The notes beneath the pieces are model-generated. The model was not told where the DNA came from. It saw only the letters and a program-made list of their open reading frames with translations, and made no database searches. From contig NZ_CP104007.1 of NCBI RefSeq assembly GCF_029201545.1, positions 2,204,501 to 2,268,500 of the forward strand: DNA of 64,000 nt, given 5' to 3'. The translations under genes were made by a program, and so were the position numbers. Shown here piece by piece: positions 1 through 64,000 of the stretch (the first letter of the stretch is position 1; each line of letters starts with the position of its first letter). This DNA comes from Devosia sp. FJ2-5-3. Lineage in GTDB: Bacteria > Pseudomonadota > Alphaproteobacteria > Rhizobiales > Devosiaceae.

Positions 1-574
1 GCAGGCCGATCTTCTCGATGCCCAGAATGGTGCGGGCGACCGAACCAAAGCTCATGCGCACGCGAGGCTCGCGCGGCTTGTATTCGATGACGAATTTGAG
101 GTCCGGATTTTCCGATGCGAGCTGGCCGACGCCGTCGAGCGAACGCTGCCACTGGGTCGAATAATCGACCTGGAAGGGATAGTCCCAGCCGTCCTGGCCG
201 GGCCACAGCTTGACGTAGTCGGCCTTGTGGAAGCGGACCACGTCGCAGGCGGCGGTGATGAGCTCATGCGCCTTGCGGCGGATACCGGCGTCCGGGTTGG
301 TGAACGCGCCCTTGACGAAGTCGCGGGTATAGATTTCCGGCGTAATGCCGATGACCGACAGATTGTTGCGATCGAGCGCCGTCTTGATCTGGGCGTCGGA
401 GAACTCGCCGCCAAAATAGGGCCAGTTGAGATCGACGACCGAAAGGTCCTTCACCTGGCCGGCAATGTCGATAGCCTCGATGATGTTGCGCGGCAGGCCG
501 TAGCCGTCGGTGGCATAGCGGTCGAGGTAAGTGGCAAAGTGCCAGATACCGGCGCCGAAGCGGGGTGTGGTCAT
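1..574 (-). CDS. Sugar isomerase/epimerase, TIM-barrel type (partial; likely D-apiose isomerase)
   Basis: The first 191 codons are visible and the C-terminus lies beyond the left window edge. The protein starts MTTPRFGAGIWHFATYLDRY and continues with segments typical of the xylose-isomerase-like TIM-barrel superfamily, for example VVDLNWPYFGG and later KFVIEYKPREPR, where the Glu would be a metal ligand. The ATG overlaps the TGA of the upstream kinase gene (ATGA), and GGAGG sits just upstream, so the start is firm. It is the last visible gene of the split-transketolase and kinase operon. From that partnership, and from the apiosidase-like hydrolases nearby, I infer conversion of D-apiose to D-apulose. 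The family alone would also fit other aldose-ketose isomerases or epimerases. Confidence 0.8.
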   Translation of the reverse strand, partial: MTTPRFGAGIWHFATYLDRYATDGYGLPRNIIEAIDIAGQVKDLSVVDLNWPYFGGEFSDAQIKTALDRNNLSVIGITPEIYTRDFVKGAFTNPDAGIRRKAHELITAACDVVRFHKADYVKLWPGQDGWDYPFQVDYSTQWQRSLDGVGQLASENPDLKFVIEYKPREPRVRMSFGSVARTILGIEKIGL

Positions 575-2073
575 GGGGTTCCTCCGGAATTCTGTAGATC
601 GTGTTGGCCGTTTGCCAGCGTCTGCTGAATAGCGGACTGCCAGCGCTGGCGATGGTTTTTGCGCTTGTCGTCGTCCATCGCCGGGAAGAAGTGACCGGCA
701 GCGGGCACGCCGGGCATGGAAATGCCAAGAGACGAGAAGGCGAGGGCGGCGGCGCCCAGGGCGCTCACCTCGGGCGCTGCGGCAACGGCAACCGGGCGGC
801 CCAGAATGTCGGACTGGAACTGCATCAAGAGGCCATTGCGCGAAGCCCCGCCATCGGCGCGCAACTGGCCGAGCGCCTCGCCCATATCGGCTTCCATGGC
901 CGAATAGACGTCCGACACCTGGAAGGCGATGGCTTCGAGGGCGGCCCGTGCCAGATGCGCCGGTTTGGTGCCGAGCGAGAGGCCGGTGATAGTGCCGCGT
1001 GCATCGGATCGCCAGTAGGGCGCGCCAAGGCCCACGAGTGCCGGCACAAAGGCCACGCCATTGCTGTCGTCAACGGTTTCGGCCAGTGCCGACAGCGCAG
1101 CCGCGTCGGCAAGGCCGAGCAGTTCGGCGGCAAAGGCGGCGGTCTGCCCGGACACCGAAATATTGCCCTCAAGCGCGTGGAACACCGTGCCACCCTGACT
1201 CCAGGCTATGGTGCTGGAAATACCATGGCTAGAGCGGACGCGGCTAGGCGTCAGCGCCATAAGCGAGGTGCCGGTGCCATAGGTAGCCTTCACGGTGCCG
1301 GGCGTGCGCACGCCATGACCGAAAAGGGCAGCGTGGGAATCGCCGATCATGGCGAGGATGGGCGTGCCGGCGGGCAGGGCGGTCGCGCCCTCGGCCGTTT
1401 CGCCAAAGCGCGTGTCGGAGAATTTCACCTCGGCGAGCATGGACTGCGGCACTTCAAAGAGCGCGCAGAGCTCTGCGTCCCAGCTCAGGGTTTCGGTGTT
1501 GAAGAGCTGCGTGCGCGAGGCATTCGAATGATCTGTCGCATGCACCGCGCCGCCGGTGAGCGACCACAACAGCCAACTATCCACCGTGCCGACCCTAAGC
1601 TCTCCCTCTTCAGCGCGAGCCCGCGCGCCGGGGGTGTTATCGAGCAACCAGGCGATCTTTGCGGCCGGGAAAAGCGGGTCGAGGGCGAGGCCGGTTCTGG
1701 CTTCGATGGTCTCGGCATGGCCTTCGGCGCGCAAGGCGTCGCACTTGGGGGCCGAGCGGCGGCATTGCCAGATGATGCAGGGGCCGATCGGTTGGCCGGT
1801 TTCGGCGTCCCAGACGACGATGGACTCGCGCTGGTTCGAAATCCCGATACCGACGATCTCGGCATCACCCGCCTTGGCGACGACTTCGGCGATGACCGCT
1901 TTCACACCATCCACCAGCGCCGTCGCCGATTGCTCAGCCCAGCCGGGTTGCGGATAGGTGACGATGTTCGGCACCGACGCCTGGTGGTGCACAGTTCCGG
2001 CAGCATCGACGAGCAGTGCCTTGGTGTTGGTAGTGCCCTGGTCGATGGCGAGGATGAGGCCGGGAACGGTCAT
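571..2073 (-). CDS. FGGY-family carbohydrate kinase (likely apulose kinase)
   Basis: This 500-aa protein is a full-length FGGY sugar kinase. The N-terminal phosphate-binding loop is ILAIDQGTTNTKALLVD. The ISNQRES segment and GDSHAALFGHG near residue 250 follow, and the second family signature DGGASRNGLLMQ lies near residue 400. Such enzymes phosphorylate a sugar or polyol with ATP in the cytoplasm. It is translationally coupled on both sides: its ATG overlaps the stop of the transketolase C-subunit gene, and its stop overlaps the isomerase start. In the described non-oxidative apiose route an FGGY kinase (AplK) makes apulose-4-phosphate for a two-subunit transketolase, and this neighbourhood matches. 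The exact substrate is inferred. By sequence alone it resembles the glycerol/xylulose kinase group. Confidence 0.88.
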   Translation of the reverse strand: MTVPGLILAIDQGTTNTKALLVDAAGTVHHQASVPNIVTYPQPGWAEQSATALVDGVKAVIAEVVAKAGDAEIVGIGISNQRESIVVWDAETGQPIGPCIIWQCRRSAPKCDALRAEGHAETIEARTGLALDPLFPAAKIAWLLDNTPGARARAEEGELRVGTVDSWLLWSLTGGAVHATDHSNASRTQLFNTETLSWDAELCALFEVPQSMLAEVKFSDTRFGETAEGATALPAGTPILAMIGDSHAALFGHGVRTPGTVKATYGTGTSLMALTPSRVRSSHGISSTIAWSQGGTVFHALEGNISVSGQTAAFAAELLGLADAAALSALAETVDDSNGVAFVPALVGLGAPYWRSDARGTITGLSLGTKPAHLARAALEAIAFQVSDVYSAMEADMGEALGQLRADGGASRNGLLMQFQSDILGRPVAVAAAPEVSALGAAALAFSSLGISMPGVPAAGHFFPAMDDDKRKNHRQRWQSAIQQTLANGQHDLQNSGGTP

Positions 2074-3029
2074 TTCTTGCGGGCGATAGTCTGGCGCACG
2101 GCGTCACCAATGCCGGCTTCATTGAGCCCGAAATTGTCGAACAGCCACTCGGCCGAGCCGGTCGGCACGAAGCCGGGGAAGCCGAGAATGCGCATGGGCA
2201 CTGGATTGGTGGTGCTCACCACTTCGGCAATGGCGCCGCCGAGACCGCCGCGGACGGAGTGCTCTTCGACAGTGACGATGGCGCCGGTGTCGATGGCGGC
2301 AGCAATAGCCTCATCATCGAGCGGGTTGACGGTCGACATGTTGGCGACGCGGACCGAAATGCCCTCCGCGGCAAGCGTCTTGGCCGCCGCGACGGCGCGG
2401 TGGACGGTGGTGCCGCTCGCGATGATGGTGGCGTCCGAACCCTCAACCAGCGTTTCGGCCTTGCCGATCTCGAATCTTGCCCCGGCGGGACGCTCCAGTG
2501 CCGGCACGGCCATGCGGCTGACGCGGACGAACACCGGGCCGTCATGATCGGCGGCGGCCTTGATCGCCTCCGCCGTCTCCCACGGGTCAGCCGGCACGAT
2601 CAGCTTGAGATTGGTGAAGAGGCGCAGCCAGGCGAGGTCTTCGATCGAATGGTGGGTCGGGCCGAGCTCGCCATAGGCGACGCCGCTCGACTGGCCGATG
2701 AGCTTCACATTGACATTGGAATAGGCAATGTCGGCCTTGACCTGTTCCAGCGCGCGGCCGGTGATGAAGCACGAGGCAGCCGAAACGAACGGGATTTTGC
2801 CGCCATTGGCGAGACCGGCACCGACAGCCACCAGCGTCTGTTCGGCAATGCCGACATTGACCATGCGCTCTGGGAATTTCTTGCGGAAGCCACCCAGCTT
2901 GGACGAGCCGACGCTGTCGCTGACCACGGTGACGATGCGCGGATCGGCTGCGGCCAAGGCCTCGATGGTCGAGGCAAAGCTGTCGCGGCAATCAAAGAGA
3001 CCGGCTTTTGCAGGGGCAGTAGCGCTCAT
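2070..3029 (-). CDS. Transketolase C-terminal subunit (pyrimidine-binding and C-terminal domains)
   Basis: At 319 aa it matches the C-terminal half of transketolase: a pyrimidine-binding domain with FPERMVNVGIAEQTLVAVGAGLA, whose Glu would activate thiamine diphosphate, followed by a transketolase C-terminal domain. Split transketolases work as heterotetramers with the N-terminal subunit encoded just upstream. The start codon overlaps the upstream stop by one base (TGATG) and the stop overlaps the kinase ATG by four bases, so expression is tightly coupled. In the apiose pathway the split enzyme (AptA/AptB) transfers a two-carbon unit from apulose-4-phosphate to glyceraldehyde-3-phosphate, giving xylulose-5-phosphate and dihydroxyacetone phosphate. 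I assign that role from context. A general pentose-phosphate or DXS-like function is less likely, given the kinase and isomerase partners. Confidence 0.88.
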   Translation of the reverse strand: MSATAPAKAGLFDCRDSFASTIEALAAADPRIVTVVSDSVGSSKLGGFRKKFPERMVNVGIAEQTLVAVGAGLANGGKIPFVSAASCFITGRALEQVKADIAYSNVNVKLIGQSSGVAYGELGPTHHSIEDLAWLRLFTNLKLIVPADPWETAEAIKAAADHDGPVFVRVSRMAVPALERPAGARFEIGKAETLVEGSDATIIASGTTVHRAVAAAKTLAAEGISVRVANMSTVNPLDDEAIAAAIDTGAIVTVEEHSVRGGLGGAIAEVVSTTNPVPMRILGFPGFVPTGSAEWLFDNFGLNEAGIGDAVRQTIARKK

Positions 3030-3868
3030 CAGACCAACTCCGCCATGGCTTGCTCAAACTGTTCCGTGTTGGGCACGCCATGATGCCAGGCGACATTGTC
3101 GTGCATGAAGCTGACGCCCTTGCCCTTGAAGGTATTGGCAATGATGCAGAGCGGCTTGCCGCGACCCTTGGGCGAGGCGGAGAGGACATCGAGAAGCGCA
3201 CCATGGTCGTGACCATCGACGATCTCGACATGCCAGCCGAAGGCGCGCCATTTGTCATCCAGCGGATCGAGCGAGGCGGTGTCCTCGGTGCGCGCACCCT
3301 GCTGCAGCCGATTGCGGTCGATGATGAGGGTGAGGTTCTCGAGCTTGCGGTGCGCGGCGGTGAGCGCCGATTCCCAATTGCTGCCTTCCTGCAGCTCGCC
3401 GTCGCCGGTGAGCACGAAGGTGCGGAAATCGGCATTGTCGAGCTGGCCGGCAATGGCAATGCCCGTCGCGACCGGCAGACCATGGCCCAGCGGGCCGGTA
3501 TTGGTCTCGACCCCCGGCAGATAATTGCGGTTGGGATGGCCGTTCAGCCTGGAGAGCGGCTTCATATAGGATTTGAGATCGGCCTCGGGGAAGAAGCCTG
3601 CGCGGGCCAAAACGGAATAGAAGGCGCCGGTGCAGTGGCCCTTGCTCATCACGAACCGGTCGCGCGCGGGATCGCGGGGATGCTTCGGATCATGGCGCAG
3701 CACGCCGAAATAGAGCGTCGCGAGAATATCGGCGGCGCTGAAATCCCCGCCGGGATGCCCCTGCCGCGCCTCGTACACCATCTGGAAACTGCGGCGGCGA
3801 ATCCACAGCGCCTGGGCGGCAATTTCTGCGGCTCGATCAGTGGACTGTGGTTGAGTGGGCGATGGCAA
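3029..3868 (-). CDS. Transketolase N-terminal subunit (thiamine diphosphate-binding)
   Basis: This 279-aa protein carries the diphosphate-binding half of a split transketolase. It has GHPGGDFSAADILATLYF, MSKGHCTGAFYSVLA and the GDG...N motif that binds Mg-ThDP (TGDGELQEG, with the closing Asn in IIDRN). It is the first gene of the leftward operon and is coupled to the C-terminal subunit by a one-base stop/start overlap. The 263-bp gap to the divergent DeoR gene must contain the promoters for both directions. Two TTTCG boxes at 3998-4002 and 4010-4014 resemble the pentamers bound by some DeoR-family repressors, though this is weak evidence. The role as apulose-4-phosphate transketolase is inferred from the operon. 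Confidence 0.88.
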   Translation of the reverse strand: MPSPTQPQSTDRAAEIAAQALWIRRRSFQMVYEARQGHPGGDFSAADILATLYFGVLRHDPKHPRDPARDRFVMSKGHCTGAFYSVLARAGFFPEADLKSYMKPLSRLNGHPNRNYLPGVETNTGPLGHGLPVATGIAIAGQLDNADFRTFVLTGDGELQEGSNWESALTAAHRKLENLTLIIDRNRLQQGARTEDTASLDPLDDKWRAFGWHVEIVDGHDHGALLDVLSASPKGRGKPLCIIANTFKGKGVSFMHDNVAWHHGVPNTEQFEQAMAELV

Positions 3869-4131
3869 TGTTACCTCCCAGGCAAGTCTCTACAGTCGGC
3901 GCTACTGCCGACAGGGTACTTCAATTCAGTGAAGCCGATTTTTTGAGATTGGTACAAGGCACATCGCTATCGCGCAATAAGGAAAATTCGTGATTTTTTT
4001 CGTCTTGTGTTTCGAGCTGTTGTGAATTGTGCCATCGCCTATAGCGACAATCCTGTTAAGCGGCCCAGAGAATTGATGGATAAGCAAGCCTCAGGCGTTA
4101 GGATGCCGGGGCACGTGGAAGGTGGAAAGAA

Positions 4132-4959
4132 ATGAAAAAGGTCAGAACAAGCCGTCGAGCGACACTTGGCACGGCGAGTGGCGGCCAGCCGCAACTGCTC
4201 GCTGAACCGCGTCGCATGCGGATCCTTGAGTGGTTGCAAGAAGAGGGGAGTGCCCGTGTTCGCGACCTGTCTGCTGCGTTTGGCGTTTCCGAGGCGACGA
4301 TCCGCCAGGACCTCGAGCGCCTTGATTCTGACGGATATATCACCCGCGAGCACGGTGGCGCCTATCTGCGCTCCATCCCGCAGCAGGTTCAGTCGATGTC
4401 GCTGCAACACATTCAGAATATGGACAAGAAGCGCGCTATCGGCGCTGCCGCTGCAGCCCTGGTTGCCGACAACGACACGCTGATCATCGACTCAGGCACG
4501 ACCACTACCCAGTTTGCAGAAAATTTAAAGCCACGACAGGATCTTAATATCATTACCAATGCGCTCAATATCGCATTGATCCTGGGGGCCATACCCACCA
4601 ATACGGTGCATATGCCGGCCGGGCAGTTCAAGGCGCCGACCCTTAGTCTGAGCGGTGAAAAATCCGTAGAGTTCTTTGTCGGTATCTACGCCCAGAAACT
4701 GTTCCTCGCGACTGCCGGGGTGTCCTTTGATGTCGGCCTGACCTACCCGGCAATTGGCGACATCTATGTGAAGCGCGCCATGGTGAAGGCGGCCTCGCAC
4801 GTCTATCTCTTGGCCGACTCGACCAAAATTGGCCGCGTTTCCTTTTCCGCCCTGGGTGGGGTGGAAATGGTACACACGCTCATTACCGATGAAGGCATTT
4901 CCGATGAAGACCGCGCTGAGTTTGAGCGACGTGGCGTCGAAGTGATCGTCGCCAGCTAA
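4132..4959 (+). CDS. DeoR/GlpR-family transcriptional regulator
   Basis: A 275-aa regulator with an N-terminal winged helix (RILEWLQEEGSARVRDLSAA, then VSEATIRQDLERL at about residues 45-57). The C-terminal DeoR sensor domain, related to phosphosugar isomerases, contains IDSGTTTTQFAENL, a typical phosphate-binding loop, and YLLADSTKIG near the end. These proteins usually repress sugar operons and are released by a phosphorylated intermediate. It sits between the divergent catabolic operon and the ABC importer, so it probably controls both, with apulose-4-phosphate or a related phosphosugar as a plausible but unproven ligand. The first 20 residues (MKKVRTSRRATLGTASGG) are a basic extension before the HTH, and an internal start is possible. 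Confidence 0.9.
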   Translation: MKKVRTSRRATLGTASGGQPQLLAEPRRMRILEWLQEEGSARVRDLSAAFGVSEATIRQDLERLDSDGYITREHGGAYLRSIPQQVQSMSLQHIQNMDKKRAIGAAAAALVADNDTLIIDSGTTTTQFAENLKPRQDLNIITNALNIALILGAIPTNTVHMPAGQFKAPTLSLSGEKSVEFFVGIYAQKLFLATAGVSFDVGLTYPAIGDIYVKRAMVKAASHVYLLADSTKIGRVSFSALGGVEMVHTLITDEGISDEDRAEFERRGVEVIVAS

Positions 4960-4999
4960 AGGCTGGTCGGCCTCCCGCGCTGACATCCTTCGAAAGGCA

Positions 5000-5026
5000 T
5001 TGACAATGCGAATTGCCGTGCATAAT
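5000..5026 (+). promoter_or_regulatory. Candidate sigma70-type promoter for the ABC importer operon
   Basis: TTGACA at 5000-5005 and CATAAT at 5021-5026 are separated by 15 bp, slightly shorter than ideal. They lie in the 276-bp gap between the DeoR gene and the binding-protein gene. A strong AAAGGAGG ribosome binding site follows at 5223-5230, six bases before the ATG at 5236. The distance from this promoter leaves a leader of about 200 nt. Confidence 0.35.
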
Positions 5027-5235
5027 CGTTACTAATCGCAAGAAATCGAAAATATATAACTTCGAACTTGCGGTCGTAGCGGGGAGCGCACGGGAGAACA
5101 GGACAGGTTATATCCCAGAGAAAACGTGTGCCGGATCGCCCGGTTCGCGAGGGTGGAAACTCGTCCCTTTTTTCCAGGAACGCCTCGCGTTTCAGGTTGC
5201 CAGCGTGAGGGTGGCAATCGGCAAAGGAGGAACGA

Positions 5236-7137
5236 ATGGATCGGCTTGGCCGCACTTTGATGGCGTCCGCTGTAGGCGCCCTGATGACCACTACCGCATT
5301 TGCGCAGGCGATGACCGACGTCGGTACACCGCGCAGCGAAACCCTGATCGTGCAGACCCTCGATGGTCGCGCGGCCAACCCAAGTGCGCAGAACCCGCTC
5401 AACTCCTACGCCATCTGGCGCGGCTTCCGCGAGCTGGGCTGGGGCTATCTCTGGGAAATGGATACGGCGACCGGCGTGTCCTATCCGGAAATGGCCGATG
5501 GCTTCCCGGAAGTGCTGAACGAAGAAAACACGCAGTTCCGCATCAAGATCCGCGAGGGCATCACCTGGAGCGACGGCGTCGAGTTCACCACCGACGACAT
5601 CATCTTCTCGCTCGATACTGCCTTCAAATACCGCGACAAGTTGACCAACGTCGCCAGCGCGGTGGTGTATATCAAGAGCTACAAGAAGATCGACGACTAC
5701 ACCTTCGAGGTGGAGACGGTGAACCCGTCCTACGATCTGACGACCCGTCTCGGTGTCTATACCTGGGGCACGCCGTTCAACTGGGTGCCTAAGCACGTGT
5801 TCGAGCCGCTCGGCGACGAAGTCGTGACCTTCCAGAATGCGCCTGCCGTCACCCTCGGGCCCTACAAGATCAAGGAATTCGATCCCAACGGCTTCTGGCA
5901 GCTGTGGGAGCTGCGTGACGACTGGCAGAACTCGTCCTGGGGCAATCTCGGAGAGCCCAAGCCAAAGTACATTCTCTACAAGGATTTCGGCGCTGAAGAG
6001 ACCCGCGCCCTGGCCTTCGTCCAGAACCAGTACGACGTCGACACCTTCATGAGCCCGGACAGCATCGACGCTGCCAAGGCCCGCAATCCCAAGGTCGAGA
6101 CCTTCTCCTCGACCTTCCCCTACCACGACATGAACGACGCCTGCTCCTATGGCGTCTACATCAACCAGCAGCGTGCGCCTTACGACATGCCTGAAGTGCG
6201 CTGGGCTCTCGCCCTGTCGCTCAACCTCTCGCAGGTCGGCATCAGCGCCATGAGCGGCCAGTTCAAGGCTGCGGCCCTGCCGCTGCCCGATACCCCCATC
6301 ACCGGCCCGATCTTCTACGACGCCAATCTCGAAGCGCTGAAGAACCTGACCATCGGCGATGGCTACAGGCCATTTGACACCGAGTTCAGCACCAAACTCG
6401 TCGAGACCCTGGCTGCCCAGGGCATCGATCAGTCCCTGCTGCCGACCGGCGACGCCGTCAACGAAGGCTTCGGTGTGGGTTGGTGGAAGCATGATCCGGC
6501 AGAAGCTGAAAAGCTCCTCGCCTCGGTCGGCATGAAGAAGGGTTCCGACGGCTTCTACACGCTTCCCGATGGCTCGCCCTGGATGATCGAATTCGTCATT
6601 CCGGGCGACTGGAACAAGGTGCTGCAGCGTCTCGGCTTCTCGATTGCCGACAGCTGGCGCCAGGCTGGCTTCAACGTCAATGCGCGCCAGGTGGACAATG
6701 GTGAATTCACCACCGTCCAGAACACCAATGCCCGCAACGAGTTGGCGATCAACTGGTCCAACACCTGCGTCTACAACGCCAACTGGCTCGGCAATTGGAA
6801 CCAGTTCCGCGAAAGCAACATCAAGCCCGCAGACTCGACCGATCCGCTGAGCGGCAACTATGCACGCATCACCGATCCGAAGGTTCTGGCGCTTGTGGAT
6901 GAAGGCGCTGCGCTGCCGCTCGATGATCCGAAGTTCGTCGAAAACGGCCAGAACATCGCGCTTCAGATCGCCAGCGAGATGCAGATCATCAACCTGATGA
7001 ACATCCCGACCACGATCCCGACCAACAGCACCTATTGGACCAATTTCCCCAAGCAGGACAACTTCTACGCCGCTCCCTACACCTGGTGGAGCTCGTTCAA
7101 GAAGGCTGTGGTCTCCATCGAACCGACCGGTCAGTAA
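5236..7137 (+). CDS. ABC transporter substrate-binding protein, SBP family 5 (Opp/Dpp type)
   Basis: A 633-aa periplasmic binding protein of the peptide/oligosaccharide family. A signal peptide ends at about residue 25 (TTTAFAQA). The mature part carries the family hallmark IREGITWSDGVEFTTDDIIF near residue 110 and LGPYKIKEFDP near residue 210. It is longer than most peptide binders (about 500-550 aa) and rich in Trp and Tyr, which fits a sugar-lined pocket. It opens the importer operon: two permeases and two ATPases follow, then two glycosidases. From this I infer that it captures plant oligosaccharides or glycosides, probably apiose-containing, rather than peptides. Start supported by AAAGGAGG six bases upstream. 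Confidence 0.9.
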   Translation: MDRLGRTLMASAVGALMTTTAFAQAMTDVGTPRSETLIVQTLDGRAANPSAQNPLNSYAIWRGFRELGWGYLWEMDTATGVSYPEMADGFPEVLNEENTQFRIKIREGITWSDGVEFTTDDIIFSLDTAFKYRDKLTNVASAVVYIKSYKKIDDYTFEVETVNPSYDLTTRLGVYTWGTPFNWVPKHVFEPLGDEVVTFQNAPAVTLGPYKIKEFDPNGFWQLWELRDDWQNSSWGNLGEPKPKYILYKDFGAEETRALAFVQNQYDVDTFMSPDSIDAAKARNPKVETFSSTFPYHDMNDACSYGVYINQQRAPYDMPEVRWALALSLNLSQVGISAMSGQFKAAALPLPDTPITGPIFYDANLEALKNLTIGDGYRPFDTEFSTKLVETLAAQGIDQSLLPTGDAVNEGFGVGWWKHDPAEAEKLLASVGMKKGSDGFYTLPDGSPWMIEFVIPGDWNKVLQRLGFSIADSWRQAGFNVNARQVDNGEFTTVQNTNARNELAINWSNTCVYNANWLGNWNQFRESNIKPADSTDPLSGNYARITDPKVLALVDEGAALPLDDPKFVENGQNIALQIASEMQIINLMNIPTTIPTNSTYWTNFPKQDNFYAAPYTWWSSFKKAVVSIEPTGQ

Positions 7138-7155
7138 ACATCTGACGGTTTTGAA

Positions 7156-7183
7156 GCAGGGCGGCCGATCCCGGTCGCCCTGC
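7156..7183 (+). terminator. Stem-loop between binding protein and permease genes
   Basis: GCAGGGCG at 7156-7163 pairs perfectly with CGCCCTGC at 7176-7183, with further inner CC/GG pairs, and AAATTTT follows. It lies 18 bases after the binding-protein stop and before the permease. In importer operons such a hairpin usually protects the 5' mRNA and partly stops transcription, so that the binding protein is made in excess. A full terminator is unlikely because the downstream genes have no other evident promoter. Confidence 0.55.
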
Positions 7184-7211
7184 AAATTTTCCGACGTCAA
7201 AGGATTTGCCC

Positions 7212-8213
7212 ATGGGTGTGCTGCGCTATGTCGCCAAGCGCCTCGGCCTCTACTTCGCGGTGCTCTTTATCGGCCTGACGATAACGTTCATGCTGCCGCG
7301 TCTGATGCCGATCAATCCGGTCGATGGTTACATCGGTCAGCTCCAGAGCCGCGCCAACGGCACGCTCACATCAGATGCAATCGCAGAACTTCGCGCCAAT
7401 CTCGAAGAGCTCTATGGGCTGAACGGGGACCTGTTCACGCAATATGTGTCTTACATGAAGCGTGTGGTCTTCAGCCTCGATTTCGGGCCGTCCTTCACCT
7501 ATTACCCGCAGCCGGTTTCGGCGATGATCCTCAACGCGCTGCCCTGGACGCTGGGGCTGCTGCTGACGGCGACGCTGATCGCCTGGACACTGGGCAATAT
7601 GGTGGGTCTGGTTGCCGGGTACTTCCACAAGAAGAAGGCGGCCTCGGTGCTCGAGTTCCTCGGCATCCTGCTCTACCCAATTCCCTATTACATCCTGGCC
7701 GTCACAGTGCTGCTGCTGCTGGCCTATATCTTCCCGGTCTTTCCGCTCTCGCCCACGTTCCCGGTGGGGCAGATGACGCCGGAAAAGATCGGCATGATCT
7801 TTTACAATTCGCTCCTGCCGGGAATCACGCTGGTGCTGGCCGGGTTCGGCTGGAACATCCTCTCGATGAAGGCCCTGGCCGTCGCGACCTCCGAAGAACC
7901 CTATGTCACCTATGCCCGGCTCAAGGGCACGTCCAACTGGACGCGGATGACGCGCTATGTGTTCCGAAATGCGCTGCTGCCGCAGGTAACGGCTCTCGCG
8001 CTGTCACTGGGCATGGTGTTCAACGGCGCGCTGCTGACCGAGATGATCTTCTCCTATCCCGGCATCGGCCTGATCATGCGGACCGCCGCAACGGGTGGCG
8101 ACTACAACGTCCTTTATGGTGCGATCACGCTTTCGATCGTCGCCGTCGCTACGGCCGGGCTTGTGATCGATCTCATCTATCCCCTTCTTGACCCGCGGAT
8201 CCGCACGAAATGA
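7212..8213 (+). CDS. ABC transporter permease, DppB/OppB type
   Basis: A 333-aa inner-membrane permease with a first TM segment at residues 9-30 (LGLYFAVLFIGLTITFMLPR) and five further hydrophobic segments. A permease EAA-type loop reads YVTYARLKGTSNWTRMTRY near residue 235. The C-terminal IDLIYPLLDPRIR is characteristic of DppB proteins. I take the ATG at 7212, with AAAGGA upstream at seven-base spacing, over a TTG six bases earlier. Its stop overlaps the next permease gene by four bases. It forms the heterodimeric channel with that protein. Confidence 0.92.
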   Translation: MGVLRYVAKRLGLYFAVLFIGLTITFMLPRLMPINPVDGYIGQLQSRANGTLTSDAIAELRANLEELYGLNGDLFTQYVSYMKRVVFSLDFGPSFTYYPQPVSAMILNALPWTLGLLLTATLIAWTLGNMVGLVAGYFHKKKAASVLEFLGILLYPIPYYILAVTVLLLLAYIFPVFPLSPTFPVGQMTPEKIGMIFYNSLLPGITLVLAGFGWNILSMKALAVATSEEPYVTYARLKGTSNWTRMTRYVFRNALLPQVTALALSLGMVFNGALLTEMIFSYPGIGLIMRTAATGGDYNVLYGAITLSIVAVATAGLVIDLIYPLLDPRIRTK

Positions 8214-9127
8214 CCGTCGACAGCAACCAAGTTGATCCGGTGGCGATCGTGACTGCGCCACCTGTTTCCACCAAATCCGCACGCAAGGGCAGGGGCCTGC
8301 TCTGGCTCCTCAACGGCCGCCTCGCGGTGGGTCTGACCATCCTCCTCGTCATGGGCGTCGGCAGTTTTATCCTGCCGATGTTCGCGCCGGCCGACCCGTC
8401 GGTCCAGGCGACCTATATGCGCAATCTGCCGATGTCGGGCGTGCACTGGCTGGGCACCAATTCGCTCGGCCAGGACATTTTCTGGTTCCTCGTCGTTGCG
8501 GTGCGCAACTCGCTGATGCTGGGCATTCTCGTTGCGGTGGGCGTCACCATTGTGGCCACCATCGTCGGCCTCAGCGCCGGCTATATCGGTGGCGCATTCG
8601 AGCGCTGCGTGATGCTGATCGTCGATACGTTCATCACCATCCCGCTTCTGCCAATCCTCATCATTCTTGGCGCACTGATCCGCGGTAACACCTCGTTCTT
8701 TACGGTCGGCCTGATCATCATCATCTTTGGCTGGGCGTGGGATGCGCGCACGGTTCGCGCCATGGCGCTGTCGCTGCGCGAGCGGGAGTTCATCAATATG
8801 GCGCGCTTCTCCGGGGCGAATACGGTGCAGGTCCTCGCCCGTGAAGTGTTCCCCTATGTGTCGGCCTATATCCTCGTGGGCTTCATCAACACCGTGCTCT
8901 TTGCCATTAATACCGAGGCAACCCTGGCGGTGATCGGCCTCTCCAAGGTCGAAGTGCCGACGCTTGGCTCCATCATCTTCTGGGCGCTCAGCTACAATGC
9001 CCTCTTTACCGGCCAGTACCCCTGGATCGTGGCGCCGATCGTGGCGACCGTGACCCTCTTCCTAGGCCTCTTCCTCACCTCCACCGGCTTCAATCAGGCC
9101 TTTGCCAGCAAGCGGGGCGTGTCATGA
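8210..9127 (+). CDS. ABC transporter permease, DppC/OppC type
   Basis: This 305-aa second permease has a hydrophilic N-terminus of about 30 residues, then a TM segment. The DppC-typical HWLGTNSLGQDIFWFL lies near residue 80. The conserved cytoplasmic loop is LREREFINMARFSGANTVQV near residue 185. It partners with the preceding permease, and its ATG lies inside the upstream stop (ATGA). The GTNSLGQD motif, a variant of the usual GTDxxGRD, is common in sugar-importing members of this family. Confidence 0.92.
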   Translation: MTVDSNQVDPVAIVTAPPVSTKSARKGRGLLWLLNGRLAVGLTILLVMGVGSFILPMFAPADPSVQATYMRNLPMSGVHWLGTNSLGQDIFWFLVVAVRNSLMLGILVAVGVTIVATIVGLSAGYIGGAFERCVMLIVDTFITIPLLPILIILGALIRGNTSFFTVGLIIIIFGWAWDARTVRAMALSLREREFINMARFSGANTVQVLAREVFPYVSAYILVGFINTVLFAINTEATLAVIGLSKVEVPTLGSIIFWALSYNALFTGQYPWIVAPIVATVTLFLGLFLTSTGFNQAFASKRGVS

Positions 9128-10035
9128 TCCGGCTCAACGACCTCAAGATCAGCTATCGCATCGGCGGCCGCGTGATCGACGCGGTGGATGGGGTGACCCT
9201 GACCATTCCGGACAATTGCGTCGTCGGCATCGCCGGCGAAAGCGGCTCGGGCAAGTCGACCCTGATGAAGGCGATCTATGGCGATATCCAGTCGCCCATG
9301 TATGTGTCCCAGGGCAGCATCGACTACGGCCTCAAGGGCCGGGACGGGAAGCTGGTAACGGCGGAAAACGTGCGCGAAGAATGGTTCAAGACCATCTCCT
9401 ATGTGCCGCAAAGCTCGATGAATTCACTGAACCCGGTGATCCGCATTCGCGACCAGTTCATCGATTTCCCGGGCACCGACAGCAACAAGAAGCGGGTGCT
9501 GGAAACGGCCCGCGCCTATATCGGCAAACTTGGCCTGCCACCGGAGTCGATGGATTCCTATCCGCACCAGCTTTCTGGCGGCATGCGCCAGCGCATGATG
9601 ATTGCCCTCGCGACCTTCTTTAAACCCGAGCTCATCATCGCCGACGAGCCGACCACCGCGCTCGACGTGGTGGTGCAGAAGGACATCCTGATGCTGCTCA
9701 TGGAGCTGCAGGAAGAGATGGGCAACACCATCCTCGTCGTCTCCCACGACATGGGCGTGCACTATCAGGTGACCCACAAGATGCTGATCATGTATGCCGG
9801 CCGCGTCGTCGAATATGGCGATACCGACAGTGTCTTCGCCGACCCGCAGCACCCCTATACCAAGATGCTGATCGACAGCCTGCCGACCATCGGGGACGAT
9901 AGCATGCGCGGCGTGCTGGCCAGCCAGGCCGGCGCCGGCGGCGATAGGGTCTATCGCGTCGAGCCCCGGCTCGTCGAGGTCAAGCCCAATCACTTTGTGG
10001 CCCAATCGGACAATCTGGGCGCGGGAGCTGCCTGA
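9124..10035 (+). CDS. ABC transporter ATP-binding protein, DppD/OppD type
   Basis: A 303-aa ATPase with Walker A GESGSGKSTLMKAIYGD (about residues 38-54), signature LSGGMRQRMMIA, Walker B LIIADEPTTALD and the H-loop VVSHDMG. The tail after residue 250 corresponds to the oligopeptide-transporter C-terminal region. It overlaps the permease stop by four bases, and its own stop shares one base with the next ATPase start, so the two ATPases are made together and presumably form the heterodimer that drives import. Confidence 0.93.
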   Translation: MIRLNDLKISYRIGGRVIDAVDGVTLTIPDNCVVGIAGESGSGKSTLMKAIYGDIQSPMYVSQGSIDYGLKGRDGKLVTAENVREEWFKTISYVPQSSMNSLNPVIRIRDQFIDFPGTDSNKKRVLETARAYIGKLGLPPESMDSYPHQLSGGMRQRMMIALATFFKPELIIADEPTTALDVVVQKDILMLLMELQEEMGNTILVVSHDMGVHYQVTHKMLIMYAGRVVEYGDTDSVFADPQHPYTKMLIDSLPTIGDDSMRGVLASQAGAGGDRVYRVEPRLVEVKPNHFVAQSDNLGAGAA

Positions 10036-10865
10036 TGACCTTCATTCTCAAGACTGAAGCCCTCAACAAGGTCTATCGCCGCGGCGGCATCGTCGGGGGC
10101 AAGAACATCCACGCCCTTGATGACGTGAATATCACGGTCGAGAGCGACAAGCCTGTCGTCATCGCAGTGGTCGGGGAATCCGGCAGCGGCAAGACCACGC
10201 TAGCCAAGACCCTGCTGCGGCTTGAGACACCGACCAGCGGTCGTGCCATTGTCTATGACGATGTGGTGGCCGGGCAGGGCGCCATTCCCTCGCGGAAGGA
10301 TTTCCTCGGGCTGGTGCAGCCGATCTTCCAGAATCCGTTCGAAGCGTTCAGCCGCTATCGTCCGGTCGATGCCTATCTGCTGGAAACGGCGCGCCGCGTT
10401 GCTGGCCTCGACGCCGCCCCGGCCGAGGCGGCCGTCGAAGTGGCGCTCAAGAATGTCGGGCTCGACTACGACGAGATCCGCGGCAAGTACACCGCCCAGT
10501 TCTCGGGCGGCGAGCTGCAGCGTATCTCGGTTGCCCGTGCGCTCATCCCGCAGCCCAAGCTGATCGTCGCCGACGAGCCGGTGAGCATGATCGACGCGTC
10601 GCGCCGCATGATCATCATCAACCTCTTCAAGCGCCTGCGCGATGATGAGGGGCGCAGCTTTGTCTACATCACCCATGATCTCGCCACCGCCTATTACATC
10701 TCCGACTTCGTAGCGGTGATGAACAAGGGCAGGGTGGTCGAGTTCGGTCCGGCCCGGAAGGTGATGTCCGATCCGCAGCACGATTACACGCGGCTGCTTC
10801 TCAGCTCCATTCCCACCACGACCAGCCGCTGGCGCGAACGCCCACGGCTTGTGGCCAGCAACTAG
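10035..10865 (+). CDS. ABC transporter ATP-binding protein, DppF/OppF type
   Basis: The 276-aa partner ATPase has Walker A GESGSGKTTLAKTLL near residue 48, signature FSGGELQRISVARAL and Walker B LIVADEPVSMID. The usual TSALD after DEP is SMID, a variant seen in sugar-type members. It ends the transport part of the operon; only 44 bp separate it from the first glycosidase gene, so transport and hydrolysis are probably co-transcribed. Confidence 0.92.
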   Translation: MTFILKTEALNKVYRRGGIVGGKNIHALDDVNITVESDKPVVIAVVGESGSGKTTLAKTLLRLETPTSGRAIVYDDVVAGQGAIPSRKDFLGLVQPIFQNPFEAFSRYRPVDAYLLETARRVAGLDAAPAEAAVEVALKNVGLDYDEIRGKYTAQFSGGELQRISVARALIPQPKLIVADEPVSMIDASRRMIIINLFKRLRDDEGRSFVYITHDLATAYYISDFVAVMNKGRVVEFGPARKVMSDPQHDYTRLLLSSIPTTTSRWRERPRLVASN

Positions 10866-10909
10866 GGCGTTTCGTTCGCACGAAATCCCACTTTCTGACG
10901 GAAGATCAC

Positions 10910-12505
10910 ATGACCAGGATTGCCACTGCCACCGGCGACGCGTCGCTGTGGGCCACGTATGAACTCACCCTCACCGGCCCCAGCGAGGGCAATCCATTCC
11001 AGGATGTGGAGCTGCGCGCCAGCTTCACCCAGGGCGACCGCGTGGTGCGGGTTAACGGCTTTTACGATGGCGACGGCAGTTACAAGTTGCGCTTCCTGCC
11101 CGACACGACCGGCACCTGGACCTATCAGACATCGAGCAATGTCTCGGCGCTTGATCACGTAACCGGCAGCTTTGAGGTCGGTGCGGCAAAGCCCGGCCAC
11201 CACGGCCCGGTGCGTGTCTCCAACCGCCACCATTTCCGCTACGCCGACGGCACGCGCTACATCAACATCGGCACCACCGCCTATGTGTGGAATCTCCAGG
11301 GCGATGCGGTGGAAGAGGAAACGCTGGCGACGCTGGCGGAGGCCCCTTTCACCAAGATCCGCATGTGCGTCTTCCCCAAGCACTATCGCTATAACGAGAA
11401 CGAGCCCGATCGCTATCCCTTCCCGCTGGTGAAGCAGGGCAGCAGCGAATGGACCGGCAGCTTCCGCGGCGAATATGGCTGGGCGTTTGATTTCGAGCGT
11501 TTCGAGCCCGACTATTTCCGCCACCTCGAAAAGCGCATCAACCAGCTCGCCGAAATCGGCGTCGAGGCCGACCTCATCATCTTCCACCCCTATGACCGCT
11601 GGGGGTTCTCGACCATGACCCCGGCGCAGGATGACCGGTATCTGAAATACCTGACGGCGCGTCTATCGGCGCTGCCGAATGTCTGGTGGTCGATGGCCAA
11701 TGAATATGACCTGATGCCGAGCAAGACCATGGCGGACTGGGACCGGTTCATCCACATCGTCTCCGACAATGATCCGCATGGGCACCTGCTCAGCGTCCAC
11801 AATTGCTTTGCTTTCTACGACCACAACCACCCGCGCATCACCCATTCGAGCATCCAGCGCTCCTCGGCCAATCAGTCGGCGCTGTGGCGCGAGAAATTCG
11901 GCAAGCCCGTCTCCATCGACGAGTGCTGCTATGAGGGCGACATCGGCGAGCTCTGGGGCAATATCTCGGCCAAGAAGATGGTCCGCCGCTTCTGGGACGG
12001 CACCGTCAATGGCGGTTACGTCACCCATGGCGAGACCTATTACAACGATGAGGAAAAGCTCTGGTGGGCCAAGGGCGGCAAGCTCGTCGGCGAAAGCGTC
12101 GCACGCATCGCCTTCCTCAAGCGCATTCTTGAAGAGGGGCCGGACGAGGGTCTCGACCCCGTCAAGTCCACCGGTGCCTATCGCGTCACCATGATGGGTG
12201 GCCTAGACAATGTGGTGATGCAGCAATTGTTCACGCCCGCAGCAGGCGAGGAAGACTGGCCGCGCGCCCAGGCCTGGTGGGCCACCGCCGGACAGGCGCA
12301 TCGCTACTATCTCGTCTACATGGGCGAGAACCAGCCGAGCGAACTCGATGTCGCCGTGCCGCCGGGCGAAAAATATTCGGCCACGCTGATCGATACCTGG
12401 AACATGACCGAGACGAAGCTCGCCGACAGCGTCGAGCGGGGGGACCGGCTGAATTTCGAGCCGAAACCCTATCTGGCAATGCTGTTCAAGCGCGTCGACG
12501 GCTGA
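10910..12505 (+). CDS. DUF5060 / apiosidase-like glycoside hydrolase, cytoplasmic (copy 1)
   Basis: A 531-aa protein with an N-terminal beta domain of the DUF5060 type (residues about 5-90), a central (beta/alpha)8 clan GH-A-like domain beginning near HHFRYADGTRYINIGTTAY, and a C-terminal DUF5605-like domain (YLVYMGENQPSELDV). The clan-A acid/base Glu is probably E265 in WWSMANEYD, and the nucleophile candidate is E338 in SIDECCYEG. No signal peptide is present, so it acts on imported substrate. It follows the importer by 44 bp and is paralogous to the next gene. The fold family includes characterised apiosidases (GH140). Substrate assignment here is inference from the apulose-pathway genes at the other end of the locus. 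Confidence 0.82.
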   Translation: MTRIATATGDASLWATYELTLTGPSEGNPFQDVELRASFTQGDRVVRVNGFYDGDGSYKLRFLPDTTGTWTYQTSSNVSALDHVTGSFEVGAAKPGHHGPVRVSNRHHFRYADGTRYINIGTTAYVWNLQGDAVEEETLATLAEAPFTKIRMCVFPKHYRYNENEPDRYPFPLVKQGSSEWTGSFRGEYGWAFDFERFEPDYFRHLEKRINQLAEIGVEADLIIFHPYDRWGFSTMTPAQDDRYLKYLTARLSALPNVWWSMANEYDLMPSKTMADWDRFIHIVSDNDPHGHLLSVHNCFAFYDHNHPRITHSSIQRSSANQSALWREKFGKPVSIDECCYEGDIGELWGNISAKKMVRRFWDGTVNGGYVTHGETYYNDEEKLWWAKGGKLVGESVARIAFLKRILEEGPDEGLDPVKSTGAYRVTMMGGLDNVVMQQLFTPAAGEEDWPRAQAWWATAGQAHRYYLVYMGENQPSELDVAVPPGEKYSATLIDTWNMTETKLADSVERGDRLNFEPKPYLAMLFKRVDG

Positions 12506-12517
12506 GGAGTTTTTGAG

Positions 12518-14035
12518 ATGACCACTGTTGCACAATGGGATGTGTTCGAGGCCAGCTTTGAGGGCCCGTCCTCCGGCAATCCCTTCCTCGATGTAAAGCT
12601 CGAGGCCTTCTTCCAGCAGAACAGCCGCGTGGTCCGCGTCCCGGGCTTTTATGATGGCGACGGCGTGTTCCGCATCCGCTTCATGCCGGACAACCCAGGG
12701 GAGTGGAGTTTTTCGACCAAGGCCAATGTAGCTGACCTCGATGGCAAGACCGGCAGCTTCACCGTTACCGCTCCGCGCGACGGCGTCCATGGTCCGGTCC
12801 GCGTGGCAAACAAGTTCCACTTCGCCTATGCAGACGGCACGCCCTATCTGCCCTTCGGCACCACCTGCTACGCCTGGACCCATCAGCCGCTGAGCGAGCA
12901 GACCAAGACGCTCGAAACCATGGCCAAGACGCGCTTCAACAAGCTGCGCATGGGCGTCTTCCCCAAGGACTATCCGTACAACGTCAATGAGGCGCTGCAC
13001 GACGTCTACCAGAAGGGGGCAGACGGCCAGTACGACTTTGACCGGCCCAACCCTGAAAGCTTCCGTCACTTCGAAAATCAGGTGAAGGCGCTGGGCGAAC
13101 TCGGCATCGAAGCCGACATCATCATGTTCCACCCCTATGACCGCTGGGGCTATTGCGACATGAGTGAGGCGCAGGACTACGCCTATGTCGAATATCTTGC
13201 CGCGCGCCTCTCGGCTTATCGCAACGTCTGGTGGTCTCTCGCCAACGAATACGACTTCCTGCTCAACACCAAGCCGATGCGCCAGTGGGGGCGCTACTTC
13301 CATATTCTGGAAGAAAACGATCCCTACGGCCACCTGCGCTCGATCCACAATGGCGATCCGGAGGCCAATTACGACCACCGCAAGCCATGGGTCACCCATG
13401 TCTGCATCCAGAACTGGGACGTGAAGCGCACCGGTGAATGGCGCCTCGCCTATGGCAAGCCGGTGATCAATGACGAGCCGGAATACGAAGGCAATATCAT
13501 CCAGGTCTGGGGCAGCATCTCCGCCGAGGAACTGGTGCACCGCTACTGGATTACCACCATGCGCGGCGGCTATGCCGGCCACGGCGAAACCTTCGCCAAT
13601 GCCGACGATCTCCTCTGGTGGGCCAAGGGCGGCGAACTGCATGGTGAAGCCTGGAAGCGCATTGGCTTCCTCCGCGATGTGATGCAGGAAGACGTCCAGC
13701 ACGGTTTTGAGCCCATCGATCCGATGACTCGCTACCCCTGGAATCGGGTGTCGGGTGCGCGCGACGGTGACACCGCGATCATCTATTTCGGTGAGCACCA
13801 GCCAGTGATCTGGTCCGCCGGCCTGCCCAAGGATGAAGGCGACTATCATGCCGATATCATCGACACCTGGAACATGGCGGTCGAGCCCGCCAAGATCGTC
13901 GCTGCCCCGGAAAACCATCCGACCCGCCACGGCGCAACCATCGTCCAGCGCAAGCCCGACGCCGCCTTCGCCGTGGAACTCCCCGGTCGCCCACACCTGG
14001 CGCTGCGCGTCAGAGCCGGCAAACGGCCTAAATGA
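12518..14035 (+). CDS. DUF5060 / apiosidase-like glycoside hydrolase, cytoplasmic (copy 2)
   Basis: This 505-aa paralogue has the same three-part architecture: DUF5060-type N-terminus, (beta/alpha)8 catalytic domain and small C-terminal beta domain. The shared YDRWG motif is present, with acid/base candidate E244 (WWSLANEYD) and nucleophile candidate E320 (INDEPEYEGN). It starts 12 bp after the first copy, with GAGGAG eight bases upstream. Clear divergence from copy 1 suggests different glycosidic linkages or aglycones rather than a recent duplication. There is no signal peptide. It ends the importer operon; a hairpin follows at once. Confidence 0.82.
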   Translation: MTTVAQWDVFEASFEGPSSGNPFLDVKLEAFFQQNSRVVRVPGFYDGDGVFRIRFMPDNPGEWSFSTKANVADLDGKTGSFTVTAPRDGVHGPVRVANKFHFAYADGTPYLPFGTTCYAWTHQPLSEQTKTLETMAKTRFNKLRMGVFPKDYPYNVNEALHDVYQKGADGQYDFDRPNPESFRHFENQVKALGELGIEADIIMFHPYDRWGYCDMSEAQDYAYVEYLAARLSAYRNVWWSLANEYDFLLNTKPMRQWGRYFHILEENDPYGHLRSIHNGDPEANYDHRKPWVTHVCIQNWDVKRTGEWRLAYGKPVINDEPEYEGNIIQVWGSISAEELVHRYWITTMRGGYAGHGETFANADDLLWWAKGGELHGEAWKRIGFLRDVMQEDVQHGFEPIDPMTRYPWNRVSGARDGDTAIIYFGEHQPVIWSAGLPKDEGDYHADIIDTWNMAVEPAKIVAAPENHPTRHGATIVQRKPDAAFAVELPGRPHLALRVRAGKRPK

Positions 14036-14043
14036 ACGACGAG

Positions 14044-14074
14044 AGATCGGGGCGACCTTGGGGCGTCCCGATCT
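14044..14074 (+). terminator. Stem-loop after the glycosidase operon
   Basis: AGATCGGG at 14044-14051 pairs perfectly with CCCGATCT at 14067-14074, beginning nine bases after the last glycosidase stop. There is no clear T-tract, so it may be a processing or stabilising hairpin rather than a strong intrinsic terminator. Confidence 0.5.
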
Positions 14075-14822
14075 AAGCACTGTGATCGAGAGCAGGGGGG
14101 CGCTGTTGGTGCTGTAGGTAAGGATGCGCTACGGGGCGGTCCCTGCGCGACAGATCACAACGAAGCGATTATCCTTCACCAAGTCCAGGTGGATGACCGG
14201 CCTAGGCAGGGTTTTGGCTGCAAAGGCCCGCACCGTCTTGAAGTCGCCGCGTTGGGAGAAAATCTGGTACCACGAGGCAGCTTCCATGGTGGGCGGTAGC
14301 CTGCCGAAGGCCCGGGCGAGAACCATTCTGATATGTCGCGAGCACGCACCTCGAACGGCTGAGCCAGTCAAACTGGGCAATTGCCCGTTGAGGGACAGGT
14401 TTGAGTGTAAGAGGACAACAACTTATGTCGCCCCAGCCTTCCACGCCAGCATATTTGTTCCATAATATATATTATGCGAATGACGTTGACCTGGGATTCG
14501 TGCGTTTTGACGCGGGATATCTGTCGGCACCCACAAAAGAATACAACGTATCCCTATTGGCTACATCGCGGATGTTCGCTCGTATCCTAGAAAGATACAA
14601 CCTGGGCGCCAGCATCCCGCAAAAGCCTACAACCTAGGCTTAAGGCGTGACCTGGTTGATCAGCTTCGTTCCAATCTGGAGGCGCGGGTCTGGCGTTGGT
14701 CATGCTCTGGCAAGACCCGCTCGTGGTAGCTGCGACGCTACAATTCGGTACGAAATGTCGTAGCCCGAGATTTCCGAAAACAGGTTGCGAGTTATTCAAG
14801 GATAGCCGGAACCTTGGCCGCC
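14075..14822. other. Gene-poor boundary between the sugar locus and the mobile region
   Basis: I see no convincing gene apart from one weak short ORF at 14425-14637. The stretch has a more AT-rich patch around 14450-14600 and marks the change from the orderly sugar operon to mobile DNA. Overlapping ORFs on both strands at about 14124-14465 do not resemble any family I know. Confidence 0.5.
14425..14637 (+). CDS. Short hypothetical ORF (70 aa)
   Basis: It has an ATG preceded by AGAGGA at about 12 bases, and an AT-richer composition than its neighbours. The product (MSPQPSTPAYLFHNIYYAND...) has no motif I recognise. It could be a remnant of a larger transferred gene. Weakly supported. Confidence 0.22.
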   Translation: MSPQPSTPAYLFHNIYYANDVDLGFVRFDAGYLSAPTKEYNVSLLATSRMFARILERYNLGASIPQKPTT

Positions 14823-14993
14823 CTATCCTTGGTGCTTCTTGAGCAGCTCCTCGACAATCAAATAGGCATGCGTGTTCTTCTCAAGAGCTTCGATCTTGAG
14901 CGCATGAATGACGTCGGGGTCTACATAGAGCAGCAGAGGCTTGCGGCCGTCCGACCGTTCCCTTGCCGAGCGCGTTTCAGCTTTGGACTGCAT
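14823..14993 (-). CDS. Small ribbon-helix-helix-like protein (56 aa)
   Basis: The protein begins MQSKAETRSARERSDGRKPL and then has LLYVDPDVIHALKIEALEKN, which reads like the beta strand and two helices of a small RHH (CopG/ParG-like) DNA-binding protein, including a basic disordered N-terminus. Such proteins occur with plasmid partition, toxin-antitoxin or mobile-element genes, but no partner is adjacent. The open frame extends upstream to 15077; I prefer the internal ATG at 14993 because the extra residues lack any pattern. No strong ribosome binding site is visible. Confidence 0.5.
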   Translation of the reverse strand: MQSKAETRSARERSDGRKPLLLYVDPDVIHALKIEALEKNTHAYLIVEELLKKHQG

Positions 14994-15138
14994 AGTTTTC
15001 GAATAGCACGAGCAATGAGATCGGTACAGGTCGACTGGCTCAACGATACTTTGGCGATAGATTATATCGAAGAACAAGCTATCATGAAATAGCTAGATAG
15101 CCAGATATCTGTTGACTGTCTTCCTCCCACCGCTTTTA

Positions 15139-15144
15139 TATAAT
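15139..15144 (+). promoter_or_regulatory. Candidate -10 box upstream of the 15205 gene
   Basis: A perfect TATAAT stands 60 bp before the chosen ATG. A TTGACT at 15112-15117 would be the -35 element but lies 21 bp away, too far for a standard promoter, so only the -10 element is offered. Confidence 0.3.
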
Positions 15145-15204
15145 GCCAAGGGCCATGCAGGCGGCCCTTCGTCGTCTAGAATTGTCCGTTTTCGAAGTCG
15201 AACC

Positions 15205-15837
15205 ATGTTGCAACCTTCATCGCCTGCCCTGCATCCGATCGAGCGATATCCCGGATTTACTTGCTTCAAAAGCGCAGCTGCCATTCATTATCCGCGACGA
15301 TGGCAGCGCGATGCGTTGATACAGGCCGCTTTGGACCCGACAGTTTCCAGTATTCGGCCGATATCTGATGTCGAGTGGTCGGTTGCACCAGTGGAGTTCG
15401 CGTTTGGTCTGACCATTGCCGGAACGGACTTCGCCTTCATAATTTCCGAGACCGACGCACCGGCCCATAGTTTGGGGTTTGGTCAGGCAGCACTGAAAGT
15501 GGCAAGAGCTGCTTTGCGCCTGGAGCCGCTATGGACAACATCGCGCATGGTTTGGGCTGAAAAGCGCTTCGCGGTCGATCCGATCATTCGGTATCAGGCG
15601 CTCGAAGCCGCTGGTGCTCGCGCGGAGGGTATTTCCCTGCAATCCCTTCTCCTAACCCTAAACTCCAGCCCCCTCCCCCTCGAGCCTGTGCTCGCAATGT
15701 TGGCGCAAGGCGTCCTGGAGGCAGATCTCGGCAGTGGGCTGCGAGCGCACACTATGTTGTCGGTCGGACCGCTGTTCCAAAGCGCGCGCGAATCGATTCC
15801 CTCGGAGCGACTCCGAACGATTCGAGCGCTGAGGTAG
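15205..15837 (+). CDS. Hypothetical protein upstream of the Tn7-like module
   Basis: A 210-aa product without membrane segments. The segment YPRRWQRDALIQAALDPTVSS followed by a predicted beta-rich stretch (VEFAFGLTIAGTDFAFIISE) loosely recalls the start of TnsA-like nucleases (a charged helix, 'DPxV', then strands), but I see no ExK catalytic motif, so this is only a hint. The open frame extends back to a TTG at 15112, but that would run through the TATAAT at 15139, so I prefer ATG 15205. It faces the same way as the tns genes and may be an accessory or regulator of the element. Confidence 0.5.
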   Translation: MLQPSSPALHPIERYPGFTCFKSAAAIHYPRRWQRDALIQAALDPTVSSIRPISDVEWSVAPVEFAFGLTIAGTDFAFIISETDAPAHSLGFGQAALKVARAALRLEPLWTTSRMVWAEKRFAVDPIIRYQALEAAGARAEGISLQSLLLTLNSSPLPLEPVLAMLAQGVLEADLGSGLRAHTMLSVGPLFQSARESIPSERLRTIRALR

Positions 15838-16324
15838 ATATCTGAGGTTGATTCAGTGACAAATTCGGCGAGGTGAATTGCTGCCTTGCCGAACGGATGC
15901 AAGGCCCGAGTCTTCGCCTAAGGGCGTCCGAAGGCTAGGTCACCTGACCGCCAAAATGCCAATTTCTTCCAGAGCTTAGCGAGATGAGCGGATGCCTCAC
16001 GAGAAGACGCCGTTCCTGCTAAGTGACTCTTTTGACTCATTTTTTTGGCGAGCCCGCTTTCAAAAAGTCAATCGATTAAGGCGGAATTCGCTTTTGGTTC
16101 TCCAAAATCCATCGGACAATTACGCAGGTTTAAAAATGGATTGAAAAGCGACCACCCCAAAAGAAAAAGGCACCCCTTGCACAGGGTACCTTTTCCCAAA
16201 CGATAGCCCCAGGGATTCAGGGTTAGCACTCCGTCCCCAAGGCGCTTCATAATCGCCCGATCAGGCTGCACGTAGTCTTGGCAATTGTCAAGGATTCGAG
16301 CGCCTTGGGCAGGAACGATGAGAC
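15838..16324. other. Region upstream of tnsA; possible transposon end
   Basis: No gene is supported. The stretch is AT-richer, with a T-run around 16038-16048 and A/T tracts near 16130-16170. A Tn7-like left end with TnsB sites would be expected about here, but I could not find a clean set of repeated ~20-bp sites or a terminal TGT/ACA pair by eye. Confidence 0.4.
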
Positions 16325-17185
16325 ATGCCCAAGAAACCGAAGGGTCGGCGTTACGCCCCTGCCCCAAACATCGAACATGTAACTACACATCCAGTGACGG
16401 GCATGATTGTCCGTGGCCCCATGGCGTTGAATGGTGTTGGAGACGATCGGGATCCGTTCGCTCATCAGATCCTGCCGAGGCAGAAGCGCAAGCACGAAAG
16501 CATTCGTGGGTCGGAAGCTCGGTTCCTGCGTACGCCGGGTGCGTCGCTTTACACGGGGATCGCACCTGTTCACGCGTTGAGTTTCGCCTCAAAGGCGTTT
16601 GAATCCAGCATTGAAGGTGATTTTTGGACGGTATCAGACTTCGTCTGGCCGGACATGACCGCTGCGCGATCGCAACCCGGATTGCTTTCGTGGGAGTCGC
16701 CGAAACACTGCGGCGAATGGTACCCGGATTCATGGGTCCGTCGGCCGGGCCATCTTGATCGTCTGATTGAATGCAAGCCCGTATCGGAGGCTCGCCCCGA
16801 CAAAGATAAGTACCCCGAGGAAGCTCAGGCCGCGGCACTCCGCTTTGCCGCCATGGAGGAAGCCACGGCCGCTCTCGGTATGCGCTTCACGCTCTATACG
16901 GAGCTTGAGATACGCAGTGAGCCTCGGTTTCACAACGCCAAAGCAATGCGTCGCGCTCTTAGCTCGCACATCACCGATCCGATGCTGGCGGAAGCGGCCG
17001 CGATCCTGAAAACGCTGCCGGAGCACATGACCGTACTGGAGTTCTCCAAACACCTCGGGAGCCTCGCCGGTAGCGCCTTGAACATCGCTTGCTTGCTCGA
17101 CCGCTACGGCGGTCTGCACTTGGACCGGTCCTCATACTTCCTGCCCCGGTCGAGGTTTCAGAACCTGGTTTCGAGGTTCGTCTAA
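16325..17185 (+). CDS. tnsA: TnsA-like transposon endonuclease
   Basis: A 286-aa protein with a restriction-endonuclease-like core. SSIEGDFW gives candidate E97, GHLD gives D145 and IECK gives E149/K151, an arrangement like the Glu-Asp-Lys set of TnsA. A helical C-terminal part follows. In Tn7-like elements TnsA cuts the 5' ends of the transposon while TnsB joins the 3' ends, allowing cut-and-paste movement. Its TAA shares a base with the ATG of the next gene (TAATG), typical of tns operons. Confidence 0.8.
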   Translation: MPKKPKGRRYAPAPNIEHVTTHPVTGMIVRGPMALNGVGDDRDPFAHQILPRQKRKHESIRGSEARFLRTPGASLYTGIAPVHALSFASKAFESSIEGDFWTVSDFVWPDMTAARSQPGLLSWESPKHCGEWYPDSWVRRPGHLDRLIECKPVSEARPDKDKYPEEAQAAALRFAAMEEATAALGMRFTLYTELEIRSEPRFHNAKAMRRALSSHITDPMLAEAAAILKTLPEHMTVLEFSKHLGSLAGSALNIACLLDRYGGLHLDRSSYFLPRSRFQNLVSRFV

Positions 17186-19440
17186 TGGGCATGATGTTTG
17201 GCGGGACTAAAGACCTTGAAGAAGGCCGCTTTGTAAGGATCAAGGGGCGTACCTGTGAGGTGATCGGGTTCGATCCCGTCAAGACCACATGGCAAGTTCA
17301 GAACGTCACCACCAAGGAGAAATTCCCGCTCGATCGCCGCCAGGTTTTCGAGTTGCAGCATCGCTCTGAAATCGTCGCGGACCACCATTGGCAAAGTTTG
17401 TCGCCCACCGTGAAGGAACTCCTGGCCGGTGACTGGAACCTGTTCACGCAGAAGCAGCGGGATCGTGCTGAATTCAAGGCCACAGTCTGTCGCTATCTTG
17501 ATAACGTGAAGTTTGGCCCCAAGGTCCGGCGAACTGCCAAGACCATCGAAGATGCCATCAAACACGCAATGACCTTGGACACCACCGGGCAGCCCAAGCC
17601 AGAGGTCCAAACCGTTCGACGCTTGTGGGACCCGATCTGGATCGCGTCCGGTAAGAACCCGAAGGCTCTTATCGATCAGGACCACAAGAAAGGGAGACGC
17701 AGGTCCAAAGACGATCCGTACATGGCTGTCATCAAGATCGTTGAAGACCTGATCGACGAACGGATTGTCCATAACCTCGACCAGGTGGAGTCGATTGCTG
17801 CTGTTCAAGATGAAGCCAACGATATCGTCTGGCAGAAGCACGACCAGGGGCTTATTGGGATTCATCCGCTCTGCAACACAGATGAAGATCAGTACATCGG
17901 CAAACACCTGGTTCGCCGGCGCTTCAGAATGCGAAATGCCCACCAGCAGCTCTCTTACGACCGCAGTCGTCGGGAGGCTGATCGCCTGACCTCAGGCATA
18001 GTTCAGGGTCCCCGTGTTGAAGGGCCACTGGCTCGTGTGGAATGTGACCACACCCCGCTCGATCAGTACGCGCTCACCGGAGTGGACGGCGAGAAAAAGA
18101 TACCTTGGCTCACGCTGCTGAAAGATAAGTTCAGCGGAGCCGCCTGCGGCTACTACATCTCATTCGACCGCCCGAACTGGTACGCGGTACACGAGGCCAT
18201 TCGTATGGCTGTCCTGCCCAAAGCGAGCTGGATGGCAACGATGAACCACGACTTCAAGGCTACCTGGGATGTTTGTGGGGTCCCGGACGTCATCCCCGTG
18301 GACCGCGAGTCTATGCATCGAGGTGCCGCGGTCGCCGGTTTGTCAGCCAGCTTGGGATTTGTCATTCAGGATCTTCCGAAAGCGTCCGGTCACCTGAAAG
18401 GCGGCATCGAGAAAGGCTTGGGCGACGTTTTGCACCGTCACATTGCCCGGCAGCCTGGTGCGAAGGAGGCAAACTACACCGAGATGGATCCGGATAAGGC
18501 AAATCCAACGATGACCCTGGAGCTCATCAGGGAAGCAATGGCGATTTTCCTGGTCGAGGATTACAATCAGCGGGTCGAGCCAGGTACGGGTGAAATTCGT
18601 ATCGAACGATATCGCAGGGGTATGCTGGATAGCCTGAATTGGAAAAATCCGCCTGATCCCGAAATCTTTGCCGGCAGGTCACAGAGCGCAAAGCTGACCG
18701 AGCATGGTGTCAACGTCGACGGTATCCAATACTTCTCCACAGGGCTACGTCAGATGTACTTTGACGCCGGCGGCAAGGTTGATGTGGTCATCATTGTACC
18801 GGAACATGGCATCGACGATACAATCAGGGTGCTTGGCCTTCAGGGTGTCGCCTATGTCGAAGGATATCGTCAAGGCATTACAGCCAAGAGGAATCTGACG
18901 CATAAACAGGCCGTCGAGATGCGCAAGCAGTTGGCCAAAAAGAAGGATCCTAAGGAAGTTCGAGTGGCGGCTCGTGACGCGCGTATCAATGCCCAGAAGG
19001 GCATCAAGGCGCTGTCTGGTCCACCTCGCAAGGTAAGGAAGCTCCGCGATGCACCTCGTCCCAAAGCGGGCGAACACATCTCAGAGCCGTCTTTCCAGCC
19101 GGAGGTGGGTGGCGCTGCCGATTTCGACGGACACGACATCGCCGCAGAGGAATTCGACTACACTCGCTACGGTGCTGGCGGACCATTTGCAGCTCCCGGT
19201 TTGGCGGAGTTGGCCATTGAGGCATCGCGTGCGGCGATGGTGGAAGAAGTTGCCACCATCTCCGTACCGACGAGCGAGCATTCCTTTGTTCCGGACATAC
19301 CCGCGCCTCCAGCGCCGCCACTCGAAGAAGAGAATGGCCAAGCTATCGAGAGCGCTGAATACGACACTCCGGTTTACGCGCGGGAAGAATCCGTTCCATT
19401 TGCCGGCAACGACGACGATGACGGAATCTACGAAGTATGA
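17185..19440 (+). CDS. tnsB: TnsB-like DDE transposase (Mu/Tn7 integrase family)
   Basis: A 751-aa transposase with an N-terminal DNA-binding half and a retroviral-integrase-type core. The catalytic triad reads D288 (VECDHTPLD), D373 (IPVDRES) and E409 (GGIEKG); the last two are separated by 35 residues, the classic D35E spacing. A beta-barrel region follows, then a long acidic, Pro-rich tail (about residues 640-751) likely to contact the AAA+ partner. I start at ATG 17185 because it overlaps the tnsA stop, rather than at an ATG 96 bases upstream inside tnsA. The triad is intact, so the enzyme may be active. Confidence 0.9.
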   Translation: MGMMFGGTKDLEEGRFVRIKGRTCEVIGFDPVKTTWQVQNVTTKEKFPLDRRQVFELQHRSEIVADHHWQSLSPTVKELLAGDWNLFTQKQRDRAEFKATVCRYLDNVKFGPKVRRTAKTIEDAIKHAMTLDTTGQPKPEVQTVRRLWDPIWIASGKNPKALIDQDHKKGRRRSKDDPYMAVIKIVEDLIDERIVHNLDQVESIAAVQDEANDIVWQKHDQGLIGIHPLCNTDEDQYIGKHLVRRRFRMRNAHQQLSYDRSRREADRLTSGIVQGPRVEGPLARVECDHTPLDQYALTGVDGEKKIPWLTLLKDKFSGAACGYYISFDRPNWYAVHEAIRMAVLPKASWMATMNHDFKATWDVCGVPDVIPVDRESMHRGAAVAGLSASLGFVIQDLPKASGHLKGGIEKGLGDVLHRHIARQPGAKEANYTEMDPDKANPTMTLELIREAMAIFLVEDYNQRVEPGTGEIRIERYRRGMLDSLNWKNPPDPEIFAGRSQSAKLTEHGVNVDGIQYFSTGLRQMYFDAGGKVDVVIIVPEHGIDDTIRVLGLQGVAYVEGYRQGITAKRNLTHKQAVEMRKQLAKKKDPKEVRVAARDARINAQKGIKALSGPPRKVRKLRDAPRPKAGEHISEPSFQPEVGGAADFDGHDIAAEEFDYTRYGAGGPFAAPGLAELAIEASRAAMVEEVATISVPTSEHSFVPDIPAPPAPPLEEENGQAIESAEYDTPVYAREESVPFAGNDDDDGIYEV

Positions 19441-20423
19441 CCGACGCTCTTCCCCCAAGTCCGGCAACGCCCGACGAACGCAACAGGAGCATCGGCAGGG
19501 CGTTCATCTCTCATTCGACGTCCAATCGCATAGTCGGCGCGCTGGACAGCATCTACGGACTTCAGGGAAGCCGGCATTTTGGCCAGATCGTCGCAATCCA
19601 AGGCACGTCACACGTTGGCAAGTCCACGGCACTCGACTTTTGGATGATCCGCCTGGCTGAACAGCTAGGTGGCATTACTGAAAATCTCGCGCGAAACCAG
19701 GAGCGCGTCAACGAAGCTGCAAATGTCTCCTATGTGACGATGATGGATGGGCCCCAGCGCATACATCCCGTCATTCGTATCCAGATTATCGGGAATCCGA
19801 CCTTTCGGGCGCTCGGGGATGACACCCTGCGCGGCTTGGTCAGAGGTAGACCGGACCCTTGGAAGAATGGTGGGGACCTGGCGTCGGCCTTGACGAACAA
19901 GCTGGTGGCATTCCGCACCAAACTGGTGATCTACGAAGACATCCAGGAACTGGCGAAGGTGAAGGGCGCTCGCGCCAACGAAGCTGTGGTGCTGCTGAGA
20001 GCCTTGTGCAAGGTCGCGCGTGTCGAGGTCGCAGCTGTCGGGACCGAGGGCACTTTCAAAATCCTCAAGAGCGAAAACGAAACCCAAAAGCTCGTCGCCG
20101 ACTGGATCGAGCTATCACCACTGGCCCCTCCTGATTTCGAAAAGGAGAAGCCGGGTGAGTTCGTGACCTTCCTGTCGAAACTGAAGAAGAAGCTTCTCTT
20201 TCCCAAGGAAAGCCCTCTTGACGAGAAGCAGCTGGCACTGATGCTGTGGAGCTACTGCGGCGGGGTTATCGGCGAGATAAAGTCGTTGATGCAAAGTGCC
20301 ACCGACACCGCCACTCGTCAGGGTTGGGACTGCATTGATCGAACGGCACTTCGCAAGCACCTGGAGTTGAAGCAGAAAAAATTCGGCCGTGACAATCCCT
20401 TCTTTCTGCCTGGTGATGAATGA
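19437..20423 (+). CDS. tnsC: TnsC/TniB-like AAA+ ATPase
   Basis: A 328-aa P-loop ATPase with Walker A QGTSHVGKSTALDFW at about residue 58 and a Walker B-like LVIYEDIQ near residue 165, as in TniB/TnsC target-selection ATPases. It would form filaments on DNA and link the target selector TniQ to TnsAB. The gene overlaps tnsB by four bases (ATGA) and tniQ by four bases, so all four genes form one translationally coupled unit. Confidence 0.88.
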   Translation: MTDALPPSPATPDERNRSIGRAFISHSTSNRIVGALDSIYGLQGSRHFGQIVAIQGTSHVGKSTALDFWMIRLAEQLGGITENLARNQERVNEAANVSYVTMMDGPQRIHPVIRIQIIGNPTFRALGDDTLRGLVRGRPDPWKNGGDLASALTNKLVAFRTKLVIYEDIQELAKVKGARANEAVVLLRALCKVARVEVAAVGTEGTFKILKSENETQKLVADWIELSPLAPPDFEKEKPGEFVTFLSKLKKKLLFPKESPLDEKQLALMLWSYCGGVIGEIKSLMQSATDTATRQGWDCIDRTALRKHLELKQKKFGRDNPFFLPGDE

Positions 20424-21523
20424 TGGGAGAGGGTCAGGCCCAATGGTCTCCACCGGTGGCACTGCGTCCAGTTCGGTCCGAGACCGGACGCGCGTTTTTC
20501 ATCAGGGCAACTGCCGCGAACGGTTGGTCCAAGTACGATGATTTCCTGAACCGCGTTGGACTGAAACCCAGTGACCTCAAGATTCAGGGCAATGTGGACA
20601 ATTTGGCTCGTGCTTTTGGCGCCTCTCCAGAAGAATTCGAGAACATTTCCGATCGGTGGGCGGTGGAGACCGTTTCATTTGATGGGCATCGCTTTCTGCA
20701 GACAAAGGTCGATTTGCGTAGGCGCCGTATATGTCATGGCTGCTTGGCCGCCGGACGCCCGTCGACTTTCGAATGGGAATTGAACCTGATCACCGAGTGT
20801 CCCGAGCATGGGGCACTGTCAGACACATGCAGTTGTGGCGCACCGCTGACTTGGAGCGATCGCCACATGTGGGTTTGCAACAGGTGCCCTGCTCCCATCT
20901 GGGAGGACCCTCCAATGCCGCCCGCCAATGCGATGGACCTGCCTTTTCAACGATACATGTTGGGAAGGTTCGGAAAACGTGACGAAGCCCCCTGCCCGCT
21001 ATTGGATGAAATTCCGGTGGAGACAATCGCTGGTTTTGTCGAAGCGCTCGGATTGCTTTTCGAGCACGGAGCACTCCCAACAATGCCAGGCACCACCTCT
21101 CTGCAAGAAAAAGCGACTCTTCGAGAGCTTGGATATTCAAAGTTGGTTGGCGGGGCGGGTTCCTGCGATTTCACAGATATCGTTTCGGGCTACAGAGTAG
21201 CCACAGGGATCATTTGCCCTAAGGAGCCCATTGCGGCGCTGGGCTTCATCAAGGACGCCCCAGCGCTCTTCAGCCGGGGGCGGAAGGAGCTTTTGGCTTT
21301 TCTTTGTGACCGACTTGGTTTGGCGCTGGGGTATCCCGTCCACGACCTATGGAGGTCCGAATACATTGACATTGATCAGTGTGCGGCTGAAGTCCGAATG
21401 CCCGTGAGAGATGTCATCAAGGAGATACGTGCAAATGGATGGTCGGGCCTTTGCTATCCTTGGGCTGACCGGCTTTTTGTCCCTGTCGACGTTCACTGGC
21501 AGTTGCAGCAGATCGCTAAGTGA
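20420..21523 (+). CDS. tniQ: TniQ/TnsD-family target-selection protein
   Basis: A 367-aa protein with zinc-binding cysteines typical of TniQ: CHGC, then CPEHG, CSCG and CNRC between about residues 95 and 160. A C-terminal helix-turn-helix-like part (QCAAEVRMPVRDVIKEIRAN) follows. TniQ/TnsD proteins choose the target site for Tn7-like transposons. At 367 aa it is intermediate between the small TniQ of CRISPR-associated elements and full TnsD. No Cas genes are present. The target it recognises cannot be told from the window. Confidence 0.88.
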   Translation: MMGEGQAQWSPPVALRPVRSETGRAFFIRATAANGWSKYDDFLNRVGLKPSDLKIQGNVDNLARAFGASPEEFENISDRWAVETVSFDGHRFLQTKVDLRRRRICHGCLAAGRPSTFEWELNLITECPEHGALSDTCSCGAPLTWSDRHMWVCNRCPAPIWEDPPMPPANAMDLPFQRYMLGRFGKRDEAPCPLLDEIPVETIAGFVEALGLLFEHGALPTMPGTTSLQEKATLRELGYSKLVGGAGSCDFTDIVSGYRVATGIICPKEPIAALGFIKDAPALFSRGRKELLAFLCDRLGLALGYPVHDLWRSEYIDIDQCAAEVRMPVRDVIKEIRANGWSGLCYPWADRLFVPVDVHWQLQQIAK

Positions 21524-22069
21524 CTGACCTCTCTGATCCAAATCCAAGACGGCATCGGCAGTTGGGTATCGGGAAGATTCGACTCCCAGTCCCCTCATAG
21601 TGCCCTCCGTGATTGTTGCGGTTAGCTCGAGCCATTGGGAAGGCACGTTGTTGCCGCATTGCTCTGCCAGCGATAACTCGGGCCAATAAAGCGATCAGGC
21701 CATCAACGCGATCATGATCGCCTCCACCGTCTGGATAATGGGTGGCGTGGGTTCCGGGTAACCCAATTGATCGCGATAATGCTTCGACTACCTAATGCTT
21801 AGGTTGCCTAAACCTTAGGGCGTATTCCCAGCAGGCGTGGCCCGCTCAGGCATTACCGCCACAGTCACACTCGCGAAGACCATGCGGCCAAACGCTGCTT
21901 CAGTGGCAAGCTTGGACCCCAAGGGGTCGCGTGCTGACGGTCTGCCACCGGCGCCCTACCCTACCTTTCCGATTTGGGGTGGATGGCTAGGCTGCCCGAC
22001 CGCTCTTGGCACACAGACCAGAGAAAGCTGCTATTGGAAGTCCTGTCGTATTACGACGGCAATGCGCCC
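21524..22069. other. Non-coding stretch between tniQ and IS1182-type element
   Basis: No convincing gene. The main content is a pair of tandem palindromes at 21791-21819 (listed separately). A short open frame starting near 21837 downstream of them has no recognisable product and runs into the insertion sequence, so it could be the truncated 5' part of a gene once controlled by these sites. Confidence 0.4.
21791..21819. promoter_or_regulatory. Tandem CCTAA-N3-TTAGG palindromes
   Basis: CCTAATGCTTAGG (21791-21803) and CCTAAACCTTAGG (21807-21819) share perfect inverted arms and differ only in the 3-bp spacers; they repeat with a 16-bp period. This is the form of a double operator for a dimeric regulator, or of adjacent transposase-binding sites near the right side of the tns module. 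Confidence 0.5.
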
Positions 22070-23634
22070 GAGGCTGTGTGAAAACCCGTAATGATGCTAT
22101 GATCTGGCACTGCTTCGGGGGTGCCATATGGGTTGTTTCGTTGAAGCTGCTGACCGCCACCAAGCGAGCTTTTTGCCGGCGTGTCTTGAAGACTATGTTG
22201 ATGCGGACAACCCGGTCCCCATCATTGACACCTTTGTGGATGAACTTGAGCTGGCCGAACTGGGCTTTGCCCGCGTGCAGCCGGCAGCGACTGGCAGACC
22301 CGGCTACGCCCCCGGCACAATGCTCAAGCTCTATGTCTATGGCTATCTGCATCAGTTGACCTCGAGCCGGAAACTCGAGCGCGAGGCTGGCCGCAATATC
22401 GAGCTGATGTGGCTGACCGGAAAGCTGGTGCCGGACTTCAAGACCATTGCCGACTTCCGCCGCCACAATGCCGGCGCGATCCAGATCGCATGTCAGCGCT
22501 TTGTTGCCATCTGCCGTGCTCTTGGTCTGGTCGGCGGCGGTATGGTCGCAATCGATGGATCACGCTTGCGGGCGGTGAACACGCACGAGAAGAACTACAC
22601 CAAGGGCAAGCTGGCGCGGCGCAAGGCCCATGTCGAGGAGAGCATCGCGCGCTATCTGGCCGAGCTTGAGAAAGCCGACCGAGCGGAGACGGGACCGGCT
22701 ACGCCGCGCATCGTGCACCTGACGGAGCGACTGGCATCGCTGCGGGGTCGGCTTGGCGAGCTCGAGGAGATTGGCCGGCAACTGCAAGGCGCTCCCGATG
22801 AGCAAATCTCGCTCACCGATCCGGATGCTCGAGCCATGGCGACCGGCAGCGATCATCGCGGGGTCGTCGGCTACAATGTGCAGGCGGCCGTCGATACCAA
22901 GCATCATATCGTGGTCGCCAACGCGGTGACGAACCGCGGCCACGATCGCTCGCACCTGTTGGAGATGGCCAAGGCTGCACAGGCCGAGACGGGCGCCTCC
23001 GAGATGATCGCCCTTGCCGATCGCGGCTATTACGAGGGCGAGCAGATCCGCTCCTGTGCCGAAGCTGGCATCATCCCGATGGTGCCCAAGCCCAATACCT
23101 CACCGGCTCAGGCGCGTGGCTTTTGGGGCAAGGCCATGTTCGTGCATGAGCCTGAGACCGACACCTATCGGTGCCCCGCCGGCCAGCAATTGCAGAAGCG
23201 CTTCGCCCGAGTGGAGGGCGGCAAGCTCATCAGCGTCTACTTCAACCAGAAGGCCTGCAGCGCATGCACGTCGCGTCCCCTGTGCACGGCCGGCAAGGAG
23301 AAGCGCATCCGGCGATGGAAGCATGAGGCGGTGCTCGATGAGATGGAGCGCAGGTTCGAAGCGATGCCCGAGGCGATGGCGGTCCGCCGCTGTACTGTCG
23401 AGCACGTCTTCGGCACCATCAAGGGCTGGATGGGTGCCACTCACTTCCGAACGCGGGGGCTCAAGAACGTCGCCACCGAAGCTAGCCTGGCAATCCTGGC
23501 CTACAACATCAAGCGCGCCATCGCCGTCGCCGGCGTCGTTCCAATCCTCCAAGCGATAAGGGGATGAAGCGGTCCCGCTGATGCTATCGCCTCAAGCTCA
23601 CGCCAAACGCTGCCGCGAGTTCTCACACAGCCTC
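22070..23634 (+). mobile_element. IS1182-family insertion sequence, complete with 5-bp target duplication
   Basis: The ends are readable: GAGGCTGTGTGA at 22070-22081 and its exact complement TCACACAGCCTC at 23623-23634. Both ends are flanked by CGCCC (22065-22069 and 23635-23639), a 5-bp target duplication. Removing the element restores a sequence that reads GCGCCCCATTCC, a copy of the intergenic repeat found elsewhere in the window. The element is 1565 bp and carries one intact transposase gene, so it looks recent. Confidence 0.85.
22128..23567 (+). CDS. IS1182-family transposase
   Basis: A 479-aa DDE transposase. The N-terminal region (YAPGTMLKLYVYGYLHQLTS) is typical of IS1182/IS4-like proteins. 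Catalytic candidates are D in MVAIDGSRLRA, D in MIALADRGYYEG and E in VEHVFGTIKGWMG. A Cys-rich insert (CSACTSRPLC) is also typical. Full length, no frameshift, inside matched inverted repeats. Confidence 0.93.
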   Translation: MGCFVEAADRHQASFLPACLEDYVDADNPVPIIDTFVDELELAELGFARVQPAATGRPGYAPGTMLKLYVYGYLHQLTSSRKLEREAGRNIELMWLTGKLVPDFKTIADFRRHNAGAIQIACQRFVAICRALGLVGGGMVAIDGSRLRAVNTHEKNYTKGKLARRKAHVEESIARYLAELEKADRAETGPATPRIVHLTERLASLRGRLGELEEIGRQLQGAPDEQISLTDPDARAMATGSDHRGVVGYNVQAAVDTKHHIVVANAVTNRGHDRSHLLEMAKAAQAETGASEMIALADRGYYEGEQIRSCAEAGIIPMVPKPNTSPAQARGFWGKAMFVHEPETDTYRCPAGQQLQKRFARVEGGKLISVYFNQKACSACTSRPLCTAGKEKRIRRWKHEAVLDEMERRFEAMPEAMAVRRCTVEHVFGTIKGWMGATHFRTRGLKNVATEASLAILAYNIKRAIAVAGVVPILQAIRG

Positions 23635-23778
23635 CGCCCCATTCCGGCCGTCCGACGCGACCTCGCGCTTTGCTAAAGCGGACATAGCCGGATCACCCAA
23701 CTGACGGCCGGAACGGGGTGGGTTGCTGACAGGCGGCTTTTGGTGTTGCTATCGCGATAAGCTGCAGCGGATACGCAA

Positions 23779-24303
23779 ATGCTAAGCATAAGGGAAGCAA
23801 ACATTCTGATCCAAGAGCACCTTGGTGAAGGCCTGCGAGCACGCCATTCTGTGTTTGTAGGCTTTCTCATGGCTCGCCTTGCACCAATGCTTGGCGAAGA
23901 TTCTATGCTTTGGGAAGTAATAGGGTTAGTTCATGATCTTGACTTCGACGCTACCGCAGGGGATCGAAGCCGCCACGGCCTGCTGACGGCCGAATGGCTA
24001 GAGGACGATTTGCCAGATGTGGCTCTGTTGGCCATCCGGTCCCATGATCATAGAACCGGCATTATCTCCGAGACCGCCTTGGCTCTCGCGCTCAAGCTGG
24101 CCGATGCAGTCGCGGCAGGAGAACTTGACATTGGCAGAGAAGGAATGGTTGAGGCCCTTAGTGCCGCCTCGCCAATTGACCGGCTTGAAGAAGTCTTGTC
24201 AGCTCGGCCTTACCTTCCAAAACTGATAGTTCAGCCTGCAACTGAGCTTTTGATCCCATTGGAGGCGGTCGCATCAATATGCCGAACCGCACCAGAACAA
24301 TAA
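23779..24303 (+). CDS. HD-domain phosphohydrolase-like protein
   Basis: At 174 aa it carries the HD metal-binding pattern: RHS near residue 23, GLVHDLDFD near residue 53, RHGLLTAEWL and AIRSHDHR near residue 90. HD proteins hydrolyse phosphoester bonds of nucleotides or related compounds. It stands alone, 145 bp after the insertion sequence and ahead of an intergenic repeat, so its neighbours give no clue to its substrate. The full set of HD residues suggests an active enzyme. Confidence 0.8.
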   Translation: MLSIREANILIQEHLGEGLRARHSVFVGFLMARLAPMLGEDSMLWEVIGLVHDLDFDATAGDRSRHGLLTAEWLEDDLPDVALLAIRSHDHRTGIISETALALALKLADAVAAGELDIGREGMVEALSAASPIDRLEEVLSARPYLPKLIVQPATELLIPLEAVASICRTAPEQ

Positions 24304-24371
24304 CAACTTTAAGTGAGCGTCAACGCTACCTCAAATGTCTGAAATGGGGTCGGTTGCTGCCAGTCGGCATC

Positions 24372-24460
24372 GCGCCCCATTCCCGCCGTTCGGACCGCAT
24401 TTTTGATTTCCCGAAACCTGCCAGTCCGCTTTGGCCGCCCCCAAGGCCAAATTGGGGTGG
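24372..24460 (+). repeat. 89-bp intergenic repeat, copy A
   Basis: Matches 34091-34179 with one mismatch in 89 bp, same orientation. It contains GATTTCCCGAAACCTGCC (24405-24422), found inverted at 29523-29540. The unit is GC-rich, with CGCCCCATT near its left end and AATTGGGGTGG at its right end. No coding capacity. Confidence 0.85.
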
Positions 24461-24509
24461 TAATCGGCCAGTCCGCTTATGGTGAATAAATCTGACAAGT
24501 GGACCGTTC

Positions 24510-25721
24510 TTACGCCACCTGACCAATACCGGCAGAGGATCCGAGCTTCGCACGCCGCCATACTTCTGCGAAGACCGCAACACAAACGGTACCCGCTATT
24601 GCGAGCCACCAAAGCGAAGGCTTTGGACCAAGGCCTCCAAGCGCGACGGAGAACGCAACGGGTGCTACTGCAGAGAGACACAGCCGGCCCAGACTGATCC
24701 AGCCAAGCCGTTTGCCGAAGCCCGACCTGCCGAAGAGGGCTAAAGGTAGAGTGCCTGACACGATGCTGAAAAGGCCGGTGCCCAAGCCGAACACGACCGC
24801 AAAGGCCATCGCGCCGGGAATTGATGGCGCTGAAATAGCCAGCACAACCAGAGCAAGGGGCATCATCATCGCCGATACGACTGCAAGAATGGGCGCTGAC
24901 AATTCCTTGCCGAACGTCATGTTGATCAGGCGGCTGGCAACCTGGGCAGGGCCGAACAATGTGGCCACGAAAACGCCGCTCGCGCCAAGGCCTAGCATCC
25001 CGAGCATCGGAACGACATGGAACAGGATGGCCGCCGAGACGAAGCCGGCCAGCGAGAAGCCGACCACGACAAGAAGGAAGACAAAGTCACCGCCTGCGAT
25101 GGCAACGGGTTCAGCCGTGGCAGCTTCGACTGGGCGTGTGGCGGCGATCCGGGCGAACCGTGTCAACCAAAGATGGAGTGGCAGACAGACGACCAGATTG
25201 AGGGCAGCGAATAGGAAATAGACCTGGTGCCAGTCCAAGCCCTCGAGGAGCCATGTGGTTAACGGCCAGAAGATCGTCGAGGCGAAACCGGCGATCAGGG
25301 TGAGATAGGTGATGCTCCGCTGCGCCCTCTGGCCGGTTGCCTGTGCCAGCAATGCAAATGCGGTGGCATAGAGGACGAAGGCCGAGGCCAGTTCAATGAG
25401 CACGACGCCGGCCAGGAAGAAGGCGGCGTTATTGGCGAGACCGCAAATGGCCAAGGCGACGGCGGCACCCACAGAACCGAAGGACAGCACCTTGGCGGCA
25501 CCGTGGGTGTCGGCCAAGCCGCCGGCATAGGGCGAGATCACGCCACCGGCTAGCAGGGCAAGTGACATGAAGCCATAGATCCATTCGACGCCGAGCTCGA
25601 ACTCGCCTGCGATCCCTGGCGCCAGAATGCTGAAGCTATAGTAGAGGGTGCCGTAGCCCACGATCTGGGTGACACCTAGGGCACAGATGGCACCGGCGTT
25701 GGAATGGTATGTGGTCGACAT
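24510..25721 (-). CDS. MFS transporter at the end of the ars operon (ArsK-like exporter)
   Basis: A 403-aa protein with about 12 hydrophobic segments and the MFS loop GGLADTHGAAKVLSFG between TM2 and TM3. It is the last gene of the arsenic operon, seven bases downstream of arsH. A major-facilitator arsenite/antimonite exporter (ArsK) is known from this position in rhizobial ars operons, so export of trivalent arsenicals or organoarsenicals is likely. The exact substrate is inferred. It should act alongside Acr3 rather than replace it. Confidence 0.8.
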   Translation of the reverse strand: MSTTYHSNAGAICALGVTQIVGYGTLYYSFSILAPGIAGEFELGVEWIYGFMSLALLAGGVISPYAGGLADTHGAAKVLSFGSVGAAVALAICGLANNAAFFLAGVVLIELASAFVLYATAFALLAQATGQRAQRSITYLTLIAGFASTIFWPLTTWLLEGLDWHQVYFLFAALNLVVCLPLHLWLTRFARIAATRPVEAATAEPVAIAGGDFVFLLVVVGFSLAGFVSAAILFHVVPMLGMLGLGASGVFVATLFGPAQVASRLINMTFGKELSAPILAVVSAMMMPLALVVLAISAPSIPGAMAFAVVFGLGTGLFSIVSGTLPLALFGRSGFGKRLGWISLGRLCLSAVAPVAFSVALGGLGPKPSLWWLAIAGTVCVAVFAEVWRRAKLGSSAGIGQVA

Positions 25722-25727
25722 GTCTTT

Positions 25728-26435
25728 CTAGATCGCCTTGAGGCCGACCCGCTCCTCGAGTTTGGCAGCCGTTTCCTTGCGCTCGGAATATCGGGACGTG
25801 AGGTAGCCGGAGACGCCGCGGTTGATCAGCGTAAACTTCACCAGCTCCTCGCAGACGTCGACAACCCGATCATAGTAAGATGACGGTTTCATGCGTCCCG
25901 CCTCGTCGAATTCCTGAAAGGCCTTGGCGACAGAGCTTTGGTTGGGGATAGTCACCATCCGCATCCAGCGCCCGAGAATGCGCATCTGGTTCACCGCGTT
26001 GAACGACTGCGATCCGCCCGAAACCTGCATCACTGCAAGGGTCCGGCCCTGCGTGGGTCGGACGGCGCCGCCGGGCAACGGGATCCAGTCGATCTGGGAT
26101 TTCATCACAGCACTCATGGCGCCATGCCGTTCCGGGCTTGTCCACACCTGGCCCTCGGACCAAAGCATTGCCTCGCGGAGTTCCTGCACCTTGGGATGGT
26201 CATCAGGCGCATCGTTCGGCAGCGGCAGGCCATTGGCGTGGAAGACCCTAACTTCAGCACCGAAGGCCTCCAGCAGTCGCTGGGCCTCGAACGTCAGGAA
26301 GCGGCTGTAGGAGCGCTCGCGAAGGGACCCATATAGCATCAGCAGACGCGGCTTGTGGTTCACGACCGGGGCGACAAGCTGGTCGAAATCCGGAACCTCG
26401 AATGCGGCGGGCAAGATATTGGGCAGGTCAGACAA
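25728..26435 (-). CDS. arsH: ArsH, NADPH-dependent organoarsenical/quinone oxidoreductase
   Basis: A 235-aa flavodoxin-fold protein. The FMN-phosphate loop is [15 protein letters not shown] near residue 37. [20 protein letters not shown] and the [20 protein letters not shown] segment follow, all standard for ArsH. ArsH oxidises trivalent methylated or aromatic arsenicals and also reduces quinones. I choose a TTG start at 26435 because it overlaps the upstream arsC stop (TTGTCTGA) and gives the normal family length; the longer frame to 26567 would add 44 residues encoded inside arsC. Confidence 0.92.
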
Positions 26436-26850
26436 TACGCTTTCCTTCGGCGTCGATGATGACTTCGCCATCTTCCTTGGTGAACGGGCCGATGCCCGGG
26501 TTTTCCAGGATGTCCAGCACAGCCTCGGACGGCCGGCACAGCTTGGTGCCGAGCGGGGTGACGACAAAAGGCCTGTTCAAAAGAATCGGGTGCTGGCCGA
26601 TGGCGTCGAGCAGCTCTTCATCGGTCTTGGCGGCGTCGCCCAGCCCGAGCTGTTCGAAGGGCGTGTCCTTCTTGCGGAGCGCCTCCCGGACGGTCAGCCC
26701 GGCGTCCGCGATCAGGCGAATGACCGTCGCCCGGTCGGGCGGCGTCTTGAGATACTCGATCACGGTCGGTTCGACACCCGATTGTCGGATCATCGCCAAG
26801 GTGTTGCGGGACGTTCCGCAGTCGGGATTGTGGAAGATGGTGATGGTCAT
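26428..26850 (-). CDS. arsC: Arsenate reductase, glutaredoxin-dependent ArsC type
   Basis: A 140-aa protein of the thioredoxin-fold ArsC family. The catalytic Cys lies in [15 protein letters not shown] near the N-terminus, and the Arg-rich substrate region includes LLNRPFVV and [12 protein letters not shown]. It reduces arsenate to arsenite using glutathione and glutaredoxin. The start at 26850 has GGA six bases upstream; an ATG two codons earlier abuts that GGA and is less likely. It overlaps arsH by eight bases. The same operon also encodes a second, unrelated arsenate reductase. Confidence 0.93.
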
Positions 26851-26899
26851 GATCATTCCAAGATTTTGCGATCGGCGGCGGTGGACATGGGAGCAAGCG

Positions 26900-27976
26900 T
26901 TAGGGTCGGCTGGTAGCCATTTCGGCGGAGCCCGAGAAGTATCGCCGACCCAGCCACAGGGCCAAGTGGACGAGGACGACGAGAACCGGCACCTCCACCA
27001 GGGGCCCGATGACCGCAGCGAAGGCGACCGGTGACGCCAGACCAAAGGCTGCGATGGCGACGGCAATGGCCAGCTCGAAGTTGTTGCCGGCTGCCGTGAA
27101 TGCGATCGCCGTCGAGCGCGGATAGTCCTTGGCGATCCACTTGCCCATGAAGAAGCTCACGGTGAACTGGATCAGGAAGTAGATTGTAAGCGGCACGGCG
27201 ATGAGCAGGGCATCGAACGGCAGGCGGACAATATCGCCGCCCTTGAGGCTGAACATGGCCACGATGGTGAAGAGCAGCGCCAACAGGGTTATCGGACTGA
27301 TCTTGGGCAGGAAGACCTGTTCGTACCAGTCGTCGCCCTTGGCCCGGATCAGGAAGAAGCGGGTCAGGAAACCGGCCAGGAACGGCACGCCCAGGTAGAT
27401 CAGCACGGCTTCGGTGATGGTCCAGAAACCGACATCGATGACGCTGCCCTCGAGCCCGAACAGGGGTGGGAGCACGGCCAGGAACAGCCAGGCATAAGTC
27501 GAGAAGAACAGAATCTGGAAGATCGAGTTGAAAGCGACGAGCCCCGCCACATATTGGTTGGAGCCGCCGGCGAGCTTATTCCAGACCAGCACCATGGCGA
27601 TGCAGCGTGCGAGGCCGACGAGGATCAGGCCGGTCATGTATTCGGGATGGCCACGAAGAAAGACGACGGCCAGCAGGAACATCAGCACGGGGCCGATGAT
27701 CCAGTTCTGCACCAGCGAGAGCAGCAGCACCCGCTTGTCGGCAAACACCTCGTGCAGGGCTTCGTACTTCACCTTGGCCAGCGGCGGGTACATCATCAGG
27801 ATCAACCCAATGGCGATCGGGATATTGGTCGACCCGACCGACATCGAGTGGAGGGCATTGGGCAGTCCGGGGATAAGGGAACCGAGCGCCAAGCCCAATG
27901 CCATGGCGGCAAAAATCCAGACGGTGAGATAGCGGTCGAGGAAGGATAGGCGCGCGGGCGCCGGATCGAATGACAT
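26900..27976 (-). CDS. acr3: Acr3-family arsenite efflux permease
   Basis: A 358-aa inner-membrane carrier with ten hydrophobic segments. The signature [18 protein letters not shown] (TM4, with the conserved Cys) and [20 protein letters not shown] (TM9, with the conserved Glu) identify Acr3. It extrudes arsenite by proton antiport and takes the place of ArsB. It lies between the two arsenate reductase genes in the leftward ars operon. Confidence 0.95.
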
Positions 27977-28040
27977 GGGGCTCTAACCAGGTTCAATGAA
28001 GGGCCGGCATGAAGCCTGGCCCTTGTTTGCGTGTGCTGCG

Positions 28041-28574
28041 TCAGGCGACGTTAGATGACCTGGTGGTGGTGCCATCCATGGCGCCGATGCCCTCGAGCTT
28101 GGAGTTCAGCGCCATGCGATCGATGCTGGCCAGCGGCAGATTGATGAAGGCGCCGATCCGGTTGCGAAGGTAGCGCAGGGCATCCTCGAAGGCGGCGCGT
28201 TGCTTGAACTCGGGGCCATGCACGGCTGCCGGATCCTCGATCCCCCAGTGCGCGTTCATGGGCTGGCCGGGCCAGATCGGGCAGGTCTCGCCGGCGGCGT
28301 TGTCGCAGACGGTGAAGATGAAATCCATTTTCGGCGCACTTGGCACCGCGAACTCGTCCCAGGCCTTTGAGCGCAGGCCTTCAGTGGGAAGGCCGACCTT
28401 GTCGAGCGTTTCCAGCGTCATAGGGTGGACTGCGCCCTTGGGGGTAGAGCCGGCGGAAAAGGCACGGAAGCGGCCCTGGCCGACATGGTTGAGAATGGCC
28501 TCACCCAAGATCGAGCGGGCGGAATTCCCGGTGCAAAGGAACAGGACGTTGTAGACGCGATCTTCAGCAGACAC
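28041..28574 (-). CDS. arsC: Arsenate reductase, low-molecular-weight phosphatase type
   Basis: A 177-aa protein with the LMW-PTP P-loop FLCTGNSARSI (CX5R) at residues 12-22. The downstream VCDNAAGETCPIWPG segment supplies the second catalytic Cys region of thioredoxin-coupled ArsC. It differs in fold from the glutaredoxin-type ArsC of the same operon. Its start lies 11 bases inside arsR, so the two are coupled. The C-terminal ~30 residues go beyond the usual ending of the family. Confidence 0.9.
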   Translation of the reverse strand: MSAEDRVYNVLFLCTGNSARSILGEAILNHVGQGRFRAFSAGSTPKGAVHPMTLETLDKVGLPTEGLRSKAWDEFAVPSAPKMDFIFTVCDNAAGETCPIWPGQPMNAHWGIEDPAAVHGPEFKQRAAFEDALRYLRNRIGAFINLPLASIDRMALNSKLEGIGAMDGTTTRSSNVA

Positions 28575-28923
28575 AGGCGGTCTCCTTCTGGGCAGGGGTG
28601 CATGCGGCCACGGCGGGTGCGCAAATCTCGGGATGTCCGGAGCAGCAGTCGCGCATCAGGAATTCCACCAAACCGGCCAAGGTGTCGTAGCTTGCCGTAT
28701 AGATGATGGAGCGGGACTCGCGGCGCGAGCTGATGAGGCCCGCGCGTTCGAGATGCGACAGGTGGAACGAGGCGCCTGAGGATGACGCGCCAACGGCATC
28801 GCCGACCGCACCAGCCGACAAACCTTCCGGGCCGGCCTGCACCAATACGCGCACCATGCGGAGGCGAGTTTCCTGCGACAGGGCGCCAAATGCATCGAGG
28901 GCTTGCGGTTCTTCCATGTTCAT
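28564..28923 (-). CDS. arsR: ArsR-family arsenite-responsive repressor
   Basis: A 119-aa winged-helix repressor (ALSQETRLRMVRVLVQAG, then SGASFHLSHLERAGLISSRR). The arsenite site is probably C93, C94 and C101 in RDCCSGHPEIC, after the last helix. This resembles the C-terminal triad of the Acidithiobacillus ferrooxidans ArsR rather than the helix-3 site of enterobacterial ArsR. First gene of the operon, it should repress it by binding the operator at 28933-28946. An internal Met two codons in could also serve as start. Confidence 0.94.
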   Translation of the reverse strand: MNMEEPQALDAFGALSQETRLRMVRVLVQAGPEGLSAGAVGDAVGASSSGASFHLSHLERAGLISSRRESRSIIYTASYDTLAGLVEFLMRDCCSGHPEICAPAVAACTPAQKETACVC

Positions 28924-28932
28924 CTCAATGTC

Positions 28933-28946
28933 TCAAGAATCGTTGA
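28933..28946. promoter_or_regulatory. Candidate ArsR operator between arsR and the DUF6428 gene
   Basis: TCAA at 28933-28936 and TTGA at 28943-28946 form an inverted repeat with a 6-bp centre in the 41-bp gap between two divergent genes. The form is typical for ArsR family operators. Its position could block transcription in both directions. Confidence 0.5.
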
Positions 28947-28964
28947 AACAACGGATATCGCAAC

Positions 28965-29480
28965 ATGAACGCTCACGCAACCGTCCCGTTTGTCGAAGTC
29001 GAATCGACCTTGGGAGCCGTGCTGGCCCGACTCGAAGGCCATGACGCATTGCCGTTGACCATCGAATACGATGGTAGAACCGTACAGGCCGGCTATCATG
29101 TCACCGAGGTTAAGGCCGGCTCGTTCGTCACCTTGGATTGCGGCGGGAACCCCGACGCCTGGCAGGAGACTATGCTGCAGGTCGAGGACATTCCTGCCGA
29201 TGGCAACAAACCCATGATGACCGCGGGCAAGTTCCGCTCGATCCTGGCGGCGGTGGACAAGAAAGTCCGCCTAGACCACGACGCCAGGCTGACCATCGAG
29301 ATCGGTCGCCCGGGCGAGGCCATGCGTGTGTTCGACGTCGCCGACCTGTCCATTACTGAAGGGCCGCTCACGCTGACGTTGGCTGCACGCGCTGCCATTT
29401 GCAAGCCGCGTCACCGTGCCCAGCAATCAATGGCTGCCGCATGCTGCGCGCCATCGGACAAAGCACCGAGTTGTTGCTAA
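28965..29480 (+). CDS. DUF6428 family protein
   Basis: A 171-aa protein with an N-terminal part that reads as beta-rich (VEVESTLGAVLARLEGHD, then TIEYDGRTVQAGYHVTEVKA). It matches DUF6428, a family repeatedly found in ars clusters but, to my knowledge, without an assigned function. The C-terminus ends in clustered cysteines (AACCAPSDKAPSCC), a possible trivalent-arsenic or metal ligand. It is divergent from arsR and shares a 41-bp promoter gap, so it is probably arsenic-induced. Confidence 0.8.
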   Translation: MNAHATVPFVEVESTLGAVLARLEGHDALPLTIEYDGRTVQAGYHVTEVKAGSFVTLDCGGNPDAWQETMLQVEDIPADGNKPMMTAGKFRSILAAVDKKVRLDHDARLTIEIGRPGEAMRVFDVADLSITEGPLTLTLAARAAICKPRHRAQQSMAAACCAPSDKAPSCC

Positions 29481-29519
29481 CCTCGGCGCCCTAGCGCCCA
29501 TGCCGAGAATCTTTGTCCG

Positions 29520-29645
29520 AATGGCAGGTTTCGGGAAATCGCTGGCCGGTATCCAAGGACCGGAATGGGGTCGGTTTCGGACCGAGAGTTCTAGGCGCCA
29601 GGATACCGGCGGAGTCGGGGTGGGTAACGGACAGTCCGCTTTTCG
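29520..29645 (-). repeat. Diverged inverted copy of the intergenic repeat
   Basis: GGCAGGTTTCGGGAAATC at 29523-29540 is the exact complement of the core at 24405-24422, and GGAATGGGGTCGG follows, the complement of the repeat's left end. The rest is diverged, so this is an older family member in opposite orientation. Confidence 0.6.
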
Positions 29646-29688
29646 CGAGTATCCCCTGATGAGCAGACATGTATGGCGCATGCTAGAG

Positions 29689-30387
29689 TTAGGCACGGAC
29701 CCCGAACAACGCGCCGATCGCCCCCGTAGCAGCCATGGCGATGGCACCCCAGAACACAACTCGGGTAGCTCCACGAACGACACCTGCGCCACCGGCTGAG
29801 GCGCCCAGCGCGCCCAGGACTGTCAGCCCGACCAAAGTCGTGCCGGCCACGACCAGGTTCGCCTGTGCTGCAGGGGTGAAATAAGCGACTGCAATCGGCA
29901 CTATGGCGCCCGCAGCAAAGGTCAGCGCTGAGACCAAAGCGGCTGTGACCGGCTTCGTCTCCACTGTTTCGGAAATACCCAGTTCGTCGCGGGCATGCGC
30001 GGCCAGAGCGTCTCGAGCGGTGAGCTGCCCGGCAACCTGGCGTGCCAAGTTTTCATCCAGGCCCCGAGATACATAGATTGCGGTCAGTTCATCGAGTTCA
30101 CCGGCAGGATCGGCAGCTAGCTCGCTGCGTTCGCGAGCAAGGTCGGCCTGTTCCGCGTCATATTGCGAGCTTACCGAGACATATTCGCCCGCCGCCATGG
30201 ACATGGCACCTGCGACAAGCCCCGCGAACCCGGCGATCAGGATCGCCTTATGGTCAGACCCTGCCGTGGCCACACCGACGACAAGGCTGGCGGTAGAGAC
30301 CAAACCATCATTGGCCCCCAGCACCGCTGCGCGAAGCCAACCGATGCGATGAACCATGTGCACTTCCGAATGGGTTAATCGGCTCAC
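29689..30387 (-). CDS. VIT1/CCC1-family metal transporter
   Basis: A 232-aa membrane protein with the family's first TM signature GANDGLVSTASLVVGV and, in TM2, AGAMSMAAGEYVSVSSQ. A cytoplasmic helical loop rich in Glu (EQADLARERSELA) and three hydrophobic C-terminal segments follow. Related proteins move Fe2+ or Mn2+ out of the cytosol. It overlaps the histidine kinase gene upstream by four bases, so the two-component system probably governs it. Substrate is inferred from family. Confidence 0.88.
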   Translation of the reverse strand: MSRLTHSEVHMVHRIGWLRAAVLGANDGLVSTASLVVGVATAGSDHKAILIAGFAGLVAGAMSMAAGEYVSVSSQYDAEQADLARERSELAADPAGELDELTAIYVSRGLDENLARQVAGQLTARDALAAHARDELGISETVETKPVTAALVSALTFAAGAIVPIAVAYFTPAAQANLVVAGTTLVGLTVLGALGASAGGAGVVRGATRVVFWGAIAMAATGAIGALFGVRA

Positions 30388-31691
30388 GTCGGAATCTCCG
30401 AGTTGAAGTGGATCGAAGCGACCATGCCGGTCGCATTGCGGTGCTGCACCAGCCGGGCGCCATGCAGTGTCAGGACGCGCTCAACGATGGCCAGGCCTAT
30501 ACCCAGGCTGTCGGACGGCCGCATTGAAGCGTCTGCTTGTCGCTTGCGGTCGATGATGGAAATGATTGGACCGCCGGTAACGCGCACTGTGATCTCGGTC
30601 CCAGGAGGAGAATGGCGGACAGCGTTCTCGATAAGGTTGCGGCAGGCATCCCGAATAAGGCTCGGAATGATCAATACCATGGCCTCAACGTCCTTTTCGA
30701 AGGCGATGGTATCGCCGCGGGCCAGCACCCAGGGGGCGACGGCGCTTACGACATCCTCGCACAGTTGCGCCAGGTTCGTATCCTGGAATTGCCGCTCATT
30801 GATGGCCTCAAGCCGGGCCAACGCTGTCAGCTGCGCCACGAAATCGGAGAGTTCGTCGACATCGGCCTCCGCCTTGCGTGCCTTTGGGCTGTCGATGCCC
30901 GACAGCTCGAGCTTGATGATGGCCAGCGGTGTGCGTACCTCGTGCGCGATGGCCGATGTCAGCATGCGCTGGCCGCGGATCAGGTCGCCCGATCGCTTAA
31001 ATGCACGGTTTACCGCACCGGTCAGCCGGCTGATTTCCCGCGGCATGGTGCCGGTCGGCAAACCCTCGCCGACTTCAAGCGGATCTAGATTGTCGGCAGC
31101 CTGCGCTGCTGCCTCCACCGGGCGCAGGGCGGCGATGATCGAGACAATGGCGCCCCCCACTGCAAACAACAGCAGCAGGCTCATGGGGACCACCAGATGG
31201 TCCAGCACCTCGTGCCAGAACACGCCCCAGATCAGCCCCTCGCTGTCGCCGACTGTGGCAAACTCCACCATAAGCACCTGCCCGTCACGCTCGACCGTGC
31301 CGCCACCGGCAACATGCAGCGGTTTGCCCGGCTGAATGAAGCGCACCCAGAAATCCGGCGGCCGGACGGTGCGAGATAGAAAATGGTCTTCGCAAGCAGC
31401 ATCGCATGCCGAAAACAGGATCGTACCGTCGACCGTGCGCACGCGCGCGAAATAGCCGCGTCCGGGCGCAAAGAGGTCGGCCATCTCGTCGGGCAGAGCA
31501 TAGCGCGTCGCCGAGCCATTCGTCACCTGGCCCTCGCCGAGCTGGTCGACCTGCTGCTCAATGAGCAGACGGCCAAGCTCCTCGTCGTTGAAATAGTAGT
31601 CGGCCACGACCAACGCCATCTGGGCCAAAGCTGCGATGAGGCCGAAGAAGACGATGCGGATGGCAGCGATCTGCCAGAGCGGCCGTGTCAC
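30384..31691 (-). CDS. Sensor histidine kinase
   Basis: A 435-aa membrane kinase: TM1 at residues 8-30, a periplasmic sensor region, TM2 near residues 165-188, then the phosphoacceptor box SAIAHEVRTPLAIIKLE near residue 245 and an HATPase domain with N-box NLIENAVRHSPPG and a G-box around DSLGIGLAIVERV. It is coupled to the response regulator by a four-base overlap. The signal it senses is not evident; the neighbours (metal transporter, cytochrome b, PepSY protein) point to metal or redox stress. Confidence 0.92.
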   Translation of the reverse strand: MTRPLWQIAAIRIVFFGLIAALAQMALVVADYYFNDEELGRLLIEQQVDQLGEGQVTNGSATRYALPDEMADLFAPGRGYFARVRTVDGTILFSACDAACEDHFLSRTVRPPDFWVRFIQPGKPLHVAGGGTVERDGQVLMVEFATVGDSEGLIWGVFWHEVLDHLVVPMSLLLLFAVGGAIVSIIAALRPVEAAAQAADNLDPLEVGEGLPTGTMPREISRLTGAVNRAFKRSGDLIRGQRMLTSAIAHEVRTPLAIIKLELSGIDSPKARKAEADVDELSDFVAQLTALARLEAINERQFQDTNLAQLCEDVVSAVAPWVLARGDTIAFEKDVEAMVLIIPSLIRDACRNLIENAVRHSPPGTEITVRVTGGPIISIIDRKRQADASMRPSDSLGIGLAIVERVLTLHGARLVQHRNATGMVASIHFNSEIPT

Positions 31692-32362
31692 GAAATGGTC
31701 CTCAGCAGATAGCCGACGCCACGAATGGTCTCGATGGCGAAGCCGGTGGGCGCAGCCTCGAGCCGCTTGCGCAGGCGGGATACGGAGAGTTCGACTGCAT
31801 TGGCGCTCCGCTCGTCGCCGAATTCGGAAAAGCTGTGCTCGATCTTGCGTTTGGGCACGACCTGATCGGCCTGGCGCATTAGCATTTCCAAGAGCCCGCG
31901 CTCCCGCGGCGCCAGATCGAATATCTCGTCCCCACAGCGGACTGGCTCGCCCGAGAGCGGCAGCACCACATTGCCGACCACCAGCTCGGGCATGACCGCC
32001 TGCGGCGACCGGCGCAGCAAGGCGCGGATACGCGCGATAAGTTCGCCATTGTTGAAGGGCTTTGCCAGGTAGTCGTCGGCGCCGGCATCGAGCCCGTCGA
32101 TGCGCTCGTCGACCGCACCTCGCGCCGTCAGCACAAGGACCGGCACCTGCATGCGCTGCTTACGGATGCGACGCAGCACGTCGAGGCCGTCTATGTCCGG
32201 CAGACCCAGGTCGAGGATGGCGATGTCGTAGGGCACTTGGCGCAAGGCTTCGTATCCGTCTTCACCAAGTTCGAACGCATCGACGAGCCAGCCGGCATCG
32301 CGCAGCGTCTGGCCCGTCAGATCGCGTAACCGCGCATTGTCCTCAATCAGCAATATCCGCAT
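31688..32362 (-). CDS. OmpR/PhoB-family response regulator
   Basis: A 224-aa regulator. The receiver has acidic pocket EDN, phosphoacceptor Asp in AILDLGLPDIDG and Lys in LAKPFNNGEL. The C-terminal winged helix includes ELSVSRLRKRLE and ETIRGVGYLLR. Its start lies 20 bases inside the cytochrome b561 gene, so these genes form one transcript with the kinase. It likely controls the whole five-gene cluster. Confidence 0.93.
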   Translation of the reverse strand: MRILLIEDNARLRDLTGQTLRDAGWLVDAFELGEDGYEALRQVPYDIAILDLGLPDIDGLDVLRRIRKQRMQVPVLVLTARGAVDERIDGLDAGADDYLAKPFNNGELIARIRALLRRSPQAVMPELVVGNVVLPLSGEPVRCGDEIFDLAPRERGLLEMLMRQADQVVPKRKIEHSFSEFGDERSANAVELSVSRLRKRLEAAPTGFAIETIRGVGYLLRTIS

Positions 32363-32927
32363 CGTGTGCGCCCAAAGCCCGTTTCCTGCCGGTGATCATG
32401 GCCCATGGCAGATTTTCCCCGTGCCGGACGCTTTCTATCACGGCGGCGGCGACATGCAGAATAGCCAGCGCCATGACGGAATTGGCCAGAAGGCCATGGA
32501 GATCCTCGACCCATTTTACGCCCCAAAAGGCATCGAGACCCATCATCCAACCCGTAAGACCCAGCCCGGTCAGAACGGCCATCAGCGCCAGCATCATCAA
32601 TGCGCCTAGGGCAGAGTGGCCGAGCTGCCGTGCATCCTCGCCGCGCCACAGAGCGTAAACATGGGTGATCACTCGCCGGGGCGTGGGGAAGAAATCAGAA
32701 AAGCGGGCATGCCGCGTGCCGACAATCCCCCAGACCAGTCGAGTGGCGAGCGCTGCGACTACGACATAGCCGGTAAGGCGGTGGGCGTATTTGCCGTGTT
32801 CAAAGACCCAGAGGTTGAGGACCACTCCGGTCACGATTGTCCAGTGAAACAACCGGACCACTGGATCCCATACCTTGACGGTGGCGGCGGATGTATCCGC
32901 CGCCGCAGGGAGTGTTACCTTAGCCAT
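32343..32927 (-). CDS. Cytochrome b561-type membrane protein
   Basis: A 194-aa protein with four hydrophobic segments and the paired histidines expected for two b haems (VRLFHWTIV, KYAHRLTGY, then LHGLL and AILHV). It belongs to the prokaryotic cytochrome b561/Ni-Fe hydrogenase cytochrome b group, which shuttles electrons across the inner membrane. The ATG at 32927 overlaps the PepSY gene stop and is preferred to a Met seven codons upstream. Pairing with a PepSY protein is common and suggests an electron-transfer unit with a periplasmic partner. Confidence 0.85.
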   Translation of the reverse strand: MAKVTLPAAADTSAATVKVWDPVVRLFHWTIVTGVVLNLWVFEHGKYAHRLTGYVVVAALATRLVWGIVGTRHARFSDFFPTPRRVITHVYALWRGEDARQLGHSALGALMMLALMAVLTGLGLTGWMMGLDAFWGVKWVEDLHGLLANSVMALAILHVAAAVIESVRHGENLPWAMITGRKRALGAHDADIAD

Positions 32928-33192
32928 CGATCTCGGCCTCGACCACATCGCCGGTTACGGGGTTAAAATAGACTTCGGCGCGCTTGTTGTCCTTGGTGAA
33001 GCCGTAGATCTCGTAGCAGTTGCCAGTCACCTGGAAGGTCTTGATCGTATAGCCCAGTTCGCCGACCTTAGCCTTCATCGCGTCTTGGCTTATCCACTTC
33101 TCCTGCGGCTCGGCGGTGCAGGATGGGCTGGCCATGGCCACGGCGGGAGTGAGGGCGACCAGGCCGAGAACCAGTGCAGTCTTGAGCATCAT
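32920..33192 (-). CDS. PepSY-domain periplasmic protein
   Basis: A 90-aa protein with a signal peptide (MMLKTALVLGLVALTPAVAM) and a single PepSY-like domain (TIKTFQVTGNCYEIYGFTKD, then RAEVYFNPVTGDVV). Two cysteines remain after cleavage. I place the start at 33192 with GGAGA upstream; the open frame extends further without support. It heads the cluster with cytochrome b561 and the two-component system, whose promoter must lie just upstream. Confidence 0.82.
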   Translation of the reverse strand: MMLKTALVLGLVALTPAVAMASPSCTAEPQEKWISQDAMKAKVGELGYTIKTFQVTGNCYEIYGFTKDNKRAEVYFNPVTGDVVEAEIDG

Positions 33193-33380
33193 TTGCAGTC
33201 TCCATCTGCGCCGCTTCAATGCGGCGATGACGATGGGATAAGAGCTCCAACCTGTCGGGATGCTGTCGACCGACGAAGATCGACGACCATTCACACGTCC
33301 GCTTTCCAACGGGGCGCATGAGCTGTCAAATGGCGACTATGGGGGCGGCAACTTCCCTTGCTAAGCCTGCCACAATCGTT

Positions 33381-33410
33381 TTCTCTGTGGCCGCTTTGGC
33401 CGATGGAGAA
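33381..33410 (+). repeat. Hairpin upstream of integrase copy 1
   Basis: TTCTC...GGCC / GGCC...GAGAA form a stem ending six bases before the integrase ATG. The same structure, better preserved, precedes copy 2 at 40884-40920. The right arm contains the GGAGA that would serve as ribosome binding site. Confidence 0.6.
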
Positions 33411-33415
33411 ATGTC

Positions 33416-34048
33416 ATGGGTATCGCACATTACGACCCTGCTCCTGCAGGAAGAACTGCATGGAATGCCGGCATAAAGGTTGGCGCCAAGCGCGCTTTGA
33501 AAGTTAAATAGATGTGGTCAATCCGGTTCTTCCTGGATCGCGAGGGCAGGTTGAGGGACCAGGCGTTATTAGACCTCGCGCTCGACAGCGAGCTTCGAGG
33601 CTGCGATCTAGTGAAAATCAAGATTGGCACACTCGTGGCCGGACCAGCGATCCGTACACGATCGATGGTGATTCAACAAAAGACAGAACGGCCTGTTCAA
33701 TTCGAGATCACGTCTGACACGAGGGCCAGCTTGCTGGCTTGGCTGGGGCGCCGCGGAGGCACTGTCGAGGATTTTGCGTTTCCCAGTCGTATTGCCGGGA
33801 ATGGCCATCTTAGCACGCGTTAATACGCGAGGCTCGTCACCGAGTGGGTGACAGCAATCGGATTGCCGTCGGCAGAATACGGTACTCATTCGATGAGGCG
33901 GACCAAAGCTTCGCTCATCTACAAGGCGACTGGGAATCTTAGAGCCATTCAGATCCTGCTTGGTCACAGCAAGATCGAGAATACGGTTCGCTATCTAGGG
34001 TTAGACGTCGACGACGCTGTCTCCTTAGCAGAGGCTACGGAAATCTGA
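33416..34048 (+). pseudogene. Short tyrosine recombinase, broken by two in-frame stops (copy 1)
   Basis: The reading frame from ATG 33416 to TGA 34048 is intact in length and shows a small (~210 aa) phage-type integrase, with TEWVTAIG, YGTHSMRRTKASLIYKATG and IQILLGHSKIENTVRYLG (the H-x-x-R, LLGH and Tyr of the active site). Two stops interrupt it: TAG at 33509-33511, where copy 2 has CAA, and TAA at 33830-33832, where Gln is expected. Both look like C-to-T changes at Gln codons. The frame is otherwise undamaged, so inactivation is recent or the stops are read through. Confidence 0.8.
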
Positions 34049-34580
34049 GGTAACCACCTTCGCCGGCGCGCATCAAATGCCGTCGGCGAAGCGCCCCATT
34101 CCCGCCGTTCGGACCGCATTTTTGATTTCCCGAAACCTGCCAGTCCGCTTTGGCCGCCGCCAAGGCCAAATTGGGGTGGGGAGCGGACGGTCTGGTTCTG
34201 TCAGACTTTCATGAGTAAGCTGACATATACTTGCTAGGCCAGCGGATCACTCGCACATCGCCGACCGATGGAAGGTATATGTGGTGAGTAGAGTTCGTCG
34301 AAAGAATGCCTCTCTTAAACTGCCGTCTTTGCATCTTCATAAAGAAAAATTCGTTGCGTCGCTGGCCAACTTCATCGGCTTTGGAATTTCCGCATAAGAT
34401 GGGATTTCATAGCCCCATCATTCAAGATGAAAGTCTAGCGATTTATGTCAAATTCACTGCTCGCAGAGTATCGAGTGACGTCTTTGGATGGAAGCTGCTT
34501 CAATTGATCAAGTTGAATCATGTTGACTGAATTCAACGGACATAATTCATTGGCAAGACGAAAAATTTCCGGGCGCCCAA
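34049..34580. other. Gap between integrase copy 1 and the two-gene system
   Basis: Contains a hairpin (CTTCGCCG 34057-34064 / CGGCGAAG 34083-34090), repeat copy B (34091-34179) and an AT-rich leader. A 38-codon frame from GTG 34281 with GGAAGG upstream, and another ORF at 34306-34530, have no recognisable product. The promoter of the following ATPase gene must be here; I see no clear operator. Confidence 0.45.
34091..34179 (+). repeat. 89-bp intergenic repeat, copy B
   Basis: 88 of 89 bases match 24372-24460 in the same orientation (one C/G difference). Such identity in non-coding DNA 9.7 kb apart implies recent duplication or gene conversion. Confidence 0.85.
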
Positions 34581-36716
34581 ATGACTGGACTAGAGGAAGT
34601 TGCAGCGACGGCACTTTCGATGTGGGTAGGCGGCAAACTCGGGGAGTTCGCCTTCGGCTACGTCTGCGGCAAGGTCACCGATTTTACCTTGGGCCAGGTC
34701 GATCAACGCATTCGAAAGGCATCTGAACAGGGACATTTGCCCCCGAACAGAGTGTTCGAGCGCGCGGCGCTGCGTTCCGCGCTTCAGGCCACTCGGTATT
34801 GCATGGACGAAAGCACGGCCGAAGATATGTCGGGCAAGGCTGCGGGCGGCGCGATCATGTCGACCGCCTGGACCGGTGAAATATTTACGCGGGGAGCACC
34901 CGCAGCACGGGCTTACAGCTGGCTGGAAACCCACACGGGCAAGTTGCATCACAAGGCCGATGAAAGACCTCGCCAGGAAGCCATCGACAGCCTGATGCCT
35001 AGCCAGCAAGACGCCGTCCTTCTTGGTCGCAAATTCGCCATTAGTTCAATCGCGGGAGCCGAGGTCGAGGCGCAAGTCGACTCTGCGGTGAACCTTCTAG
35101 GTCAGCACATCATCAACAAGGTCATTGCCGAAGGCCGCTGGGCTGACGGCGACCATGCGCGGCAAAGACTGGAAGAAAGCTGTGCTTCGGGCAACCGCTG
35201 GAACTATGCCTTCTCCCACTTCTACGCCCAGGAGATCAAAGAAGACACGGCCCTCAGCAGGCTCCTCCAAACCGTGCAGCTGGTGGACATAGCCTCCGCC
35301 CAGCAGGCCAACCATGCCGCGGTGACAGAACTACTCAAACGGCTCGAAACTCGGCTGGACGACCTCGTGCAGCGCGCGCCGGTGTCCTCCGGTCCCTCCG
35401 GCCGGGAGGCCTGGGCGTTCAAACACATGTTTCGCGACCCCGCCGGAAGAATCGTGGGCGAGGACCGCTTTCATTTCAGTGCCGCGCGCGACAAGTTTGT
35501 CGGACGCGAAAAAGACCTCGATACAATACGGCGCTCGCTGTTTGGCGACGATGCCCTCGGCGAGCGCTTCCTCTGGATGGCGGTCTGCGGGGAAGGCGGC
35601 ACAGGCAAAAGCCGGCTTTGCCAAGAACTGATTGCCAAGGCGCCGGACCTCGGATTCATGAGCGCCGGTTTCGCGTCCACTGACTTCATTCAGGACAAGG
35701 ACTGGCTGGAATCTGCTGCCGACAAGATCCGCGAAAACACGCTTATGGTCGTCGACTATTCCACTAATTCCATGGATCAGCTGCCCGGATTTCTGGACAA
35801 CTGGGTGAAGTATGCCAAGAAGGATACAGAAGGACCGCTGATCCGGCTGATTATCATCCTGCGCAATTCCAATGACCCCTTCTTCGGCCAACTGGAACGC
35901 TCGCGCTCGGATTATCGCGGGCAAATCCTGGCAGCGGAGAGAAAACCTGGTGGCCGGCGCCTGGCCCTGGCTGATCTTTCTGACGACGAGATCGTGCAAT
36001 TGATGCGGGCGCGGATGCAGAGGCTCGCCGCGGATTCAGCGACGGCACAAATCCAGCTTGATGCGGAATCCTTGCTGAAGCACTTGAGGCGCTTCGACCG
36101 TTTCACGCGGCCACTTTTTGCCTTGATGGTCGCGGAGGCCCTGCAAAACGGAGAACTGGACAAGATCGGCACCTCTGCCGACCGAGAGAAGGCCCGTTTC
36201 ACGCTGTTCGCGGCATATCTGCAGCGGCAAAGACATCAATATTGGCAGGCGAGCTGGCACCGGGTTTGCGACTCGGGCAGCCCGCATGCCCTGGAACAGC
36301 ATGAGAATGCCGTGCGTCTCGCCACGGCGACCGCTGGCCTCGAGATCGAACATTACGACACCATCCGCAACGCGATGCCCGAAGGAATGCAGGAAATGCT
36401 GCCTGAACGGCGACAACGCCGCATGCCAGACAGCCTGCAATGGCAGTTGATCCAGACCATAACCGGCATCGAAATGACCGGAGCAGAGGGTCCTGAACGA
36501 TTTGCGCCGCTCGAACCCGACCTGATCGGGGAATTCTTCGTGCTCAAAGGCAAAGAACTGAGCATGCTCAATGAATGGGCCCTCGATCTCGAAACCCTGA
36601 TCTCGCTGGCCTATCAGCACCATCCAGACAGAACGCTGCATTTTCTGCGTATGGCGGCACAGGACTATCCTCAGTTTATGGCTGAGCGAAATTTCCTCCT
36701 TCCGGAGCTGACATGA
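34581..36716 (+). CDS. STAND-like P-loop ATPase, first gene of an uncharacterised two-gene system
   Basis: A 711-aa protein with three parts. Residues 1-300 are alpha-rich and unassigned, with a Gly-rich amphipathic start (MWVGGKLGEFAFGYV). Residues about 305-560 form an NTPase module beginning FVGREKDLDTIRRSLFG, a typical STAND/AAA lead-in, with Walker A GEGGTGKS at 337-344, Walker B ending at D392 (LMVVDY) and a sensor-like IIILRNSNDPFFG. Residues 560-711 are helical. STAND proteins act as regulated switches, often in phage defence. The gene overlaps the next by four bases (ATGA). No effector domain is recognisable. It lies between two decayed integrases. Confidence 0.75.
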   Translation: MTGLEEVAATALSMWVGGKLGEFAFGYVCGKVTDFTLGQVDQRIRKASEQGHLPPNRVFERAALRSALQATRYCMDESTAEDMSGKAAGGAIMSTAWTGEIFTRGAPAARAYSWLETHTGKLHHKADERPRQEAIDSLMPSQQDAVLLGRKFAISSIAGAEVEAQVDSAVNLLGQHIINKVIAEGRWADGDHARQRLEESCASGNRWNYAFSHFYAQEIKEDTALSRLLQTVQLVDIASAQQANHAAVTELLKRLETRLDDLVQRAPVSSGPSGREAWAFKHMFRDPAGRIVGEDRFHFSAARDKFVGREKDLDTIRRSLFGDDALGERFLWMAVCGEGGTGKSRLCQELIAKAPDLGFMSAGFASTDFIQDKDWLESAADKIRENTLMVVDYSTNSMDQLPGFLDNWVKYAKKDTEGPLIRLIIILRNSNDPFFGQLERSRSDYRGQILAAERKPGGRRLALADLSDDEIVQLMRARMQRLAADSATAQIQLDAESLLKHLRRFDRFTRPLFALMVAEALQNGELDKIGTSADREKARFTLFAAYLQRQRHQYWQASWHRVCDSGSPHALEQHENAVRLATATAGLEIEHYDTIRNAMPEGMQEMLPERRQRRMPDSLQWQLIQTITGIEMTGAEGPERFAPLEPDLIGEFFVLKGKELSMLNEWALDLETLISLAYQHHPDRTLHFLRMAAQDYPQFMAERNFLLPELT

Positions 36717-39700
36717 TGGAGACGATGGCGGTGTCCACTGACAGCAAATCGCTCGAGGCAGTTCGCAGGTCCGCGTTTCTCCGCAATATTTGCGCCGATC
36801 TCAGCAGGCGCGCCGATCCGGATCAGCGGACGAACGAAGAAATGGATGTGCTCGACAAGGTCTTGAGCATTCTCGAGAAATTGGAGACCCTCGGCGTAGA
36901 GGATCTGGCCTATCTGGAGAGCCGGGCGAAAATCCTCGAACAGATTGCGTCGGTTGCCGGCAATGCCATCAATGTCAATATCAACATCGAGGATGGCAAC
37001 GAACCAGAGGAAGCGGGGCGGGAAAAAGCCGAACAGTCCATGAGTGCCAGCTTCGACCAACCAGGTGTTGCCCTTAGGTCGGAGACCGGCAATCAGGCGA
37101 GTCAGCTTGCCGGTATAGCTGCCGGCTTCGGCAGGAGTGCAATCTCCAGAGCTCTCCGCAATGGCGGCGGACGCCAGATGGACGCGGAGGTTCATCCGGA
37201 CGTGATCGGCAGGGCAGATGGCCTGTTGCGCCGAGTCTTCTCGATGGCTTGGAACAGTCTCTTCGTGGTGCCCACGGCGGAACTTGCAGAGCCCCTGACA
37301 GATGCAGTCGCCAGATGTGTAACCAGCCTGTTTTGGGTCGATCGCGGTAACAAGGAAAAGGGTGGACGGCACGCTTCAGCGCTCAATGAGGACGACACTG
37401 CAAGGCGCGCCGAAATCAAGCAGGCGCTGTTGACGCAATTGCACCATACGGCAAAGCCCTTGCACCGCTCCATTGCGGTTCGGGTTCTGGCGGCGCTCGG
37501 CTACTCAATGAATGGCCTGCCCCGCGAGGATGTCTTTGCTGCAATCAATCTGGCCTACTCGCCTGCGGCACTGGACCAGTTCGAGGACTGGAATACCTTC
37601 CATCCAACGCTCAAAGCCTTCCCCAACATCGTGATCTCTCTACTCACCACGGGCCAGGGCGGGGAGGATGACACGCCGCTGGCGATCGCCATGCAGCACC
37701 TAGTGATGAAGAAGGGTGGCGAACTACTGTCCCAACTGGTGGCCGATCCCGGGGTCCCCGACGACGATGTCGGCCAGGCGGGTTCGGCCTTGCTCTCAGG
37801 GGTCACGGTTCTGGCGCACAAGATGGACGAACGGGCCCATGCCGGGGCGCTACAGGCTTCATGGCACATGGTCGCGGCGGCCATTGCACCGATCGTCGAT
37901 CGCCTCAAGATCGACAGCAATTTCTTGATGTTCCTGGCGCTCCCTTTTGTCCATGGGTTTGAGGACAAGACCAGCGACGTCATCGGCATGCGGTTTGCCA
38001 AAGTGCCGCGCCGACTTCGCCCGCTATTGGAGGCAAGGCGCGTATCGGATCACGACTTCCGTCACCACTACCGACACTCCCTTGATTATCTCATCCACTA
38101 CTACGTCCTCTTCAGTCCGGCCGACGAACAGGACACGCTCGCTTTCGCCACTTCGATGCATCTGTGTATCGGCGACGTGTTTCTGGCGGAAGTGCACGAC
38201 ACTCTGAACAGAGCGGGCTGCTTCTCAATGACATCGGAACGAGCGCTGAGCTTGGCCGAATGGCTGGGGGCCATCGGCAACGCCACAGCGACCTTCGAGG
38301 GAACCAACGCCAGCCGAAGCATCTATATGCTCTGGTCCAGGATGTTGTTCGATGGCGCTGCGGACAAAGTCGATGCCGCCATAGAGGAACTTTGGAATCG
38401 AACGGAGGGTACCGCGCTCGAACAGGTCCTTGGTCGCACCCTGGCGCTGCGCGGCTTTGCACTCGCAGTATCCTTTGGCGGGATGGCGGCTGATGCGGAT
38501 GGGCGCTTCGCATCCAGGCTGCAGCAGATCAGGATGCACAGGACAATCGACTGGCTGCGGGAGGTCGAACAGTCGACCGACTTGCAGACGGCCTGGAACG
38601 ACCATGACGATGCCGTTGTCGAAGCGACTATGGCGCTGTCATCTATCGATATTAAGTCCGGCGGAGACATTGGTCGCTGGCTTGCAGCGGAGGACTGGAG
38701 CGTGAACTTTGGGTCTGTCGTAGAACTTGACCGGCGCCTGGCAAGGGCACTGCTGGAGCGCATTCGCCAGCAACAGAATGCGGCGAAAGCTCTGGCCGAC
38801 CTCCAGGTTCTCAAGCGACTTGCACAACGTGAATACAGCCTGTTGCGGGCGGCGATCGATGCCGTACTCGTCATTCTCCCCGAAGGCTCTGCGCAGCGGG
38901 ACGAGTTACTGATCGAACGCGGCAAGATACGGGAAGAAGACGACGCCAGGATTGAATCTCCAAGCGTCGAATATGACCTTGATTCTGGTCTGCTTTCCGC
39001 GCAGGAGGCCGCCAAAATGCGTGATCGCGCCGCAACGGCGGCAGCCTGGCACCTGCCCTTGCCGTTCCGCGCGATTTGGGAGGAGTTGGGCCCGGAGGAA
39101 CTGATCGAGATTGTCCAGCGCGCTCGATCTACGATGACCGATTTCCGGGCATCGACCCGCGCCAAGCTGGCCGATGCAATTCGAGCCCGTCGCACCTCCC
39201 TTCCCTTTTACAAGGGTCACGATCTGGTGGAGATCCTGATCGATGATGGGGGGGTGCCGCGATCGTTCAACATGATTTTCGGACCCGAGGCGGCAATCTG
39301 GCTGCACGGCAAGTCAGATCCGCTCCATCGGCTCAACACCACCGTGCCGATCGATCTCGCGGGCGGGGTCTTTGCCGAACTCTACTTGAATTTCTTCTGT
39401 GCCTACGTGCAGTCCGGCGAGGGACCGTTCCACATCGTCACCGAACCGGACGACCTCAAGGGCCATCTGCTGACGGGCACGACCTTGTCCGACGAAAATA
39501 TGGCCCTGCTCGAAGGCAAGTTCGGCGAGTTACGCCAGAAAGGCCACCGGAAGGCCAATGACGGGTCGACCGATGCTGCGATTGCGGTTGATGAGAATGG
39601 GCGTTTCCTCGAGTCCACATTGGTCGTCTATGCGCGTGGCCTCTTCATCGCCGAATTCGCAATCGAGCCGACCGGCATGGTACAGATGTTGGAAGAAGAG

Positions 39701-39796
39701 CCGCTGTTCACCTCTGAAAACATTCGCATCGAGCGGATTGTTTCGGGGTGGCGCGTTGGCCGGACAACCTCTTCATCTGAAAAAGAACTAGACTAG
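36713..39796 (+). CDS. Large protein of unknown function, partner of the STAND-like ATPase
   Basis: A 1027-aa protein that I do not recognise. It is soluble and mostly alpha-helical, with an N-terminal coiled-coil-like stretch (residues about 40-80, EEMDVLDKVLSILEKLETLG). A short beta patch (NAINVNINIED) follows, then a long helical-repeat-like middle, and a mixed C-terminal domain from about residue 860 (DLVEILIDDGG, FNMIFGPEAAIWLHGK, AELYLNFFCAYVQSGEGPFH, EPDDLKGHLLTG). No P-loop, nuclease or TM motif is visible. Four-base overlap with the ATPase gene implies a fixed ratio and a complex. The C-terminal part may be the effector or sensor. Confidence 0.7.
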   Translation: MMETMAVSTDSKSLEAVRRSAFLRNICADLSRRADPDQRTNEEMDVLDKVLSILEKLETLGVEDLAYLESRAKILEQIASVAGNAINVNINIEDGNEPEEAGREKAEQSMSASFDQPGVALRSETGNQASQLAGIAAGFGRSAISRALRNGGGRQMDAEVHPDVIGRADGLLRRVFSMAWNSLFVVPTAELAEPLTDAVARCVTSLFWVDRGNKEKGGRHASALNEDDTARRAEIKQALLTQLHHTAKPLHRSIAVRVLAALGYSMNGLPREDVFAAINLAYSPAALDQFEDWNTFHPTLKAFPNIVISLLTTGQGGEDDTPLAIAMQHLVMKKGGELLSQLVADPGVPDDDVGQAGSALLSGVTVLAHKMDERAHAGALQASWHMVAAAIAPIVDRLKIDSNFLMFLALPFVHGFEDKTSDVIGMRFAKVPRRLRPLLEARRVSDHDFRHHYRHSLDYLIHYYVLFSPADEQDTLAFATSMHLCIGDVFLAEVHDTLNRAGCFSMTSERALSLAEWLGAIGNATATFEGTNASRSIYMLWSRMLFDGAADKVDAAIEELWNRTEGTALEQVLGRTLALRGFALAVSFGGMAADADGRFASRLQQIRMHRTIDWLREVEQSTDLQTAWNDHDDAVVEATMALSSIDIKSGGDIGRWLAAEDWSVNFGSVVELDRRLARALLERIRQQQNAAKALADLQVLKRLAQREYSLLRAAIDAVLVILPEGSAQRDELLIERGKIREEDDARIESPSVEYDLDSGLLSAQEAAKMRDRAATAAAWHLPLPFRAIWEELGPEELIEIVQRARSTMTDFRASTRAKLADAIRARRTSLPFYKGHDLVEILIDDGGVPRSFNMIFGPEAAIWLHGKSDPLHRLNTTVPIDLAGGVFAELYLNFFCAYVQSGEGPFHIVTEPDDLKGHLLTGTTLSDENMALLEGKFGELRQKGHRKANDGSTDAAIAVDENGRFLESTLVVYARGLFIAEFAIEPTGMVQMLEEEPLFTSENIRIERIVSGWRVGRTTSSSEKELD

Positions 39797-39994
39797 CCAT
39801 TGGCGGCATTCATCACTGAAGTGGCTACTGCACTTGAAGTTGAGCAACCAGACAGTGTCTGCTTTTCGGTAACTTTATTTTAATCGCGAATGACCGCCAC
39901 GGGGTCGATCCCGTACGAGGAGTTATGGCGCAAAAAAGGATAGCGAGCTCCGAAACTCGTCATTCAGGAGCATGGAACCAGCAGCTCAATGGGC

Positions 39995-40031
39995 TATTTC
40001 AGTCATCCCTATATTAGTTTGAACTGAAATA
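39995..40031. promoter_or_regulatory. Dyad operator-like element before the SRPBCC gene
   Basis: TATTTCAGT (39995-40003) and ACTGAAATA (40023-40031) are perfect inverted arms; inside, TTAGTTTGAACTGAA forms a tighter dyad. This resembles operators of ArsR-type repressors that are usually encoded beside SRPBCC genes. It ends 11 bases before the ATG, next to the GAGGCGG ribosome binding site. No ArsR gene adjoins. Confidence 0.45.
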
Positions 40032-40042
40032 ACGAGGCGGCT

Positions 40043-40690
40043 ATGCCATTCGATATCTCGGCGCATCTGAGCACGACACAGCGCGACGTCCGAAACGTCG
40101 AACATCACGGTCAATCGGCCAAGGACGTCGTTGCCGCGCGCGTCTATGACACCAACGCAGCAGACCTCTGGGAGGCCGTGACCAATCCGGTTCGCATCAC
40201 GCGCTGGTTCGCTCCGGTGACCGGCGAATTCAAGCTGGGGGGGCGCTTCCAAATCGAGGGCAACGCCTCAGGCACGGTTACAGCCTGCGAACCAGACCGC
40301 TCATATGCGGCCACTTGGGAGTTCGGCGGCTATACCAGTTGGATCGAAGTAAATGTCTCCCAAGAGGGCGAAAAGGCTCGCGTCGAAATCCACCATATCG
40401 CGCCCCATCCAAATCCGCATTGGGACCAGTATGGAGCCGGGGCTGGCGGCGTTGGGTGGGAACTTGGGTTAATTGCCCTTGCCGAACATTTGAAGCGTCC
40501 TGGGGATGATGTGCGCGCCGAAGGCGTCAATGGCTGGGAGACATCTAGCGAAGCCAAGACATTTGTCGATCAAGCAAGCAGCGCTTGGGGACGGGCCGCC
40601 ATCCACGGAGGTGACCAGCCTCGGACCGCCATGCAGGCAGCCGAAGCCACCAGGCGCTTTTATTCCGGTGAACCGCCGCTGGATGCGTAG
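40043..40690 (+). CDS. SRPBCC (AHSA1-like) domain protein
   Basis: A 215-aa protein. Residues about 28-145 form an AHSA1-type SRPBCC fold (RVYDTNAADLWEAVTNPVRITRWFAPV, with EFKLGGRFQIEG), a hydrophobic-ligand pocket. The C-terminal ~70 residues are a family extension (VGWELGLIALAEHLKRPG). Such genes usually follow an ArsR-like repressor; here that gene is missing and only an operator-like dyad is seen. Specific ligand unknown. Confidence 0.82.
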   Translation: MPFDISAHLSTTQRDVRNVEHHGQSAKDVVAARVYDTNAADLWEAVTNPVRITRWFAPVTGEFKLGGRFQIEGNASGTVTACEPDRSYAATWEFGGYTSWIEVNVSQEGEKARVEIHHIAPHPNPHWDQYGAGAGGVGWELGLIALAEHLKRPGDDVRAEGVNGWETSSEAKTFVDQASSAWGRAAIHGGDQPRTAMQAAEATRRFYSGEPPLDA

Positions 40691-40883
40691 TGCACACCTT
40701 GGACGTTCTGGGCGATCATGTGCGGAGGGCATCGCCGACCGTCACTTGAAAGAGGACGGCAGCTTTCAGGATTGCCAATGACAACTGCAGAGGGCTGGAA
40801 TGGGGTCGAGAGCTGCCGGTCTGGTATCGTGCCCCTTCCTTGCGCTTATGGAGGGCCCCCTCGCTTATGCGCGTGCCATTAAT

Positions 40884-40920
40884 CAATTCTCCATTGGCCG
40901 CTTCGGCCGATGGAGAATTG
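40884..40920 (+). repeat. 17-bp-arm hairpin upstream of integrase copy 2
   Basis: CAATTCTCCATTGGCCG (40884-40900) and CGGCCGATGGAGAATTG (40904-40920) pair in 16 of 17 positions around a 3-nt loop. It ends two bases before the integrase ATG, and its right arm holds the ribosome binding site, so folding would block translation. It is shared with copy 1. Confidence 0.75.
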
Positions 40921-40922
40921 AT

Positions 40923-41217
40923 ATGGGTATCTCACAGTATGATCCTGCTGCTGCCGGCAGACCCGCCTGGAATGCTGGCAAGCAAGTTGGCGCCAAGCGC
41001 GCCTTGAAGGTCAAGCAAATCTGGACGATCCGCTTCTTTCTACATCGAGAAAGTCGAATGAGAGACCGAGCGATTTTTGACGTGGCTATCGACAGCAAGC
41101 TTCGAGGCTGTGACTTGGTGAAGATCAAGATCGCCACACTCGTGTCGGGACCTGCCGTTCGCTCCCGATCGATGGTGATCCAGTAAAAGACGGGCAGAAA
41201 AGCACCGATTTTGAGAC
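40923..41217 (+). pseudogene. Short tyrosine recombinase, 3'-truncated (copy 2)
   Basis: Starts MGISQYDPAAAGRPAWNAGK and aligns with copy 1 through CDLVKIKIATLVSGPA, ending at a TAA (41184-41186) where copy 1 has a Gln codon. Homology fades by about 41217, before the catalytic C-terminal half (no R-H-R-Y box). It is thus a remnant. Same orientation as copy 1, 7.5 kb away, together bracketing the two-gene system and the SRPBCC gene. Confidence 0.75.
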
Positions 41218-41259
41218 ACCCACCTCGGCACAACTCAGAGTGGTATCGTCCTTATGCCC

Positions 41260-42012
41260 CTAGCGAACCAGTCGCTTTTTCGGAGCCTTGGCGAAATACT
41301 GCGGAAATGTCTCTTTGGCTGCCTCGGTGAGCTTCAGGACGCGGCGAAGGTGAAACTGCAGGGCCTCCACGCTTCCGGCCAGATCGCCCGAGGATACCGC
41401 CGAAGCTATTGCCTTGTGTTGGTCGAGGACCAGCGCCACGTCATCGACGCCATTGACCATAAGATGTCGAAACCGATCCATATGGATCTTGGCGCGATCG
41501 ATTTCGCTCTGGATGTGCGCAAAGCCGGCGGACTCGGCGATAAGAGCGTGAAAGGCCTCATCTGACGCATAGAAGCGTTCCATCTCTCCGATGCGGGCGC
41601 AGGTTTCCTGAATGCTTATTTCGATCCCAAGGCGCTGGGCCAGTGGCTCGTGCCGCCCAAGTTCGATCACGCGTTTGAGGAGCGAAGTTTCAATCGCCTC
41701 GCGCAAGAATTGGGACCGTTCGAGATCGGCCTCCCGAAGAGGGGTCACAAACGTGCCACGTTGCGGCAAAACTTTGACGAGGCCAATGTCGGACAATCGC
41801 AGAAGAGCCTCGCGCGTTGGCGTGCGGCTGACCCCCAGCTCGCCTGCGATACTGACCTCCGAGAGCGCTTCGAACGGCTTGAGCTGAAAGGATACGATCT
41901 TCTCGCTCAAGACGCGGTAGATCTGACGCGACAATGCGTCAGATCCATTTCCAAGCTTCAGTTCCGTTGGCAACATTGCGATCGGGGCGCCTTCGTTATT
42001 ATCGATCACCAT
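41260..42012 (-). CDS. GntR-family (FCD-type) transcriptional regulator
   Basis: A 250-aa regulator. The N-terminal winged helix has ALSEVSIAGELGVSRTPTREALLRL at about residues 48-72, and the C-terminal FCD ligand domain includes FLREAIETSLLKRV and DEAFHALIAESAGF. FCD regulators bind sugar acids or other carboxylates and a metal. It is the last gene of the leftward glycan operon, adjoining the epimerase-like gene without a gap, and is the obvious controller of the locus. A matching operator is at 52892-52902. Confidence 0.9.
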   Translation of the reverse strand: MVIDNNEGAPIAMLPTELKLGNGSDALSRQIYRVLSEKIVSFQLKPFEALSEVSIAGELGVSRTPTREALLRLSDIGLVKVLPQRGTFVTPLREADLERSQFLREAIETSLLKRVIELGRHEPLAQRLGIEISIQETCARIGEMERFYASDEAFHALIAESAGFAHIQSEIDRAKIHMDRFRHLMVNGVDDVALVLDQHKAIASAVSSGDLAGSVEALQFHLRRVLKLTEAAKETFPQYFAKAPKKRLVR

Positions 42013-43032
42013 TCACGATGCAGACAGATGATTGACCGCGATGGAATAGCGGATCGTCAGCGGCTCATCAGGTGCCAGATCGATAGCAGTCCTGGTGCCA
42101 GCCGTAGCGATGGGGTTGGCAGCGGCCGAGGTTCGAGGAGAAAGTCCGAAGGCCGACGATGAAGGTTCGATCCCTATACAAAGGGTTCGTCCAAGCCAAG
42201 GCGCTCCCTGCCGGCCTTTGTTCGAATACCACAGGAGAATACTCGGCAGTAACGCTTTGTCCCATGAAATCGCTACTTCGTACCGATCCACAAGATGTCG
42301 AAGTGTCGCTCTGCCGTCGACGTCATTGAGTTGAAGAAGTTCCTCCGCGCTTCCCAATAGAGGAAGATGGCTTGCGTCGATCTCTTTTCCATCCAGGGAC
42401 GGCACCGCGATTAGTCTTGTAAACTGTTCATCCTTAGCAAAAATTTCGGCGCCTGGTTCAATGACACCGGGGAAAGTTGAGCCGCTTTTGAACGCCCCGG
42501 GAATGAGCTGGGCTGCGCCCGGCTGCGAGGGCAAGGCAAAGCAGGCGTGCAGGGCGACCGGCATCCTGCAGGCCTGACGCGCGTGTATCTCCAGTTCAAG
42601 GTCGATCCGAGGCTCACCCGCGACACCGCGCAAGCGACGAACCAAGTGCGATATGGAATGGTCCACGGGATAGTCGATCGACAATTCCACAAAGTCGGAA
42701 TCGGCTTGCGGAACAAACTGCCAGGCATGGTTCGAGCTGTAGCCGTGCACGTCGTCGTAGCGGTCAGCGTCATCCATGACCGCCTGCCAACGGGATGTGA
42801 AACTACCCTTGGGCATGGGGTAGCCAAAGGGTACGCAAGGCCATTCGCCCCGTAGTCCGGTCGTAAGTCCGTCGAGCTCGTGGCCAGCCTCGTTCCACCA
42901 CGGCGCGATGAAAAGAGGGGACACCTGCCTTCCATCGGGCAGGGTGAACGCCCCTGCCCCGATCATGCCGCCCAGAGCTTGTATCGAGAAAATCCCGTGC
43001 GACCATTTGAGGACAGCGTTTTCAGCCGGCAT
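42013..43032 (-). CDS. Aldose 1-epimerase-like (galactose mutarotase fold) protein
   Basis: A 339-aa beta-sandwich protein with segments of the mutarotase superfamily (LFIAPWWNEAGHELDGLTTG; WPCVPFGYPMP; HGYSSNHAWQFV). The usual catalytic His residues may be those of HGYSSNH. It would interconvert anomers of the sugar handled by the locus. The ATG at 43032 lies 11 bases inside the lactonase gene; the open frame runs 30 codons further without support. Confidence 0.75.
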   Translation of the reverse strand: MPAENAVLKWSHGIFSIQALGGMIGAGAFTLPDGRQVSPLFIAPWWNEAGHELDGLTTGLRGEWPCVPFGYPMPKGSFTSRWQAVMDDADRYDDVHGYSSNHAWQFVPQADSDFVELSIDYPVDHSISHLVRRLRGVAGEPRIDLELEIHARQACRMPVALHACFALPSQPGAAQLIPGAFKSGSTFPGVIEPGAEIFAKDEQFTRLIAVPSLDGKEIDASHLPLLGSAEELLQLNDVDGRATLRHLVDRYEVAISWDKALLPSILLWYSNKGRQGAPWLGRTLCIGIEPSSSAFGLSPRTSAAANPIATAGTRTAIDLAPDEPLTIRYSIAVNHLSAS

Positions 43033-43906
43033 AGTAGTTTTCCCGAGCGCCACGGACGTCGACTTGTGCCGAGAGCAACACGCCGTCCAGCGGCCCGGGC
43101 TTTTCCAGGCCGAATGTGCCACTCGTCACATACAAGGTTCTCAGGTCCTGTCCGCCGAACGTGCAGGCTGTCGGATTAGTGACGGGCAGAGCGATGGTGC
43201 GATCCACCCGTCCATCCGGCGCGAAGCGGATCAGGCATGATCCGCTGAAACGGGCATTCCAGAGGTAACCTTCGGCATCGATGCCTGATCCGTCCGGGAG
43301 GCCGGGCCCGCCTTCTGCAAAAACGCGGCGGTTGGTAACTACGCCCTCGTCGCGATCGTAGTCATAGGCCCACAGCACATTCTTCATGGTGTCACCCAAG
43401 TAAAAGACGTCGCCTGAAGGCGACCATGCCATGGTGTTAGGGATGTGCAATTCCTTGTCGAAAGGGCCGCCAAGGCCCGCCTTACTGACGAAGAACAGGT
43501 GGCCACGCGCGCCCTGCATGGAGCGGGGTGTCGCGTCTGGATTAAGATTCTGATCCATCGTAGCCACCCAGAATCGGCCGGCCGGATCGCACTTGCCCTC
43601 GTTGAGCCGCATTGGCCCGCGCCCCTCCTCGACAGCCGCAAGGGGGACGAAGCCTCCATCCTCGAAAGTATAGCGGCCGATCTCCAGCCCCTTGCTCAGA
43701 ATGGCGGCGGATCGGTCGGCATAGAGAGCAATGGCCGTCGGGAAATCGTCGGTGGGACGCGTTTCGACCTGCCCCGTGGTCGCATCCAGCCGGCGCACGG
43801 CGCGACCGACAATATCGACCCAATAGAGAAAGCCGCGATCATCCCAGAACGGGCTTTCGCCCACCAGATCGACGGTGTCACCCGCCCTTTGGAACTTGTA
43901 GTTCAT
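43022..43906 (-). CDS. SMP-30/gluconolactonase-family sugar lactonase
   Basis: A 294-aa six-bladed propeller. The metal-ligand Glu is in LVGESPFWDD. The Asn of RLNEGKCDPAGRFWVATM, the IPNTMAWSPSG segment and the Asp of LPDGSGIDAEGYLWNA are the standard SMP-30 sites. It opens aldonolactones to acids. Within this operon it would act after an SDR dehydrogenase and before the enolase-family dehydratase. Confidence 0.92.
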   Translation of the reverse strand: MNYKFQRAGDTVDLVGESPFWDDRGFLYWVDIVGRAVRRLDATTGQVETRPTDDFPTAIALYADRSAAILSKGLEIGRYTFEDGGFVPLAAVEEGRGPMRLNEGKCDPAGRFWVATMDQNLNPDATPRSMQGARGHLFFVSKAGLGGPFDKELHIPNTMAWSPSGDVFYLGDTMKNVLWAYDYDRDEGVVTNRRVFAEGGPGLPDGSGIDAEGYLWNARFSGSCLIRFAPDGRVDRTIALPVTNPTACTFGGQDLRTLYVTSGTFGLEKPGPLDGVLLSAQVDVRGARENYYAG

Positions 43907-43916
43907 AGGCTTGCCC

Positions 43917-44798
43917 CTAAAGCGCCGAGACCTTCATGCCTTCCATGAAGTGCTTGCGGAGTGCGAAAAAGAGAATGATCGACGGAATGCTGGCGAGCAG
44001 CGCTGCAGTCAGCACCAGATTTGGACCAGCGGAGGAATAGCTGCCCTGGAAAACCTGCACGCTATTCATGACCGACCGGGTTTCATCACGATTGCCCAGC
44101 ACAGTAGAGAACAGTAGATCGTTCCAGATCCAGGTGAACTGCAGCAGAAACGTCGCTGTCACCGGGCCCCATGCATTTGGCAAAACTATACGCCAGAAGA
44201 CGGTGAACTCGTTGGCGCCATCCATGCGGGCGGCCTCATCCATCTCACGCGACAGCCCGTTCATGAAGTTCTTGAGCACCAGCGTCGGGAACGGGATGCA
44301 GATGGCCGTGTAGAACAGCAGCATGCCAATATGCGTATTGAGAATGCCCAGGTTCTGATACGCGAAGAACAAGGGGATCAGGTACATCTGGAACGGGAAG
44401 ATTGTTCCCGCGAAGATGATCATGAACCACATGTCCTTGCCGCGGAAGTTGAGGCGCGTCAGGCCATAGGCGGCCATTGCAGCAAACAACACCGCCACGC
44501 CGGCTCCGACTACGCCATAGAAGGCAGAGTTGAGCATGCCCGTGCTCATCTTGGCGCGTGTCCAGGCGTCTACGGCATTACCAATGAACGGAGCCAAACC
44601 TTGCGGCAATGCGAGCGGCGAGCCGCTGGCGTATTCGGCCTGGGTTTTGAAGACGCTGACCGCCAGATAGTAAAAGGGTACGAGCCACACGAGCGCGACA
44701 AGAACCGCGCCCGCCAGCGTCCACCACTTTCCGTACCGCAAAGCCGCTTCGCGCTTGGCGATGGCATCGTAGTCGAGCAATTCCAGATTGACTGCCAT
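43917..44798 (-). CDS. Sugar ABC transporter permease, MalG type
   Basis: A 293-aa permease with TM segments from about residue 28, and the MalG-type EAA loop EMDEAARMDGANEFTVFWRI near residue 195. The C-terminus ends in HFMEGMKVSAL, an almost universal MalG ending (GMTxGAVKG-like). It pairs with the MalF-type permease just upstream. Confidence 0.94.
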   Translation of the reverse strand: MAVNLELLDYDAIAKREAALRYGKWWTLAGAVLVALVWLVPFYYLAVSVFKTQAEYASGSPLALPQGLAPFIGNAVDAWTRAKMSTGMLNSAFYGVVGAGVAVLFAAMAAYGLTRLNFRGKDMWFMIIFAGTIFPFQMYLIPLFFAYQNLGILNTHIGMLLFYTAICIPFPTLVLKNFMNGLSREMDEAARMDGANEFTVFWRIVLPNAWGPVTATFLLQFTWIWNDLLFSTVLGNRDETRSVMNSVQVFQGSYSSAGPNLVLTAALLASIPSIILFFALRKHFMEGMKVSAL

Positions 44799-44807
44799 GT
44801 CCGTCTC

Positions 44808-45761
44808 CTAGCGTACCATGCGATCAACGCGCTGCTGCAGCAGGGCCTGGATCCAGGTGACACACAGAACCACCAGACCGATGATGACAGCGACGGCCGA
44901 ACCGAAGGCCCACGAGCCCTTCTGAAATGCCTCGAAGTACATGTAGACCGCAAGCGACAGACTGCGTTGCCCCGGATAGGAGGCGCCCATCACCCAGAGC
45001 AGGTCGAATACGGTGAACCCCGCCAGAACCGACAGAATGGTCACGACCAGCAAGGTCGGCGTCAGCAGCGGAAGGATGACATGGCGGAAGGTCTGGAAGC
45101 GGCTAGCGCCATCGATCTGGGCGGCTTCAATCGGGTCCCTGGGAATTGCCTGCAGACCGAGCAGGATCAGCACCATTACCAGGCCCACGGTCTGCCACAC
45201 AAACGTGGCGATAATCGCAGGGGTGACGGTGTTGGACTGATAGAGCCAACCGATATCGACATTCTGTCCGCTGACCATCGACAGACCGCGATTGAGCAGC
45301 CCCTGCGGCGCATAAACATAAAACCAGAGCACGCCCACCGCTGTGGGCGCCAGGATACGGGGGATGAAGATGATGTTCTTGAACGTGTTGGAGAAGCGCA
45401 CATTGCGCAGGAACATCGCGAGCCCAAGGCCGACTGCGATAGGGAAAACAATGGAGGCGACCACCCATATGGCGGTGTTGAAAAGGGCCTCTCCAAAAAA
45501 GGGATTGCCGAACATGCGCTGATAATTCGTCACGCCGATGAATTCGTCGAGCCCGGTGAATTTCCGCCAGTTGGTCAGGCTGAGGTAGATGTTGAACGCC
45601 ACTGGCGCCAAGAGCAGCCCACACACCATCAGCAGCGCCGGCGCCATGAACAAAAGGGCGATGCGAAAATCCCGACGCTGACGGCGCCGGTCCCGACGCT
45701 CGATTTCCGCCACGCCTATTCGGGCGAGCAGGTCCTGATCCCGTTGCGATTGTGCGTCCAC
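44808..45761 (-). CDS. Sugar ABC transporter permease, MalF type
   Basis: A 317-aa permease with a basic N-terminus (RRDRRRQRRDFR), six hydrophobic segments and the EAA loop DPIEAAQIDGASRFQTFRHV near residue 215. Typical CUT1 importer subunit. It is separated from the binding-protein gene by 59 bp that hold a hairpin. Confidence 0.94.
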   Translation of the reverse strand: MDAQSQRDQDLLARIGVAEIERRDRRRQRRDFRIALLFMAPALLMVCGLLLAPVAFNIYLSLTNWRKFTGLDEFIGVTNYQRMFGNPFFGEALFNTAIWVVASIVFPIAVGLGLAMFLRNVRFSNTFKNIIFIPRILAPTAVGVLWFYVYAPQGLLNRGLSMVSGQNVDIGWLYQSNTVTPAIIATFVWQTVGLVMVLILLGLQAIPRDPIEAAQIDGASRFQTFRHVILPLLTPTLLVVTILSVLAGFTVFDLLWVMGASYPGQRSLSLAVYMYFEAFQKGSWAFGSAVAVIIGLVVLCVTWIQALLQQRVDRMVR

Positions 45762-45783
45762 TGTCTATCCCCTCAGACAAGCA

Positions 45784-45808
45784 GGGACGGCAGCGCGGCC
45801 GCCGTCCC
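45784..45808 (-). terminator. Stem-loop between sugar-binding protein and MalF genes
   Basis: GGGACGGC (45784-45791) pairs with GCCGTCCC (45801-45808). It follows the binding-protein stop by 12 bases on the coding strand. As in region 1, it probably gives more binding protein than permease. Confidence 0.55.
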
Positions 45809-45820
45809 CTGGTTCTTTTC

Positions 45821-47059
45821 TTACTGGTTGGCCCAGTAATCAGCATTGAGAGCCTGCATGCGGCTCATCACGTCTTCGGCCGTCGTCATTGTCGGGTCGA
45901 GCATGAACCTGTTGAGTTCAGCGACCAGTTCACCCTGCAGATCGGGCGGCACGGCTTCCCACCACCGCAGATAGGCGGCCGTACCAGCAGCGCTCATATC
46001 CCCCGAAATCTTAGCAATGATCTCATTGGGCGCAGCCGCCTTGGTGTTGCCGACATAATTGCCCGATGCAGATGACCACGCATTGGCGCCGGCAACCGAT
46101 GCCCAGAACTTCACCGCTTCCTGAACTTCCGGCCGATCGATGGAGTCGGCCGAGACTACAACCGGACCACCCTCGAGCACGACCGCAGAGGGCAGACCCT
46201 CGGTGATATTGGGAACGATAAAGGCGCCGATCTGATCGGTTTCGAGGCCATTGGAGGCTAGCGAACCAACCACCCATTCACCCTTGAGATACATGCCCGC
46301 GTTGCCGCCGGCAAAATCCTCGATCTCCTGATTGGAACGCGGGTCGGTGAAGTAACCCTTGGCGTAAAGATCAGACCAGATCTCAAAGACCTTTCGCACC
46401 GCATCGCTGTCATAGGCGACCGAACCGTCGTGAATGCCGTTGTATGCGGCCGGATCCGTGCGCAGCAGCAGCTCCTGGAACCATATGAAGCCGCGCCACC
46501 CTTCATGTACTGTGGCATTGAAGGGGGTGATGCCAGCAGCCTTCAGCTTTTCGGCGGCCGCCATCAGTTCGTCCCAGGTCTTGGGCTCTTCAGTGATGCC
46601 AGCTTCGGCGAACTTCTCCTTGTTGTAGATCATGACCCAGCGGGCCAGCAGCAGCGGCACGGCATAGATGTGACCGTCAGCGCGGAAGAGATCGGCAGCG
46701 GAGGCATCAAACTCGCCCGATGCGATCATCTCCTCCCATATGCTGTCGAGCGGCGCGATCTTGCCGGTCGACACCAGCTCGGTGAAGCTGACGCCAGTCC
46801 ACCAGGTGAACATGTCCGGCAAGTCACCGCCGGCGAGCGAAGCCTGGATGAAGGCCTTGTACTGCTCGGTGGTCGCGTATGGGGTTTCGACGATCTTGAC
46901 GCCAGCCTCAGCTTCAGCAGCCTTGGCAACGTCCTGGAAGGCCTCGGACCAGAAGCCTTTGTCGTGCACGAAGGTAACATCCTCAGCTTGCGCGACACCT
47001 GTCGCCGCCAGTACGGCGGCCACGCAGCTGGCAAGCAGAGTTCCTTTTAGTCGTTTCAT
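45821..47059 (-). CDS. Extracellular sugar-binding protein (CUT1 family)
   Basis: A 412-aa periplasmic binding protein with a signal peptide ending VAQA|ED near residue 26. The type-1 sugar-binding segment EPKTWDELMAAAEKLKAAGI lies near residue 160, and GNAGMYLKGEWVVGSL near residue 255. Family and operon indicate uptake of a mono- or oligosaccharide, presumably the substrate or product of the GH38-type enzyme. Confidence 0.93.
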   Translation of the reverse strand: MKRLKGTLLASCVAAVLAATGVAQAEDVTFVHDKGFWSEAFQDVAKAAEAEAGVKIVETPYATTEQYKAFIQASLAGGDLPDMFTWWTGVSFTELVSTGKIAPLDSIWEEMIASGEFDASAADLFRADGHIYAVPLLLARWVMIYNKEKFAEAGITEEPKTWDELMAAAEKLKAAGITPFNATVHEGWRGFIWFQELLLRTDPAAYNGIHDGSVAYDSDAVRKVFEIWSDLYAKGYFTDPRSNQEIEDFAGGNAGMYLKGEWVVGSLASNGLETDQIGAFIVPNITEGLPSAVVLEGGPVVVSADSIDRPEVQEAVKFWASVAGANAWSSASGNYVGNTKAAAPNEIIAKISGDMSAAGTAAYLRWWEAVPPDLQGELVAELNRFMLDPTMTTAEDVMSRMQALNADYWANQ

Positions 47060-47079
47060 CTTCTCCTCCCTCGGTCGCC

Positions 47080-48183
47080 CTATGCGACCTTTAAATTCTG
47101 TTCCGTCTCACGGTCGAACAGATGCATTCGCGCCACGTTGATGTGGAACGAAAGCCTTTCGTTGAGTTCGACGACGCGAGGCTGCTGCATGCGGCTGACG
47201 AAGTTCAGCCCGGCAATGGTGCCAAACAGCAAGTTTTCGTTGCCCAGCATTTCGGTCAGCGTGACCTCGCCTTCTGCGGCAACAAAATTTACCGGCTGCA
47301 TGCCGTGCCCCAAGGGGACTATGTCCTCCGCACGAAGACCCGCATAAACATGACGCCCTTCCACCAGGGCATCTCCATAATGCTCAGCGATGACCGGCAA
47401 TTGCAGTGGGCCGCTGTCGAAGAGCCATCCTCCGTCGCGGCGCATCAACTTGCCTTCGAAGAACGACATCTGGGGCGAACCGATAAAGCCTGCGACGAAC
47501 TTGTTGCGCGGCCTTTCGAAGATTTCCAGCGTAGAGCCCTGCTGGGCGATCTCGCCGTCCTTCATCACAACGATCTTGTCACCAAGCGTCATGGCCTCGA
47601 CTTGGTCGTGGGTGACGTAGATGGTGGTCACACCCAGCTGACGCTGCAATCGCTTGATCTCGACGCGCATCTGATTGCGCAATTTCGCATCTAGATTGGA
47701 CAGGGGCTCGTCGAACAGAAAAACTTGGGGCTCGCGCACGATAGCCCGGCCCATGGCGACACGCTGCCTCTGGCCGCCGGAGAGCTGGGACGGCCGCCGA
47801 TCCAGATACGGCCCTAATTCCAGCACCGCGACCGCTTTGGCGATGCGCGCATCGATTTCAGCCTTGGTTAGCTTGGCGAGCTTGAGGGAGAACGCAAGGT
47901 TGTCGCGCACGGTCATGTGGGGATAGAGCGCGTAGGTCTGGAACACCATGGCCACTCCCCGCTCACGCGATGGGAGGTCATTGGCCAGCTTGCCGCCAAT
48001 GATGAGTTCGCCGTGCGAAATCGTCTCGAGCCCCGCGATCATGCGTAAGGTCGTAGATTTGCCGCAGCCCGAAGGGCCTACGAAAACGACCAGCGAGCCA
48101 TCCTCGATCTCGAGGTCGATGCCGCGAACCGCGACCTGCCGACCATAGACCTTGACGATGTCCTTGAGAATGACCTCAGCCAT
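47080..48183 (-). CDS. Sugar ABC transporter ATPase, UgpC/MsmK type
   Basis: A 367-aa ATPase with Walker [19 protein letters not shown] at residues about 37-54, signature [15 protein letters not shown], Walker [13 protein letters not shown], and a C-terminal TOBE regulatory domain of about 120 residues. It energises the MalFG-type permeases. Its ATG overlaps the enolase gene stop by one base. Confidence 0.95.
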
Positions 48184-49424
48184 CAGCGCCCTCCCGAAAC
48201 GGCGTAAGTTTTCTGGGCAGGGTCGGCGTAACGGAACTCGGGAACGATCTGAAACCAGTCGGGGCGGCCCGGATCTCGGTCATAGGTGTAACCGCCGGTT
48301 TCCTTAAAATACTCGGCATATTGAGCGATTTTTTCCCGATCAACCTCAATGCCGAGGCCCGGGCCTTCTGGCACCCTGATGCAGCCGTTCTCATATTTGA
48401 GCTTACCGCCCACGAGGATGTCGTCGGTGAGATGATGGTAGTGCGCGTCGGCCGCGAAATTTAGATTGGGCAGGCTGGCGCCCAGATGCAGCATGGACGC
48501 GAGCTGAATGCCAAGCTCGCCCGATGAGTGCACGGCGGCCGAGAACTGGAAGGTTTCGAGCACAGTGCCGGCCTTGTAGGCCTGCCGCAGACCACCCCAG
48601 AACGTCGTATCCAGCAAGATCACGTCGACCAGCGTGTGCTTGATGCACTGGGCGAGCTGCTCGAAGTTTACCACCACCGTATTGGTGGCCGTGGGGATGC
48701 GCGTGGCCTCGCGGACGCGCCGCATGCCTTCGAGCCCCCAGGTCGGGTCCTCAAAATAGTCATTGTTGAGGTTCTCGATCGCCTTGGCAACGCGAATGGA
48801 TTGTTCAACCGACCATATTGCGTTCGGGTCAAGACGGAGCTGATCGCCCGGAAATGCCTCCGCAAGAGCATGCATGACTTCAATATCCACGTCAGGATGG
48901 AATACGCCGCCCTTGACCTTGTGAACGCGGAAGCCGTGCTCCTGCTTGAGCGCCCTGGCATGGGCGACCATTTCCTCAGGCGTTGTTTCACCTCCTGCTG
49001 CACCATTCTGGTACCGGTAGAAGAGGTAGCTGGCGAACTCGACCTTATCGCGAATGGCACCACCCAGCAGATCGCATGCGCGGATATTGAGCCGTTTTCC
49101 GACCAGGTCCATGCACGCCATTTCAATCGCAGCATGAATCTGGAGACGGTTATTATAGAGCGACGCCGTCGGGCTCATGATCTTCCAGCGCAACTGCTCC
49201 AACTGGGTTGGGTCATGGCCCTTGAGGTAGGGCAGCATGGCCAGAACAGATTGCTGCGCAGACTCTCCGCCCCCACCCAGCTCGCCGAAGCCGGAGTAGC
49301 CCTCTTCGTCTATGACCTCGACAATGGTGCGGATGAAGCGCCCCCAGTGCGCGCCAGCGCCGTGACGCAGAGGCGCTTCAAGCGGTACGGCTATCGTCGT
49401 GGCGCGAATGTCTGCGATTTTCAT
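48183..49424 (-). CDS. Enolase-superfamily sugar-acid dehydratase (glucarate dehydratase-like subgroup)
   Basis: A 413-aa enzyme of the mandelate racemase/enolase superfamily. The active site can be read: KVK at 169-171, metal ligands D199 (LRLDPN), E225 (YFEDP) and N248 (TATNTV), and the D272 ([10 protein letters not shown]) / H299 (AAVHSS) dyad. Asn as third ligand is the mark of the glucarate dehydratase subgroup; most other subgroups have Glu or Asp. It would dehydrate an aldonate or aldarate to a 2-keto-3-deoxy acid. The exact sugar acid is unknown. Confidence 0.88.
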
Positions 49425-49426
49425 GA

Positions 49427-50197
49427 TTATTCTGCCTTTTGCGGCGAGCCGCCAATGATGGACAGCAGGCCACCATCCACCCGCACTGTTTCGCCGGTTA
49501 TGAAAGAAGCCTTTTCGCTGAGGAGGAAGGCGACGAGCTCTGCGACTTCCTCTGGCCGGGCGCTGCGACCCAACGGATGCATGGCGTTGACTTCACGCAT
49601 CACCGCTTCCGGATCTGGTGCCGTGGCAAGCGCGTTGCGCAGCATGGGCGTATCGACCGAACCAGGCGCCACCGCGTTGCATCGCACTCCAGCGCTGGCG
49701 AAGTCGACCGCGATTGACTTGCTCAATCCGATCAGCCCGTGCTTGGCCGTGGTGTAGGCCGCGACGCCAGACTGAGTAGCAAGGCCCTGCACTGACGCCA
49801 TGATGACGATAGACCCGCGCGACTTGACCAGTTCTGCAAGGCTGGCATGAGCCATGAGATAGGCAGCGCGCAAATTGACCGACATGACCTCGTCCCACGC
49901 CTCGAGTGTGGTCGTCAGCGCGGTTCCATATCGCTGGATGCCTGCGTTATGAGACAGGCCCCTGATCGCTCCGCTTTGGGCCAGGCCCGCCGCCACGGCG
50001 CGATCTGCAATGGCCGGATCGGCAACCGACCCTACCACTGTCGAGACGTCCGAACCGGAAGACCGGAGGATGTCGGCAACGGCATTAAGCTCTCTCTCAG
50101 CCAGGTCGACAAGCACCAGCGGGTGGTTGTCTTCGGCCAACCGAGCCGCAACGGCTCGGCCTATGCCCATGGCGGCTCCAGTGACGATGATGCTCAT
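49427..50197 (-). CDS. Short-chain dehydrogenase/reductase
   Basis: A 256-aa classical SDR with the cofactor loop [13 protein letters not shown] at residues about 5-17, an Asp after beta-2 (LVLVDLAE) that favours NAD, active-site Ser in IVIMASVQG and YTTAKHG. Between the dehydratase and the GH38-type gene, it most likely oxidises the released aldose to its lactone. Confidence 0.92.
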
Positions 50198-50212
50198 GGT
50201 TCGGCGCCTTTC

Positions 50213-52852
50213 CTAATGGAATTCCGCACCAAAGCGTACCAGAACCGTCCGGATCTCCAGCGGCGCCAGAGACAAAGTCAGTTCCGCCCCTGAGGTCGGC
50301 AAGGCATCACGTGGATGCTCGAGAGGATCGGCTGCGTGTGCCGCCGCAATTGGACTCCCGAACCTGACGGTTGCATCGAAGGCGTCTCTCAGGAGGTTCT
50401 GCACACGCAGCACCACCCAGCCGCCCGTTTCAGCGGGCTTGCTGGTGACCAGGAGAGGCTGGTCGCCAATGTCCAGGAAACTGCGGGGTGTGGTATCCAC
50501 CGGAGCGTAGTCGCGCACCGGCACCGGCGGAACATGTGCCTCCGCCGCAAAGCGGCTGATCGTGCCGACATCTGGGCTTCCGGAATGTGTGGCCAACCGA
50601 TAGCGGAGCGGAATCTTGCCACTCTGGCTTGGCCGGAAGTTGACCAGCCAATGATTGTTCAGCGCCCAGGACATCACCGTCGGCCCTTCGGGATGCAAAG
50701 TGCGATCCCATTTACCGGTGGTGATGCCGCCGAGATGCACAAGTGGCGCATCGAGCGGGGCGATTGTGACCCCCCTGTTGCCATCCGACACATTGACCCA
50801 GCGCGTAATGGGATACCAGTCCTTGGCCGCGCCATCGAGTTGGTCGTCATTGGGAACGGCGGGGATGCCATTCAGATCGATCAGGAAGTCGGGTTTGCCC
50901 AGGTTGAATGGGAACGCAATAAAGACAGCTTCGGCATTGAGATGCTCGATCTTGTCCAGCATCCAGTCGATCGCGACCTCTTTCTTGCCAGCGTCCAGGG
51001 CGTAGCGAACGGTGGCAGAGCGCACACCCGCCGCTTGGATCGTTACGTCAATCCTCGCCTGGCCCTCAAAAATCTCGGCTGCAGAAAGCGTTACCTTTGA
51101 GGCGACCTCCCGCTTCCAGGGGGTGTCGGAGCGCCCTTCGAAGAAGTTGGGGTGGGCGAAATCGATATTGGCAATCGCCAGCCGATCTTCGGGCGAGTCC
51201 ACCGTTTCGTAGATGTACTGGCCCGGCTGCCAGCCTTGATAGGTGCCGGCGTAGTCGTGGTTCTGGGCCTTGTCGAAGAAGCTCTTTATCCCACCCGTGG
51301 CCGGGTCGATTTCCAGCCGATAGTGGGCATTCTCGATGACATTGCCTTCCGCCTTCAGATCGGTCGACGGCACGCCATCGGCCACCTTGAGGAAGGCATA
51401 GCCGGATGCCGGGATGCGACCAGCGACGCGCCGGATTGCCGGGATCGGACGCGCCCCACCCCAGGTTGTATTGCGATGGAAGAACGTATCGAGCATGCCG
51501 ATCGGAGCAGCACCGCCGCGCGGCTCCGGCTCTTCAACGATGACCTCGCGATCCCAGGGCAGCGAGTTGAAGACCAGGACCTCGTCGATGCCCGACGGCG
51601 GGAAAGCGACTTCTGGCTCAAGATCACCAAGGTTGAAATTGCCATCCTCCGCCTTGGCGCCAACCTTGGCGGCGATGGCGTTTGCGGCACGGGCAACCTG
51701 GTCGTGAGCGTCCATGGCTGCCGAATAGGCAAAGCCCGCTTTCTTGTTCCATTGCGACAGTGAAAACAGGGCATAGGGCTCCTCTACGGAGGAGTAGCCA
51801 CCCCAGGTGTGCTCGTCATAGAGCGTCATGTTCTCATAGGTCGTGGCGGCGCGCTCAGGAGACCAGCTGCCTTTCTCGCCATCCATCCGGCGCCAGCTTT
51901 CCATTGCCTCCGCCATTTCCAGGATGCCGTGCGTGCGGCGGTTGATGCCGGTCTCACCAGCGGACGAGGCGACGCCATCCGCCCAGTGGTCGGTCCAGTC
52001 GCCACGCTGTGTGCCGATGTTGCTGGCCCAGTCGCGCTTCAGCATGCGGCCGAAGTCGGTAACTGTGATGAACTCCATCCGCGGCGAGCGGCCTTCCGCG
52101 TTCCAGTTGCGGACGAATTCGGGCATGCGCGGATCCGGCGGACCATTATCCACCCGCACCGGATTGGTAGCCTCGCAATAAAGGAAGTCATAGGGATAGC
52201 TATCATCGTTTTCGAGCTGCTCGATCCAGCGCGGCAGCAGGCGATCAACGAGGTTCCAGTTGCCGATGCCGGCCTGAGAGCGCCCGAAGAGATAGTGGTA
52301 GCCGTTCCAGGCGAGGACTTTCTTGCCACTTGGCCCCTCCCAGTTGAAGGCGCCGGGGAATGGATTGGGGCGCGCGCCGCGGATCGGGTTCACAGCCTGC
52401 GTGTAAAATGAAATTCCAAGGTCGGCGAGAAGGTCGGCATAGAGCCAGGACACGCCGTTCACGTCGTCCTGCATGGCAGCTTCGACATTGAACCCGAACT
52501 CATCGCGTATCGCGCGCAGCGGATAGAGACTGCGGTGCATCTGTTCGACGTTGAGAAGCGGCGTCATGTTGTAGCTGATGCCGGCGATGTCGATCCGGCC
52601 CTGCTCGTGCCAATATTTAAGCCGCCGTATCTGCTCGGCAGACGCAGAGCGCAGGTATTTCAGGAAAGGTCCTGTGGTTTCAACGGTCCAACGGTAGCGC
52701 GCTTCGGTCGGATAGGCGTCCGTTTTCTCAATCAGATCAAGCGCCTGCTCGACAAACTCGCCGTGCTGACGGATGCAATTATCCTGATAATCGGTGTAGC
52801 CGATATCGGTGTGCGAATGATTGCAGATCAAGATTTTCTGGATTTTGCCCAC
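50213..52852 (-). CDS. GH38-type alpha-mannosidase-like glycosidase
   Basis: An 879-aa cytoplasmic protein. The N-terminal metal motif NHSHTDIGYTD (H14, D16) and EAAMQDDVNGVSWLYADLL fit the GH38 catalytic domain. Large beta-sandwich domains follow. It diverges from characterised mannosidases, so the sugar cleaved is uncertain. I choose GTG at 52852 with GGGAGGG six bases upstream; an ATG 18 codons earlier lacks a site. No signal peptide, so it works on imported glycosides. First gene of the leftward operon. Confidence 0.82.
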   Translation of the reverse strand: MGKIQKILICNHSHTDIGYTDYQDNCIRQHGEFVEQALDLIEKTDAYPTEARYRWTVETTGPFLKYLRSASAEQIRRLKYWHEQGRIDIAGISYNMTPLLNVEQMHRSLYPLRAIRDEFGFNVEAAMQDDVNGVSWLYADLLADLGISFYTQAVNPIRGARPNPFPGAFNWEGPSGKKVLAWNGYHYLFGRSQAGIGNWNLVDRLLPRWIEQLENDDSYPYDFLYCEATNPVRVDNGPPDPRMPEFVRNWNAEGRSPRMEFITVTDFGRMLKRDWASNIGTQRGDWTDHWADGVASSAGETGINRRTHGILEMAEAMESWRRMDGEKGSWSPERAATTYENMTLYDEHTWGGYSSVEEPYALFSLSQWNKKAGFAYSAAMDAHDQVARAANAIAAKVGAKAEDGNFNLGDLEPEVAFPPSGIDEVLVFNSLPWDREVIVEEPEPRGGAAPIGMLDTFFHRNTTWGGARPIPAIRRVAGRIPASGYAFLKVADGVPSTDLKAEGNVIENAHYRLEIDPATGGIKSFFDKAQNHDYAGTYQGWQPGQYIYETVDSPEDRLAIANIDFAHPNFFEGRSDTPWKREVASKVTLSAAEIFEGQARIDVTIQAAGVRSATVRYALDAGKKEVAIDWMLDKIEHLNAEAVFIAFPFNLGKPDFLIDLNGIPAVPNDDQLDGAAKDWYPITRWVNVSDGNRGVTIAPLDAPLVHLGGITTGKWDRTLHPEGPTVMSWALNNHWLVNFRPSQSGKIPLRYRLATHSGSPDVGTISRFAAEAHVPPVPVRDYAPVDTTPRSFLDIGDQPLLVTSKPAETGGWVVLRVQNLLRDAFDATVRFGSPIAAAHAADPLEHPRDALPTSGAELTLSLAPLEIRTVLVRFGAEFH

Positions 52853-52891
52853 GTCGTTCCCTCCCGTACTTGGCACGTTGAATTTGCGCCT

Positions 52892-52902
52892 TAGTTCGAC
52901 TA
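52892..52902. promoter_or_regulatory. Candidate GntR operator in the GH38-SDR divergent promoter
   Basis: TAGTTCGACTA is an inverted repeat that fits the GntR-family pattern TNGT-N3-ACNA. A second dyad, ACTA...TAGT, lies at 52907-52920. Both are in the 96-bp gap between divergent genes, ideal for joint control by the GntR regulator at the far end of the operon. Confidence 0.42.
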
Positions 52903-52948
52903 CCATACTAGCACGTTAGTCGACGTCAAGGGACGTGCGGGAAAAATT

Positions 52949-53692
52949 TTGGAGACTAAGTTGGCCGATCTTGATGGAAAGAAAGTGCTGATTACTGCGG
53001 CCGCTCAAGGCATTGGCAGAGCGTCCGCACAGGCCTTTGCGCGTGCAGGTGCAGAGGTTGTGGCGACCGACATCAACGAGGTGGAACTCAGCACGCTTGC
53101 GTCAGAGCAGGGCATTTCGACCCGCAGGCTGAACGTCCTGTCGAAGCTTGAAATCGAGGCTGCGGTCGACGAGATTGGACGCATAGATATCCTTTTTAAC
53201 TGCGCAGGCATGGTGCATAGCGGCACCATTCTCGAGATGACTGATGAGGATCTGGACCGGGCATTTGACCTGAACCTGAAAGCTCAGGTCCGAACCATCC
53301 AGGCCGTGCTCCCCCAGATGCTGCAACGCCGGGACGGGGCGATCATCAACATGGCGACAGTCGCGAGTTCGGTGAAGGGCGTCCCCAACAGGGCAGCCTA
53401 CTCCATGTCGAAGGCTGCCGTGATCGGGCTGACCAAATCGGTCGCTGCAGACTATGTCTCATCCAACATCCGTGTGAATGCCATCTGTCCGGGCACAGTC
53501 GACAGCCCCAGCCTCCACCAGCGGTGGCGAGACACCGGCGATTTTGAGGCTGCTCGACAATCGTTCATCGCCCGCCAGCCCATTGGCCGGATCGCGCAAC
53601 CAGAAGAGATCGCCCACCTCGCGATTTATTTGGCGGGCGCCACATACACGACCGGTCAAGTCCACATCATTGACGGCGGGTGGACAGGTTAA
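52949..53692 (+). CDS. Short-chain dehydrogenase/reductase (divergent)
   Basis: A 247-aa SDR with TAAAQGIGRASAQAF near residue 17, VVATDINE (acidic, NAD-type), NMATVASS and YSMSKAAVIGLTKSVAADY. Its closest look is that of 2-keto-3-deoxy-acid or 3-hydroxybutyrate-type dehydrogenases. Divergent from the GH38 operon, it may oxidise the 2-keto-3-deoxy acid further. Confidence 0.9.
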   Translation: METKLADLDGKKVLITAAAQGIGRASAQAFARAGAEVVATDINEVELSTLASEQGISTRRLNVLSKLEIEAAVDEIGRIDILFNCAGMVHSGTILEMTDEDLDRAFDLNLKAQVRTIQAVLPQMLQRRDGAIINMATVASSVKGVPNRAAYSMSKAAVIGLTKSVAADYVSSNIRVNAICPGTVDSPSLHQRWRDTGDFEAARQSFIARQPIGRIAQPEEIAHLAIYLAGATYTTGQVHIIDGGWTG

Positions 53693-54069
53693 AGCACCTC
53701 ACAATGCAAACCCGAAGAGGAAGGCAAACACGTCGGATATTCGGTGCTAGGCAGTGCAGCCGTAAGGCTGCCGCCGACAAGTCTACACTGTGGTCCCTAG
53801 ATATTACCAAACTGCGGGAGCAGCAGAGTGTAGACGAAAGTTTGTGGTCGCTAACGGGCCTGGCGACAACGCGCCCCATTCTTGCCGTTGGATAAGTCGT
53901 AGCGTCAACCCTAAAGCAGATATTTCTAGACTGCGCGATGTTCGACTGCATTGGGGGCGCGGACATTCGCTATTGGCAGGCTGATTGACTGGCAGAACAT
54001 AGCGCCACCGCCGTCTGAACCATGCGAATGCCCCCACATTACCGAAGCAAGCTTTAGAAGGAGTACGAC
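53693..54069. other. Gap with a decayed intergenic repeat
   Basis: A remnant reading CGCCCCATTCTTGCCGTTGG lies at about 53872-53891, similar to the left end of the repeats at 24372 and 34091. No gene is supported. Confidence 0.5.
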
Positions 54070-54414
54070 GTGAACAATCTTTGGAACACAGAACGCCGTC
54101 TGTGGCAGGAAGGCGTTAGCGCTTACGAAGAAATCATGGCACCAGAATGTGTAATGGTGTTCGGGCCAGTGGGGATCATGCGTAGGCCGGAAATAATTCA
54201 GAGCATGAGCGACGCCGCCAGATGGTCGGAAGTTGAGATATCCGACACCACGCAAACTACGCCTGCTGAAAATGTTTCAGTCGTTGCGTACCGGGTTTTG
54301 GCCAGGAGGCCGGACGCAGAGACGTACGAGGCATTCTGCATGTCGACTTACATCAAGTTTGACGGAAGTTGGCGGCTTGCCCAGCACCAGCAGTCGGTAG
54401 TCCAGCGGGCCTGA
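54070..54414 (+). CDS. SnoaL/DUF4440-like (NTF2 fold) protein
   Basis: A 114-aa single-domain protein with the cone-shaped NTF2-like pattern: N-terminal helices (LWQEGVSAYEEIMAPEC), then strands (VSVVAYRVLARR, AFCMSTYIKFDGSWRLAQHQQ). Members bind or isomerise small molecules. The GTG start has AGAAGGAG upstream. It stands alone between gene-poor gaps, so no function is offered. Confidence 0.75.
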   Translation: MNNLWNTERRLWQEGVSAYEEIMAPECVMVFGPVGIMRRPEIIQSMSDAARWSEVEISDTTQTTPAENVSVVAYRVLARRPDAETYEAFCMSTYIKFDGSWRLAQHQQSVVQRA

Positions 54415-55140
54415 CTACATTTAACCACCAGACATCCGCATGATCGGGCCTAAAGAAGTTAGGTCCGGATTCCGCGTTTTCTCTCAACTTTGATCGCAGC
54501 TCGCTTCCATATTTGGTCAAGCGATCTGCGAGGTTCAACGTCCGATATGGGGCGGAAGCAGCCGTGCGGCAACGCGCCCCTTTTCCGCCGTCCAAGATAT
54601 CCCCACGTTCTCCCAAAAGTTGCCATGATTATGGCCAGAGCGAACCAGTTTGGGGGTAGCGGCAGGGCAGATATGTAGACTCAATATTGAGAGCTTTGTA
54701 CATCCGCGATGCCTTCGGAGGCAAACTGGAGCCGCAACTCGAAGGAGTGCTCGAATTGGATCTCATCTGTCTTTGCCAGCCGGACAACAACGCGTCGGAA
54801 AGCACGCGTTGAAGCAGTCACCTTCGAATGCAAAATGGGCGTCTAGGCAGATTGCAAGTCTGAAGCGGCGGCCGTCTTGCTCATCGTACGGCCAATATCC
54901 AAACCGCATTGCCTACGATCCTCGTTTTGCTCCCAAGGCAAATTGTATGACGCTGAACGCCGCAGCTCTCCGGCGCTCGACCTCTTCCGCGATTTTCTTT
55001 CACTGCTTATCCGCGACAAGCGACGAATGCACAACAGTACCATCTGCCGCGGCAGTTGAGGACGCCCCGATACATTATTCGCACCGCGCTTGAGATACGC
55101 AGTGGGCACACTGCGTCTACTTAGATCCCAATCAGCTAAA
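54415..55140. other. Non-coding gap with repeat remnants
   Basis: At about 54545-54600, GATATGGGGCGGAAGC and GCGCCCCTTTTCCGCCG form another diverged repeat copy. Overlapping ORFs on both strands from 54650 to 55169 look like random frames. No gene supported. Confidence 0.5.
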
Positions 55141-56793
55141 TCATGCGAGATACGGGCCGACTTCCTCAAAGGTGGATTGGCCTGGAACGGCCGCGACTAA
55201 CTGTTGAGTGTAGGGGTGCTGAGGGGCGTTGAAAATGCGTTCGGGGTCGCCGGATTCAACGATCTCGCCACGCTTCATAACGTGCACGATATGTGAGATT
55301 AGACGGACGACGGCCAGATTGTGGCTGATGAAGAGGTACGACAGACCAAGCTCGCGCTGCAGTTCGACCAGCAATTCGAGCACCTGCGCCTGAACAATGA
55401 CGTCGAGCGCGGACACGGCCTCGTCGAGGACGATGAGCTCCGGCTTCAGAGCTAAGGCTCGGGCGATGGCCACTCGCTGGCTTTGCCCACCTGAAATCTC
55501 GGCCGGACGCCTGTTGGCAATGTCTTGCGACAGGGCGACCTGCTCGAGCAGTTCCTTGACCCGAGCTGCCCGGAACACCGCGTCACCGATCTTGTGTAGG
55601 ATCATCGGTTCTTCGATGGACTCGCGGATTGTATACCGAGCATCCAGCGATCCGAAAGGGTTCTGGAAGACGGGCTGCATGCGACGGCGCACGCTGAAGA
55701 GGTCGCGGCCCTCAAGATGAGTGATCGGTGCGCCGTCAAAGATGATTTCGCCCGATGTGGGCTTCTCGATCTTGAGGAGCATGCGGGCGGTTGAGGACTT
55801 GCCCGATCCTGACTCGCCAACAATGGAAACTGTCTCGCCTCGCCCGATGGTCAGGCTGGAGTCCGCTACGGCGACAAAGCTTTTGTCCTTGCCGAACAGC
55901 GACTTGGTATCACCATAGATCTTGCGAAGATTGCGGAGTTCAACGAGGGGCCGCTCCTGGTCAGTGCCGCTTGCTGGGCGAGCGGCCACCAGAGGCTGGC
56001 TCTCAAGGGTCGGCGCTGCCGCGATCAGGCGGCGCGTGTAATCATGTTGCGGGTTGCGCAGGACGTCACGTGCGGCGCCGGTTTCCACCACATCGCCGCG
56101 AAACATCACCACAACGTCGTCCGCATAGTCGGCAGCAAGTCCCAGGTCATGAGTGATCAGGATCATTGCCGTTCCGAGCTTGCTCGTCAGCTTCTCAAGC
56201 TCGCGCAGGATGATCGCCTGCACTGTAACGTCGAGCGCACTTGTCGGCTCGTCAGCGAGAAGCAAGGCGGGCTCACACGCCAGGCCCGCGGCAATGAGGA
56301 CACGCTGGCGCATGCCACCGGACAATTCGTGCGGGTATTGCCGTGCCCGCCGCGCCGGGTCCGGAATGCCGACCATGTCCAGCAGCTGGATCGCGCGCTC
56401 AAGCGCTGCCTTTCCAGACGCCTTGCCATGCACACTGAGCACTTCGGCGATGGTGTCGCCGACCCGCTGCAGCGGATTGAGATTGGTCATCGGATCCTGC
56501 GGAACCAGCCCGACATTCTGGCCGCGCAGATCGCGCAACTCGGCTTCGCTCATGCGCGTGACATCGCGACCCTGAAACAGGATTTCGCCTTTGGAGACGC
56601 GGCCATTGTCCGCCAGCAGTCCGTTGATTGCTGCTGCAATGGTGGACTTGCCCGACCCGGACTCCCCGACAACCGCCACCTTTCGCCCTGCCTCAAGCGT
56701 GAGCGAAAAATTCCGGACCGCAGAGACAGGACCTCTGGAGGTGCTGAACTCGATGTCGACGTTACGGATCTGGAGAAGCGGCGTTGCGTGCAT
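55141..56793 (-). CDS. Fused double ATP-binding protein of a Dpp-type importer
   Basis: A 550-aa protein with two ABC ATPase domains, DppD-like then DppF-like. Domain 1: GESGSGKSTIAAAI, LSGGMRQRVLIA, LLADEPTSALD. Domain 2 (from about residue 280): GESGSGKSSTARMLL, ISGGQSQRVAIARAL, LIVLDEAVSALD (Ala where Pro is usual). It would drive the permeases encoded upstream. It is the last gene of the operon. Confidence 0.94.
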   Translation of the reverse strand: MHATPLLQIRNVDIEFSTSRGPVSAVRNFSLTLEAGRKVAVVGESGSGKSTIAAAINGLLADNGRVSKGEILFQGRDVTRMSEAELRDLRGQNVGLVPQDPMTNLNPLQRVGDTIAEVLSVHGKASGKAALERAIQLLDMVGIPDPARRARQYPHELSGGMRQRVLIAAGLACEPALLLADEPTSALDVTVQAIILRELEKLTSKLGTAMILITHDLGLAADYADDVVVMFRGDVVETGAARDVLRNPQHDYTRRLIAAAPTLESQPLVAARPASGTDQERPLVELRNLRKIYGDTKSLFGKDKSFVAVADSSLTIGRGETVSIVGESGSGKSSTARMLLKIEKPTSGEIIFDGAPITHLEGRDLFSVRRRMQPVFQNPFGSLDARYTIRESIEEPMILHKIGDAVFRAARVKELLEQVALSQDIANRRPAEISGGQSQRVAIARALALKPELIVLDEAVSALDVIVQAQVLELLVELQRELGLSYLFISHNLAVVRLISHIVHVMKRGEIVESGDPERIFNAPQHPYTQQLVAAVPGQSTFEEVGPYLA

Positions 56794-56810
56794 GAAATTT
56801 GTCCCGGAAG

Positions 56811-56837
56811 GTGACCGGCCGAAAAACGGCCGGTCAC
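56811..56837 (-). terminator. Perfect 11-bp stem-loop between the amidase and ATPase genes
   Basis: GTGACCGGCCG (56811-56821), five-base loop, CGGCCGGTCAC (56827-56837). The stem is uninterrupted. It stands within the operon, so it may lower ATPase expression or protect upstream mRNA; no T-tract follows on the coding strand. Confidence 0.55.
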
Positions 56838-56856
56838 TTGCTTTGGATGTCGACGA

Positions 56857-57501
56857 TTAGGCAGTCGCCGCCCAGGCCTTGCTGATGCCGTCAACGTTCA
56901 CGACATGGGCGAAGGACCATGCCATGCCATAAAGCGCGTAGTGCTTGCGCTCGGGCAGGAACTCGGCAACGGCATCGGACACAACGAAGGTGTTGTAGTC
57001 GCGCTGGCCGGCGTCGCGGACAGTCGATTCAACACAGATGTTGGCGGTGACACCGCACACGATCAGGTTGCGGATGCGCATGCCGGTGAGCACTGGCTCA
57101 AGGCGCGTGCCGTAGAACGAGCTCGGACGCGACTTGTCGATCACCACTTCGTTGGGCTGATGGCCCATTTCGGGGATGAGTTCGATTTCATCGCTGCCAT
57201 GGGCAAGCGATGCAGCCTCAAGGCGTTCCTTGGCCATTGCGCCGTATTCGAGCCCGAAATCCACGCCACCAACGGAATAGACATAGCGGGTGAAAATGAC
57301 GGGGACGCCATTCTCACGCGCCAGGTTCACAAGGCGCGTCGTACCCGGGATCGCTTCACGCAGAGGCGACACGTCGATGCCAATACGCCCCAGCGAGTCA
57401 TTCTCGTCGAAGAAAGCACGCTGCATGTCGACCACGAGCAGGGCGGTGTCCTGCTTTGGGATCGGGCCGCTATAGGCGCGGATGGGGTGAAGTTCAGCCA
57501 T
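56857..57501 (-). CDS. Isochorismatase-like cysteine hydrolase
   Basis: A 214-aa enzyme with a clear triad: D25 (LLVVDMQ), K123 (VIDKSRPSSFYGT) and C156 (GVTANICVES). This family hydrolyses amides such as N-carbamoyl compounds, ureidoacrylate, nicotinamide or biuret. It is embedded in the importer operon between the binding protein and the ATPase, so the importer probably brings in its amide substrate. Confidence 0.92.
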   Translation of the reverse strand: MAELHPIRAYSGPIPKQDTALLVVDMQRAFFDENDSLGRIGIDVSPLREAIPGTTRLVNLARENGVPVIFTRYVYSVGGVDFGLEYGAMAKERLEAASLAHGSDEIELIPEMGHQPNEVVIDKSRPSSFYGTRLEPVLTGMRIRNLIVCGVTANICVESTVRDAGQRDYNTFVVSDAVAEFLPERKHYALYGMAWSFAHVVNVDGISKAWAATA

Positions 57502-57516
57502 AGTGATATGTGCCTT

Positions 57517-59016
57517 TCAGTTAAAGACGATCATGCCGTCGGGGCGTGCGGTCCATTCCAGACCCTTGGCCACACCATAGGTGTTGGTGTCGATGAAGAG
57601 CGGGGCGTAGTAGGTGCCTGCCTGGATGGCGCGGCTGACATCAGCCAGCAGAGCGGCGCGGGTCGCCTGGTCGCCTTCAGCGAGTTCCTTGTCGAGCAGC
57701 GCGTCGATTTCTGCGCTTTCGGCAAAGCCCTGGTTGCCCGAACGGATCAGCATCGAGAACGGCAGGTCGCCATCGAGAGCGGACGGCGAGAAGCGGAACA
57801 CGTAAAGGCCCGGCAGGTCGCGGATGAACCAGTTGTTGATGAAGGTCGATGCCTCCTGCGGCTCGAGCGAGACCTGCAGACCGGCTTCGTTGAGGAAGAA
57901 GGCCAGAACCTGAGCCATCTGGTCGATCTGCGGCAGACCGGTGTTCGGGTAGGTCAACGGGATCGGCGTACCATCATAGCCGGATTCTGCGACGAGACGC
58001 TTTGCCTCTTCGAGATTGAATTCCGTCACAGGGATGGACTCGTCGTAACCGAACGTCACCGGGGCCAGCAGCTGGGAAGCCGGGGTCATCAGGCCGTTGA
58101 GCAGGCGCTCGTTCAGCGTCTGACGGTCGAGAGCCATATCGACAGCCTTACGGATGTTCGGAACCTTCAGCCAGTCATTGCCGGTGTTGAAGCCCATATA
58201 CACGACCAGGTTGGACTGCTGGTTGACCAGATCGACATTCGAGGAGCTCTGGATGACCGGAACGCTCGAAGGCCCGATCAGGGCGATGTCAACGTCGCCC
58301 GACTGGACGGCATTGGCGCGTGCAGTTTCGTCTGGAATGGTCTGGAAAACGATCGTGGGATACTGGCCCTGATTGCCCCAATACGCATCGTTACGGGTCA
58401 GCGTGACCGAAACGTCCTTGATCCAGTTATCGACGCTGTACGGACCCGAGCCAATTGGCTTGCGGCCATAGGCATCGGCGCCCATGGCTTCATAGGCAGC
58501 CTTGGACACGATGGGAACGAGCGTGAGCTGACGGTCAAACGGGGCATAGCCCTGGCTGAGGTTGAAGGTGATCTTGTTGCCTTCAGCCGAGACGCTCTCG
58601 ACCATGGTCAGGTAGCCACCGAGGCGCGACGCGGGGTCTTCCTTGGCGGTGTTGATCGTGAAGAGGACGTCTTCAGCGGTCAGCGCAGAACCATCGTGGA
58701 AGGTCACGCCGTCACGCAGGGTAAAGGTCCAGGTCTTGAGATCGTCAGAGGCGACCCATTCCGTGGCCAGACGCGGCACGGGATTGCCTTCATTGTCGAT
58801 GCCCACGAGCTGGTCAAAGACGCTGTAGAAAATGTTCAGCGACTGCAGGTCGGTGTCATAAATCGGGTTCAGGCTGGTCGGGTCGGTGACCTGGGCTGCA
58901 CGGACCACGGAGAAGTCCTGTGCGAAAGCAGCCTGCGGAACAGCCGTGCTGGCCAGTAGCACCGCGCCGGCGACGAGAAGCGTGCGACGGGTCGTCGAGA
59001 TAAGCGAGCTAAACAA
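57517..59016 (-). CDS. ABC transporter substrate-binding protein, SBP family 5 (second system)
   Basis: A 499-aa periplasmic protein with a signal peptide ending at AFA|QD near residue 33, and the family signature LRDGVTFHDGSALTAEDVLF near residue 105. Length and context fit a peptide- or small-amide-binding Dpp-like protein. It lies 15 bp from the amidase gene. Confidence 0.93.
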   Translation of the reverse strand: MFSSLISTTRRTLLVAGAVLLASTAVPQAAFAQDFSVVRAAQVTDPTSLNPIYDTDLQSLNIFYSVFDQLVGIDNEGNPVPRLATEWVASDDLKTWTFTLRDGVTFHDGSALTAEDVLFTINTAKEDPASRLGGYLTMVESVSAEGNKITFNLSQGYAPFDRQLTLVPIVSKAAYEAMGADAYGRKPIGSGPYSVDNWIKDVSVTLTRNDAYWGNQGQYPTIVFQTIPDETARANAVQSGDVDIALIGPSSVPVIQSSSNVDLVNQQSNLVVYMGFNTGNDWLKVPNIRKAVDMALDRQTLNERLLNGLMTPASQLLAPVTFGYDESIPVTEFNLEEAKRLVAESGYDGTPIPLTYPNTGLPQIDQMAQVLAFFLNEAGLQVSLEPQEASTFINNWFIRDLPGLYVFRFSPSALDGDLPFSMLIRSGNQGFAESAEIDALLDKELAEGDQATRAALLADVSRAIQAGTYYAPLFIDTNTYGVAKGLEWTARPDGMIVFN

Positions 59017-59039
59017 GTAAAATACCCCTTCTTATTTCA

Positions 59040-59879
59040 TTATGCTCGTGATGGACGGGAAGTGAGTGCCTGAGAGGCGAACTGAATTCCGCCGATCAGG
59101 AGAAAAATGGCCAATGCTGGGAACACGGTCAGCGTGCCGTTGGTCTGCAGATAGCGCTGACCTTCGCTGATCATCAGGCCCAGGCTCGGCGTTGGCGGCT
59201 GGATACCCAGGCCGATGAAGCTGAGCGACGATTCAATGGTGATGATTACGCCTACATCGAAAGCGGCAAGCACAAGCACCGACGGAATGACGTTTGGCAG
59301 CAGATGCTTGCGCATCGTCCACCAGCCAGACCCACCGGCGGTGGACACGGCAGTGATGAATTCGCGCTCGCGCAGAGACACCACTTGCGAGCGGACAATG
59401 CGGCCATAGCCGACCCAATTGGTCACGCCGAGAAGCACGACCAACAGCAGCGGATGGGAGCCGAAAACAGCGACCAGAACGATGAGGAGCAGCACAACCG
59501 GGATGGACAGCTGAATATTACCCAGTGCCATGAGCACGGCGTCAACCGGACCGCGCAGCCAACCGGCGAGAAGGCCGAATGTCAGGCCGATCATGGCGCT
59601 GATGGCGACGGCTCCGCCTGCGACCAGCAGGGACACTCTCGTGGCCATGGACAGCCGGCTGAGCATATCGCGGCCAAGAGCGTCCGTTCCCAGCGGATGT
59701 GTGCCGGACTTGAACGGCAGCTCCTGGGCAAAGAGCAGGTTCTGCTTGACCGGATCAAAGCCCGGCCAGAACGGGACCACCAACACCAGAATGGCAACAA
59801 TGGTCAGCATCAACAGCGCCAGGGCCATCGACAGACTGACGGAAATGCGCGGGCGCATTGCTGTAATCGACTGCGCCAT
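59040..59879 (-). CDS. ABC transporter permease, DppC type (second system)
   Basis: A 279-aa permease with GTHPLGTDALGRDMLSRL near residue 60, the classic DppC motif, and LREREFITAVSTAGGSGWWT as the cytoplasmic loop. The start shares a base with the upstream permease stop. Confidence 0.94.
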   Translation of the reverse strand: MAQSITAMRPRISVSLSMALALLMLTIVAILVLVVPFWPGFDPVKQNLLFAQELPFKSGTHPLGTDALGRDMLSRLSMATRVSLLVAGGAVAISAMIGLTFGLLAGWLRGPVDAVLMALGNIQLSIPVVLLLIVLVAVFGSHPLLLVVLLGVTNWVGYGRIVRSQVVSLREREFITAVSTAGGSGWWTMRKHLLPNVIPSVLVLAAFDVGVIITIESSLSFIGLGIQPPTPSLGLMISEGQRYLQTNGTLTVFPALAIFLLIGGIQFASQALTSRPSRA

Positions 59880-60796
59880 CAGGAGAGCCTCACGCGAGGG
59901 TCAAGCAGCATGTAGAGCATGTCCACGACCAGATTGATGAGAACGAAGATGCAGGCCACAGCCAGAACCCCGGCCTGAACGATAGGGTAGTCTCTCTGGG
60001 CGACGCCCTGGACGATCAACCGTCCGAGGCCCGGCCAGTTGAAGACCATCTCGAGCACGACAGTGCCGCCGACCAGCACGCCCAGATTGATGCCCGCGAC
60101 GGTAATGACAGGCAGAATGGCATTGGGCAGCATATGTCTCAGAACCAGGCGGGTGCGGCTAATCCCGCGCGAGCGCGCCGTGCGGACCCAGTCCGAGTTG
60201 CGCATCTCGTCGAAGAACGTGTTGAACAGGCGCAGATAGAGGGCCACCTCGAACGTGGCCATGGTTGCAACGGGAATGACATAGCTCGACAGCGAATTGC
60301 GACCAATTGCCGGGAGCACGCCGAGATTCACGGACAGCAACAGGATAAGCAGGATGCCGAACAGATAGGGCGGGATCGCCTGTCGCGTTGTCGCCACCCA
60401 GAGTAATGCGCTCTTGAGGCGTTTACTGTTAACAACTTCACCGATCACAGCGAGCAGAACGGCCAGCGACAGCCCGATGGCGAAGGAGGAGATCGCCAGT
60501 TCGAGGGTCGCGGGGAGCCGATCAAGCACGAGTTCAAGCGCCGGGCGCTGCTGGCGGATCGAGTTGCCCAGATCACCCTGAACGGCACCGAGCATAAAAT
60601 CCGCATATTGTTCAAGGACTGGTCGGTTCAGGCCAAGCGTTTCCCGCATGGCATCGACGTCGGCTTGCGTCGCTTGGTCCGGCAGCATAAGGCGCACCGG
60701 ATCGCCAGTCAGGCGGGCAAGGAAAAAGACAAAGGTGAGGATGACCAGCAAGGTCACCGCAGCCCACCCCATGCGTCTCAAGATATAACTGATCAT
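59879..60796 (-). CDS. ABC transporter permease, DppB type (second system)
   Basis: A 305-aa permease. It begins MISYILRRMGWAAVTLLVIL, has DWVRTARSRGISRTRLVLRH as its cytoplasmic loop, and ends MLYMLLDPRVRLS as DppB proteins do. First gene of this leftward operon; the promoter should be in the 150 bp to its right. Confidence 0.94.
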   Translation of the reverse strand: MISYILRRMGWAAVTLLVILTFVFFLARLTGDPVRLMLPDQATQADVDAMRETLGLNRPVLEQYADFMLGAVQGDLGNSIRQQRPALELVLDRLPATLELAISSFAIGLSLAVLLAVIGEVVNSKRLKSALLWVATTRQAIPPYLFGILLILLLSVNLGVLPAIGRNSLSSYVIPVATMATFEVALYLRLFNTFFDEMRNSDWVRTARSRGISRTRLVLRHMLPNAILPVITVAGINLGVLVGGTVVLEMVFNWPGLGRLIVQGVAQRDYPIVQAGVLAVACIFVLINLVVDMLYMLLDPRVRLS

Positions 60797-60949
60797 GCGA
60801 ACCCTCCGGCACCATGCTGAAGAGTTAACTGCAGACTGTCAACACTGCGTAGTCGGTGTTCCTACGATTCTGAGCGTAGCTTTATGTTTGGCGGGGCCAC
60901 GGACACCGTTGCGAGTGCTAACCCAAAGTCACAGACTATCTGAACGCCA

Positions 60950-61063
60950 TCCACCTGGGTCTACGCTGTCGCGTTCAATTCCAGTCAAGGCGCGCATTGG
61001 ACCAGCCGCCATTCGAGGTCGTGATCGACGCCTCCCTATCTTGAAGCGGAGGCCGTACGATGA
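60950..61063 (+). pseudogene. Nitrile hydratase beta-subunit C-terminal remnant
   Basis: Conceptual translation across frames gives TWVYAVAFNSSQG, then PFEVVIDA and PYLEAEAVR before a TGA at 61061-61063. This is the tail of nitrile hydratase beta subunits (VYTVRF...; DLWEPYLEPA). At least two frame changes are needed, so it is dead. Its stop overlaps the start of the next gene (ATGA), as in real NHase operons. Confidence 0.55.
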
Positions 61064-61397
61064 AGGATGCACTGGACAAGGCCTCGGCCCGTCTTCGACA
61101 AGTGGGGCAGGCACGGGCGCATGCGATAGCACTTCACCTGTCGGAGGCCGGCCATTTCTCTTGGTCAAGCTGGGCCAGTGCCCTGGGCGAGGAACTGCGA
61201 CGGGTAGAGGCCGGACCGGACTGCGGGGACCATGGATATTATCTCGTCTGACAGCGCATTCTCAAACGCCTGCTGATCGACAGCAGGTGGTCAACGCCTC
61301 GGATTTCGAGCACTATCGATCTGCCTGGGCCGCCGCCTTCCAGCGCACCTCACATGGTCAGCCCGTAGAGCTTATCGCGACCGACTTCGATCACTGA
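61060..61397 (+). pseudogene. Nitrile hydratase accessory protein, broken
   Basis: The N-terminal part is clear: MKDALDKASARLRQVGQARA, then HLSEAGHFSWSSWASALGEE and GDHGYY. A TGA at 61249-61251 stands where Trp is expected, and after a one-base shift the C-terminus resumes with ASDFEHYRSAWAAAFQRTSH and GQPVEL, matching the family's closing TPHGxPIxL. One nonsense and one frameshift, so not functional. The alpha-subunit gene is absent from the window. Confidence 0.6.
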
Positions 61398-62338
61398 CAG
61401 GCTACCGGGGCAGTTTAGCCCGGCGCCGCATTGGGGTCAGTGCACCAGATGGCCGCCGCCTGCTCCATGTGTCGCCCGTCGTGGGAGACGGACATTTCCT
61501 TCGATATCGCCGTTGCGGGTTTGAGCATCCTTTGCCGGTTCCTGACATGCCTTCCCCGCATCCAGAAAGCGGCGTTGGTGCCGGTCTTGCCGAACGCTAG
61601 ACCTTCGTTTATCGGTGTATTTCTTGCGCCTTGGAACGGCTTTTGGTGCTGCCCGGCGCTGCGCGCCTCCCGGGCTGGCCAGACTTGCAGTCCAGGTCTT
61701 TGTCGGCGATGAACATCTGGCCACATGTGGCGGAGCTGCGCCAGCAGGACGTGGAGGCGCAATAAGAACAAGACCCGATACGTCTATGGCGTCGCAGCTG
61801 AGAAAAAAGGTGCCTGCAAGGCGACTTCAGCAAATAGAAGGATGGCGCAGGCAAGCTGTGGCAGAGCCGCTCCATCGCGCAAACACCCAGTCCCGGTTCG
61901 GCCGATCTTTAGGGGCAGAAGAGCCAGTCGGTTTCAGGCCCAATAGGAACCGGCAACACGCAAATCGGAATGTCCGCTTTTCCTCGTCCGGCTGCCGAAA
62001 GCCGACGGTCCGCAGCCGGCCCCATATCGGCCAATGGCAGCAACGCAGTTAATATGGCCGCTTAGTAACAGATGTCGCCAAAACCGGACAGACCGCTACC
62101 GGCCCCGCCGAGGCTGATAGTCGAGCGTGCTGGTCACGACCGCTTCGGAAAGCCGTTGGTGATGTCGGAACGACTGAGATTGGGTCGGAGGCAGACAGGC
62201 GGCGTCGGGGTGGGCTACGTACTGTCTGCTTTATAGTCAGACGTTTTTTCGCCCCGATCGCAGCGAGTTCGGTTACCGTCCCTGAGCCGGAGCGTTGGGA
62301 CGGATACGTGTCGGTTCAGTGCCGGATCTCCCGCCACT
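61398..62338. other. Long non-coding stretch with repeat remnants
   Basis: No supported gene in about 940 bp. Several overlapping ORFs on both strands lack any family resemblance. Short remnants of the intergenic repeat (GGCGTCGGGGTGGGC near 62187, GCATTGGGGTCAGTG near 61427) suggest an insertion hot-spot or decayed DNA. Confidence 0.5.
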
Positions 62339-63088
62339 TCAGAATAAGTCGAATTGCGTCTTTAAGGCCGGCGTCGGCGACACTCCACCCTCGCGCCGAC
62401 GAAGCTCAATCTCGGCGCTGAAACGAGTGTCGATATCTCTGTCATGCGCCAATTCGTTGAGGGATGCTGAACTGATGTCAGCCCATGCCCTGCCACGCTC
62501 TGGACCGGAGCGAACACGCGGTAACAAACCCGGTTGCCGGCTCCATTCGATTAATTGGTCGGAGCCCACTGCGTTAAGTTGATCTCGAAGATGAAACGCG
62601 GTGACATATGCGTCCGGCATAGCCCGATGCGCCGGCAAGCCGATCTCATGGACGAGACCCATTGGCTTTCGCTGATAGCGCAGCATCTGGTTGGAGAAGC
62701 CATGCAATTCAGGCCAGACCCGAAGCGCCGACTTCCAAGTGCAGATCCATGACACTCCGCCGGCGAGCCTAGGCGTGCAGTATCGTTGCTCGAAAGCGGC
62801 ACGATGAGCGGCAAGTGCAAGCACACCGCCTTCGGGCTGCAGAACTTCGCTGGCCATTACTTTCCAAAACGGCGCGTCTGAGACCCATTCGTCCAAGATG
62901 TGGTGAATGGACATCGTCTCGGGGCTGATAGGCCGGCCAGGATTGACGAAGCGGTTACCGCGCTCCTCATTCAAATGCCATTCGCCGAAATCGATCGACA
63001 CTACGTCCTGCCAACCGATCTCGCAGACGTCAGTAGCCGCGTCTCCGGCTGTTTCCAGATCAATCACGCGAATTCTGCGAACGGTCAT
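62339..63088 (-). CDS. DnaQ-like 3'-5' exonuclease with ExoX-type C-terminal domain
   Basis: A 249-aa protein of the DEDDh family: Exo I VIDLETAG, Exo II region LALAAHRAAFEQRY, Exo III HRAMPDAYVTAFHL. The last 70 residues (RGRAWADISSASLNELA and RFSAEIELRRR) match the small C-terminal domain of exonuclease X-like proteins. I start at ATG 63088 (MTVRRIRVIDLE) rather than 63145. It lies 63 bp downstream of dinB on the same strand, so the two are probably co-expressed. Confidence 0.88.
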   Translation of the reverse strand: MTVRRIRVIDLETAGDAATDVCEIGWQDVVSIDFGEWHLNEERGNRFVNPGRPISPETMSIHHILDEWVSDAPFWKVMASEVLQPEGGVLALAAHRAAFEQRYCTPRLAGGVSWICTWKSALRVWPELHGFSNQMLRYQRKPMGLVHEIGLPAHRAMPDAYVTAFHLRDQLNAVGSDQLIEWSRQPGLLPRVRSGPERGRAWADISSASLNELAHDRDIDTRFSAEIELRRREGGVSPTPALKTQFDLF

Positions 63089-63151
63089 ACTCGCTCCAGA
63101 TGCAGCACCTTGTCTCCAACGCGTCCGACCCATTGTAGGTCGCATCCGGAG

Positions 63152-64000
63152 CTACTCGATGGGCAATGCCATTTGGTCAGCTTGCGGCGTCTCGCTTCGG
63201 TCGAAATTGGATATCGTTACGCCCAGCAGGCGCACTGGCATGCGGGGCGGAAAGGTGGCGGCGAGCAGGGTCTCGACGACATTACCCAGCGTTTCGCGAT
63301 CGCGAACGAATGACGGCAAGCTACGGGCGCGGGTGATCTGCTCGAAATCAGCGAACTTCACCTTGAGGGTCACCGTACGCCCGAAGAGGTGACGACTATC
63401 GCAAACACTCCAAACCTTATCGGCCAATGGCGCAGCCAAGGCCCTTGCCTCATCGATCGTGGTGATGTCGTCGCGGAATGTGTCCTCCGCGCCAATCGAC
63501 TTCCGTTCGCGGTTCGGCTTCACCTCGCGCTCATCAATGCCGCGCGAAAGGTCGAACCAGTATTGCGCTGAACGACCGAAGCGCGCGGACATGTCGTCCA
63601 TGGTGAGCTCCGCCAGGTCGGCGCCGGTGGCGATGCCCATAGCGTGCATACGGGCGGCGGTCGCCGGCCCAACTCCGTGGAACTTCTCTATCGGCAGCGA
63701 AGCCACGAAAGCGGCGCCCCTCCCGGGCGGGATGACATAGTAATTGTTTGGCTTGCGATGGCCGCTGGCCATCTTGGCCAGGAACTTGTTGTAGCTGATG
63801 CCGGCCGATGAATTGAGGCCCGTGACCTCTTTGATCCGCGCCCGAATGGCATTGGCAACGTCCGTGGCCAAGGGAATGTTCTGCTTGTTCTCGGTTACGT
63901 CGAGATAAGCTTCGTCCAAGGATAGAGGCTCGATGAGATCGGTGTGCTCTGCAAATATCTCGCGGATTTGGGATGAGACCGATTTGTAGACCTCGAACCG
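63152..64000 (-). CDS. dinB: DNA polymerase IV (Y-family), N-terminus beyond the window
   Basis: 283 codons are present. LSLDEAYLDVT carries the catalytic acidic pair; SAGISYNKFLAKMAS, the HhH region (KFHGVGPATAARMHAMGI) and the little-finger domain follow. The C-terminus ends QMALPIE, a good beta-clamp-binding motif. It copies past damaged bases. A nearby exonuclease gene might edit or process its products. The first ~80 residues lie outside. Confidence 0.95.
   Translation of the reverse strand, partial: RFEVYKSVSSQIREIFAEHTDLIEPLSLDEAYLDVTENKQNIPLATDVANAIRARIKEVTGLNSSAGISYNKFLAKMASGHRKPNNYYVIPPGRGAAFVASLPIEKFHGVGPATAARMHAMGIATGADLAELTMDDMSARFGRSAQYWFDLSRGIDEREVKPNRERKSIGAEDTFRDDITTIDEARALAAPLADKVWSVCDSRHLFGRTVTLKVKFADFEQITRARSLPSFVRDRETLGNVVETLLAATFPPRMPVRLLGVTISNFDRSETPQADQMALPIE

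Follow-up and report, generated by a model that had tools for sequence, protein, structure and literature searches.

The window, by which we mean the whole 64,000-nucleotide stretch that was analysed, holds two overlapping genes on the forward strand between the copies of a direct repeat:

33388..33684, + strand, left copy of a 297-nt direct repeat, a tyrosine-recombinase fragment
34581..36716, + strand, gene 1 (711 aa): N-terminal domain, STAND-type P-loop NTPase and helical C-terminus
36704..36707, + strand, GGAG, Shine-Dalgarno-like, 5 bases upstream of the gene 2 start
36713..39796, + strand, gene 2 (1027 aa): predicted alpha-solenoid and C-terminal domain (CTD)
40895..41191, + strand, right copy of the 297-nt direct repeat

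Both open reading frames lie where the first-pass annotation had placed them, covering 5.2 kb and sharing the four bases ATGA (36713-36716). The frames of the two genes differ, and the rest of the 5.2 kb has no frame break. Under a simple base-composition model, the chance of open frames this long is ~1e-11 for gene 1 and ~1e-16 for gene 2. A scan for sigma-70 promoters found none in 34200-40100. The earlier claim that two dead integrases flank the pair agrees with the repeats, which are 77% identical, and with the left fragment ORF (33512-33823), whose match, at 79.6%, is annotated as a tyrosine recombinase. Neither integrase fragment ORF matched Pfam at E <= 0.01, and the sole name given by Pfam to the ORFs at 33512-33823, 40043-40690 and 40800-41186 was AHSA1, for 40043-40690. 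The neighbours in the window, among those tested, are integrase relics and an AHSA1 gene.

Within gene 1, we distinguished the following segments:

34581..35468, + strand, N-terminal domain, residues 1-296, predicted helical with very low confidence, with a weakly hydrophobic start
35589..35612, + strand, Walker A GEGGTGKS, residues 337-344, fitting Gx4GK[S/T]
35742..35759, + strand, Walker B LMVVDY, residues 388-393 (D392)
35844..35864, + strand, RLIIILR strand, residues 422-428, R428 being invariant in 11 aligned proteins
36108..36125, + strand, RPLFAL, residues 510-515

The P-loop (G337-S344) and Walker B aspartate (D392) noted earlier are at those residues, and G337, G340, G342, K343, S344 and D392 are invariant in all four family members described below. 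A Walker B of the form hhhhD and a downstream arginine strand are defining features of STAND NTPases; the positions of D392, Y393 and R428 do not vary among the 11 STAND-type proteins that were aligned. R428 may be a sensor or finger arginine, and RPLFAL presumably occupies the position of the STAND GxP-like motif. Pfam AAA_16 matched residues 305-367 with E 3.1e-6, under its curated cut-off, and no NACHT match appeared in Pfam at E <= 1. PADLOC gave nothing convincing for gene 1 (only mad8 at E 0.012). When the NTPase profile was compared with the PDB, the best NTPase match was APAF-1, non-significant at E 0.11; the higher-ranked matches were TPR proteins aligned to the repeat part of the profile. 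The AF2 model of gene 1, built from 3 sequences, was poor (pLDDT 40.2) and was left out of the fold search.

The description of a STAND-type ATPase behind some 300 unassigned residues holds, the N-terminus being ~296 aa long. P54, N56, E60, R61, W207 and K220 are invariant there in the four members. Residues 1-296 had no Pfam match, and NCBIfam gave PRK14777 alone, weakly, at residues 9-54 (E 0.18). Within a small set chosen beforehand, two TPR proteins weakly resembled this region at their N-termini (E 3.3e-4 and 3.8e-4). No enzymatic effector domain was recognised in gene 1 in searches that included Pfam, PADLOC and NCBIfam, and none was named at E <= 0.5 in the N-termini of the relatives. 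The weakly hydrophobic starts of the four members prompted the idea of a HeLo/Bell-like pore-forming N-terminus; it stays a guess because the best 19-residue Kyte-Doolittle means are 1.04-1.44 and the sole suggestive match, HetE-N in the G220 relative, has E 0.16.

Gene 2 consists of two predicted parts:

36746..38953, + strand, predicted alpha-solenoid, residues 12-747, from the AF2 model
39197..39706, + strand, CTD core, residues 829-998

The AF2 model is weak (mean pLDDT 55.6), with pLDDT in the solenoid mostly 60-90 at about residues 10-90 and 160-420 and lower elsewhere. Its mixed alpha/beta C-terminus at 825-999 is consistent with the distinct C-terminal domain proposed earlier. Foldseek listed HEAT/ARM and TPR-type proteins among 50 matches to this model, with TM to the query of at most 0.23. 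Pfam found no sequence repeat family, and the solenoid is a low-confidence prediction. Gene 2 had been said to carry no known motif, and indeed its best family match was Pfam DRE2_N at E 0.023, with none in PADLOC, PHROGs or NCBIfam. The CTD core is marked by FYKGHDLVE (832), FGPEAA (856), HRLNTTV (872), YLNFFCAYV (891) and GMVQML (988), and a profile comparison with the PDB gave no relative (best E 0.17).

We found four family members: the window pair, an uncultured Halomonas and two more distant relatives, G220 and G431. In Halomonas, both halves are fused in a single protein of 1718 aa, which is 42% identical to gene 1 over residues 39-711 and 43% identical to gene 2 over residues 15-1016. 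The distant relatives are cut before the CTD, G220 into 1406 and 382 aa with a 1-base overlap and G431 into 1414 and 351 aa with a 4-base overlap. The halves are adjacent or fused in 4/4 members, in keeping with the coupling of the ATPase to a large partner that the first-pass annotation had proposed and with the co-occurrence expected of it. What we observe is a single polypeptide in one relative, splits at two different places and conserved Walker motifs; the Halomonas fusion and the other split point in two relatives indicate that the two genes together make up one machine, a split STAND receptor. Gene 2, earlier taken for a partner of unknown nature, instead forms the C-terminal half of this receptor, with the mobile CTD at its end. 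That it is a separate enzyme was ruled out by the lack of a family match and by the fusion.

The receptor family is patchily spread. Full-length members occurred in 1/17 genomes in the family of G431 and 1/20 in that of G220, and the gene-2-type CTD in 1/75 genomes of the same genus. This rarity is probably overstated, as protein searches scored ~8000 candidates each and genome contigs were scanned by two peptide patterns. AAA_16 and nSTAND_NTPase5 weakly match the P-loop region in members and relatives. In viral collections, gene 2 had 0 relatives among 33 candidate stretches and the CTD 0 among 74; gene 1 had at least one STAND-only relative among the 600 candidate stretches listed. Phage records held no match to the Halomonas protein, and plasmids none to gene 1 or the G220 1406-aa protein. 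Gene 2 and the Halomonas protein each matched three plasmid records, by the CTD only, all from Sinorhizobium.

The defence context of the receptor pair is weak. The Halomonas locus has a SIR2 defence-candidate neighbour (PADLOC PDC-S25, E 6.3e-178) and the G220 locus an IS110-like transposase named by eye, whereas G431 has housekeeping-type neighbours and one weak 2OG/CRISPR-associated match (E 5.9e-4); naming at G220, G431 and the free-CTD loci was partly by eye. An association with mobile or defence genes is seen at three of the four loci and fails at G431. The classic defence setting suggested earlier stands as to the accessory location, but a strong defence-candidate neighbour is present at 1/4 loci only (Halomonas).

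The CTD reaches beyond this family, being common to other STAND-type proteins and to proteins beside effector-like genes. Its profile matched 24 of 385 genomes of the class, those of the window and G431 included, mostly as stand-alone genes. It also terminates a Sinorhizobium nSTAND1-ankyrin protein adjoining a patatin gene (WP_339073313.1 / WP_339073315.1), whose NTPase matches nSTAND1 with E 8e-36; that locus also holds a free CTD and a VirD4-like gene, and in 3 Sinorhizobium plasmid records the CTD occurs in both the receptor and the effector-associated protein of one locus. A DUF4062 domain in the Sinorhizobium receptor was considered and dropped (no Pfam match at E <= 0.1, and no BLAST similarity to a DUF4062 protein that reached significance). 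In Thiodictyon, the CTD ends an AAA_16/TPR protein to which gene 1 has no significant BLAST match, leaving the CTD as their only link. Beside some free copies lie interchangeable genes, for a patatin phospholipase or for a VirD4/TraG-like ATPase, and the window chromosome carries a pair of the second kind, a free 243-aa CTD and a VirD4-like gene, 280 kb from the receptor, in an operon with a 345-aa gene at 2.52 Mb; no other T4SS genes were seen around it by eye. Most free CTD relatives resemble ordinary chromosomal genes (by eye), and these copies do not favour a defence-specific domain. Judged from sequence, the CTD appears to be a mobile module, new here, common to several STAND-type proteins.

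We consider it fairly probable that the pair is a split STAND (NLR-like) receptor encoded by two overlapping genes and working in ligand-triggered defence. Gene 1 would supply the NTPase switch and, at its N-terminus, a domain for output or oligomerisation, and gene 2 a sensor arm, the alpha-solenoid, with the CTD. At rest the two subunits would stay together in a closed complex with ADP bound. The trigger docking on the gene-2 arm may be a product of a phage or mobile element, or a host protein that has been disturbed, and on docking the NTPase would exchange nucleotide and oligomerise; the clustered N-terminal domain, or effectors recruited via the CTD, would then stop or kill the cell. The defence role, oligomerisation, ligand and effector are parts that we infer. 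A bolder extension, possible if doubtful, is that the CTD is an undescribed plug-in linking alpha-solenoid, ankyrin and TPR STAND receptors to interchangeable effectors (patatin, VirD4/TraG-like), the window receptor acting in trans on the 2.52-Mb operon with a conjugation-type DNA motor as immune effector.

The CTD might otherwise be integrated bait: it would duplicate a host protein that is attacked or bound by invaders, and its modification at the tip of the arm would trigger the NTPase. The integrated-decoy idea for plant NLRs is a precedent, and the mostly stand-alone occurrence of the CTD, several copies being beside housekeeping-type genes (by eye), would suit it. The CTD tree places the receptor CTDs of Sinorhizobium with free chromosomal copies (98/94), apart from the window CTD, suggesting more than one fusion to receptors; the tree is unrooted, and its deepest split has weak support (78/82). 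A bacterial NLR relative, bNACHT25, is described as sensing through the host protein DnaJ (PMC12169576). Against this, some free CTDs directly adjoin effector-like genes, which suits an adaptor at least as well, and CTD contact is known for no invader protein, and we regard bait as unlikely. We likewise think it improbable that the pair is accessory cargo outside defence, a MalT-like STAND regulator or signalling ATPase: bacterial STAND proteins have been studied mainly as transcriptional regulators (PMC7159879) and the defence context of the loci is weak, but Pfam found no DNA-binding output domain, and the patchy spread, Halomonas homologue and gene fission and fusion better match conflict systems. 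That a frameshift, by mutation or sequencing error, has broken one gene in two would explain the differing frames and the continuous ORF of the closest relative, but is very hard to reconcile with the canonical ATGA overlap, the GGAG upstream of gene 2, the otherwise unbroken 5.2 kb and the two relatives cut with short overlaps at another point.

For the split receptor, the interest lies in a rare family in which the same NLR-like protein is seen whole and cut at two joints, marking domain borders. The CTD, a small domain, would link a number of bacterial proteins predicted to be immune receptors to effector-like genes that can be swapped, including those of predicted membrane-attacking enzymes, and through it the hand-over from a STAND receptor to a separate effector becomes directly testable.

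A known defence system was rejected as the identity of the pair, since PADLOC gave nothing convincing for the pair or its relatives (G220 only PDC-S57 at E 0.0069, Halomonas none). This accords with the earlier statement that no named system has this pair, as no PADLOC or NCBIfam match to one was found; nor did the pair match a housekeeping or transport system. Pfam AAA_16 and nSTAND_NTPase5 resemble the NTPase through weak P-loop matches, all four members falling under the curated cut-offs. The bNACHT and CARD-NLR proteins share a STAND-type switch with the window receptor and have C-terminal repeats where gene 2 has its predicted solenoid, but gene 1 has no NACHT match, no CARD or protease partner was recognised by Pfam among the three neighbouring ORFs, and a Y, rather than an acidic residue, stands second after the Walker B strand. 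Avs proteins such as Avs5 (AVAST) have the plan of effector, STAND NTPase and repeat sensor that is proposed here (PMC12931631), whereas the window receptor is encoded by two genes, has an unassigned N-terminal domain and an extra CTD past the predicted solenoid, and matches none of the PADLOC Avs models. In effector-associated-domain (EAD) conflict systems, one domain likewise occurs both in a receptor and in a protein whose gene neighbours are interchangeable and effector-like (PMC7159879); the CTD differs in being the receptor's C-terminus, and homotypic CTD binding is hypothetical. The Sinorhizobium nSTAND1-ankyrin-CTD protein with its patatin differs in NTPase family, in its repeats and in having a separate phospholipase gene, and shares with the window receptor a STAND NTPase and the same CTD, its superhelical repeats standing where gene 2 has a predicted solenoid.

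The pair in the genome of Devosia sp. FJ2-5-3 (G000, a single contig of 4,192,992 bases) consists of two long open reading frames, the second with its own GGAG five bases upstream of its start:

34581-36716, + strand, gene 1, long open reading frame (711 aa)
gene 1 residues 337-344, Walker A
gene 1, LMVVDY with D392
gene 1 residues 422-428, Arg strand
gene 1 residues 510-515, RPLFAL
36713-39796, + strand, gene 2, long open reading frame (1027 aa), ATGA overlap with gene 1

The two genes represent one polypeptide that is cut at different places in different genomes. A protein search limited to 7994 scored candidates gave a single gene 2 homologue, a Halomonas protein of 1718 aa. Gene 1 aligns with its residues 28-698 (42% identity) and gene 2 with its residues 715-1710 (43% identity). 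In G220, from the same order, the cut falls instead before the C-terminal domain (CTD) of gene 2, giving 1406 + 382 aa with a 1-base overlap, and G431, of the same class, is cut likewise (1414 + 351 aa, 4-base overlap). Across the genomes searched, both halves co-occur, adjacent or fused, in all four members found, and no single-half member was seen among these only four known members. The first-pass annotation, which described an uncharacterised STAND-like ATPase and a large partner, was accurate about the pair, a real, rare, split STAND receptor. Its view that gene 2 has no known motif agrees with a top Pfam match at E 0.023 and zero matches in PADLOC, PHROGs and NCBIfam, but gene 2 is not a separate partner, being the C-terminal half of the polypeptide fused in Halomonas.

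The top Pfam match of gene 1 was AAA_16 (E 3.1e-6, below the cut-off of that family), and third-position G+C was 0.69 and 0.70 for the pair, slightly lower than in two neighbour genes (0.76 and 0.755). The AF2 model of gene 2 (four sequences, mean pLDDT 55.6) predicts a long alpha-solenoid followed by the CTD, whose mixed alpha/beta character had been anticipated. The 50 Foldseek matches listed for this model include HEAT/ARM proteins (CAND1, SF3b components, importins) and TPR proteins, with TM to the query of 0.07-0.23, which supports the fold class and nothing finer. Residues 1-296 of gene 1 are predicted by AF2 to be helical, at very low confidence. P54, N56, E60, R61, W207 and K220 are invariant in all four members and the start of the protein is weakly hydrophobic in each; a membrane-acting role for this N-terminus is only a guess. 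Family searches (Pfam, NCBIfam), extended to the relatives' N-termini, recognised no enzyme domain there. Against a small, pre-selected set, a four-sequence N-terminal profile picked up two TPR proteins at their N-termini, with E 3.3e-4 and 3.8e-4. A STAND-type NTPase on a viral contig (L037 7701-10022) has an N-terminus that by eye is hydrophobic and may serve as a membrane anchor.

The pair belongs to an accessory family of patchy spread. Searches with gene 1 hit 2 of 41 genomes (its own and, STAND-only, G029), and those with gene 2 hit 3 of 397 from the same order (its own, G220 and, CTD-only, G102). Profile A1, built from two rows, gave matches in 10 of 385 class genomes, but across both the NTPase and the following part only in G000 and G431; G468 gave a weak, N-terminal match whose frame contains stops. 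With the family profile A8, matches came from 15 of 349 phylum genomes, only that in G000 reaching past about position 630 and that in G681 being confined to the N-terminus. Within the families of G431 and G220 this profile matched 4 of 17 and 3 of 20 genomes, respectively, and the one long match in each family was that in G431 or G220 itself. A peptide-pattern scan of genome_contigs (one genome per species, 84,980 species) yielded 73 matches, of which one, in Halomonas, was a relative. As the scans are insensitive, the family is probably commoner than they show.

The integrase remnants noted earlier are confirmed: the pair sits between two tyrosine recombinase gene fragments, 297-nt direct repeats 77% identical. 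Synteny with genome G014 covers the left flank until about 33267, and synteny with G005 begins on the right at about 41290; the pair is absent from both fetched stretches, in neither of which the two flanks are joined. The suggested defence neighbourhood holds for Halomonas, which has a gene resembling type III restriction enzymes (best E 1.3e-5) as well as a SIR2 gene assigned to PADLOC type PDC-S25 (E 6.3e-178), but not for the window, G220 and G431, where the subset of neighbours scanned included no convincing defence genes; one G431 neighbour gave a weak 2OG/CRISPR-associated match (E 5.9e-4). Elsewhere in the window lie an AHSA1-family gene (40043-40690, to the right of the pair and before the second integrase fragment), Tn7/Tn5053-like transposition genes (16325-21523; TnsB-like with PADLOC E 2e-16, TniB/TnsC-like and TniQ, plus an unassigned first gene of 286 aa) and a DDE transposase (DUF772 + DDE_Tnp_1, 22128-23567). 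An IS110-like transposase, named by eye, adjoins the G220 member (L010 1841-2899).

The CTD is a mobile module. Its profile matches 24 of 385 class genomes (G000 and G431 counted), where the domain mostly forms a free protein about 200-270 aa long, and it occurs in 3 of 75 same-genus genomes, G000 included. Among the 22 viewed of 30 fetched class loci (about 1.5 kb flanks), no patatin or VirD4-like neighbours were seen by eye and several copies adjoin housekeeping-type genes. Other carriers are as follows:

Receptor-type, outside the pair's family: Sinorhizobium nSTAND1-ankyrin protein
Receptor-type, outside the pair's family: Thiodictyon AAA_16-TPR protein
Effector-side: G000:C1 about 2522200-2525480, 243 aa, then a 501-aa T4SS-DNA_transf/VirD4/TraG-like ATPase gene, then a 345-aa gene
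Effector-side: G016 (same genus), 262 aa + VirD4-like, 76% identical to that of G000
Effector-side: G1116 (same genus), 262 aa, patatin in the VirD4-like slot, locus otherwise similar
Effector-side: S. meliloti pEm1132b, 254 aa + VirD4-like (53% to G000), divergent from patatin + receptor
Effector-side: S. meliloti RCAM1115, free CTD, patatin, receptor
Effector-side: S. medicae T10, 249 aa + VirD4-like (56%)

In S. medicae T10 two overlapping frames encode the ankyrin receptor and CTD, with no patatin at the locus by eye, and the G016 locus also encodes proteins of the DUF4062-AAA_16-FGE and TrkA_N/RyR types. Two loci, L135 and L136, are similar and conflict-type, each with TrkA_N/RyR (776 aa in L135, a 770-aa counterpart in L136 by eye), 213-254-aa, CTD, VirD4-like (L135) or patatin (L136), 1212-aa (DUF4062-AAA_16-FGE in L135) and 320-332-aa proteins. 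A dense pEm1132b locus (L131, L008) holds patatin, nSTAND1-ankyrin-CTD, free CTD + VirD4-like, a DUF7779/TPR protein and a cyclase, and the record annotates SUMF1-type and caspase-family genes in its vicinity.

In a CTD tree of 35 rows (7 receptor, 5 effector-side, 23 other; root arbitrary), the Sinorhizobium receptor CTDs cluster with free chromosomal copies (98/94), those of the window and Halomonas pair up (99/99) and that of Thiodictyon clusters with effector-side copies (87/81); support for the main split is weak (78/82). These groupings suggest that fusion of the CTD to STAND receptors happened repeatedly and that the CTD of the Sinorhizobium receptor is no recent duplicate of the adjacent free copy.

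The three Sinorhizobium plasmids with a CTD were typed as conjugative, so the VirD4-like protein there could simply be a conjugation gene, which speaks against reading it as an immune effector. Around the free copy in G000, no other T4SS genes were recognised by eye. Of these results, the one worth pursuing is how the CTD is linked with interchangeable effector-like genes. None of the titles and abstracts listed from the open PMC library, which mostly lacks subscription papers, described the pair, or the CTD together with genes of the patatin or VirD4-like kind.

A defence role of the pair is likely but unproven. The CTD may act as an adaptor, for which effector-associated domains (PMC7159879) provide a model, or as a bait, modelled on bNACHT25, which is described as sensing via a host protein (PMC12169576). 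Because of the analogy with Avs5, we propose that the pair may form a two-subunit receptor: the gene 2 solenoid would sense, the gene 1 NTPase would oligomerise as the switch, and output would come from the gene 1 N-terminus and/or CTD-recruited effectors. In Avs5, according to PMC12931631, immunity requires Walker A and B residues and activation the C-terminal repeat domain.
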